IMG/VR virus record: IMGVR_UViG_3300030329_003238
Location: 1-32,342 of that record
Direction: 5' to 3' (one strand)
DNA: 32,342 nucleotides
From: a virus
This document shows positions 1 to 32,342 of the stretch, one piece after another. How positions within the stretch are numbered: the first letter of the stretch is position 1; each line of letters opens with the position of its first letter. A program made the position numbers and the translations under genes. Under the pieces are notes generated by a model. The model made no database searches. It had not been told where the DNA came from and worked only from the letters and a program-made list of their open reading frames with translations.

Positions 1-77
1 CTATCATCATTATTTAGCTCAGTATATCCAGCTACATCAATAGTTAAATTTCCACTACTTAAATCAATTTCTGTTCC
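1..77. repeat. 77-nt exact repeat, copy 1 (other copy 31696-31772)
   Basis: Bases 1-77 match 31696-31772 without a difference; the first mismatch is at 78 versus 31773. The offset is 31695, a multiple of three, so both copies encode the same fibre residues. Because the window begins exactly here, the repeat may be an assembly end-overlap or a true repeat within the fibre gene. Confidence 0.95.
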
Positions 78-3056
78 GTCTATTGTTATATTATCAACTA
101 CTACACCTGCATTTGCAGTTACAACTCCAGTAACTCCAAGCGTACTTGCCATATCTACAGCACCATCAATATCTACTACATCAAGATTGGCTGTTCCATC
201 CACATCTATTGCACCACTAATATCTAAGGAAGTTGCTTCAATTTCTCCACTTGCTTTCATTGTTACACCATCGCCACCAGCAACTCTAAAAATTATTTCA
301 TCATCTGTACTAAATTTTATTTGGTTATCTGCATCCCTACCAGTTACTAAACTTGCATTCAGCATTGATGTTACAGTTGTTTGAGTTGTTCCTAAAACAA
401 AGTCTAAGGTATTATCGCCATCTTCATAAGTAACCGCTATTCCAGTTTCAGTATTAGATCCGACCATCGCACCGACTGTATCTGCAATATATTCGTTTAG
501 AGCTGTTCCATCTACAGTATAAGCATCAGCCTCTAAAGTTCCATCTACATCTACATTGCCAGATATATCAAGTGATCCAAAAGCACCAACACCAGTTGTT
601 GTTATATTGCTTGAGCCAGTATCTATTGTTCCGAATCCACTTGTTATAGATCCTGAGTTCAAAGCTCCAGTAGTAACAATGTTTGAACCACCAACATTAT
701 GGCTTGAGAAATATGTTGAAACTGTATCAACATTGGTCATTCTCATTGTTCCGCCATCGTTGATTAAAATACCATCTCCAGACGCTACGGCAGTTGTGCC
801 TCTGGCTGTTCCGCCATCAATAAGATTTATTTCTTCTGGAGTTGCTGAGATCGCAGTTGTTGTAGCCGCTGCCAAGACTGGAATATATCCGCCTTGATTA
901 ACTAAATATTGAGTATGATCAGCAGTAGGATCTACTATGCTTAAAGTTGTTTCATTTGAATCAGCAGTTGCTCCTTCAAATACAATCGCATTTTGAGCAT
1001 TCATTGTTACAGTATCAACAGTTGTTGTAGTTCCAGCTACAGTAAGTTTTGGAACTAATAATTCACCTGTGCTTGGATTATATCTTAAAGCACCAGTATC
1101 ATCTAATAAGCCATTTGATTCATTATGAAATACGACTGGAAAATCTGTATTTGCTGAACTATCTGAAACAGTAACAGTAGTTGCTAAAGTTGCAGTATCA
1201 GCATTACCAGTTACCGCACCAGTTATTGGCCCAGCAAAAGCATCTGCTGTAACAGTTCCATCAAAAAATGCGTCTTTAAATTCATTATCTGATTTACCAA
1301 GATCAATAATATTATCTGAGCCAGGATATAAAGCCCCATCTTCAAGGATTAATTGTTTTTCATTCCCAGCATAAAAATTTATTTTATCAGCATCTTCAAA
1401 ATCTATTTTAGTTTGGTCGTCCTCACCGATCTTAATATCAGTTGCTAATAACGAGGTGATCCCAGTTTGTGCTGCATCTACTGAAAGATCAACTGTATTA
1501 TCACCATCTTGGAATGTTACAGTTATTCCGCTTTCGGTATTACTTGAGAACATTCCTCCAGCCTGGTCTGTAATATATTCAGCCAATGTCGTTCCATCAA
1601 CTGTGATTGCATCAGCTTCAAGTGTTCCATCAATATCGGCATTACCTGATATATCTAAACTTGCCCCATCAATTTCTCCAGTTACAGTAATTGAATCCAC
1701 ATAGGCATCTTTCCATCTTACCGAAGATGAGCCAAGATCCACATCGCTGTCTGATTGTGGGCCAAATATATTGTCGCCTAAATAAACCTGTTCAACATTG
1801 GCAGCATAGAAATGAATTTCATCTGCTGTTTCAAAGTCAATCTTCGTTTGATCGTCCTCACCTATTTTGATATCAGTAGCCAATAAAGATGTAATAGTTG
1901 TTTGGGCTGAACCCAAAACAAAATCTAAAGTATTATCACTATCTTCGTATGTAACTGCTACGCCTGTTTCAGTATTTGAACTAACCATGGCTCCCACAGT
2001 ATCAGCTATGTATTCATTTAAAGCGGTGCCATCTACTGTATAGGCATCGGCTTCCATAGTGCCGTCAATATCAGCATTACCACTAATATCTAAAGAGGCA
2101 AAAGTTCCTACACCTGTAGTTGTTAAATTTTCGTTCCCAAAACTTATTGTACCAGTAGAATCTACAATGCTTCCAGTTGAAATCGTCATAGTTCCGTCAA
2201 CCGAAAGTTGGTCAGATATTGTAGCATCATCAGTTGTAGTTAATTGTTCTGCTTGAATAGTCCCAGAGAACGTTCCGTTTACAGCACTTGATATTGACCC
2301 ACTTGCTATTGATAAAGTTCCGTCAGTAAATGTTCCGTCTATTGTTAAGCCATTCGCAGTTAAAGTATAATTCCCAATATCAACTGAATTTGCGACTGTT
2401 AAAGAAGTAATCGCATCTACTGTTCCCCCATCAATATCAGGTGTATTAATATCTGGGGCAGTTAAAGTTTTATTTGTTAAAGTATCTGTTGTGGCCCTAC
2501 CAACTGAAGTGTCAGTAGCATCTGGAATAGTCCAAGTTCTATCTGCAGTTGGGTCTGTAATTGCCAATGTAGTTTCATAAGCGTTATCAGTTGAGCCTTC
2601 AAAAATTAAATTTGTTGTAATTGTAGCATTCATTGCTACTGTATCAGCAGCCGCATCTCCTATCTGCGTATTTCCAGTTCCTGTGAAATTAGCTGCTTGG
2701 ATTGTTCCTGTAGCTGTTAAATTGCGAAGCCCTGTTAGATCTTTATTTGAATCAACCAGCAAAAATTTAGAAGCACTAACTGTACCAGCTGTGATTCCAT
2801 CTAATAAATTAAGTTCGGCAGCACTTGTGGTAACTAAAGTTCCTCCCAACTTCAAACCATTCGTACCATCGTGCGAAGCTACATCAAGATTGAATGAACC
2901 ATCTTTAATTACAAGCTCCGTTGTAGAAATCTCAAGGGGTGTGCCAGTTCCGTCTCCATCGTAAACACGAGTGGCAGATCCTCCAACTCCACCATCAATA
3001 TGTAATAATTGAACATATCCAGTAGAGACAGCTACGTTTGTTAAATCTGTTGCCAT
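1..3056 (-). CDS. tail fibre, N-terminal part (open at window start)
   Basis: The frame opens with ATG at 3056 (AGGA-containing leader just upstream) and stays open for 1018 codons to base 1 without a stop. The protein is low in aromatic residues and rich in Gly, Ser, Thr, Asp and Val. It is built from recurring modules: a unit reading LDISGN-x-D-x-DGT near 2030-2100, 1590-1665 and 505-575, and a unit containing LLATDIKIGEDDQTK near 1835-1890 and 1390-1450. Such beta-rich repeats are typical of trimeric phage fibres that contact the host. The sequence at 1-77 is identical, in the same frame, to 31696-31772, so the gene most likely continues into the ORF ending at 29547. Joined there, the protein would be about 1734 residues. 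It directly follows the major capsid gene, an unusual place for a fibre. Role as fibre is inferred from composition, repeats and the C-terminal chaperone. Confidence 0.85.
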   Translation of the reverse strand, partial: MATDLTNVAVSTGYVQLLHIDGGVGGSATRVYDGDGTGTPLEISTTELVIKDGSFNLDVASHDGTNGLKLGGTLVTTSAAELNLLDGITAGTVSASKFLLVDSNKDLTGLRNLTATGTIQAANFTGTGNTQIGDAAADTVAMNATITTNLIFEGSTDNAYETTLAITDPTADRTWTIPDATDTSVGRATTDTLTNKTLTAPDINTPDIDGGTVDAITSLTVANSVDIGNYTLTANGLTIDGTFTDGTLSIASGSISSAVNGTFSGTIQAEQLTTTDDATISDQLSVDGTMTISTGSIVDSTGTISFGNENLTTTGVGTFASLDISGNADIDGTMEADAYTVDGTALNEYIADTVGAMVSSNTETGVAVTYEDSDNTLDFVLGSAQTTITSLLATDIKIGEDDQTKIDFETADEIHFYAANVEQVYLGDNIFGPQSDSDVDLGSSSVRWKDAYVDSITVTGEIDGASLDISGNADIDGTLEADAITVDGTTLAEYITDQAGGMFSSNTESGITVTFQDGDNTVDLSVDAAQTGITSLLATDIKIGEDDQTKIDFEDADKINFYAGNEKQLILEDGALYPGSDNIIDLGKSDNEFKDAFFDGTVTADAFAGPITGAVTGNADTATLATTVTVSDSSANTDFPVVFHNESNGLLDDTGALRYNPSTGELLVPKLTVAGTTTTVDTVTMNAQNAIVFEGATADSNETTLSIVDPTADHTQYLVNQGGYIPVLAAATTTAISATPEEINLIDGGTARGTTAVASGDGILINDGGTMRMTNVDTVSTYFSSHNVGGSNIVTTGALNSGSITSGFGTIDTGSSNITTTGVGAFGSLDISGNVDVDGTLEADAYTVDGTALNEYIADTVGAMVGSNTETGIAVTYEDGDNTLDFVLGTTQTTVTSMLNASLVTGRDADNQIKFSTDDEIIFRVAGGDGVTMKASGEIEATSLDISGAIDVDGTANLDVVDIDGAVDMASTLGVTGVVTANAGVVVDNITIDGTEIDLSSGNLTIDVAGYTELNNDD
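532..641. repeat. 110-nt exact repeat, copy 1 (other copy 32233-32342)
   Basis: Bases 532-641 are identical to 32233-32342; the next base outward (531 versus 32232) differs. The offset of 31701 is a multiple of three, so the frame is preserved. It encodes the GSLDISGNVDVDGTLEADA part of a fibre module. Confidence 0.95.
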
Positions 3057-3087
3057 AATTTTTTCCTATATAAAAGTTTCAGTTCAA

Positions 3088-3108
3088 GGGGGTTAATTAA
3101 AACCCCCC
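3088..3108 (-). terminator. hairpin between capsid and fibre genes
   Basis: GGGGGTT (3088-3094) and AACCCCC (3101-3107) form a 7-bp stem around AATTAA. It lies in the 77-nt gap between the major capsid stop and the fibre start. No clean U-tract follows on the minus strand, so it could be a weak terminator, a processing site or an mRNA stabiliser below the highly expressed capsid gene. Confidence 0.5.
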
Positions 3109-3133
3109 AGAACCATATTAATCAATTCTCCGA

Positions 3134-4006
3134 TTAAGGATTATTGAAATTAACAATTTGACCAGCAGCAGTACCTGCGGCTTGTGTCAAAGATGCACCA
3201 AATAAAACATCAGCCACTACGCTTGTTGCTAAGTGATCAATGTCATATTCACTTTGGACTCTTGGTTCCATTTGCATTGCTAATAGAACAGAATCTTTTG
3301 TAAAGATTGATGCTGTTTCATCGCCTGTACCGCCATCGTCATCCCAATCAGTACTGGTATAAACTGGCATTCCATAAATAGAACCGAGCTGACCAGTAAT
3401 ATTTGGGCCTGCACCACCACCAGCTTCAGGGCCACGCTCTTGGAAATCAGAAAATTCGCCAAGAGACATTAGGCTCATATATCCTGCTGGAGAAGCATAA
3501 AAATGCGTTTCGCCATCAGTATAATCAACACCAATGTCAAGTAGCTTCTGTAATCCTGAACGGACAAGAGCTGTAGTGAATGTGTTATCTGAGGACAGAG
3601 TAACATCGTTTGCAGTAGCAGATTGAATTATATCAACCGCCAAATAATTCTCAACCTTTTTTGCCAAACCATATCCCATTGATTTTGCATAGAGAGAAAA
3701 TAGATCGTATGAACTTTGTACACGAACAATATCATCAATTCTCTTTGCTTCATAGGCATGTTGGTCTATTGAGATTGAGGCTTCGCCATCAGTATTAGCT
3801 GAATAAGTTACAGCAGTTCCTGCTGATTTTGCAGCAGCAGTTTCTTCTGAAACTCTTGGGACATGAACAGTATCACCAGAAACAAGATCAGATACATTCG
3901 TAACCTGGTTTCTTATACGAAAAGCCCTTTCAGCATAATCAAGAATAGCATCTTTCCAAACTTCTGGAATAAACTTCGCAGCAGTTGTGGGAGTTACGTT
4001 AGCCAT
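3134..4006 (-). CDS. major capsid protein
   Basis: A 290-residue protein, within the usual size for HK97-fold coat proteins. The N-terminus (FIPEVWKDAILDYAERAFR) and the following VSGDTVHVPRV segment resemble the N-arm and early core of coat proteins of uncultured siphoviruses. The middle carries YASPAGYMSLMSLGEF, typical of the peripheral region. The start at 4006 has a strong SD (AAGGAGTCTTAA). It sits directly behind the scaffold-like gene and in front of a hairpin, matching terminase-portal-head protein-scaffold-capsid order. No protease domain is visible nearby, so maturation by cleavage cannot be claimed. Function rests on position and sequence resemblance. Confidence 0.88.
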   Translation of the reverse strand: MANVTPTTAAKFIPEVWKDAILDYAERAFRIRNQVTNVSDLVSGDTVHVPRVSEETAAAKSAGTAVTYSANTDGEASISIDQHAYEAKRIDDIVRVQSSYDLFSLYAKSMGYGLAKKVENYLAVDIIQSATANDVTLSSDNTFTTALVRSGLQKLLDIGVDYTDGETHFYASPAGYMSLMSLGEFSDFQERGPEAGGGAGPNITGQLGSIYGMPVYTSTDWDDDGGTGDETASIFTKDSVLLAMQMEPRVQSEYDIDHLATSVVADVLFGASLTQAAGTAAGQIVNFNNP

Positions 4007-4016
4007 TTAAGACTCC

Positions 4017-4553
4017 TTAATTATTCTTCCTCATAATATCGGCAAAGTGTTTCTTTCTTTCGTTTGGGGGTAACTTAGACCATTCCAAACTTTTTCCACC
4101 TGAAACGCCTCCACCACTATTATCTACTTGAGGAACTTTGTTTGTAAATTCGGTTTTCATTTCTTCCAGGGTTTCAGAATCTAACTTTGAAATTTTTTCT
4201 CTGAGAGTTTCAGGGAATGATTCCAACAACCTGTCTTTCCTTGATTGCTCTATTGAGTAGAACTTCTCAGCATCGGCTTTAAAATTATCACGATCAGCTT
4301 TGGCTTCTTCATAAAGAGATCTGTATTCTTCTCTTTCTTCAGCTTCCTTAACTTCTCTTTCTTTAATTTTAGCTTCCAATTCTGATACTTTAGATTCAAG
4401 ATTTTTCTTGGTTTCGTTAAGTTCTTTAAAACGATATCCTGGAACACTATAATCTTCAGTTTTCTCGTTACTTGATACGGATTCAGTTTTTACGTCTTGA
4501 TTTGCGACTTGCTCGTTTTTTACGTCTTTAGCTTTGACTTCTTGTTCAGACAT
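4017..4553 (-). CDS. scaffolding protein
   Basis: A 178-residue, very charged protein. Residues about 45-105 are heptad-like and rich in Glu/Lys (long coiled coil), followed by a Gly-Ser linker (VDNSGGGVSGG) and a basic C-terminal helix (NERKKHFADIMRKNN). This acidic coiled-coil body with a basic C-terminal tail is the usual architecture of phage scaffolds, whose tail binds the coat protein. It lies immediately upstream of the major capsid gene. SD GAGGAAAT precedes the ATG at 4553. No protease motif seen. Confidence 0.82.
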   Translation of the reverse strand: MSEQEVKAKDVKNEQVANQDVKTESVSSNEKTEDYSVPGYRFKELNETKKNLESKVSELEAKIKEREVKEAEEREEYRSLYEEAKADRDNFKADAEKFYSIEQSRKDRLLESFPETLREKISKLDSETLEEMKTEFTNKVPQVDNSGGGVSGGKSLEWSKLPPNERKKHFADIMRKNN

Positions 4554-4574
4554 TTATTTCCTCTTTTGTGAGTT

Positions 4575-5018
4575 TCATATTGTTATGGTTATTCGACCAG
4601 AAGCCTGGTCAAAATTCTTTTTTAATTTCTTATCAATATTGCTATCAATAATTTTTTCAATAGCTTTTAAAATTTTTGTTGTGAATAAATTATATTTTTT
4701 CTTTGCCCAACCAACAGCAACATTCGCTGCTTCTTTATTAGAAAACCCCACAACTTGTTTATCGTTATTTGATTCGCCTGGTATTCTCATATAACTATCT
4801 AAAGTTGTACCATCAAAAGTCAAATCAATATACCCTGTTTGCTTAGAAGCATAACCAAATTTCTTTTTATATGCCGCATAACCTGGGGAATATTTGCCTT
4901 TAATAGCTTTTTTATTCCTCACTTGGTCTATAACTTCATTTGCTGAAGCATCTGCAAGATCTTCAAAAGTTTTTAATTTAATATCAAATGTTTTATTTAA
5001 TGGTTTTATCTTTGCCAT
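4575..5018 (-). CDS. putative head-tail joining / virion morphogenesis protein
   Basis: A 147-residue basic protein. It carries a segment YSPGYAAYKKKFGYASKQTGYIDLTFDGTTLDSYMRIPG, resembling the HK97 gp10-like / Mu gpG-like virion morphogenesis proteins, which have a conserved LT.SG.L-type stretch and act at the head-tail interface. The N-terminal ATG at 5018 abuts the minor head protein stop. A location between the minor head protein and the scaffold is compatible with either a head-completion or a tail-completion role. The assignment is by loose resemblance. Confidence 0.45.
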   Translation of the reverse strand: MAKIKPLNKTFDIKLKTFEDLADASANEVIDQVRNKKAIKGKYSPGYAAYKKKFGYASKQTGYIDLTFDGTTLDSYMRIPGESNNDKQVVGFSNKEAANVAVGWAKKKYNLFTTKILKAIEKIIDSNIDKKLKKNFDQASGRITITI

Positions 5019-5758
5019 TATAAACTCGTTCTTTGAGTTAGATCTCGTTCATCAAACTGCTTTTCAATTATATTCGCCTTGTACATTTCTTTGCTTGTAT
5101 ATCTTCTAAACTGATGTCGGCAATTAAAATGCCCTCCGTTTAAAAATGTTCCAGGAAAATTATTGTCAATTTGCTTTAATGTCATTGGCCCAGCTGCTAA
5201 AATTTGCAAACATACATCTGAAGTCCTGTTATCTACTGGGCCTGTAAAAACATACATTAAATTATCTGGAGCATTTTTCGCCATTTGTTTAATTACTGCT
5301 CTATTAAATTTTGCTATTGAATCAGTATAAAGAGACTTGGCCTGAGTTGGCGATAAAACGCCAAGTTGCCCTTTGGTTAAAGCATCTACAAAAGCTTCTC
5401 TTGGCAAACCATTAATAACTGATTCTGTAAATAAACTTTTCATATGAACATAAGTATCATTGAACTTTGATCTATAAATATTCAAATCGCTTTCGACTAA
5501 AGCCCTCAATACAGTTTCATCTACATCAGCAAACCCATCCATATTTCTTAATGCATCTAAATATGACAACGCAACATTATCCAATTCTTTGCTAAAGCCA
5601 AGCTCATTTTCAAATAAATTTTTAAAGTCAATATTGCCTATTGCTGATAATAATTCATTTGTTGCAGCATTAGAATCAACTGTTCTTTGGTATAAGCTGG
5701 CAATCTTATATAATGCCGCCTCATATTTATTTGCAAATGTATCTGAACTATATGCCAT
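5018..5758 (-). CDS. minor head protein (phage Mu F / SPP1 gp7-like)
   Basis: A 246-residue protein. The C-terminal domain has the hallmark residues of the phage head morphogenesis family: DNRTSDVC (Asp176, Arg178, Cys183) followed about 27 residues later by GGHFNCRHQF (His210, Cys213, Arg214, His215). Members bind the portal and a few copies enter the procapsid, sometimes affecting DNA ejection. The N-terminal half is helical with no recognised motif. The start ATG overlaps the portal stop (TAATG), so the two are translationally coupled, as usual for portal/minor-head pairs. Confidence 0.85.
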   Translation of the reverse strand: MAYSSDTFANKYEAALYKIASLYQRTVDSNAATNELLSAIGNIDFKNLFENELGFSKELDNVALSYLDALRNMDGFADVDETVLRALVESDLNIYRSKFNDTYVHMKSLFTESVINGLPREAFVDALTKGQLGVLSPTQAKSLYTDSIAKFNRAVIKQMAKNAPDNLMYVFTGPVDNRTSDVCLQILAAGPMTLKQIDNNFPGTFLNGGHFNCRHQFRRYTSKEMYKANIIEKQFDERDLTQRTSL

Positions 5759-7053
5759 TATTCACCCAATAAACTACCTAACGTTGCTGGTGCTTCTGGT
5801 TGTTCAGGAACTATCTCAGCAACCATTTCATCTAATTCGTCATCAGTTAAATCTGGATTATATTTCCTCAACCAATCTTTAGTTGTTGATAAATTGTTAT
5901 CCCATTCCCAAGCCCATTGTTCTCTTTCTTCTTGAGCAGTTAAAGGGAATCTTGGTTCACTAAAATCTACGCTGTATTCATCTGGAACCCTGATATTGTG
6001 AGCATCTAAAATAACCCTATCAACTTCAAATCTTTTATTCTCTACCCCTCGCCATATCATTTGATAATCTGACATAACAGCTTCCGTTAGATCAATCTCT
6101 GCCATTTTTAACGCTTCACCGCTAACAAAAGCCTCACGACCTACTGACCATTTGACTTTAAGATTATTATTGTAAGCAACCGAATCAACATAGAACCTAA
6201 CTGCGTTGATGTAAGAATCAATATTTGCTCCAGGGCTAACAAATTGAAATGATGCACCCTCTGGCAGAACCATCGGCTTGTCCACTCCCAAAGAAACTTG
6301 ATTTGCATTATCTATTCCTGAAATAACTGGCTGACCTAAAGCTTGTAATCTCATAGCCAAGCCTAATTCGGTCATCAAAAGATTAATCATTAAATTGGCA
6401 TTTATAATATCGCTTGCCCCATTGCGAATAAAATCAGTTGTATAGGGATGCCTATGGCAGACAGTAAAAGGTAAAATTCCATAGGGATTAATATTCCCTT
6501 CATTGACCGATTCAATCGTTCCGTTTTGATGTACTAAAAAATGTTCATCAGCAGACCAATAAGCATATACAACTTCATTTTCCCTTGATTGGCCATGGTT
6601 ATAAATTGGATAAACATAGGCAAAAGGTTTTCTTGCTCTTGATTCAAATATAGGTTCAAATTCAATTATCTGATCATATTCAAGAACATTTGTTTCTTCA
6701 TTAAACCTGCTGCGAATTAAATGCGAACCTAATAAATAAGTTAAGCGTTCAGCAGTCAGCATTGCTTGATCTAAATCTTTTACATTTTCTAAATACTTTT
6801 CATTAGTCCGAACTGGTGGTGTTTTATAACCAATAGCCCTGGCATTAATCAATTTAGATGTAATGTTTTGTACAATTAATGGAACTTCTAAAGACTTTAT
6901 GGGAAAATATTTGCCCAAGTCTGATTCCATTTCTCCCTGCATCCCTTCATAATAAGAAAGGGATCTGTATCTTTCCTCTATACTGTCAGTTGTAATATCG
7001 GATAAAAAGTCCTTTAATCCACTTCTTACAAAATCTTTTGATTCTACTATCAT
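5758..7053 (-). CDS. portal protein
   Basis: A 431-residue protein of typical portal size (400-520). It lies directly behind the large terminase and before the minor head protein. Segments such as YFPIKSLEVPLIVQNITSKL near residue 50, GILPFTVCHRHP in the middle and a long helical C-terminus (WRGVENKRFEVDRVILD, then an acidic tail with PEQPEAPATLGSLLGE) fit SPP1/HK97-class portals. Twelve copies form the DNA channel at one capsid vertex. The ATG at 7053 has only a weak purine-rich leader; translation probably couples to the terminase gene 8 nt upstream. Confidence 0.88.
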   Translation of the reverse strand: MIVESKDFVRSGLKDFLSDITTDSIEERYRSLSYYEGMQGEMESDLGKYFPIKSLEVPLIVQNITSKLINARAIGYKTPPVRTNEKYLENVKDLDQAMLTAERLTYLLGSHLIRSRFNEETNVLEYDQIIEFEPIFESRARKPFAYVYPIYNHGQSRENEVVYAYWSADEHFLVHQNGTIESVNEGNINPYGILPFTVCHRHPYTTDFIRNGASDIINANLMINLLMTELGLAMRLQALGQPVISGIDNANQVSLGVDKPMVLPEGASFQFVSPGANIDSYINAVRFYVDSVAYNNNLKVKWSVGREAFVSGEALKMAEIDLTEAVMSDYQMIWRGVENKRFEVDRVILDAHNIRVPDEYSVDFSEPRFPLTAQEEREQWAWEWDNNLSTTKDWLRKYNPDLTDDELDEMVAEIVPEQPEAPATLGSLLGE

Positions 7054-7060
7054 AGTTCTT

Positions 7061-8269
7061 TTACCATTGGATTGATGTTGCTATTCTTTGAACTATGGGC
7101 CATTTATATTCTATTAAATAACTGCAGGCATCAAGGCTATGCGTCAATTCAATATTAGCCTTATCAATGCCTCCTTTTCTATCTCGCTGAACTTGTTCTA
7201 AATCTTTTATTAAATATGTACATTTAGGATCTATGGTCATTTTTATTTTACCATTAGCATCCTTTAATTTTCTGTTAAGGGCATTCAATCTATCCCTATG
7301 GCTTGGGTGGGCTTTCCTTGCATAAACTGAATATCCATAATCTTTTAAAATTTGATGATCACTGCGATGTGAAGTCGTGCTTCTTGCTGAACCTGCAGGA
7401 TCTGGGTAACACTCTTTGGCTTTTGGCCATTTCTCTTTCATTTCTTTGCATATCATTTCTGTTGAACTATTATGCTGCCTTATTTCATCTACATAATGAA
7501 CAGTGCCATCTCCATAAATATTAGCCAAAACCGCACTCATATAATCTACATTAAAATCAATTCCGATTACCCAATACGAACTGCTTTCATCTGCTATTTT
7601 AACATGTTCATCTCTACTGAAAGCCCATGCGGCACGATTGGCAGCTGTCTCAAAGCTTGCCATAAATTCTTGGCGATAAGCCCTTTCATCTAAATTGCTT
7701 TTTGCAAGATCTAATTCTTTTTCACTGACAAATCCGCCATCAATAGTTTTGTATTGCCAAGACTTCCATTGAGGATCTTCCCCTTGTCCTTTCAAAAAAT
7801 AATCATAGAAATTATTATTGCTAAAACCATCTGGAGTGCCAATCATTAAAGCATTACCATGGGTAGTTGTTAACATAGGATAAATCACTTCTTCAAACAC
7901 CCCTGCTTTTTGATAGGCGTATTCGTCAAGCACAACCCTTGATAATTCTGCACCCCTGAGGCTGTCACTTGAATCTGAACCTTTAATCGCAATTGTAGCA
8001 CCTAATCGAGTACAACTCAATTCCGTTTCGTTGATCTTCCAGTCTGGTTGCATTCTTATAATTGATTTCAGTATTGGCCAAACTGTTAGTTTGCCTTGCC
8101 TGTAGGTTGGACTGATGTACCAGCGATTTTCGCCCTGCAACATTTCCCCTTTTAAAAGAAACATCAACCCCAGCACCGACTTTCCGAATCTTCGCCCTGC
8201 CGTAATTACTTTGAACCTGGCTGGGTGTTTTAGAACCTCTTTCCTCTCTTTTGTTAAAAGCAGATCCAT
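7061..8269 (-). CDS. terminase large subunit
   Basis: A 402-residue packaging motor. The ATPase half has Walker A AGRRFGKS (residues 24-31) and Walker B VVLDEYAY with Asp115 and Glu116, then a coupling segment LMIGTPDG (141-148). The C-terminal RNase H-like nuclease begins with GIDFNVDY (Asp238), has YPDPAG (Asp290) and ends with HSLDACSYL (Asp380). All expected catalytic positions are present. It translocates genome DNA into the prohead with ATP and cuts concatemers. The protein is a little shorter than average (450-550) but complete. Start chosen at ATG 8269, which leaves the usual short N-terminus before Walker A. Confidence 0.97.
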   Translation of the reverse strand: MDLLLTKERKEVLKHPARFKVITAGRRFGKSVLGLMFLLKGEMLQGENRWYISPTYRQGKLTVWPILKSIIRMQPDWKINETELSCTRLGATIAIKGSDSSDSLRGAELSRVVLDEYAYQKAGVFEEVIYPMLTTTHGNALMIGTPDGFSNNNFYDYFLKGQGEDPQWKSWQYKTIDGGFVSEKELDLAKSNLDERAYRQEFMASFETAANRAAWAFSRDEHVKIADESSSYWVIGIDFNVDYMSAVLANIYGDGTVHYVDEIRQHNSSTEMICKEMKEKWPKAKECYPDPAGSARSTTSHRSDHQILKDYGYSVYARKAHPSHRDRLNALNRKLKDANGKIKMTIDPKCTYLIKDLEQVQRDRKGGIDKANIELTHSLDACSYLIEYKWPIVQRIATSIQW

Positions 8270-8287
8270 TCATTTCCATTTATCTTT

Positions 8288-8467
8288 TCATTTAACTTTG
8301 TCTTTATATTTATATTTATGCCCATGTATGGGGCTAACAAGCCCCTTGGCTTCTATATCTTCGCCTATCAAATCAAATATATTTTCACCCATTCGGTATT
8401 CAAGGGTTGATTGTATATAATTAGTCATTTTTTTAATATCCGCTATTTCTTTTTCCCTATTTGCCAT
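8288..8467 (-). CDS. small unknown protein between terminase subunits
   Basis: A 59-residue acidic/helical protein beginning MANREKEIADIKKM. ATG 8467 is preferred over an upstream in-frame ATG at 8488 because AGAGGAAAG lies just ahead of it and the overlap with the small terminase gene is only 11 nt. Found between small and large terminase genes, it may assist packaging, but no domain is recognised. The C-terminus is basic (HKYKYKDKVK). Confidence 0.6.
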   Translation of the reverse strand: MANREKEIADIKKMTNYIQSTLEYRMGENIFDLIGEDIEAKGLVSPIHGHKYKYKDKVK

Positions 8468-8801
8468 TTCTTTCCTCTGTCTTTTCATCTAAAATATCAT
8501 CATCGAATTCCAAAACCCTTATTGGTTTTACTTCTTCAGTAATAATATATTCAGTTGATTTGCCTTCTGTACGATCTAAAACTTCCTTAATAGCGTTTAA
8601 ATTTCCCCTGTTGGCCATACTAACCAATTTGTCTAAAAGCTTTTCACGTTTAGTCTTCTCATCAACTTCAGTATCAAGAATTTCATTTAAAATATCCCTG
8701 GCCGCATTCCTTCTACCATTAGGATTTGACACTTCGCCCTTTTTAAATCTATTGCCAAGCTTATTTCCTTTAGCAAATTGGCCGTTTTTTTTATGATCCA
8801 C
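8457..8801 (-). CDS. terminase small subunit-like protein
   Basis: A 114-residue protein with a GTG start. Its N-terminus carries GNKLGNRFKKGEVSNPNGRR, the F-K-K-G-x-S-N-P-x-G-R signature of DUF5681-like proteins found next to phage terminases. A helical middle (LLDKLVSMANRGNLNAIKEVLDRT) follows and the C-terminus is acidic. It precedes the large terminase by one small gene. Small subunits recognise the packaging site and regulate the motor. The DNA-binding part is probably the basic N-terminus. Assignment is from motif and position. Confidence 0.72.
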   Translation of the reverse strand: MDHKKNGQFAKGNKLGNRFKKGEVSNPNGRRNAARDILNEILDTEVDEKTKREKLLDKLVSMANRGNLNAIKEVLDRTEGKSTEYIITEEVKPIRVLEFDDDILDEKTEERNGK

Positions 8802-8814
8802 GTTAATTCAGCGT

Positions 8815-8958
8815 TTATTCTTCAATTAAAACAATGCCGACACTTACAGGTTTTTGTATCATATCTACCAATTTTTTTACTTTCTCCTGCTCCACCTCAA
8901 AAGTATCTAATTCAATTCTCCAATTATGGGAGATCTTTAAATTTTTTAAGCCTACCAA
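8815..8958 (-). CDS. small unknown protein (TTG start assumed)
   Basis: A frame too short for routine ORF lists, 47 residues from a TTG at 8958. It has an alternating pattern that looks like a beta-alpha-beta unit: LKISHNWRIELDTFEVEQ, a helix KVKKLVDMIQK and a strand VSVGIVLIEE. The frame is open further upstream to near 9057 but without ATG, so the start is uncertain. No SD is convincing. The composition is protein-like rather than shadow-like, and no other frame here is open. Confidence 0.42.
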   Translation of the reverse strand: MVGLKNLKISHNWRIELDTFEVEQEKVKKLVDMIQKPVSVGIVLIEE

Positions 8959-8972
8959 CTCACAGTTTAATG

Positions 8973-9059
8973 CTATCGCTTTTTCTTTTTCGATTTCCCA
9001 ACACCTTTTTTCTTCGGTCTCCCAACCTTCTTTCCGTAAGTTCCTTTTCCTTTAGGCAT
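8973..9059 (-). CDS. 28-aa very basic protein (MPKGKGTYG type)
   Basis: Encodes MPKGKGTYGKKVGRP followed by a Lys-rich tail, 28 residues. The ATG at 9059 overlaps the upstream stop by one base-pair step (TAAATG), suggesting coupling. From memory, short proteins starting MPKGKGTYG recur in marine phage genomes near structural or packaging genes; their function is unknown. Nucleic-acid binding is plausible from the charge but is inference. Confidence 0.6.
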   Translation of the reverse strand: MPKGKGTYGKKVGRPKKKGVGKSKKKKR

Positions 9060-9206
9060 TTACTTCTCTTTCTTTTTACTGGCTTTTACAGGTTTTCCAT
9101 CAGCATCGCAAACTTTACAACCATCTTTTTTGTAAGCATCCATTTGTTCTTTAGATGGGTTTTCTTTACCGAATACTGAGCCATCTTTTCTTTTAAAATA
9201 GACCAC
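9060..9206 (-). CDS. 48-aa small protein with CxxC pair
   Basis: Starts at GTG 9206 (a second GTG at 9212 is possible), behind AAGGAAAGGGG. Sequence features: YFKRKDGSVFGKENPSKEQ, then DGCKVCDADGKPV and a Lys-rich end. A single C-x-x-C could bind metal in a dimer. It overlaps the upstream 46-aa gene by 14 nt. Function unknown. Confidence 0.55.
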   Translation of the reverse strand: MVYFKRKDGSVFGKENPSKEQMDAYKKDGCKVCDADGKPVKASKKKEK

Positions 9207-9333
9207 GATCACCCCTTTCCTTTTCTTTTTCTATATATTTTTTATGTTGATTAGCAGTTCGCCCTTGACTTTTTAGCTTTATATTTAACAATCTTTTTTT
9301 CCGTTTCCGCATTTTTGCTGCCTTATTAGGCAT
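9193..9333 (-). CDS. 46-aa very basic small protein
   Basis: ATG 9333 follows the stop of the zinc-ribbon gene directly (TAAATG). The protein starts MPNKAAKMRKRKKRLL and contains QGRTANQHKKYIEKEKER; nearly half the residues are charged. The overall pattern (MPN-x-x-AKM, then GRTA) resembles small basic proteins I recall from other marine phages. No function known. No SD of its own, so coupled translation is likely. Confidence 0.6.
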   Translation of the reverse strand: MPNKAAKMRKRKKRLLNIKLKSQGRTANQHKKYIEKEKERGDRGLF

Positions 9334-9543
9334 TTAAAATAAACCATCAGCTGCAGATTTTTCTAATTCCGTTTCAATAGGCCTTTCCCCAGCCATTACA
9401 ATTCTTGGAGAACTCAATAAGGGTTTAAAATCTTGAACCCTGTCGCAACAATCGCATGCGTATGTTGAAGGTCTCTCTCCAGGCTGAAAGAAAAGCTCCT
9501 GAATGTGGCCACATTTAGAGCATTTTACATCATGCAAAGGCAT
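9334..9543 (-). CDS. FmdB-like zinc-ribbon protein
   Basis: A 69-residue protein starting MPLHDVKCSKCGHIQELFF, with Cys8, Cys11, Cys30 and Cys32/33 forming a zinc ribbon. This matches the short FmdB-type zinc-ribbon proteins that are common in phage genomes near the terminase. The tail (PRIVMAGERPIETELEKSAADGLF) has no known motif. FmdB proteins are called putative regulators, but the phage role is not established. Confidence 0.65.
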   Translation of the reverse strand: MPLHDVKCSKCGHIQELFFQPGERPSTYACDCCDRVQDFKPLLSSPRIVMAGERPIETELEKSAADGLF

Positions 9544-9632
9544 TATTTTTTCTGTCTTTCGTGCTTTTTTTCATTACTTTTTCACGAGCAAGGTATAAAT
9601 ACCCCTCATAAATGAGGCAAAAAGTAAACTAT
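9544..9632 (-). promoter_or_regulatory. short intergenic region with two small inverted repeats
   Basis: The 89-nt gap holds CCTCAT-AA-ATGAGG (9605-9618) and GGTAT-AA-ATACC (9591-9602) side by side, plus TATAAA-like sequences. This could be a terminator after the modification block and/or a control region for the packaging genes. No convincing -35/-10 pair is assigned. Confidence 0.35.
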
Positions 9633-9932
9633 TTATAATACAGAATCTGCTAAAGCCTTGTCACTGCGTAATTTACAGCGTTTCCACGCCATCTTGACTG
9701 AACCTTCAGATTTATTTAATAATTTTGAGATCTCTTTAAATTTGCATTTTCTAATTTGGCGATGATAAAAGACTTTTTGCTCATATTCAGTCATAAAAAA
9801 AGCCATAGAGAAACCTAAATTTAAGAATTTAAGATTATCAATTGCTCTTTGCAATTTGTCTTGTATATAATATTCCTGTTCTTGATCTTCAGAATGTCCG
9901 CACATTGGGCAGGGGGTGTGGCTTGGTTCCAT
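9633..9932 (-). CDS. zinc/HTH regulator resembling sigma region 4
   Basis: 99 residues from ATG 9932, chosen over an upstream GTG at 9953 because CCAAAGGAAG lies at proper distance. The N-terminus has CPMCGH (Cys8, Cys11, His13), a possible metal site. Residues about 48-88 (MTEYEQKVFYHRQ, then FKEISKLLNKSEGSVKMAWKR) match the sigma-70 region 4 / ArpU-like helix-turn-helix, with the SEGSVK-x-x-W-x-R recognition helix. It sits between the modification cassette and the packaging genes, the usual place for a late-gene activator. The regulatory role is inferred. Confidence 0.6.
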   Translation of the reverse strand: MEPSHTPCPMCGHSEDQEQEYYIQDKLQRAIDNLKFLNLGFSMAFFMTEYEQKVFYHRQIRKCKFKEISKLLNKSEGSVKMAWKRCKLRSDKALADSVL

Positions 9933-9956
9933 TTTTACTTCCTTTGGCTTCACATA

Positions 9957-10589
9957 CTATCTTTTCCAAGAAGCAATAGTTTGCCAGTTTGCGTTGGTTA
10001 TTTTAGGTTGTTTTGTTAATTCCCATTCTTTAAAATGTGAAAATAATCTTGGGGCCTCCACATTCCTCCAAGCCTTTCTATTCAAATGCACTTCCATAAC
10101 AAATTCCTTTACAAATTTGGGAAGATCTTTGGTGATAAGATCATATTCCCCTCCTTCAATATCCATTTTAATTACGTCTGGCTTAATTCTATGCAATTCT
10201 TTTTTAAAATTAGCGGAAGGAACTTTTATCTTTTTTCTTCCTCTGCGTTTCACGGAACTCCCTATTCCTTTATTTGCCCCATTGCCTGGATAAAAATTTA
10301 TAGAATCTTTGTTTTCAAAAGATAAGGCCAACTGATAGCAATCTACATTAGAATAATTGCGAGTGTTCTCAGATAATAGTTGATAATTCTCAAGAATTGG
10401 CTCATAGCTATAAACATGTTTCGCACCTTGGTACAAGGCATAATATGTAAAAGCACCAAAACAGCCGCCAATATCCATCACTATTTTATTGCTATAATCT
10501 ATATGTCCATAGCTTCGTATTATTTCTTTGCATATATATTCATCCAGGGTGTCTTTTCTTAGTTTTAAATTTTTAAAAATTTTATTCAT
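9957..10589 (-). CDS. FkbM-family methyltransferase
   Basis: A 210-residue SAM-dependent methyltransferase. Motif I is VMDIGGCFGAFTYYAL (Asp39-Gly45), the acidic residue after strand 2 is in YSYEP (Glu63), and the family signature IKMDIEGGEYD is at 140-150. FkbM-type enzymes O-methylate sugars and other hydroxyls. Its ATG overlaps the glycosyltransferase stop (TAATG), making it the last gene of the cassette. A reasonable inference is methylation of the sugar added by the preceding enzyme; methylation of a protein or cell-surface sugar is an alternative. All core motifs are intact. Confidence 0.82.
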   Translation of the reverse strand: MNKIFKNLKLRKDTLDEYICKEIIRSYGHIDYSNKIVMDIGGCFGAFTYYALYQGAKHVYSYEPILENYQLLSENTRNYSNVDCYQLALSFENKDSINFYPGNGANKGIGSSVKRRGRKKIKVPSANFKKELHRIKPDVIKMDIEGGEYDLITKDLPKFVKEFVMEVHLNRKAWRNVEAPRLFSHFKEWELTKQPKITNANWQTIASWKR

Positions 10590-11368
10590 TAGAATAAGGC
10601 CTCCTGTTTTTTATTGCCAGAATTGTCTCGCAATCTTAATTCTGCATTTCCAGATGATTTTCTAATATACATTTTACAATATTCTGGAAACGTGTCTTGT
10701 ATTTTTTTTATTGATTTGTAAATATACTCTTTCGTTCTTATGGTTTGTAACCCACCTTCTTCTCTGAAAAATTTAGACTTAATTGTTATGTCGTCAAACC
10801 TTATTAAAATGCCATTTTTAATATATTGTCTTATGCTGTATTCGTAATCCTCCCCATGGTTCGTAATTCTATGTAAAAACGGATCGTGTTCAACTATGAT
10901 TCCAAATACCCCACCTGGGATATAACATAACTTTTCATAAATTCTATGTTTCATAAAATAAGCATTTGCAGCTGCATAAAGCCCAAATATGTTCGACTTT
11001 TTTTCAAGGCACAATTCAAAGCCTTTTATAATAAAATTATTTTCAAGATCTTGAATTGGATCTAAATCATCTTGATTTTTAACAAATACCCCATCAATGT
11101 CATCGTCAAACATTACCAGCTTTTCTCCTTCAGGGTAATAGTTTTCAATAAAATTTCTCTGCATACCGATTGTTGGAACTCCCTGTACTATGTTGTTTTC
11201 ATAAGGGGTATTCTTTAGAGATTCTTTGTATTTTAATTTTTCAATTTGGCTTGCAACAAAGATTTTAATTTTTTTAGGATCAATATTGTGTTTTTCCAAA
11301 AGGGGGAGTGTTTTTTCTTTGATCGTTTTTTCTCTTTTATATGATGGAATAGCTATTTGATAATTCAC
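10589..11368 (-). CDS. GT-A glycosyltransferase, probably TET/JBP-associated
   Basis: A 259-residue protein starting at GTG 11368 with a strong SD (GGAGGTTTT). The N-terminus has the nucleotide-binding entry IPSYKREKTI, followed by GMQRNFI (68-74), the metal-binding FDDDIDG (Asp88-Asp90, Asp92) and a later HGEDYEYSIR (171-180) with a candidate catalytic acid. This is a GT-A fold with an expanded DxD. It lies two genes behind a TET/JBP oxygenase; TET/JBP-associated glycosyltransferases (TAGT) are a described phage family thought to glycosylate the oxidised base. Family membership beyond GT-A is inferred from context and motif style. No signal peptide or membrane segment. Confidence 0.75.
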   Translation of the reverse strand: MNYQIAIPSYKREKTIKEKTLPLLEKHNIDPKKIKIFVASQIEKLKYKESLKNTPYENNIVQGVPTIGMQRNFIENYYPEGEKLVMFDDDIDGVFVKNQDDLDPIQDLENNFIIKGFELCLEKKSNIFGLYAAANAYFMKHRIYEKLCYIPGGVFGIIVEHDPFLHRITNHGEDYEYSIRQYIKNGILIRFDDITIKSKFFREEGGLQTIRTKEYIYKSIKKIQDTFPEYCKMYIRKSSGNAELRLRDNSGNKKQEALF

Positions 11369-11568
11369 AAAACCTCCAATTTGCTTTTATGCAATGTTAA
11401 TTCATGGCGATAACAACCAATTATTTGTTCTATTGTAATCATTTCTTTTTCAATTCCTATAACAACATAGCAAGGTTCGTTTTTAAATAAAACACCTGGT
11501 ATTTTCGGTATGACGAAACTTCCAATCTTTAACTCTTTTTTAATTAATTCCTGCAAATTCTTGAGCAA
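11365..11568 (-). CDS. 67-aa unknown protein within the modification cassette
   Basis: Starts at TTG 11568 (AAAGGCGAG upstream) inside the last 29 nt of the dioxygenase gene and ends overlapping the glycosyltransferase GTG (GTGA). Sequence: a helical start (NLQELIKKELKIGSFVIP), then a beta-rich part (CYVVIGIEKEMITIEQIIG) ending HELTLHKSKLEVL, perhaps a small SH3-like or OB-like barrel. No family recognised. The tight overlaps on both sides suggest it works with its neighbours. Confidence 0.6.
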   Translation of the reverse strand: MLKNLQELIKKELKIGSFVIPKIPGVLFKNEPCYVVIGIEKEMITIEQIIGCYRHELTLHKSKLEVL

Positions 11569-12445
11569 CTCGCCTTTGGTTCAGTTGATGTCTTTTCAAT
11601 TCTTCTGAAGGGCTTCCGCATTTCCACATATTTTCCCTATAATACATTACAAAAGACAATCTGACCGAATCCTCAGTTTTCTTTATTATTTCTGTATTGC
11701 CATGATATTGATGAACATCGGCCAATAACAAATCGCAAGTTCTTAGATCTACAGCAATTCTAAATCTTGGCAAAACAAATAAAACTGGCTCTATGTCTTT
11801 ACAATATGCAACTAAATTCCCAAACCCTTCAGAATAATCACCGTCATCAGTATGTACTGCTGTTCTCCAGTCCTTATTGACTGTCACTGTTGTGAAGGCA
11901 GTATCCTCTATAACAAAGTTTGGGTGCGTACCTTTTGCCATTCCTTTTTGTTTCCTGTATCTCTCTGGAACAAGATCTTGAAACCCTTTGTCAACCGCTT
12001 TTATCAATGGAATGGCTTTTTGAAATTCTTTTAAATTTTCTTTTGTAAACTTTGTTGTTCTGCAAAAATCATAATGTGCAGCACGATCAAAGTAACCAAC
12101 AATGCCGCTTTGTATATTTAGCTTTTTATTTGTTTCTTGATCATAAATATAATTCATTTTGCTTTTTTTACCTGACTTTAAAATGCCAACCCTTAATTCC
12201 CCACCGCTTGCAGCACCACGATTATTTGTCACTGCCGCTGCTTTTTCCAATGATTTGTATGCCTTTTTAATTACCTCATAATCAATATAATTTTTTCTAA
12301 AAAATAACAAAGGTTGGCCACTTTCTGTATAAACATCACAATCATAATCAATAACTTCGTCATAATGGTTTGAATCTACAAAAGTTCTTTCTAATTTTTT
12401 AGTTTCTTCATGGGTTAAATGGTATTTAGCTGTTAATCTCTTCAT
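11540..12445 (-). CDS. TET/JBP-type 2-oxoglutarate/Fe(II) dioxygenase
   Basis: A 301-residue protein. The catalytic core fits the Tet_JBP oxygenase family: WRTAVHTDDGD gives the H-x-D iron ligands (His198, Asp200), followed by GFGNLVAYCKD, a strand block VLFVLPRFRIAVDLRTCDLLLADVHQYHGN with the distal His (His245, or His248), and SVRLSFVMYYREN with Arg262 for 2-oxoglutarate. These enzymes hydroxylate the methyl group of 5-methylcytosine or thymine in DNA. Cys-rich DNA-binding inserts of animal TETs are absent, as in phage members. It is followed by a glycosyltransferase and a methyltransferase, as in known phage hypermodification clusters. The family call is firm; the base acted on is not known. 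Confidence 0.85.
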   Translation of the reverse strand: MKRLTAKYHLTHEETKKLERTFVDSNHYDEVIDYDCDVYTESGQPLLFFRKNYIDYEVIKKAYKSLEKAAAVTNNRGAASGGELRVGILKSGKKSKMNYIYDQETNKKLNIQSGIVGYFDRAAHYDFCRTTKFTKENLKEFQKAIPLIKAVDKGFQDLVPERYRKQKGMAKGTHPNFVIEDTAFTTVTVNKDWRTAVHTDDGDYSEGFGNLVAYCKDIEPVLFVLPRFRIAVDLRTCDLLLADVHQYHGNTEIIKKTEDSVRLSFVMYYRENMWKCGSPSEELKRHQLNQRRVAQEFAGIN

Positions 12446-12644
12446 GCTTTTCCTTTACAATTTTGAATATCAGGTCTGAATAATTATCAAGATCTGTTTG
12501 CAACAATATGCTTTCTAAAAGAATAATCAATTCTTTTTTCTTATTGTCTGCAAAAGCAAAAAAAATGTATTCTATTTCAGTTTGCTCTATTTCCCCAGTG
12601 TTCTCATCTGGAATGAGATCAAATAATGCTTCTTGCTCACCCAT
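12426..12644 (-). CDS. 72-aa acidic unknown protein
   Basis: Starts at ATG 12644 (TAATG overlap with the SSB-like gene) and runs 20 nt into the dioxygenase gene. The sequence MGEQEALFDLIPDENTGEIE followed by TEIEYIFFAFADNKKKELI looks like a conserved small phage family, but I cannot name it. Strongly acidic, helical C-terminal half. A partner role for the dioxygenase or the replication proteins is possible from position only. Confidence 0.6.
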   Translation of the reverse strand: MGEQEALFDLIPDENTGEIEQTEIEYIFFAFADNKKKELIILLESILLQTDLDNYSDLIFKIVKEKHEEINS

Positions 12645-12955
12645 TAAAATGGCAATTCGTCATCTTCACTTTTTAGATCTTGGTCAAACCCTGAGCCTTG
12701 CTGATTAATAATCACCTGTGCGTCTGGACTTTGACTTGGCTTCCAAGGATCTTCGTATGCGTAATGGGTTACACCTGTTTCTGATGGTTCTTTTCTTCTT
12801 GTTATAATTAAGTTTGCCGAACCATCCTGCTCAATATCTTTTATTTGTTCAATAAGGTCATCAACCCTAATCCATACTTTTAATTGTTTTCCCCCATTGT
12901 CAAACACCTTTTCTTTTATTATCATTCCGTTTATGTAATTTTTTTCTTCTGGCAT
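12644..12955 (-). CDS. small protein with SSB-like acidic C-terminal tip
   Basis: 103 residues with a strong SD (GGAGGCATT). The first 70 residues are beta-rich (NGMIIKEKVFDNGGKQLKVWIRVDDLIEQI, then ANLIITRRK), ending in a flexible linker and the tip SEDDELPF. This last octapeptide closely matches the acidic D-D-x-x-P-F tail by which bacterial SSB recruits DNA repair and replication proteins. A minimal OB-like single-stranded DNA binder, or a mimic that hijacks the host SSB interactome, are both possible. Function inferred from the tail and the replication context. Confidence 0.55.
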   Translation of the reverse strand: MPEEKNYINGMIIKEKVFDNGGKQLKVWIRVDDLIEQIKDIEQDGSANLIITRRKEPSETGVTHYAYEDPWKPSQSPDAQVIINQQGSGFDQDLKSEDDELPF

Positions 12956-13034
12956 AATGCCTCCTTAGTTCTGATATTAATTGGTTCAATTCCCAAACGT
13001 CTAAATCATTCAACTTTCTTTTTGTTCCGAACAT
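12900..13034 (-). CDS. possible 44-aa basic protein
   Basis: The frame is open from 13163, but the part upstream of 13034 lies inside the coding region of the zinc protein in another frame. ATG 13034 behind AAAGAGAGAG gives MFGTKRKLNDLDVWELNQLISELRRHYARRKK and a Lys/Arg-rich end. It overlaps the next gene by 56 nt, which is long for this genome. Real but uncertain; it could be a chance frame. Confidence 0.4.
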   Translation of the reverse strand: MFGTKRKLNDLDVWELNQLISELRRHYARRKKLHKRNDNKRKGV

Positions 13035-13377
13035 CTCTCTCTTTATATCCAGAACAAAATCTACTGAGAGGTATGCTTGTGCGGCTCCCACGATCCCAAG
13101 TAAAGAATACTTTCTCTCCGTCCACTCTCCTGCATTCTGCACATTTTTCTTTTTCTTTTCCATATTTTGGGAAATCTTTATAATTATATTGATTGTATTT
13201 TTTATGGCCTACGCAATAAATCTCATAAACCCTGTCACATTTAGGGCATATTCTTATTATTTTATCTGCGTTTCTTTCAGCACTTCTATTATAATTGCTA
13301 TATCTTATTCCATTTGTATATTCCAAACCATAATAAATTAATTCTAAATAGGTTAAATGGTCGTGCCTATGAGCCAT
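13006..13377 (-). CDS. zinc-ribbon-like unknown protein
   Basis: 123 residues, ATG 13377 overlapping the replication gene by 11 nt. Two Cys pairs, ICPKCD (Cys44, Cys47) and KCAEC (Cys79, Cys82), could bind one zinc. The N-terminus (HRHDHLTYLELIYYGLEYTNG) is rich in His/Tyr, the C-terminus is basic. No family recognised. Sits in the replication block behind the initiator-like protein. Confidence 0.6.
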   Translation of the reverse strand: MAHRHDHLTYLELIYYGLEYTNGIRYSNYNRSAERNADKIIRICPKCDRVYEIYCVGHKKYNQYNYKDFPKYGKEKEKCAECRRVDGEKVFFTWDRGSRTSIPLSRFCSGYKERDVRNKKKVE

Positions 13378-14140
13378 TGCTTGGCCTTTTCATAAGGTTA
13401 TAAGTAATTGCATCAACAACCCCATGCTCATTGCACTTTGGGCATCTTGAATTATTCAAAAGCCCAGATTTCCTTCTGAAAGAATGATTACATTCTGTAC
13501 ATATAACATCAACCATTCTATCTACTTTTTTTGGATCTAATTTGGCTTTGCCAAAACTGTCATTCCTGAGCCAATTTTTAAATCCTGCGTTGTAATTTTT
13601 ATAAGTCTTGCCATTTGCCGCCAAATAATCTACAAATTTATCATATTCAAATTTTACATTTACATCTGGGAACTGAGCCTGGAGTTCCTCTAAGTTGTTT
13701 TTTATTTCTTCTAATTGGTCGCCCTTACCCTTCGCTTTGGCTTTTACTTTAACCTGTTCTTTATCTTTTACTTTATTCGCTTCCAAGGGGCTTTTATGGG
13801 GCTTGTTAGCCCCTAATAGCTTATATTTATTCAGAATATTAATAACAGATAAATGTGCACGATTGTTTTCATTTAATTCACCATATTGATATTCAACAAA
13901 TTTAGGGATAAACCATTTGTCAGTTTTGAAAGGTACGATCTTGCGGCTGAAAACTTCTAAAACTTCTTCTTCTGTATATTCTAACCCTATATGAAAAGAT
14001 GCAGATTCAATATCTGCATCAAAAACCCCAGCGTGGTCACAATTGTCTAATAAATAAAACCAAAATAATTTGTATTTAGGATCTAATTGTCTAATCCATT
14101 TTTTCTTCCATTTTCCTGTTTCAGTAAACCTTTTTGCCAT
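13367..14140 (-). CDS. replication initiator-like protein (DnaD/phage-O style) with C-terminal zinc ribbon
   Basis: 257 residues, strong SD (GCGGAGGATTA). Residues 1-110 look like the winged-helix N-terminus of phage replication organisers (KYKLFWFYLLDNCDHAGVFD, then WFIPKFVEYQYGEL). A Lys-rich linker is followed by FVDYLAANGKTYKNYNAGFKNWL (169-191), close to the DnaD/phage replisome-organiser C-terminal motif. A zinc ribbon with Cys214, Cys217, Cys233 and Cys236 is added at the end, an unusual fusion. It would bind the phage origin and load host helicase. No helicase or polymerase is visible, so host replication machinery is probably used. Function inferred from architecture. Confidence 0.65.
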   Translation of the reverse strand: MAKRFTETGKWKKKWIRQLDPKYKLFWFYLLDNCDHAGVFDADIESASFHIGLEYTEEEVLEVFSRKIVPFKTDKWFIPKFVEYQYGELNENNRAHLSVINILNKYKLLGANKPHKSPLEANKVKDKEQVKVKAKAKGKGDQLEEIKNNLEELQAQFPDVNVKFEYDKFVDYLAANGKTYKNYNAGFKNWLRNDSFGKAKLDPKKVDRMVDVICTECNHSFRRKSGLLNNSRCPKCNEHGVVDAITYNLMKRPSNGS

Positions 14141-14207
14141 TAATCCTCCGCAAAGCCATTAAAAGTCAGTTGTAAATTAATAAATTTCTAACAATTTTTT
14201 TAGCCCT

Positions 14208-14528
14208 TTATTCAAAATTCTTATCAAAATTTGATTTTTCAACCGCCCCCAACAAACACTTAACTGATTCCATACCAATACAATGATCGTAAGTTGGGAA
14301 AAAATATTGCCAGGTTCCCCCATTCATTTTTATATAATAACAAAAACACATCGCAAATTTGCCAGTTGATTTTCTAAACAATATTGTTGCTGTGGATTCG
14401 CTTAAAGGCTCTATTTTTACCACGTTAAAGGTTTCGTTATTAAAGTTGAATTCACGACTTGTATCACTAAAATACTCAGCAATATCATCAGCCTTGTGCG
14501 ATAATTGAATAGCAATTTCTTTTTTCAT
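14208..14528 (-). CDS. 106-aa unknown protein
   Basis: ATG 14528 with a strong SD (AAAGGAGGATTAAA), overlapping the HNH gene stop by ATGA. The sequence has a mixed alpha/beta look (ESTATILFRKSTGKFAMCF, then GGTWQYFFPTYDHCIGMESV). No motif or membrane segment recognised. The 67-nt gap that follows (14141-14207) holds no gene. Confidence 0.6.
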   Translation of the reverse strand: MKKEIAIQLSHKADDIAEYFSDTSREFNFNNETFNVVKIEPLSESTATILFRKSTGKFAMCFCYYIKMNGGTWQYFFPTYDHCIGMESVKCLLGAVEKSNFDKNFE

Positions 14529-14908
14529 TTTAATCCTCCTTTATATTTCATTAACATTAATTTTAGCAACTTGTATCTTTCCTCAGTTGCTACGTCTCTT
14601 TTTTTAATATTAAAATCTATATGCAATTGATTTACATGTTCAGTTTCTTCTTTTGTAAATCTTGATTCCCACAAGTCAACATGGTCTTTAGGAAAAGAAC
14701 TTACATGCTGATGGCAACCAAAGCATAAAGCCATAGCATTTGCTGGTTCTATTCTTGTTGCCCAAGATCTTCTTCCGTAAAAATGGGAGCAATGCAAACC
14801 CTGGCTTTTTTCAGGGTATTCCTTGCCGCATCTTTGGCAAGTCCAATTATCACGGTAACGAATATAATCGGAGAACACCGCATCCCATTTTGTACGTTTT
14901 ATCGCCAT
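14525..14908 (-). CDS. HNH-like nuclease, NinG/Rap-related
   Basis: 127 residues from ATG 14908 (a GTG at 14935 is possible, neither has a good SD; ATG overlaps the upstream stop by 10 nt). Zinc ligands C-x-x-C (Cys24, Cys27) and C-x-x-C (Cys62, Cys65) surround HCSHFYGRRSWATR, and NAMALCFGCHQHV completes an HNH-type fold with His39/His42. The arrangement resembles lambda NinG/Rap-type recombination nucleases that act on branched DNA. Placed between the annealing-protein candidate and the replication initiator, so a recombination or replication-repair role is likely. Confidence 0.65.
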   Translation of the reverse strand: MAIKRTKWDAVFSDYIRYRDNWTCQRCGKEYPEKSQGLHCSHFYGRRSWATRIEPANAMALCFGCHQHVSSFPKDHVDLWESRFTKEETEHVNQLHIDFNIKKRDVATEERYKLLKLMLMKYKGGLK

Positions 14909-15087
14909 TTTACCAATATTTTTAAAATATCCCACAGGTTAATAAAAATTTTTTCAATCTGTTTGCCAACCGATTTATCAACTTTTTCATCAGCCTGTAA
15001 TGGCGAATTTTTTTGCTCAATCCCTGTTTCAGAACCTACTTCTATTCCAGGGCTGTTATAATTCCGAGGTGTCATTGGGTAAGGCAT
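14899..15087 (-). CDS. 62-aa unknown protein
   Basis: ATG 15087 overlaps the preceding small gene stop (TAATG). A Pro/Gly/Ser-rich N-terminus is followed by a helix (KVDKSVGKQIEKIFINLWDILKILVKW) that is amphipathic to hydrophobic. No family recognised. Confidence 0.5.
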   Translation of the reverse strand: MPYPMTPRNYNSPGIEVGSETGIEQKNSPLQADEKVDKSVGKQIEKIFINLWDILKILVKWR

Positions 15088-15236
15088 TATTCTTTCAGTT
15101 TAATCTCCAGCTCAATCATCCTCTTAAACCCAGGCCCATAGTAGTCAATCTTGCCGCTTTTCAGCAACCTTTTGTAAACCCTAATAATTGAATTCAAGGA
15201 TTGCCTATATGTTTGAGGCTTTGAATTATTGTCCAA
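15087..15236 (-). CDS. 49-aa basic protein with TTG start
   Basis: Not in standard ORF lists because of length. Starts at TTG 15236 with AGGA nine bases upstream; ends in TAATG coupled to the next gene, which supports it being translated. Sequence starts DNNSKPQTYRQSLNSIIRVY and continues KRLLKSGKIDYYGPGFKRMIE; helical and basic. Function unknown. Confidence 0.5.
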   Translation of the reverse strand: MDNNSKPQTYRQSLNSIIRVYKRLLKSGKIDYYGPGFKRMIELEIKLKE

Positions 15237-15789
15237 TTTTTTTAATCCTATCAATTAAAATTGACATTTCCCAGGTGTCTTGCACTTTGTCCATTTCCGC
15301 ATACCACATGCTCTTGTTCTCATCGTCATCTGAGATTTTTTCTTCAATTAATGAAGTGCAATATTTTCTCTGCTTTTCAGTTGGCGGCCCATATTCGCCA
15401 TGGCTTTTTAATCCTGCCTCTGGGTGTTGAGCAGCAAATTCATCAGCCTCAATTTCTGAATAGATATCGCCATAAACATCAATCAAAGTTAAGGTCAACC
15501 GATCTTTTAGCCTCTTTTCAGCCATTGCCCAAAAATAAGGCATTCTACAATTCTCTGGCATAGCTTCTCCAAAACTCCAAATGGTTCTTTCATTTAAAGT
15601 TGCCTCACCATAAAGAACAACGGAAGTCATCCCTTCTCTTGTAATCTCAGGCTTATGGAATACAACCCCCTCTATTTCTGCAATTTTCATAACCGCTTTA
15701 TGGCTTATAATCCATTTCCCTGATTGTTTATGCTTCCAAAAATCGTCAGTTTCCAATTCGTATTTTTCAGCAAGTTGTTTGTTGTCCAT
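15226..15789 (-). CDS. putative single-strand annealing protein (Rad52/ERF-like)
   Basis: 187 residues, strong SD (AAAGGAGGTAGA). Key features: KWIISHKAVMKIAEIEGVVF near residue 25, then VVLYGEATL and the stretch MPYFWAMAEKRLKDRLTLTL (83-102), similar to the A-E-x-R-x-x-x-R-A-L segment of Rad52/Sak/ERF annealing proteins, followed by YGDIYSEIEADEF. The C-terminal part (TEKQRKYCTSLIEEK) resembles a small helical domain found in phage recombination proteins. It would promote homologous strand annealing in replication/repair. The family call is from memory of motifs and needs profile confirmation. Confidence 0.5.
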   Translation of the reverse strand: MDNKQLAEKYELETDDFWKHKQSGKWIISHKAVMKIAEIEGVVFHKPEITREGMTSVVLYGEATLNERTIWSFGEAMPENCRMPYFWAMAEKRLKDRLTLTLIDVYGDIYSEIEADEFAAQHPEAGLKSHGEYGPPTEKQRKYCTSLIEEKISDDDENKSMWYAEMDKVQDTWEMSILIDRIKKIGQ

Positions 15790-15790
15790 T

Positions 15791-16030
15791 CTACCTCCTT
15801 TTTTCTCTACTCTTTAAAGTTTCAATTACTTTCATTTTTATTTGGCTGGTTTCATTTCCGTAAATAAATAAAGCTGACCAAACCTCAACTTTTATGTGTG
15901 TATTTTGCACCTTTTCAATCTCTTTAATTAATTCCATAAAATTAAAAGCCTTAATTTCTACCCCTCCCATTTCTCCATCGAGGCTGTCAAAAACCAGATC
16001 CGCCTGGTATAAACTATTCATTTCTGACAT
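15791..16030 (-). CDS. 79-aa acidic unknown protein
   Basis: ATG 16030 preferred over TTG 16054, because GGGAGGAAATTTGC gives an SD at good distance. It starts MSEMNSLYQADLVFDSLDGE and contains a helix FMELIKEIEKVQNTHIKVEV. Overlaps the previous gene by 17 nt. Unknown function. Confidence 0.55.
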   Translation of the reverse strand: MSEMNSLYQADLVFDSLDGEMGGVEIKAFNFMELIKEIEKVQNTHIKVEVWSALFIYGNETSQIKMKVIETLKSREKRR

Positions 16031-16178
16031 GCAAATTTCCTCCCAATTGCTCAACGATCTTCTCCAACCTTGCGGCCAAAGTTAAGAACCTGTCAACTGT
16101 CATATTTTCAGGCCTGGGGATTATGATTGTAACACCATTTGCATTATGAATCAATTTTTTATTTTCAATTAATTCCAT
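16014..16178 (-). CDS. 54-aa unknown protein under a putative RNA switch
   Basis: Too short for the usual cut-off. ATG 16178 has SD GGAGGACAAT right upstream. Sequence starts MELIENKKLIHNANGVTIII, then PRPENMTVDRFLTLAARLEKIVEQLGG, a beta hairpin plus helix pattern that looks like genuine protein. It follows the structured intercistronic RNA at 16198-16262, whose anti-SD sequence is complementary to this SD. Function unknown. Confidence 0.6.
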   Translation of the reverse strand: MELIENKKLIHNANGVTIIIPRPENMTVDRFLTLAARLEKIVEQLGGNLHVRNE

Positions 16179-16179
16179 A

Positions 16180-16188
16180 TTGTCCTCC
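16180..16188 (-). promoter_or_regulatory. SD of the 54-aa gene, complementary to an upstream anti-SD
   Basis: GGAGGACAA on the minus strand, directly before ATG 16178. The anti-SD UUGUCCUCC lies 31 nt upstream (16228-16220), so a stem could hide this SD. Confidence 0.6.
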
Positions 16189-16197
16189 AAAAATTAT

Positions 16198-16262
16198 GTG
16201 GGGCATCATTAGATGATTAGGAGGACAAAGCAACTGACGTTGCATTTGAAACGATACCCCAC
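16198..16262 (-). ncRNA. structured intercistronic RNA with anti-Shine-Dalgarno sequence
   Basis: In the sense (minus) RNA, GUGGGGUAUC (16262-16253) pairs with GAUGCCCCAC (16207-16198): ten pairs including one G-U. Inside are a hairpin GCAAC-GUCA-GUUGC (16243-16230) and a competing AUCAU-CUA-AUGAU hairpin (16217-16205). Between them is UUUGUCCUCC (16229-16220), the exact complement of GGAGGACAAA at 16284-16275 just upstream and of GGAGGACAA at 16188-16180 just downstream. The element could be a cis switch of the next gene or a structured regulator acting on other early SD sites. No known riboswitch class is recognised. Confidence 0.55.
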
Positions 16263-16274
16263 GAAAATTGTTTA

Positions 16275-16284
16275 TTTGTCCTCC
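16275..16284 (-). promoter_or_regulatory. SD-like sequence without a well-placed start codon
   Basis: GGAGGACAAA on the minus strand, just past the stop of the membrane gene. The next GTG (16262) is 12 nt beyond it and opens a 17-codon hydrophobic frame, so the SD may serve a leader peptide poorly or act only as a pairing partner for the anti-SD at 16229-16220. Confidence 0.45.
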
Positions 16285-16293
16285 CACCATATT

Positions 16294-16506
16294 TCAATTT
16301 ACTTTCAAACTATCTTTTTTAAAAGCCTTATCTAAGGCCATGCCCATAGATTTCTCAACAAGCAAATTATTGTATCTCTCTGCGGCTATGAAACAATTTT
16401 CTTTCCAAAACCTTGCTTCTTCTTTTAAAAGCCGAATTTTCCCGAGTATATATATGCTGGCAAAAAAGCCAAGAGCAAAATACAGTATGTGAAATCCATT
16501 AATCAT
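16294..16506 (-). CDS. 70-aa single-pass membrane protein
   Basis: ATG 16506 with strong SD (AAGGAGGAGATCTA). Residues about 3-24 (NGFHILYFALGFFASIYIL) form one membrane segment, followed by a charged helix (KIRLLKEEARFWKENCFIAAERYNNLLVEK). No family. An early membrane protein could affect host envelope or defence, but nothing specific can be said. Confidence 0.6.
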   Translation of the reverse strand: MINGFHILYFALGFFASIYILGKIRLLKEEARFWKENCFIAAERYNNLLVEKSMGMALDKAFKKDSLKVN

Positions 16507-16702
16507 TAGATCTCCTCCTTTTGTTTATTAGTTTTGTAACAAGTGTATCTAAATTTAATTTGGCACTTTCAAAATCACTATCAGTTTTTACAACTAATTT
16601 TTTGCAATTAAAACAAATATTATCTCCAAAATAAGATCTTGTATTTGCATTATATTCATTTACAAGCAAAGAATTGCAGCAATCACTTTTTAAAATATTC
16701 AT
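16499..16702 (-). CDS. 67-aa zinc-ribbon-like protein
   Basis: Starts at ATG 16702 coupled to the previous stop (TAATG). Cys8-Cys9 and Cys30-x-x-Cys33 (ICFNCKKLVV) are a plausible zinc site. The C-terminal half is helical and ends RRRSND. Unknown function in the early block. Confidence 0.55.
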   Translation of the reverse strand: MNILKSDCCNSLLVNEYNANTRSYFGDNICFNCKKLVVKTDSDFESAKLNLDTLVTKLINKRRRSND

Positions 16703-16989
16703 TACACTTCTTCCAAATATGCTTCTGCTATTTGATGGAAATTAACTTCTTTAATTGCTGAATTGCAAATATCAGCAAAAAACCCTGTTTCAAATCTAAG
16801 CGTTTCTTCACATAGTTCATTTGCTAAAGATTCTAATTCTTTGGCCAAATCATTTTTATCATTATCCCTTCCGTACAATTCTTCAGCAATATACATAACT
16901 GCTTTGTATGAATCTTCGCTATTATCTAACCAGAGTTTGAAATTCCAAGTTTCCCAATTAGTCCAGCCATTGTAATTTTCATTTTCCAT
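16702..16989 (-). CDS. uncharacterised NGWTNWETWN-family protein
   Basis: 95 residues. The N-terminus NYNGWTNWETWNFKLWLDN is a signature I recognise from small uncharacterised proteins (DUF7249-like) widespread in phages and some bacteria. The rest is acidic and helical. SD is AGGTG only. The family is conserved but no function is established. Confidence 0.65.
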   Translation of the reverse strand: MENENYNGWTNWETWNFKLWLDNSEDSYKAVMYIAEELYGRDNDKNDLAKELESLANELCEETLRFETGFFADICNSAIKEVNFHQIAEAYLEEV

Positions 16990-16991
16990 TA

Positions 16992-17228
16992 TTACACCTG
17001 CACTTTCAATTCTATAACATCGGCAAGATGGTCAATAGACCAATAACATTGGCAATTTATGTACAAACCTTCCGTTGCTACATTTTCTTTATCCATCAAA
17101 GATCTGACTTTGTAATAATCATCCCAATTACTGAACAGCATTTTTATTTCTTTATTGTCGCCACTAATTTCAAATGGCAAATCAATAACATTGTTTTTTG
17201 CTAAATAGCGATTTATTCTTTGATACAT
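16992..17228 (-). CDS. 78-aa unknown protein
   Basis: ATG 17228 behind GGAGAGTAAATA, overlapping the upstream stop by one base. Mixed alpha/beta: INRYLAKNNVIDLPFEISG, then KEIKMLFSNWDDYYKVRSLM. No domain recognised. Early block. Confidence 0.55.
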   Translation of the reverse strand: MYQRINRYLAKNNVIDLPFEISGDNKEIKMLFSNWDDYYKVRSLMDKENVATEGLYINCQCYWSIDHLADVIELKVQV

Positions 17229-17431
17229 TATTTACTCTCCTTAACTTCTAAAATAGTAGCTTTTCTTACGTCATAATGATAATCATCACCATCGCCACTT
17301 TCGTCATACATAACAACATTACCCATTAAATGCTTTCTTGCTTTTTTTCTGGCATCTGTTTTGCTTGTAGCATCATCAACGTAAATCGTTTTTTTAACAT
17401 ACATCGGAATTTTTATTTCAACTTCAAACAT
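17228..17431 (-). CDS. 67-aa unknown protein
   Basis: ATG 17431 with SD GGAGGACAAATAAT. The sequence EVEIKIPMYVKKTIYVDDATSKTDARKKARK has a strand-strand-helix pattern typical of small phage host-takeover proteins of unknown role. Acidic loop DESGDGDDYHYD. No function. Confidence 0.55.
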   Translation of the reverse strand: MFEVEIKIPMYVKKTIYVDDATSKTDARKKARKHLMGNVVMYDESGDGDDYHYDVRKATILEVKESK

Positions 17432-17432
17432 A

Positions 17433-17615
17433 TTATTTGTCCTCCTTCAATATAGTGTCGTAATACCAAACACCTATAATATTATATTCTAAAGAGGCTT
17501 GCAAAACTGCATCTCTTTCACATTCTGCTTCAAAAATATCGTGATAGCCAACTTCTTCGTAGTGAACAATCCATCTTTCAACTTCTTTATAATTATTTAA
17601 ATTATCTGATTTCAT
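17433..17615 (-). CDS. 60-aa unknown acidic protein
   Basis: ATG 17615 with SD AGGAGGACACAAATA. Contains RWIVHYEEVGYHDIFEAE, then AVLQASLEYNIIGVWYYD: strand-helix-strand layout similar to its 67-aa neighbour, so the two may be distant relatives. Function unknown. Confidence 0.55.
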   Translation of the reverse strand: MKSDNLNNYKEVERWIVHYEEVGYHDIFEAECERDAVLQASLEYNIIGVWYYDTILKEDK

Positions 17616-17638
17616 TATTTGTGTCCTCCTAAAGACGA

Positions 17639-17655
17639 GGTGGCTTTAAGCCACC
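17639..17655 (-). terminator. hairpin at end of first early gene
   Basis: GGTGGC (17639-17644) and GCCACC (17650-17655) form a 6-bp GC-rich stem with loop TTTAA, containing the stop codon of the 91-aa gene. No U-tract follows on the minus strand. It may attenuate transcription or ribosome read-through, or protect the message. Confidence 0.4.
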
Positions 17656-17921
17656 CCTTTTAGTTTATAATTATTAACATCAACATATTTAGGGTTAATT
17701 GAAACCCAAATCATTTCTTCACCATGAAAGCCTTTTTGATTTCCTCCGTTGTCAACTACACCTTTTTTTAATAAAGAAGAAATTACACCTCTTGTGGTTT
17801 TCATATTATAGAATGGCTCACAAACCCAGTCGCCCAAAAAACCCTTCTCACTAATCCATTCAAGGTATTCGCTTTTAAGAATTTGATTTAAAAAATCCAT
17901 TTCAAGTTTAGTTAATTTCAT
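17646..17921 (-). CDS. winged-helix-like first early gene
   Basis: 91 residues from ATG 17921, chosen over an upstream ATG at 17993 because TAAGGAGGACAAA is directly in front. The sequence KLTKLEMDFLNQILKSEY, then TTRGVISSLLKKGVVDNGG and a strand MIWVSINP, has the helix-helix-wing order of a MarR-like winged helix, with TRGVISSLLKKG as candidate recognition helix. It is the first gene after the main intergenic region, so an early regulator role is plausible but unproven. Confidence 0.55.
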   Translation of the reverse strand: MKLTKLEMDFLNQILKSEYLEWISEKGFLGDWVCEPFYNMKTTRGVISSLLKKGVVDNGGNQKGFHGEEMIWVSINPKYVDVNNYKLKGVA

Positions 17922-18113
17922 TTTGTCCTCCTTAAGAACGTTATTTTTGTTAATCATCATACCCAAATGTATAAAGAAATAATGATTAAACAAGGCTTTT
18001 TTTTAAAAAAACGTAAAAAATGGCGATTTTATCAAATAAAGCCCTAATTAGCCTCATACAGCGTTTTCTTATGTATTAAAGGTTTTATACGAAAAATTAA
18101 CAAAACAAGGTTT

Positions 18114-18155
18114 AAAGGGTATTTTAAAGCTAAAAATTTAAAAAATACCCCCTTT
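18114..18155 (-). terminator. putative end-of-tail-operon hairpin
   Basis: Arms AAAGGGTATTTT and AAAATACCC(CC)TTT pair with two bulged bases around an A/T-rich loop. Located about 45-85 nt beyond the last tail gene stop. No perfect U-tract after it on the minus strand. Confidence 0.4.
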
Positions 18156-18174
18156 GATGCTATCGCCAGGGGTT

Positions 18175-18196
18175 GGAGGAGAGAGGAGGAGAGAAA
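18175..18196. other. 22-nt polypurine tract
   Basis: Only A and G on the plus strand (blocks of GGAGGA and GAGAGG), so the minus strand reads as a pyrimidine tract with CTCCTCC. It abuts the last tail gene stop. Such tracts can form triplex or serve as packaging or replication signals; here that is only a suggestion. Confidence 0.6.
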
Positions 18197-18197
18197 C

Positions 18198-18593
18198 TTA
18201 TAATTGCTCAATAATATTCAGCGTAATGCTTGTTGCTCCTTGTGCCACTTCCTCAAAACTGAAAGTATCTTGATTAAACCTAACTTTGATGCCAGTCGTG
18301 CCAAAGTTATCTTCACTAAAATAAAAAAAAGTCTTTTTTCCATCTGCGTAATCTATTAATGCTTGTAATTTTGCCTGGTCTGTACTATTTAAAAAAGTAT
18401 AATTCATTGACCAAGATCTTCTTTTCCCAAATCTTTCTACTGTATAAACCTCACCACCAACGGCCTGGTTTTCTACAATCCCTGCATAATCAGTTCCGTA
18501 GCCAACACCAATGTTGGGGTTTCTTCCTGGAGTGTAGGTTGCTTTACTCGCCCCATCACTTCCATCGTCAAATGCTGCAGTTGTAATTGCCAT
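18198..18593 (-). CDS. minor tail protein, probably tail-tip
   Basis: 131 residues, ATG coupled to the preceding stop (TAATG). The pattern of repeated aromatic strands (RRSWSMNYTFLNSTDQAKLQALIDYADGKKTFFYF, split here by family-style F-x-F) with SITLNIIEQL at the end resembles small minor tail/distal tail proteins of siphoviruses (about 110-140 residues). Last gene of the tail block. Function inferred from position and beta-rich composition. Confidence 0.6.
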   Translation of the reverse strand: MAITTAAFDDGSDGASKATYTPGRNPNIGVGYGTDYAGIVENQAVGGEVYTVERFGKRRSWSMNYTFLNSTDQAKLQALIDYADGKKTFFYFSEDNFGTTGIKVRFNQDTFSFEEVAQGATSITLNIIEQL

Positions 18594-20635
18594 TATTGTT
18601 CTCCTGGGGTTATGTTAATAAATTCGCAATCAAGTTGCCCTGATGCTCTTGTTATAGATGTAATCATGTAATATTTTGTAGCATTATCAGTCCAAGACTT
18701 GTTAAAAGCTTTTGCTGTTGGCATACTTGAAAAGGTGCAAATATCACCTAATTCCATTGTAAATTTTGCTGGGTTTACAATTCTTGCTTTTACTATTATT
18801 CTGGGAGAAACTCGCAAACTTCCGTAATAATCCATAAATCCATCATTCGGATCGCTTCCACTACAATCTAAATCTGAACCTTGACCTGTTGTTAAATAAT
18901 CTAAATTAAATGTATGCTTTTGTTCTCCTGCCGCAATATTGTAATTCGTTCTTAAAGTTGAATCATTATCAGTTACTTGCGACCTGTATTCATTTTTGGC
19001 TGGATGCTTATTATAATTGACAGTCATATCCATAACCATATTTGAAATTGGGGTATGCGAAACTTCAACATTTGTTAAGTCGTTTTTATCTAAAGTATGA
19101 TTGGCTGATGAATATGAATCTTTAGCAAAAATATATTTCAAAGTTCCTGCGGCTGAAAAGGTATAGCAAAAGCCACCTTCAAAAGCAAGTTTGTCTAAAA
19201 TTCTTTTAACTGGTTTTGCTTTATTTTCCCATAGCCTACCCTGCCAAGCTTTTGCAGAATCTAAATCTGACCAGCCATCTGGTGTTGCAGTTAAGCCTAA
19301 AAATCTGTGGCAAATATCTCTGTGAAATTCGTGCAATTCTGTTAAGACATTTGAATTGCCACTCCAAGAGCTGTTTGAAGGATACCCATCTTGGGCTACA
19401 TATACTTGCTTTAGCTTTTCGTCATTTTTAATATTAGAAACTGAAAGTTCATATACATTTAAATTTACTGCAGCTGCACCTCCAGAAGTATCTTCAGCTT
19501 CTTCTGTTTGGTATCTAATTTTTAGATCAACAGTTGTATGGTCAGTTGTTGTTACTAAAGTTAAAGTTTGGTCAGAACCTGTGTTCGCAGTATGTGCAGT
19601 TCCTGTAATATTATCAATACCAGCCTCAAGCGTTGGGGTGCATTCTAAAGTTTCAACGTCAGTAGCTTTTGAGTAGCTGGCAATTCTATAAGTTAAAACA
19701 ATTTCAGTTCCTTCTTCGGTTTCTGGAATTGTAAATCTTTGAACATGGTAACGATCTTGCCCTGTTGAAATTGTTTCACTATAAGCAAAAGTTGCAAAGG
19801 TGCTTGTATTGCTATCATAAGCGTTGCTGACATTTGTTTCAGTTATTCCTGTTGCCGTAGAAGATTGAGTGTCAGCTGTTGGAACTGTATAATATTTATA
19901 TTTGCCATTTACCCCAACTGTAATTGTTTCAACGCTTCCTATTGTTGATGTGCCTGAAGATTGAGTTTCAAAAGGAACAAAACCATCTCTTGTTGGAACA
20001 TATTGCGAAGTTTTAGAATCCAAAGTTCCGTCAGCAATAGTGCCTGGAACAAAGAAAGCATTTGATGCGTCAGCTTTTGTAAAAGGGGCAGGCCTCCAAT
20101 TATCAGTTCCTGAACCTGGAATTAAACTATCATTTCCTGTAAAATCGCCATAAGCTATTGGTGCCAATACTTTTTCATTGGAATAGGTATTTGGAATTGT
20201 AACATTTTCCCATGGCATTTTAGCAACAATACTTAAAGAAACTGAACTTTCATTATGCGTCATTGATTCTAATCTGCCAGTATAGATTAAAGGAATATTG
20301 TTAAAATTTGCAACTGTACCTGATTCTAAGCAAGAATACACTCTCACATCCCTGTTTAAGTAAGTATTAGAACCAAATAATAAAGTGTCAGTTGTTTCAT
20401 CTGAATTGTCAATTTCTAAAGTTAGATTTGAAACAGAAGATGTTGATTTGAAAATGTCTATTGATTCTCTAATTGATGGAGTGTTTAAAATTCTTCCGCT
20501 ATATGCAACGCTATTTACAGTTTGGTCAAAAAAAGAATAATATTTTGTATTAGATCCTGATGAATCATCTATTTGGACAAGCCAATTTTCCCTCATTCCT
20601 GAGGTTGGCGACCAAGAACCTTGACTTAATGCCAT
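18593..20635 (-). CDS. large tail-tip / hub protein
   Basis: 680 residues, directly behind the tape measure. The N-terminal part (SGRILNTPSIRESIDIFK, then LTLEIDNSDET and IPLIYTGRLESM) resembles the beginning of tail hub or distal tail proteins that carry beta-sandwich insertions. Later segments (LTELHEFHRDICHRFLGL, KPVKRILDKLAFEGGFCYTF, LKYIFAKDSY) resemble the gp27-like hub core of phage baseplates, and the end (FTMELGDICTFSSM) fits the same family. The size and position suggest a hub protein that closes the tail tube. It has no visible hydrolase domain. Confidence 0.6.
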   Translation of the reverse strand: MALSQGSWSPTSGMRENWLVQIDDSSGSNTKYYSFFDQTVNSVAYSGRILNTPSIRESIDIFKSTSSVSNLTLEIDNSDETTDTLLFGSNTYLNRDVRVYSCLESGTVANFNNIPLIYTGRLESMTHNESSVSLSIVAKMPWENVTIPNTYSNEKVLAPIAYGDFTGNDSLIPGSGTDNWRPAPFTKADASNAFFVPGTIADGTLDSKTSQYVPTRDGFVPFETQSSGTSTIGSVETITVGVNGKYKYYTVPTADTQSSTATGITETNVSNAYDSNTSTFATFAYSETISTGQDRYHVQRFTIPETEEGTEIVLTYRIASYSKATDVETLECTPTLEAGIDNITGTAHTANTGSDQTLTLVTTTDHTTVDLKIRYQTEEAEDTSGGAAAVNLNVYELSVSNIKNDEKLKQVYVAQDGYPSNSSWSGNSNVLTELHEFHRDICHRFLGLTATPDGWSDLDSAKAWQGRLWENKAKPVKRILDKLAFEGGFCYTFSAAGTLKYIFAKDSYSSANHTLDKNDLTNVEVSHTPISNMVMDMTVNYNKHPAKNEYRSQVTDNDSTLRTNYNIAAGEQKHTFNLDYLTTGQGSDLDCSGSDPNDGFMDYYGSLRVSPRIIVKARIVNPAKFTMELGDICTFSSMPTAKAFNKSWTDNATKYYMITSITRASGQLDCEFINITPGEQ

Positions 20636-22519
20636 TTATGCTAATCCCAATTTTGTAACTTTTCTTATTTCTGGAATAATTGTATCACGAACAAAATCTT
20701 TATTTGTAACTGGCCCAAGAAAATTAATTGTTACACCTGAAGAAGTTTGAGAAGAAGCCCTGCCTGATGGCGTAACTTGAACACGCTCTGGCCCAGCTTC
20801 ACCTGTTAATACCAAAGTTGGCTCATTAACCATTCTATCCATTCCATGTTGAGCCTTTTCAATTTGCTTTACATTTTCCAGACCTGCCGCAATAGCTGCT
20901 GCCGCAGCAACTGGTGCAAGAAATAATCCCATCGGTGGGGGTAAAGCCAACGCTGCTCTGTATGCAGCATTTGCAGCTGCGTAAGTGTCAACCAAGGCTT
21001 GTGCTTGTGCAACCCTTTTACCGATCTTCCCTGTTTTAATCCCTGCTGCACCCAAACTAATTACAGAATCATTCATAATTCCTACGGCATCTTTTGCACC
21101 TTCCCAGGCTGTTTTTTGAGCCTCTACTTCGGTATTCATTAATCCAAGTTTTTCAGCAAGTTCTGGGTATTGATCAATTAATCTTGCATTAAACATTTCT
21201 TCTTGCTCTTTTTGTTGAACAAGTTGCTTTTGGCTTTCTACATGCTCTTTATATTTTTCTTCAAGGGGTGTAAGGAGATCAATTTTATCTGACATTCCTT
21301 TTAACTCTAATTGAGTAAAACCTTCAAGTTCTCCTGCCCAAGTAATAGTGTCTTGGTTTATTTTAAGCAATTCTGTTTTTCTTGCATTTATTATTTCTTG
21401 CTTTTCAGCCATTTCTTTTGTGAGAATTATAAAATTTTGACCAGCAGTTTGGTTTAAGCCTAATTGCTGTTCAAGCAAAGCAAGTTCAGTTACAGATAAT
21501 TTTGCAACCTCATCTCTAAATTGACCCAACTCATCTACTTTAAAAGCTTTTCCCTGCCAATCTTCAGCCGCATCAATTTCTTGTTTAAATTCTCTGAATC
21601 TTTTATTCAGTTCAGCTACGCTTGCAACTAAAGTTGTGAATATAGCTACTGGCAAAGCTTTTTTAAAAGTTGCAGCAGCTGCGTTTGCACCTTGTTGGGC
21701 GACTGTATAAAGACCTAAAGCAGCAGTAACAGTTCCAACTCCAACCGCATAATCTTCTAATCTTTTTACATTAAATTCATTAGTAAATTTTGTCAAGCCT
21801 TCTGTAATTTTTATAACTACAGGAAGCAACTCATCCCCAACTCTCACTTTTAAATCTTCAAAAGAAGCGTTTAATTGCCCAAACTTGTCAACGCTTGTTT
21901 CTGAAACCCCTCCAAGCTTTTCAAGGTTTTCTGCACCTGCATTTAAAGCTTCATTTACAAACGCTTGTTTCTTTTCTTGGTCTGTTAATTGGGCAGCAGT
22001 TTTACCTATAGATTTTGCATAATTTTCATTAGCTGTTCCTACGTCAATTAAAATACCTAAATTATCAAGCATTAATTTTGACTGCCTACCTAATCCAGTA
22101 ACAACTGAACTTAACATGAGATCCATAGATTGCCCAGTTGCTTGAGCCGCACCCCTGGCGATTGTAAGCATTTCATCAAAACGATCTAAGGGTAAGCCAA
22201 GCAAAGCACCTTCATTGAATTTTTGCATCAATTCCATTTCTGAAATTGTACCTGCCGTTGCTGTTTTCATAGCCTGGAGCATTTTATCAGGTTCTTTAGC
22301 AAGATTGCCGAAAGACTTTCTTACATTCTCAGAAGTTGCAGCAAGTTTGGCAAACTCTACACCTTTTAATGCAGTTTGAAAAGAAGCAAAGCTGACTGCA
22401 GCAGCTTTTGCAGTTGTTGCTAATTTATTAAAAGAACTGTCAAGATCTTGCGATTGCTTTTTAGCTGTATCAAGACCTTTAGTCTTAAAGATAATATCAA
22501 ATATTCTACGATTGGCCAT
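20636..22519 (-). CDS. tail tape measure protein
   Basis: 627 residues, Ala/Lys/Gln-rich and mostly helical. The N-terminus FDIIFKTKGLDTAKKQSQDLD and the segments ATAGTISEMELMQKFNEGALLGLPLDRFDEMLTIA and LMLSSVVTGLGRQSKLMLDNLGI (each shown only in part) are typical of TMP N-terminal domains. A hydrophobic stretch near residues 540-570 (LPPPMGLFLAPVAAAAAIAAG) may interact with the membrane at ejection. It sits right behind the frameshifting chaperone pair, the conserved location. By the usual rule of about 0.15 nm per residue, the tail would be near 90-95 nm long, so the virion should be a siphovirus. Confidence 0.88.
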   Translation of the reverse strand: MANRRIFDIIFKTKGLDTAKKQSQDLDSSFNKLATTAKAAAVSFASFQTALKGVEFAKLAATSENVRKSFGNLAKEPDKMLQAMKTATAGTISEMELMQKFNEGALLGLPLDRFDEMLTIARGAAQATGQSMDLMLSSVVTGLGRQSKLMLDNLGILIDVGTANENYAKSIGKTAAQLTDQEKKQAFVNEALNAGAENLEKLGGVSETSVDKFGQLNASFEDLKVRVGDELLPVVIKITEGLTKFTNEFNVKRLEDYAVGVGTVTAALGLYTVAQQGANAAAATFKKALPVAIFTTLVASVAELNKRFREFKQEIDAAEDWQGKAFKVDELGQFRDEVAKLSVTELALLEQQLGLNQTAGQNFIILTKEMAEKQEIINARKTELLKINQDTITWAGELEGFTQLELKGMSDKIDLLTPLEEKYKEHVESQKQLVQQKEQEEMFNARLIDQYPELAEKLGLMNTEVEAQKTAWEGAKDAVGIMNDSVISLGAAGIKTGKIGKRVAQAQALVDTYAAANAAYRAALALPPPMGLFLAPVAAAAAIAAGLENVKQIEKAQHGMDRMVNEPTLVLTGEAGPERVQVTPSGRASSQTSSGVTINFLGPVTNKDFVRDTIIPEIRKVTKLGLA

Positions 22520-22925
22520 TCTTTTTACTTTCGTGCTTTTTTATTTGATTTAATTCATTTTCTATAATTGTCCAACAATCAAGTCGGAACGCAGAAATAT
22601 CATCTAAAACCCCTGGAGAAATATTCCAGTTCTGAACCCAATGGTATTCGTTCATAATATCTATCATCCAATCTTTATTAAAAAAAGAAGGAGAGGCGAA
22701 CAATGGAACAAGATCGTACAATAATTGGCCCATAGTTCTTGTTTTTGAAGTATTAGCAAGTTCAGCAATAGCTTCAACTTCTTCCCAAATATTCGCCTCA
22801 TTTTTAAATTCCTTATACTTTAGCGAAACAGGGGACTGAGCATTATATGGTAATTCCTCAAACCTTTCAATTGGGTCAAGGTTATAATAAGTTGCCCAGA
22901 CAAAGAAACTCAATCCCCATCTGCG
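22506..22925 (-). CDS. tail assembly chaperone, frameshift extension (gpT-like)
   Basis: The frame has no ATG near its beginning; the first start-like codon is TTG at 22913, with no proper SD. It is open back to the slippery heptamer at 22931-22925. Residues begin RWGLSFFVWATYYNLDPIERF and end KKHESKKNGQS, overlapping the tape measure by 14 nt. It most likely exists only as the C-terminal 139 residues of a 223-residue fusion with the upstream 88-aa protein, like lambda gpGT. That fusion would bind the tape measure and the major tail protein during assembly. Confidence 0.7.
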   Translation of the reverse strand, partial: RRWGLSFFVWATYYNLDPIERFEELPYNAQSPVSLKYKEFKNEANIWEEVEAIAELANTSKTRTMGQLLYDLVPLFASPSFFNKDWMIDIMNEYHWVQNWNISPGVLDDISAFRLDCWTIIENELNQIKKHESKKNGQS

Positions 22926-23176
22926 TTTTTTTCTAACCCCATATATTGAGTAAAAACTTCTTGCAAAATTTGATCTATTTCTGTCATGGAAAGACCTTTA
23001 AAATCATCTTCACCCAAGCCAGAAATTTCTGCAACTTTTTCTAAAACATCATAATAATTATCAGGGTTAACTTTGCCATCCCAAAACGCTTTTGCGTTTA
23101 ATCGGTGCAAATCCCTGCGTTCTTTATAAGTGATGTCTTTTACTTGGTATTCTTTGCCAAGTGCTTTTACTTTCAT
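22910..23176 (-). CDS. tail assembly chaperone (gpG-like)
   Basis: 88 residues, between the major tail protein and the tape measure. The sequence VKALGKEYQVKDITYKERRDLHRLNAKAFWDG has the common tail-chaperone pattern of a short strand-rich start and helices. The message near its end reads G-AAAAAAA-C, giving an A-AAA-AAC slip site in the right frame (22931-22925), five codons before its stop TGA (22912-22910). Ribosomes that slip by -1 continue into the 22506 frame. ATG 23176 has SD GGAGAAAAGAG. Confidence 0.8.
   Translation of the reverse strand: MKVKALGKEYQVKDITYKERRDLHRLNAKAFWDGKVNPDNYYDVLEKVAEISGLGEDDFKGLSMTEIDQILQEVFTQYMGLEKNADGD
22925..22931 (-). promoter_or_regulatory. programmed -1 ribosomal frameshift site (A AAA AAC)
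   Basis: Zero-frame codons are GAA AAA AAC GCA. The heptamer A-AAA-AAC lets both P- and A-site tRNAs re-pair one base back, after which CGC AGA TGG GGA TTG AGT is read into the downstream frame without a stop. Location, direction and codon phase all match tail-chaperone frameshifting in other siphoviruses. No downstream pseudoknot was worked out. Confidence 0.75.
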
Positions 23177-23196
23177 CTCTCTTTTCTCCTTTTTGT

Positions 23197-24237
23197 TTAG
23201 TCAATATCTACACGAAATAGATTTTCAGCTGCGATTGCAGTTCCTTCGTAAGGAAGTTCAAGCATCATACCTTCTTCAGCCCCTTCAATAGAAAGGTTAT
23301 GTCCAGTAAAGACTGCTTGCAATACTTCAAACGCAAAATTGCCACTACCAACTGTTGCATTATCTGAAAGAATGATTGGCGATTCACCTGCCGCACTTCC
23401 AGCTGCTGGGTTGGTTAACATCTCTGCTAAAAATCCATCTGAGTTTGTATCATAAAGAACTGTAATTGATCCTGAGCAAGTTATTTCACCTGATCTTGAA
23501 TACATTTCTGGCTCACCATCAGAACCTTGATAACCAACTCTTTGCATAGGATACCCAATATCCATGTTAAAAGCTTTAACAACTACTTCTGCAGCGTTGA
23601 CTGTTTTTGTTGTACAATCGTGGATTGTTTTTACAAAAGGCGTTTGCGTTCCAGAGTTAGTTACGCTTGATGCAGCAGTTGATACTAAATAGCCAGTAAC
23701 AAATGTGCCACTTGCAATTAGCCTTCCGCCATTATTAGTTGCATCCATTGAGAGGCTTAAATTTGTTAAAGCCGCACTATGCATAACCCTGTATTGTGTT
23801 GCCGCAGCGTTTGCATCTAAGTTCTTTAAAATAACAGTTGCCAGTTGACCAGTTGACGCACCATGGTTGTAAATAGGTGGCTCATGATTTCCTGCGACCG
23901 CATAAGGGCTTGATGTATCTTCTGAAATTAATTGCAGAAGTATTTGCAACCCTTCTTTATGAGAAACTACCCATTCAAAGTTAAAAGATTTGGTTGAACC
24001 TTTTTCACTTACCCAATGGTCAGTTCCCTTTTTGACTTGTTGTCCTGTTCTTAGTGTTCTATCAGTAACCAAACCACCTGTGAAATCAATATCAGAAACT
24101 GATGCCATATCAAGTTCAACGAACTCACTATTTGTGGAACCAGCTGTTCCCATATTCACAGCAGAGGATGCAGCCGTCTGACGACCTAACAAGACTTGGT
24201 ATTTGCTACCAGAATAAAGTTGACCTGCTATTGCCAT
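23197..24237 (-). CDS. major tail (tube) protein
   Basis: 346 residues, beta-rich and low in charge. The N-terminus (QLYSGSKYQVLLGRQTAASS) and the middle (NFEWVVSHKEGLQILLQLI) fit tube proteins of siphoviruses, where a two-sheet core is repeated along the tail. It stands right in front of the chaperone genes and the tape measure. Coupled to the previous gene by TAATG. Residues near 270-345 look like a second domain, which may decorate the tail surface. Assignment from position and composition. Confidence 0.8.
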   Translation of the reverse strand: MAIAGQLYSGSKYQVLLGRQTAASSAVNMGTAGSTNSEFVELDMASVSDIDFTGGLVTDRTLRTGQQVKKGTDHWVSEKGSTKSFNFEWVVSHKEGLQILLQLISEDTSSPYAVAGNHEPPIYNHGASTGQLATVILKNLDANAAATQYRVMHSAALTNLSLSMDATNNGGRLIASGTFVTGYLVSTAASSVTNSGTQTPFVKTIHDCTTKTVNAAEVVVKAFNMDIGYPMQRVGYQGSDGEPEMYSRSGEITCSGSITVLYDTNSDGFLAEMLTNPAAGSAAGESPIILSDNATVGSGNFAFEVLQAVFTGHNLSIEGAEEGMMLELPYEGTAIAAENLFRVDID

Positions 24238-24422
24238 TATTTATCCCCTTTCTTTTCTTGTTTATTTTCTGTAACCAGATAGCCTTTATCAACCAATTCA
24301 CTTGGTGCTTCAAAATCTACTGATTGACCTTTTTTTATTTTTTCCCAATTCTCTTTACCGATACGATGGTAATCTTGTGCCTTCGTAATTCTATTGAAAA
24401 GTGGGCCTGCTTTTACTTTCAT
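24237..24422 (-). CDS. 61-aa small protein in connector block
   Basis: Starts at ATG 24422 coupled to the previous stop (TAATG). The sequence RIGKENWEKIKKGQSVDFEAPSELVDKGYLV looks like the short KOW-like/uncharacterised proteins often found in front of the major tail gene. Lys-rich end. Function unknown. Confidence 0.6.
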   Translation of the reverse strand: MKVKAGPLFNRITKAQDYHRIGKENWEKIKKGQSVDFEAPSELVDKGYLVTENKQEKKGDK

Positions 24423-24946
24423 TATGTTAGCTCCATTACATTACATATAAAATCTGCTTCAAAAATTTGTAAATCTCTTTTATTCTCTCTATCCGACCTT
24501 GAAGGATCATAATCAATACTATCTATTCTCCCATTATGCCATCTGTATGTTACTATTGAACTAAATACATCTGCTAAAACATTAAAATTGAAATCTATTT
24601 CAGAAAAACTGTTAATTGAATCTTCATATTTTGTATTATTATTAAGCAGTCTGATTAATCTTTCGCCACGATCTGCCATAAAATCAAAAACATTAGTTCT
24701 ATAATTGTCCAACCTTGGTTTTCTTAAATAATAACGAATGAACACTTGATATTCCCTTAAAGAACCGCCTGAATAAGCTTGTAACATAGAACTATCCCCA
24801 GGAATTAAACTAAAAAACTGGGCAGATCTTGATTTAAACCTCTCAGGATCTTCGTAATAAATAGGCGTTCCTACAAACTCTGATGAAATAATATCAGTCA
24901 GAGCATCCAGCATTCTTCTATGGTTCGGCTTAAAAGTTATCGCCAT
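24422..24946 (-). CDS. tail terminator / completion protein candidate
   Basis: 174 residues, coupled to the connector gene by TAATG. Pattern of a helix-rich start (FKPNHRRMLDALTDIISSEF), strands YQVFIRYYLRKP and late strands FNVLADVFSSIVTYRWHNG with C-terminal FEADFICNVM. The terminal FEADFICNV resembles the last strand of tail terminator proteins (lambda gpU-like). Lies in front of the major tail protein, which fits. Inference from position and pattern only. Confidence 0.55.
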   Translation of the reverse strand: MAITFKPNHRRMLDALTDIISSEFVGTPIYYEDPERFKSRSAQFFSLIPGDSSMLQAYSGGSLREYQVFIRYYLRKPRLDNYRTNVFDFMADRGERLIRLLNNNTKYEDSINSFSEIDFNFNVLADVFSSIVTYRWHNGRIDSIDYDPSRSDRENKRDLQIFEADFICNVMELT

Positions 24947-25917
24947 TAATATCTCCGAGCCTTTGAAGTTCTAATTGGGTTTTGCGTTTCTGGGATACCA
25001 GCTACAGCGTCAATAAACCAATAGTCATTGGTTGTATAAACTCCTTGACTTCCTTTAAACCTCAATCCCATTCCTAAAGTATCATAATTGCCTGTAAGCG
25101 TTTCACCTTCTACGATTGCAGTTGTTTGAACTCCTGTATCGTCAGATGCCATAACTTTATATTTAATTGAAGATGCTGTTCCGTAAGTTAAAGTTCCCCC
25201 AGTTGTTATCTGGATTCTTAGCATATCAGTTCTTGAAGGAGACCCAGAAACATCCACAATAGATCCTGTGGTGGAGGAATTTACGCTAACTGGTATAATA
25301 AGCCCTTGGCTGCGATCTGCAGAGAACTCGTGATGTAGTTTTATAAAACCATCTCTAACAAGCTGTAATATTCCAGGCGGATCTCCTTCATTATTATATT
25401 TTTCTTCAATTTCATTTGCCATATCTACGTCAAAAGGCCTCACCATTAAAGCAACTGCGATTGCCGCTGCACTTAAAATTAGAACTTCATCATAATTTCT
25501 TGTGCTTTCTCCTTGATACCCAACTCCTTTTCTTTTATAAATTGGCTTTGCTACAATAGATCTAACCAGTTCAGACGCCCTGTTTCTCGCTTCGGTTACA
25601 GTATCAGTAAAATCTTTTCCAGCTTCAACAGTATGATTTGTAGAAGGGTTTGCAGAACTATAAAGATAAACTACATCAGCAGAACTGTCATAATAATATT
25701 CCCCATCAGAATCAACTGACGCTAAATCAGAAACTGATGTCAATTCATTTCCATCTCGGTATAAAACATCAACCCTGCCTGAACTTGCCGATTTATAAAC
25801 ATTTCCAGAATGTATCGCCCAAGTAGTTAATACTGTATTTCTATTATATTCGCCAAGCGATGGCAACATTGCTTGCATATCTTCTTGCGTGCAAATTGCT
25901 TCTAAATATGTACTCAT
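24946..25917 (-). CDS. head-tail connector candidate with C-terminal beta domain
   Basis: 323 residues, longer than usual adaptors (100-200). An N-terminal part contains SDGEYYYDSSADVVYLYSSA, similar to short Y-rich motifs of carbohydrate- or capsid-binding beta domains. The middle (FTDTVTEARNRASELVRSIVAKP, then EVLILSAAAIAVALMVRPFD) is helical as in gp6-like adaptors, and a C-terminal beta-rich part (FRVDISGS-type strands, RTDMLRIQITTGG) follows. It may be an adaptor fused to extra domains. Function inferred from position between connector and tail genes. Confidence 0.5.
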   Translation of the reverse strand: MSTYLEAICTQEDMQAMLPSLGEYNRNTVLTTWAIHSGNVYKSASSGRVDVLYRDGNELTSVSDLASVDSDGEYYYDSSADVVYLYSSANPSTNHTVEAGKDFTDTVTEARNRASELVRSIVAKPIYKRKGVGYQGESTRNYDEVLILSAAAIAVALMVRPFDVDMANEIEEKYNNEGDPPGILQLVRDGFIKLHHEFSADRSQGLIIPVSVNSSTTGSIVDVSGSPSRTDMLRIQITTGGTLTYGTASSIKYKVMASDDTGVQTTAIVEGETLTGNYDTLGMGLRFKGSQGVYTTNDYWFIDAVAGIPETQNPIRTSKARRY

Positions 25918-26153
25918 GCCTCTGCCTCACAATTATCTATATTCATAACTTTTCTTTCTACCATTTCTAATTCAGGAATATGTCTGCCTCTTTCTACAAT
26001 TTCAGTAAGTATATTAACAACTTTGCTTGAAGGATCTAAAAGGTCTAAAACCTTTACTTGTTTTGACAATTCTCTAATCCTGTTTAAATTATCTGCGTAA
26101 TTGTCAGATTCAGTCATTTCTTGAATTTCATTTAAATCTAAAAATTTAACCAT
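25914..26153 (-). CDS. 79-aa unknown protein
   Basis: ATG 26153 overlaps the metallophosphoesterase by 8 nt. Helical and acidic: VKFLDLNEIQEMTESDNYAD, then NRIRELSKQVKVLDLL. It ends by ATGA overlap with the connector candidate. No family recognised. Confidence 0.55.
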   Translation of the reverse strand: MVKFLDLNEIQEMTESDNYADNLNRIRELSKQVKVLDLLDPSSKVVNILTEIVERGRHIPELEMVERKVMNIDNCEAEA

Positions 26154-26901
26154 GTATTTCCTCTCCTCTAAAAGCAGTTTTGCCTTTTACTATGTCAATC
26201 ACTTCAACTCTAAAATTCCCATCTTTGAACCAAGTGATATGCCCAACTGCATGTTGCCAATTATGGATTCTCCCTTTTAACCATTCATTCTTTTCTGCTC
26301 TCATGTCTTTAAGATTTCCCAGGCTCCAAGCTTTTACAGTCCCATCCAATCTCCCAATAGCATAAGAAGTTACATCGTGAGTATGCCCATAAACTAAATT
26401 CCCGTATATTTCAGCGTGTTTTTTAGCATGATTTAGAGTTGCGTAAGCTCCATGAATAAAAGATAGTTTCCCAATCCTCAGAGGCTTATTCATTGAGTGG
26501 AACTTGTACCCTCTTTTATCCCAATGGCAAGCGTTCTTAAATTTATACCCTTTTAAATAAGGGTATTTGGTAACAAAATTATTCAGCCAATAATCATGAT
26601 TGCCTTCGCAAATATGCCTTTCTTGAACACCAACTTTATCTAATACTGTATCAAATTGGTCAATCCCATCATTTACTGCTTCAATTTCTTCATCTATAAT
26701 TGGCAACTGATATTCCAGGGGTGGCTGCTTTTTATCTCGCCACCTCCAGGCACTTACTGATTCCCATTCCCCAACATCTCCAAGATTAATAAACAGATCT
26801 GGCTTTGCAATCTTAATTATTTCTAATGCACAATTAACTGCCGATTGGTCGTGCAAAGGAAAATGTTGGTCAGGGATTACAATGGCAGTTTTCAAGATCA
26901 T
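26146..26901 (-). CDS. calcineurin-like metallophosphoesterase
   Basis: 251 residues. All metal-binding motifs are visible: D-x-H (Asp11, His13), GD (Gly41, Asp42), GNHD (100-103), His150 and GHTH (172-175). It would hydrolyse phosphoesters using two metal ions; substrate unknown (nucleic acid, cyclic nucleotide or protein phosphate). It is embedded between the endolysin and the connector genes, ATGA-coupled to the endolysin. Similar phosphoesterases occur in many phage genomes, sometimes next to structural genes, without clear role. Possible roles include counter-defence against nucleotide signalling, but nothing in the sequence shows that. Confidence 0.88.
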   Translation of the reverse strand: MILKTAIVIPDQHFPLHDQSAVNCALEIIKIAKPDLFINLGDVGEWESVSAWRWRDKKQPPLEYQLPIIDEEIEAVNDGIDQFDTVLDKVGVQERHICEGNHDYWLNNFVTKYPYLKGYKFKNACHWDKRGYKFHSMNKPLRIGKLSFIHGAYATLNHAKKHAEIYGNLVYGHTHDVTSYAIGRLDGTVKAWSLGNLKDMRAEKNEWLKGRIHNWQHAVGHITWFKDGNFRVEVIDIVKGKTAFRGEEIHG

Positions 26902-27392
26902 AAAATATCTCGCATGCCCTTAACAGTTTCAATATATTTTTCTTTTGTACCAGCTCCACCTGCACTATTGTAATAGGTTTTCCAATAATCTGCTCTGCCT
27001 TCTAAACTATTTGGCATCCGTTTAGGCACTCGCCAATATTTCAAGCGACAATGGATAATAGCCGATGAAATACTTTTTTCTAAGATATCAGACCATAAAG
27101 GCTCAGAAAAGTTTTGCCAATGCTTTAAGTCTATCATGCTTGCATCTGCACATTTATGCATCAGCGTTTTTCTATGCTTTAAATAATGAGCAAGGTTGTC
27201 AACTGCCGTAGCTGGTTCCACTTGCCAAAAACTTCTCGCTGGGCCATCTCCAAGTTGTCTTAAATACTTGTAATTTGACTCCACAAGTCCTGTTTCCAGT
27301 ATAAGCTGAGTTGCTTCTTTAGAACAATATTTATCGCCTAATTCAAAGCATACTCTATGAATAAGCGATTTTATTTGGTCAATACTTATCAT
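26898..27392 (-). CDS. transglycosylase-like endolysin or virion muramidase
   Basis: 164 residues. The catalytic region LETGLVESNYKYLRQLGDG has a likely catalytic Glu38 in an E-S-N context, and ARSFWQVEPATA (52-63) matches the GL-x-Q-x-x-P substrate-cleft segment of lytic transglycosylases. The C-terminus (ADYWKTYYNSAGGAGT) fits marine phage homologues. It cleaves peptidoglycan glycan strands. No signal peptide, so a holin or other membrane gene from the upstream cluster would be needed for release. A role as virion-associated lysin is not excluded. ATG overlaps the 51-aa gene by one base. Confidence 0.78.
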   Translation of the reverse strand: MISIDQIKSLIHRVCFELGDKYCSKEATQLILETGLVESNYKYLRQLGDGPARSFWQVEPATAVDNLAHYLKHRKTLMHKCADASMIDLKHWQNFSEPLWSDILEKSISSAIIHCRLKYWRVPKRMPNSLEGRADYWKTYYNSAGGAGTKEKYIETVKGMRDIL

Positions 27393-27547
27393 TAAAAATT
27401 ATCTTCAATGAATGGCTTAACCACTTCTTCCCAAGCCGCATCGTCATCTTTGTTGGGAGAACTTTTAACCGCCCAGTCTCCAATTTTAATTAAAAGCCCT
27501 TTCATGCCATGTTTTTTAACAAGGCTTCTGACTAACTTTTTTAACAT
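27392..27547 (-). CDS. 51-aa basic/amphipathic protein
   Basis: Too short for standard ORF lists. ATG 27547 with SD AAGGAAG and TAATG coupling to the endolysin. Sequence: MLKKLVRSLVKKHGMKGLLIK, then an acidic end VKPFIEDNF. The first 25 residues form a strongly basic amphipathic helix, which could act on membranes, perhaps together with the endolysin. Confidence 0.65.
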   Translation of the reverse strand: MLKKLVRSLVKKHGMKGLLIKIGDWAVKSSPNKDDDAAWEEVVKPFIEDNF

Positions 27548-27548
27548 T

Positions 27549-27707
27549 TTAACTTCCTTTCCCTACCATTTTTTTAAGACTATTCCAAACAACATCTAAC
27601 AAGATATCATCAGCATCAGTCGGTGATAGTTTTACTAATTTCTCACAAACCATGAATCCTAATAAAAACCATTCCCAGTTTGCTACTATAAAATCAACTG
27701 CTTCCAT
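27549..27707 (-). CDS. 52-aa small membrane-associated protein
   Basis: ATG 27707 with SD GAGGAG. Starts MEAVDFIVANWEWFLLGFMV, a short hydrophobic segment, then VCEKLVKLSPTDADDILLDV and a basic end. It resembles small helper proteins seen beside phage lysis genes. Part of the cluster of tiny membrane genes. Confidence 0.6.
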   Translation of the reverse strand: MEAVDFIVANWEWFLLGFMVCEKLVKLSPTDADDILLDVVWNSLKKMVGKGS

Positions 27708-27708
27708 T

Positions 27709-27933
27709 TTAAAAACTCCTCATTATTAAGTTAATACAAATACTTGCAATAAACACAAAAGCAACCCCATAACTCCATAAGCTTGTAAGTTTGTTTTCGT
27801 GTTCAGCAACTTTTCCATTCAATTTTTCTAAATGCTTTTCAATTCGCCCTATCCTGTGATGCATTTCTTCCTGCCTGGTGTCAACTCTCACTAAAAGATC
27901 TCTAATGTCATTCCTATAATCTTCAACCTTCAT
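27709..27933 (-). CDS. coiled-coil protein with C-terminal membrane anchor
   Basis: 74 residues: an amphipathic coiled coil (DLLVRVDTRQEEMHHRIGRIEKHLEKLNGKV, shown partly) and one C-terminal membrane segment (SYGVAFVFIASICINLIM). This is the layout of haemolysin XhlA / holin-like proteins. It overlaps the preceding gene by ATGA. Probable lysis or membrane-anchoring role. Confidence 0.65.
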   Translation of the reverse strand: MKVEDYRNDIRDLLVRVDTRQEEMHHRIGRIEKHLEKLNGKVAEHENKLTSLWSYGVAFVFIASICINLIMRSF

Positions 27934-28235
27934 GTATTCTTACCATTTATGCGACCTTTTAAGTAAGCAAGATCATCTGTTACGTCATTCAATTCTTTTA
28001 CAATATCCTCCCTATGGCGTTGACTTGTTTCATCGGAACGATTCCATCTATCAACAAGCTTTAAAACAATACTCTCAACATTACCCATCTTTGTTTCAGA
28101 CTTAGCAATGGCTTGGCGAATTTCATCTAAATCTTCATTTTGAGCCTTTTGGCTTTTAATTAAATTCATAATCATCATAACAAATAAAAATACAATAACA
28201 CCTATGGCACCATATTCAGCATAAGTTTCAATCAT
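27930..28235 (-). CDS. N-anchored coiled-coil membrane protein
   Basis: 101 residues: one membrane segment at residues 8-26 (YGAIGVIVFLFVMMIMNLI) and a long coiled coil to the C-terminus (ETKMGNVESIVLKLVDRW, then VKELNDVTDDLAYLKGRI). It resembles i-spanin or holin-accessory proteins by layout, but no motif is diagnostic. It mirrors the 74-aa neighbour, whose anchor is C-terminal. Confidence 0.6.
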   Translation of the reverse strand: MIETYAEYGAIGVIVFLFVMMIMNLIKSQKAQNEDLDEIRQAIAKSETKMGNVESIVLKLVDRWNRSDETSQRHREDIVKELNDVTDDLAYLKGRINGKNT

Positions 28236-28251
28236 TTATTACCTTCTTTTT

Positions 28252-28281
28252 AAAGTGGCCCAGAATTAACCAGGCCACTTT
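28252..28281 (-). terminator. 9-bp hairpin between DUF-like and membrane genes
   Basis: AAAGTGGCC (28252-28260) pairs perfectly with GGCCACTTT (28273-28281) around a 12-nt loop. On the plus strand a T-rich stretch follows; on the sense strand the tail is A-rich, so it may be an intrinsic terminator read either way or an mRNA barrier that separates two expression units. Confidence 0.55.
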
Positions 28282-28295
28282 GTTTTGACTTATTT

Positions 28296-28547
28296 TCACT
28301 CTTTAATTAGATCTTCGCTGTCGTTTTCTGAGCCATCTTTTTCAAGATCCGCTTTCAATGCATTCACAAAGGCAGTTCTGCCGTATTGTAATTGCTGAAG
28401 GTTAAAAGTTGCTCCATCAATTTTACGATTTAAATCGTTAATATGAGCAACCATCACCTTTTGATCATCTCCTAAATCCTCAATCTGATATTCTTTATCA
28501 TCAAGGATTAGAACTGGCTTGTTTTCTTTTTCTTTTTGTTTTGCCAT
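28296..28547 (-). CDS. DUF6447-like small phage protein
   Basis: 83 residues. The strand-rich start VLILDDKEYQIEDLGDDQK followed by a helix HINDLNRKIDGATFNLQQLQYG matches small marine phage proteins that I recall as DUF6447. They are often found between fibre and lysis genes. No function known. SD GGAGTAAATA before ATG 28547. Confidence 0.65.
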   Translation of the reverse strand: MAKQKEKENKPVLILDDKEYQIEDLGDDQKVMVAHINDLNRKIDGATFNLQQLQYGRTAFVNALKADLEKDGSENDSEDLIKE

Positions 28548-28557
28548 TATTTACTCC

Positions 28558-28821
28558 TTATGGTTTTTTTAGCCCTAATCTTTGCATCAGGGTTTTATTG
28601 GTTTCTTCCAAATCTTTTATATGCTGCGTTTCCATCCCCTCTACGCTTGCATTTAAAACAGTAATTTTTTCTTCCAGATCTTTTATTCTTCTTTCTTGCT
28701 CTGCAAATTTCATCTGAGCTTGATACCAACTTCCAGTAACAATAGCAACCGCTGCCATTGCTTTAAGTAGGAATGCAACGCTAATATGAATTTGTGCATC
28801 TTCGCTAATCCCTTTTGCCAT
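28558..28821 (-). CDS. holin-like membrane/coiled-coil protein, copy B
   Basis: 87 residues: SEDAQIHISVAFLLKAMAAVAIVTG gives one membrane segment (about 13-32), followed by a coiled coil (QERRIKDLEEKITVLNASVEG). The opening resembles cyanophage and pelagiphage proteins starting SED-T-K-I-S-x-S-L. It overlaps and is similar in layout to the gene at 28805-29083, so the pair probably arose by duplication. Confidence 0.65.
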   Translation of the reverse strand: MAKGISEDAQIHISVAFLLKAMAAVAIVTGSWYQAQMKFAEQERRIKDLEEKITVLNASVEGMETQHIKDLEETNKTLMQRLGLKKP

Positions 28822-29083
28822 CTCTTAGCCTTATTATTTCATCCTCAATCCTTTGAAGCTTTTCATCTTGACGGACATCACTTGGGATAGGCAAATTTTG
28901 CATAGCTTTCATTTCTTTTATAGATTGTTCATTCATATTTGCTTGATGCTCTAAAAAACTTATTCTCGTATTTAACTGGCCATATCCCCAGACCATAGCA
29001 GAAATAAAACCAACAGCTTGTATTAACATAGGCAATGAGATATTCAAACTTGACTGCTCTCCTATCGGTTTATTTGTAGCCAT
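28805..29083 (-). CDS. holin-like membrane/coiled-coil protein, copy A
   Basis: 92 residues: EQSSLNISLPMLIQAVGFISAM (membrane segment about 17-36), then a coiled coil (NTRISFLEHQANMNEQSIKEM) and an acidic/basic tail. Compared with the next gene, the ISLPMLIQA / ISVAFLLKA segment and the following helix line up. Paralogue or co-working partner is inferred. Confidence 0.65.
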   Translation of the reverse strand: MATNKPIGEQSSLNISLPMLIQAVGFISAMVWGYGQLNTRISFLEHQANMNEQSIKEMKAMQNLPIPSDVRQDEKLQRIEDEIIRLRDGKRD

Positions 29084-29333
29084 GGGTATCCAATTGAGAA
29101 TTTATGTAAAATCTTTCAAAATCTATGCTTGTACTATCCATTTGGTATTTTATATCCATAATCAGACTGTCAACGATAAACATTTCTCTTGCCAATTCTT
29201 CTCTTGTTTTGCCAAAGTAATATTCATCAGCACAAGCGACAACCACCAATGATATCATAAAGCCTATGAAAAAAGTTGTTAAAACAAACTTCATTACTGA
29301 TCCAATTTCTTTCCAATCAGGAATTACTCTCAT
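29070..29333 (-). CDS. membrane or lipoprotein-like small protein
   Basis: 87 residues from ATG 29333; an inner ATG at 29294 would start MKFVLTTFFIGFMISLVVVAC, a signal-peptide-like segment with V-V-A-C fitting a lipobox. The rest (EYYFGKTREELAREMF) is charged. If lipidated it could be an outer-membrane spanin partner; otherwise a single-pass protein. No family recognised. Confidence 0.55.
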   Translation of the reverse strand: MRVIPDWKEIGSVMKFVLTTFFIGFMISLVVVACADEYYFGKTREELAREMFIVDSLIMDIKYQMDSTSIDFERFYINSQLDTHGYK

Positions 29334-29550
29334 TATTATTTCTCTGGTTATTAAACGTATCTTGCTGAGGAAGATCCTCTATTGGATACGGATCATTAAT
29401 TTCAAGATCTACAGAATCACTTGGAGCATAATAAACTGGGATTCCCAATTTCTGTTCTATCTTCTTCACAGTAGGCTCAAGAGTGCCTCTTGCATCTGCA
29501 ATCAAAATAAGAAGGCTTACAGCAACATGAACTTTGAACCAAATCGTCAT
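29317..29550 (-). CDS. 77-aa small protein with hydrophobic N-terminus
   Basis: ATG 29550 overlaps the fibre stop (ATGA). Residues 3-22 (IWFKVHVAVSLLILIADA) form a short membrane or signal segment, followed by a Pro- and Asn-rich acidic tail (YYAPSDSVDLEINDPYPIED). No family recognised. First of the small membrane gene cluster. Confidence 0.55.
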   Translation of the reverse strand: MTIWFKVHVAVSLLILIADARGTLEPTVKKIEQKLGIPVYYAPSDSVDLEINDPYPIEDLPQQDTFNNQRNNNESNS

Positions 29551-32342
29551 TTATTTTCCAACGCTTCAATTCTTGACTTTAAGTCATTATTCTCTGCTGA
29601 TAATTCTTGAACTGCTTTAATCAATACTGGAACAAGTCTTTCTCTTGAAACAGTCATAGGTGCTATTTCTTCTGTACCATCTTCCAATGTTCTCATAGCA
29701 TCTGGTTGACCAGTAACAGCAGGTGCAAACACTTCAGCAAGTTCATTTGCTATAAACCCAGCACTACAAGCAATACCACTTTTTTTCCAATCAAAGTCTC
29801 TAACTTTCATAGCGTTAACTGTTTCCAACCCATTTATAGCAGTATCAACTACATTTTCTTTCAGCCTTATATCTGAAGCATCTGTTAATTGAAAAGTACC
29901 TGAGACGTTACTTAATGTTCCTGCGTTTTGACCATCGCCATCATCACACTCTAAAAATACAGTAGTTCCTGATTGGTCATCAGCTCCACATTGTATAGTA
30001 ACTCCACCATAATCAGCGTCATTTCCATCATTAAAAAACTTAGATATTCTTGAAGAACCTCCACCTGTACTTGTTTTTTGAGCATGAACGTACTTACATA
30101 AAACACTGGCTTGCCTTTCATCACCACATATAATATCCTCAACATCACCATTTCCAAGAATTACTTTGTTATCTCCAGTTCCCTGAGCTCCATATCCAAT
30201 AACTGTTTGGTTGATTGCTCCACCTGCACTTGGGTCAGTTTCAGCTCCTATACATGTATTTTTATCGCCATCAACTACCGCATCTCCAGCTCTCCACCCT
30301 ACAGCTACATTATAATTAGCCCCATCTAATGAATTTTCTAATGATTCACTTCCAACTCCTGTATTATAACTGGATGCTGTTGAGCCTGACCAAGTACCAC
30401 CACCACTATTCCATCCTAAAAAGGTATTATGTGATGAATCTTGAATATTACTATGAGCATTGGTGTCTTGCATAGTTTTAGCACCAAGAGTGGTATTGTA
30501 ATCTCCAGTTGTATGAAGTCTTTGAGAATGAAATCCAATGGCAACATTTTCATTAGCTGAAGTAAATGATTTACCTGATTCAGAGCCAATTACTACATTA
30601 CTTTGACCAGTTATAGTTGCTTCTCCACCTGCTAAATATCCAATATAAACACTATTTATATGAGTTGTTCCTAATCTTCCAGCTTGAAATCCTACTGCTG
30701 TATTAAAAACTGACGCTGTAGTGCCATTGGCTTGCTGTTGCAATGCTTGGTATCCAATAGCTGTGCAGTTATTAGCATCAGTTTCTGTTGATAAAGCATG
30801 TTGACCTATAGCTACATTACCACCTCCAGTTGTTAAAGAAGTAAGAGCTTGATAGCCAATAGCAATAGTTCCATCAGCTCCTGAAGTCAAATCAGCACCA
30901 CAAGCATCAGAACCAATTACTATAGCATTATCAACATCTGTCGTTTTATCTCCTGATTGATGACCTAAGAAAACATTTCCAGTACCAGTTGTAAGGTCAT
31001 TCCCAGCGTTGTACCCAATTATAGTATTTTCATCTCCTGTAGTTAAAGCACTAAGGGCTTCATAACCAATCCCTACATTTTTAACAGCATCATTCATTGC
31101 AGCATCAGATACAGCTTCACCTATAAATGTATTATAATTAGAACCAGCATCTAAACTTGCACCAGCAGATTTTCCAAAGATAGTATTTGAAGTTCCACTA
31201 TCATTATTTGAAAGGCTTATCTTTGAATTTGAATCAAGAACAATTTTCGCTGAACCACCTGCCCATATTTGCATTCTATTATTATCGTCATGATGGTCAT
31301 AAAGGATTCTACCTTTAACACCTGAGCCTTCACCTTCTTCTCTAAAGTCAATATATGTAGCAGAATCTGTATTACAAATAATAGAGATTCCTGCTTCGCC
31401 TGATGTGTTTCCAACTACAAGGTCATTTGCCCCACTATCGGCAGTAACTCCTGTTACTGACCCTCCACATTCTAACTGACCTGAAAAGTTGCCACTTGTA
31501 GCTGTAATTCCACTATTGAATGTCGCATAGCCAGCATCAGATATATCAAGAGTTAGTGCTGTTATTGTAGAACCACCATCGTTACCCTTAAATACTAAAT
31601 CTTTGTCTTGGACACCTGCCCTAAGTACAAAGTCAGATGAGGCATGCTCTATTACACCAAATTGAACAGAGGCGTCAGAAAATACAACTATACCACTATC
31701 ATCATTATTTAGCTCAGTATATCCAGCTACATCAATAGTTAAATTTCCACTACTTAAATCAATTTCTGTTCCATCTATGGTAATGTTATCAATAGTTACT
31801 CCCGCATCAGCATCAACAACACCACTAAATGTTCCAGTCGTTCCAGAAATGGCACCTGTACTTGTTACGGAATCAACATACGCATCTTTCCATCTGACAG
31901 AATTTGAACCGAGATCTACATCGCTATCTGTTTGTGGGCCAAATACGCCATCTGCTACATAAACTTGTTCTGCGTTAGCAGCGTAGAAGTGAATCTCGTC
32001 TGCTGTTTCAAAGTCAATCTTTGTCTGATCATCTTCGCCAATCTTTATATCAGTAGCAAGTAAGGAAGTAATGCCAGTTTGAGCAGCATCTACTGCAAAA
32101 TCTATATTATCATTCGTTGTATCGTAGGTAACAGTAATTCCACTTTCAGTATTACTACTGATCATATTCGTTCCGACTGTATCTCTAATATATGTGGCTA
32201 ACGCTACGCTATCTACTGTTATTGCATCAGCTTCTAAAGTTCCATCTACATCTACATTGCCAGATATATCAAGTGATCCAAAAGCACCAACACCAGTTGT
32301 TGTTATATTGCTTGAGCCAGTATCTATTGTTCCGAATCCACT
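29547..32342 (-). CDS. tail fibre, C-terminal part with S74 chaperone (open at window end)
   Basis: The frame is open from base 32342, so an internal Met at 32165 is not the true start. The first part repeats the module seen at 1-3056. From about 31200 to 30140 come many short repeats of the kind N-x-x-I/V-G-x-x-A/S-G, resembling YadA-like trimeric head repeats. The last 109 residues begin with SDIRLKENV (Ser at 29876-29874) and match the Peptidase_S74 intramolecular chaperone seen at the end of many phage fibres. In that family the chaperone drives trimer folding and cuts itself off just before this Ser. A coiled-coil-like end (LSAENNDLKSRIEALENK) closes the protein. The stop overlaps the next gene by ATGA. 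The relation to the 5' part is inferred from the shared repeats and the common frame. Confidence 0.9.
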   Translation of the reverse strand, partial: SGFGTIDTGSSNITTTGVGAFGSLDISGNVDVDGTLEADAITVDSVALATYIRDTVGTNMISSNTESGITVTYDTTNDNIDFAVDAAQTGITSLLATDIKIGEDDQTKIDFETADEIHFYAANAEQVYVADGVFGPQTDSDVDLGSNSVRWKDAYVDSVTSTGAISGTTGTFSGVVDADAGVTIDNITIDGTEIDLSSGNLTIDVAGYTELNNDDSGIVVFSDASVQFGVIEHASSDFVLRAGVQDKDLVFKGNDGGSTITALTLDISDAGYATFNSGITATSGNFSGQLECGGSVTGVTADSGANDLVVGNTSGEAGISIICNTDSATYIDFREEGEGSGVKGRILYDHHDDNNRMQIWAGGSAKIVLDSNSKISLSNNDSGTSNTIFGKSAGASLDAGSNYNTFIGEAVSDAAMNDAVKNVGIGYEALSALTTGDENTIIGYNAGNDLTTGTGNVFLGHQSGDKTTDVDNAIVIGSDACGADLTSGADGTIAIGYQALTSLTTGGGNVAIGQHALSTETDANNCTAIGYQALQQQANGTTASVFNTAVGFQAGRLGTTHINSVYIGYLAGGEATITGQSNVVIGSESGKSFTSANENVAIGFHSQRLHTTGDYNTTLGAKTMQDTNAHSNIQDSSHNTFLGWNSGGGTWSGSTASSYNTGVGSESLENSLDGANYNVAVGWRAGDAVVDGDKNTCIGAETDPSAGGAINQTVIGYGAQGTGDNKVILGNGDVEDIICGDERQASVLCKYVHAQKTSTGGGSSRISKFFNDGNDADYGGVTIQCGADDQSGTTVFLECDDGDGQNAGTLSNVSGTFQLTDASDIRLKENVVDTAINGLETVNAMKVRDFDWKKSGIACSAGFIANELAEVFAPAVTGQPDAMRTLEDGTEEIAPMTVSRERLVPVLIKAVQELSAENNDLKSRIEALENK
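31696..31772. repeat. 77-nt exact repeat, copy 2 (other copy 1-77)
   Basis: Same sequence and same reading frame as bases 1-77. Downstream in the gene (lower coordinates) lies the unique head-repeat and chaperone part of the fibre, which should also follow base 1 if the molecule is circular. Confidence 0.95.
32233..32342. repeat. 110-nt exact repeat, copy 2 (other copy 532-641)
   Basis: The window ends inside this repeat. Together with the 77-nt repeat it brackets two different sequences of similar size (78-531, 454 nt; 31773-32232, 460 nt). Confidence 0.95.

Follow-up and report, generated by a model that had tools for sequence, protein, structure and literature searches.

In the phage TET clusters of Burke et al. 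(2021), as far as they are described in PMC12730594 and are generally known, a Tet_JBP gene is followed by TAGT-family GT-A glycosyltransferases in a compact operon that comes with a C5-methyltransferase. Phage operons in which a TAGT gene comes after TET are already known. The kinetoplastid base J pathway (JBP1/2, J glucosyltransferase) hydroxylates thymine within DNA and then glycosylates it. T-even phages use a TAGT-family enzyme to add a sugar to hydroxymethylated DNA, and their 5hmC is made as a nucleotide. Thymidine hypermodification in phages M6, ViI and phiW-14 involves a 5hmdU DNA kinase and ADDT (amino acid:DNA transferase), the latter a thymidine-hypermodification enzyme known from 5hmdU pathways. 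Glucosylated 5hmdU was unreported in phages according to a paper of 2019 (PMC6449724), and solitary TAGTs with undefined function occur in many phages according to a paper of 2026 (PMC13216743).

The locus analyzed here belongs to a small, marine-type phage and lies in a stretch of 32,342 nt, which is called the window. Four consecutive minus-strand ORFs at 9957-12445 overlap or abut each other (Table 1), confirming the gene arrangement of an earlier sequence-only reading. The overlaps from TET to FkbM comprise 29, 4 and 1 bases, and the 72-aa ORF upstream shares 20 bases with TET. Neither an Rfam family nor a tRNA was found in the window. Unlike the clusters of Burke et al. (2021), so far as PMC12730594 describes them, the window has no C5-methyltransferase but a terminal FkbM gene. 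The logic would be that of base J if the substrate is thymine, although the glycosyltransferase belongs to another family and a methyltransferase is added. In contrast to T-even phages, the hydroxymethyl group is predicted to be made in situ by TET, and the TAGT of the window would be the first, not the second, glycosyltransferase. The M6, ViI and phiW-14 pathways resemble a sister module in the same slot behind TET, in which a P-loop kinase goes together with ADDT (PF18724), whereas the window has TAGT and FkbM in place of that branch and no dUMP hydroxymethylase. Homologous TET operons are present in three cultured phages, namely Nonlabens phage P12024L (TET-TAGT-N6/N4 methylase), Pelagibacter phage HTVC112P (TET-FkbM) and cyanophage MED4-117 (FkbM-TET), but none of them has the TET-TAGT-FkbM combination of the window.

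Table 1. Genes of the cassette and its borders in the window.
Feature	Position	Strand	Evidence and remarks
72-aa ORF overlapping TET start	12426..12644	-	syntenic in close relatives
Tet_JBP 2-oxoglutarate/Fe(II) dioxygenase (TET), 301 aa	11540..12445	-	PF12851, fold, catalytic residues
67-aa conserved small protein	11365..11568	-	TTG start as listed, uncertain; no family match
TAGT (TET-associated GT-A glycosyltransferase), A-type, 259 aa	10589..11368	-	GTG start; PF20691
FkbM-family SAM methyltransferase, 210 aa	9957..10589	-	PF05050, TIGR01444
sigma-70 region-4-like protein, zinc-finger-like CxxC	9633..9953	-	Sigma70_r4_2 5e-5, below cut-off

The family scores obtained for the cassette proteins in Pfam, PHROG and NCBIfam are far above chance. 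Family, TET-type double-stranded beta-helix fold and Fe/2-oxoglutarate ligands all identify the 301-aa protein as a Tet_JBP dioxygenase. It matches Tet_JBP with 5.2e-18 and 65.2 bits (gathering cut-off 34.9) as well as phrog_24024 with 1.9e-80, a family annotated as function unknown. Since a sequence search of the PDB returned no relatives and a profile search matched TET2 only weakly, a comparison of folds was needed. The AlphaFold2 model, based on 34 related sequences, reached a pLDDT of 94.2, and Foldseek gave NgTet1, CcTet and human TET2 as best matches (7e-12 to 4lt5). Using VIA-align 2, the model was aligned to TET2 with a Z of 21.5 (3.6 Å over 266 residues), to NgTet1 with 19.5, to CMD1 with 18.7 and to CcTet with about 18, while Z falls to 14 for AlkB-type enzymes. 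The iron triad HxD...H and the 2-oxoglutarate arginine are present in the protein. H198, D200, a distal histidine and R262 had been picked out correctly beforehand; the distal histidine is H248, and all four are invariant across 138 aligned TET relatives except for one fragmentary gap at H198/D200. As a member of this family, the enzyme of the window would be expected to oxidize a 5-methylpyrimidine in DNA.

Judged by its sequence, the 259-aa protein is a member of the TAGT family. PF20691 was matched with 1.5e-12 and 48.4 bits, above the gathering score of 27.5, phrog_25200 with 4e-37 and, more weakly, the T-even beta-glucosyl-HMC-alpha-glucosyltransferase family phrog_842 with 6e-14; a PDB sequence search found no relatives. 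The GT-A motifs read earlier are present and conserved in the family: FDDDI(DG) contains the metal-binding DxD and HGEDYE is the catalytic acidic motif, with D88-D90 and E173-D174 near-invariant in 13 sequences. Both the predicted transfer of a sugar to the hydroxymethyl group in DNA and the identity of this sugar are matters that we infer from the family.

By its profile matches and motifs, the 210-aa protein is an FkbM-family methyltransferase, as its gene had been read before. It scored 1e-11 and 45.7 bits against Pfam Methyltransf_21 (cut-off 22.7) and 2.6e-17 and 63.6 bits against NCBIfam fkbM_fam (cut-off 37.7). The KMDIEG motif is conserved among FkbMs; K141, D143, E145, G146 and E148 of the K-x-D-x-E-G-x-E motif are invariant in 27 sequences. 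The AlphaFold2 model (pLDDT 93.3) shows the class I methyltransferase fold that binds SAM and matches no PDB entry specifically, and sequence searches of the PDB gave weak generic methyltransferase matches only.

A single-sequence search of viral contigs with the FkbM of the window found nothing, while 80 FkbM loci were recovered when aligned phage FkbM lineages served as the query. All of the ten FkbMs closest to that of the window have a neighboring 5-hydroxymethylpyrimidine source, namely TET in six cases and a thymidylate-synthase-like protein in four, and nine are beside a TAGT; at ranks 41-60, any such neighbor was found in only 6 of 20 loci. The gene order is TET-TAGT(A)-FkbM in L128, TET-TAGT(B)-FkbM in L129-L132 and TET-FkbM-TAGT(A) in L133; the order of the three genes varies among the window, L128 and L133. 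FkbM is accompanied by TAGT(B) and a thymidylate-synthase-like protein in L134, L135, L137, L138, L159 and L164, which have no TET in the locus. Since a 5-hydroxymethylpyrimidine is the common factor of TET loci and synthase-type loci, FkbM is placed downstream of it. The recurrence with TET/TAGT and with hydroxymethylase/TAGT in other phages supports the membership of FkbM in the modification pathway, which had been suggested from the window alone.

Close relatives of the phage (TET 57-73% identical, same kind of terminase and portal, mostly also the sigma-like gene) retain TET and, directly upstream of it, homologs of the 72-aa ORF, but between TET and the sigma-like gene or terminase their gene content differs. 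The sigma-like gene keeps its place whatever the content and forms the downstream border of this variable slot. In the window, the slot consists of the 67-aa gene, TAGT and FkbM, and the window is the only one among the close relatives with FkbM. L004, L005 and L008 combine the 67-aa gene with another type of TAGT, whose identity is 22% in L004, and L009 combines it with a TAGT 85% identical to that of the window, although its TET is only 63% identical. Two TAGTs fill the slot of L010. In L002, L006, L007, L011-L014 and L016, it is occupied by a P-loop kinase, which an ADDT/aGPT-Pplase-like protein accompanies in most cases. Based on these differing contents behind TET, we conclude that the slot is exchanged as a module.

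This pattern extends to 75 TET loci which were found by TET queries alone and have at least 2.5 kb downstream. In 74 of them, TAGT, kinase/ADDT or FkbM is next to TET (kinase/ADDT in 53, TAGT in 19, both in one and FkbM in one; the remaining locus has none). ADDT is supported by PF18724 in two representatives (6e-18 and 2e-17), while the slot kinase matched Ploopntkinase3 only near the cut-off; this kinase type is known from 5hmdU pathways (PMC6449724). The sequence-only reading had seen no base kinase in the window; a kinase does fill the same slot in sister phages. Melnitz phages combine a distant TET with a kinase and an enzyme resembling M.HhaI. When bacterial genomes were searched for possible hosts, seven scattered metagenome bins turned up, from which no host emerged.

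Of all readings of the cassette, DNA hypermodification is the best by a wide margin. Protein families, the fold and the repeated gene linkage support it well; the similarity to TET2 and the linkage in 74 of 75 loci back what had been proposed from the sequence. The cassette probably encodes a post-replicative pathway in which TET, TAGT and FkbM act one after another. TET would act on a pyrimidine that is already part of the phage DNA and hydroxylate its 5-methyl group, which yields a 5-hydroxymethylpyrimidine; TAGT would place a sugar on the new hydroxyl; and FkbM would O-methylate the attached sugar as a cap. The downstream part is exchangeable, with other TAGTs or the kinase-ADDT branch behind the same TET in relatives. 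The phage would likely benefit by withstanding host nucleases as well as glycosylases or Type IV enzymes which attack unadorned or simply glycosylated hydroxymethyl bases. Restriction evasion by modification is plausible. The sites CTAG, GCGC, CCGG and CGCG are entirely absent from the window, and this total absence suggests that protection of the DNA is probably incomplete.

Which base would be modified is suggested mainly by the neighbors of TET. As stated earlier for the window, no C5-methyltransferase and no thymidylate-synthase-like hydroxymethylase is present. Among the TET contigs of at least 27 kb, 25 of 29 had no C5-methyltransferase match, one had a weak match below the cut-off and three had matches above it; the contigs free of this enzyme include the cultured phages P12024L, HTVC112P and MED4-117. 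Since most large TET contigs are without a C5-methyltransferase and sister modules contain ADDT, we lean towards thymine as the substrate, which would make the product a phage analog of base J.

A sizeable minority chance is given to a cytosine route, in which TET would act on 5mC made by the host or by an unrecognized phage enzyme, with 5hmC, glycosyl-5hmC and finally an O-methylated sugar as successive products, by analogy with the phage TET clusters characterized so far. According to motif spacing and alignment, D203 corresponds to D234 of NgTet1 and R270 to R393 of CcTet, and the residues of NgTet1, CMD1 and CcTet at these two positions contact N4 and O2 of 5mC (PMC11040006, PMC7854593). 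Several relatives of both module types (L007, L061, L071, L091, L107) do carry a C5-methyltransferase near TET. Further, TAGT homologs act on glucosyl-5hmC in T-even phages (PMC13216743), and the phage TETs assayed to date are 5mC dioxygenases, as Burke et al. (2021) are cited in PMC12730594. On the other hand, the window and the 25 large contigs mentioned above have no such methyltransferase, and host methylation could supply only few sites.

As criteria to tell the bases apart, three features were tried and set aside. Residues 203 and 270, at the Asp/Asn (N4) and His/Arg (N3 or O2) positions, are the same with and without a C5-methyltransferase; because D and R are found in nearly all TETs whatever their neighbors, they do not separate thymine from 5mC enzymes. 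Palindrome avoidance is confounded by base composition and CpG depletion; sites consisting of G and C only are depleted in many TET phages. The Asn/Asp position of the hydroxymethylases (dUMP versus dCMP) is Asp in L127 and L138, and most others have a shifted GAN motif, so that these mixed states imply no single base.

The 67-aa protein is possibly an accessory of the TET-TAGT step. Its homologs (68-86% identical) are found between TET and TAGT in L003-L005, L008 and L009, with either TAGT type, and are absent elsewhere. This constant position and conservation would also fit a dedicated DNA-binding or coupling subunit which passes the oxidized base from TET to TAGT, but we regard such a role as doubtful, as most TET-TAGT loci do without the protein and searches of Pfam, PHROG and NCBIfam yielded no fold or family support for it.

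The phylogeny of FkbM bears on the acceptor of the methyl group. In the IQ-TREE tree, whose long branches make the deeper joins uncertain, the FkbM of the window is joined, weakly (88/87), to the one from ctIqW946, a phage with a pyrimidine hydroxymethylase but no TET, and falls outside the starred clade of L128-L133. The label TET+TAGT requires at least two changes on this tree; thus, TET, TAGT and FkbM came together at least twice. The FkbMs of HTVC112P, MED4-117 and their relatives make up a starred clade of their own (100/97). These FkbMs abut TET, and neither a TAGT nor a GT2 glycosyltransferase was found in the HTVC112P-like and MED4-117-like genomes searched. Consequently, the acceptor of an FkbM need not be a sugar. 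Two candidates in cultured phages were discarded: P12024L_28, annotated as DNA methyltransferase and positioned like an FkbM partner, is an N6/N4 methylase, and CPWG_00024 of MED4-117, annotated as DNA methylase, is a ParB_N protein.

For the TAGT-less clade, direct capping of the hydroxymethyl group is favored. For the window, it is rather unlikely that FkbM methylates the 5-hydroxymethyl group itself, forming a 5-methoxymethylpyrimidine in parallel to glycosylation at other sites: its FkbM is in another part of the tree, nine of its ten nearest relatives have a TAGT, and the motifs differ between the two FkbM groups. Since a TAGT is present in the window, methylation of the sugar is favored here, and we infer that the attached sugar rather than the hydroxymethyl group is the acceptor. 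It is very improbable that the targets of TAGT and FkbM are glycans such as a surface polysaccharide and that both genes adjoin TET by chance or for regulation, for although many members of both families are generally known to act on polysaccharides and natural products and none of the neighbors tested for occurs at 43 of 93 phage FkbM loci, the cassette genes overlap translationally, the association recurs in separate lineages with TET or a hydroxymethylase as common factor, and PF20691 was defined on TET-associated and T-even DNA glycosyltransferases.

Taken to its end, the preferred pathway from TET over TAGT to a methylated sugar leads to a speculative prediction, to which we attach limited confidence: the phage may contain O-methylated glycosyl-5-hydroxymethyluracil, i.e., a base J analog made in situ by TET and with a capped sugar, and relatives with the other FkbM clade 5-methoxymethylpyrimidines. 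Neither base was found described in our literature search. The same search, which did not extend to Iyer 2013 and Burke 2021, found nothing published on a role of FkbM in modifying phage DNA, and others may have noticed the FkbM link before. Added here are the modular slot, FkbM as a recurrent late tailoring partner and the identification of cultured phages suited for tests.

Phage TET operons have mostly been read through cytosine, yet a large group, including three cultured phages, keeps TET and interchangeable modules with no C5-methyltransferase. With thymine as the substrate, these phages would be building base-J-like DNA in situ, whereas with cytosine they would need a methyltransferase that is borrowed or hidden. 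Either outcome would answer an open question and provide enzymes for DNA tagging. Occurring with two sources of hydroxymethylpyrimidine and two TAGT types, FkbM would represent a general capping reaction, which could defeat DNA glycosylase and Type IV defenses. With P12024L, HTVC112P and MED4-117, testable relatives are at hand for each part of the cassette.

Each end of the window falls within a long ORF rich in repeats; the two ORFs are of one type (see table) and have the stretch SGFGTIDTGSSNITTTGVGAFGSLDISGNVDVDGTLEADA in common, and the contig may therefore represent a genome broken within repeats. Direct joining of the frames of the two end ORFs does not work.

Coordinates of end ORFs and cassette-associated genes
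Feature	Locus	Coordinates	Position
Long repeat-rich ORF	window	3-3056	one end
Long repeat-rich ORF	window	29547-32342	other end
ParB_N-domain protein	L037	4375-5004	directly before TET/FkbM genes
ParB_N-domain protein	L125	3219-3860	directly before TET/FkbM genes
Second glycosyltransferase, Gly_transf_sug family (PF04488)	L015	region 8906-10347	abutting TAGT_B behind TET
Second glycosyltransferase, Gly_transf_sug family (PF04488)	L098	region 4536-5943	abutting TAGT_B behind TET

In L015 and L098, the second glycosyltransferase adjoining the type B TET-associated enzyme (TAGT_B) downstream of the Tet_JBP dioxygenase gene (TET) suggests a disaccharide modification. Many cassettes of the alternative type, with a P-loop kinase and an amino acid:DNA transferase (ADDT), contain a GATase_6-like glutamine amidotransferase between TET and ADDT (L019, L045, L050 and many TET loci), which suggests an amide or amine donor in this branch. 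The relative L007, which has the kinase/ADDT module, carries two genes inserted upstream of TET (5573-7155), one for a short C5-methyltransferase and the other similar to a PLP-dependent enzyme; at the matching place, L002 has the PLP-dependent-enzyme-like gene alone.

Adjacency of a ParB_N protein to TET and FkbM-family methyltransferase genes was seen in two unrelated phages, HTVC112P (L037) and MED4-117 (L125), and the ParB_N-domain protein of the latter is annotated as DNA methylase. Several TET genes in the public phage records JF974321/NC_020857, MN698246 and KU682439 are labelled SNF2 DNA repair protein, DnaJ or queuine tRNA-ribosyltransferase.

Tetranucleotide counts over the window (1-32342) were zero for CTAG, GCGC, CCGG and CGCG, while TCGA and CATG were strongly depleted compared to the Markov expectation calculated from trinucleotides. 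These absences and depletions suggest that host restriction exerts pressure on the sequence, notwithstanding its proposed DNA modification genes.
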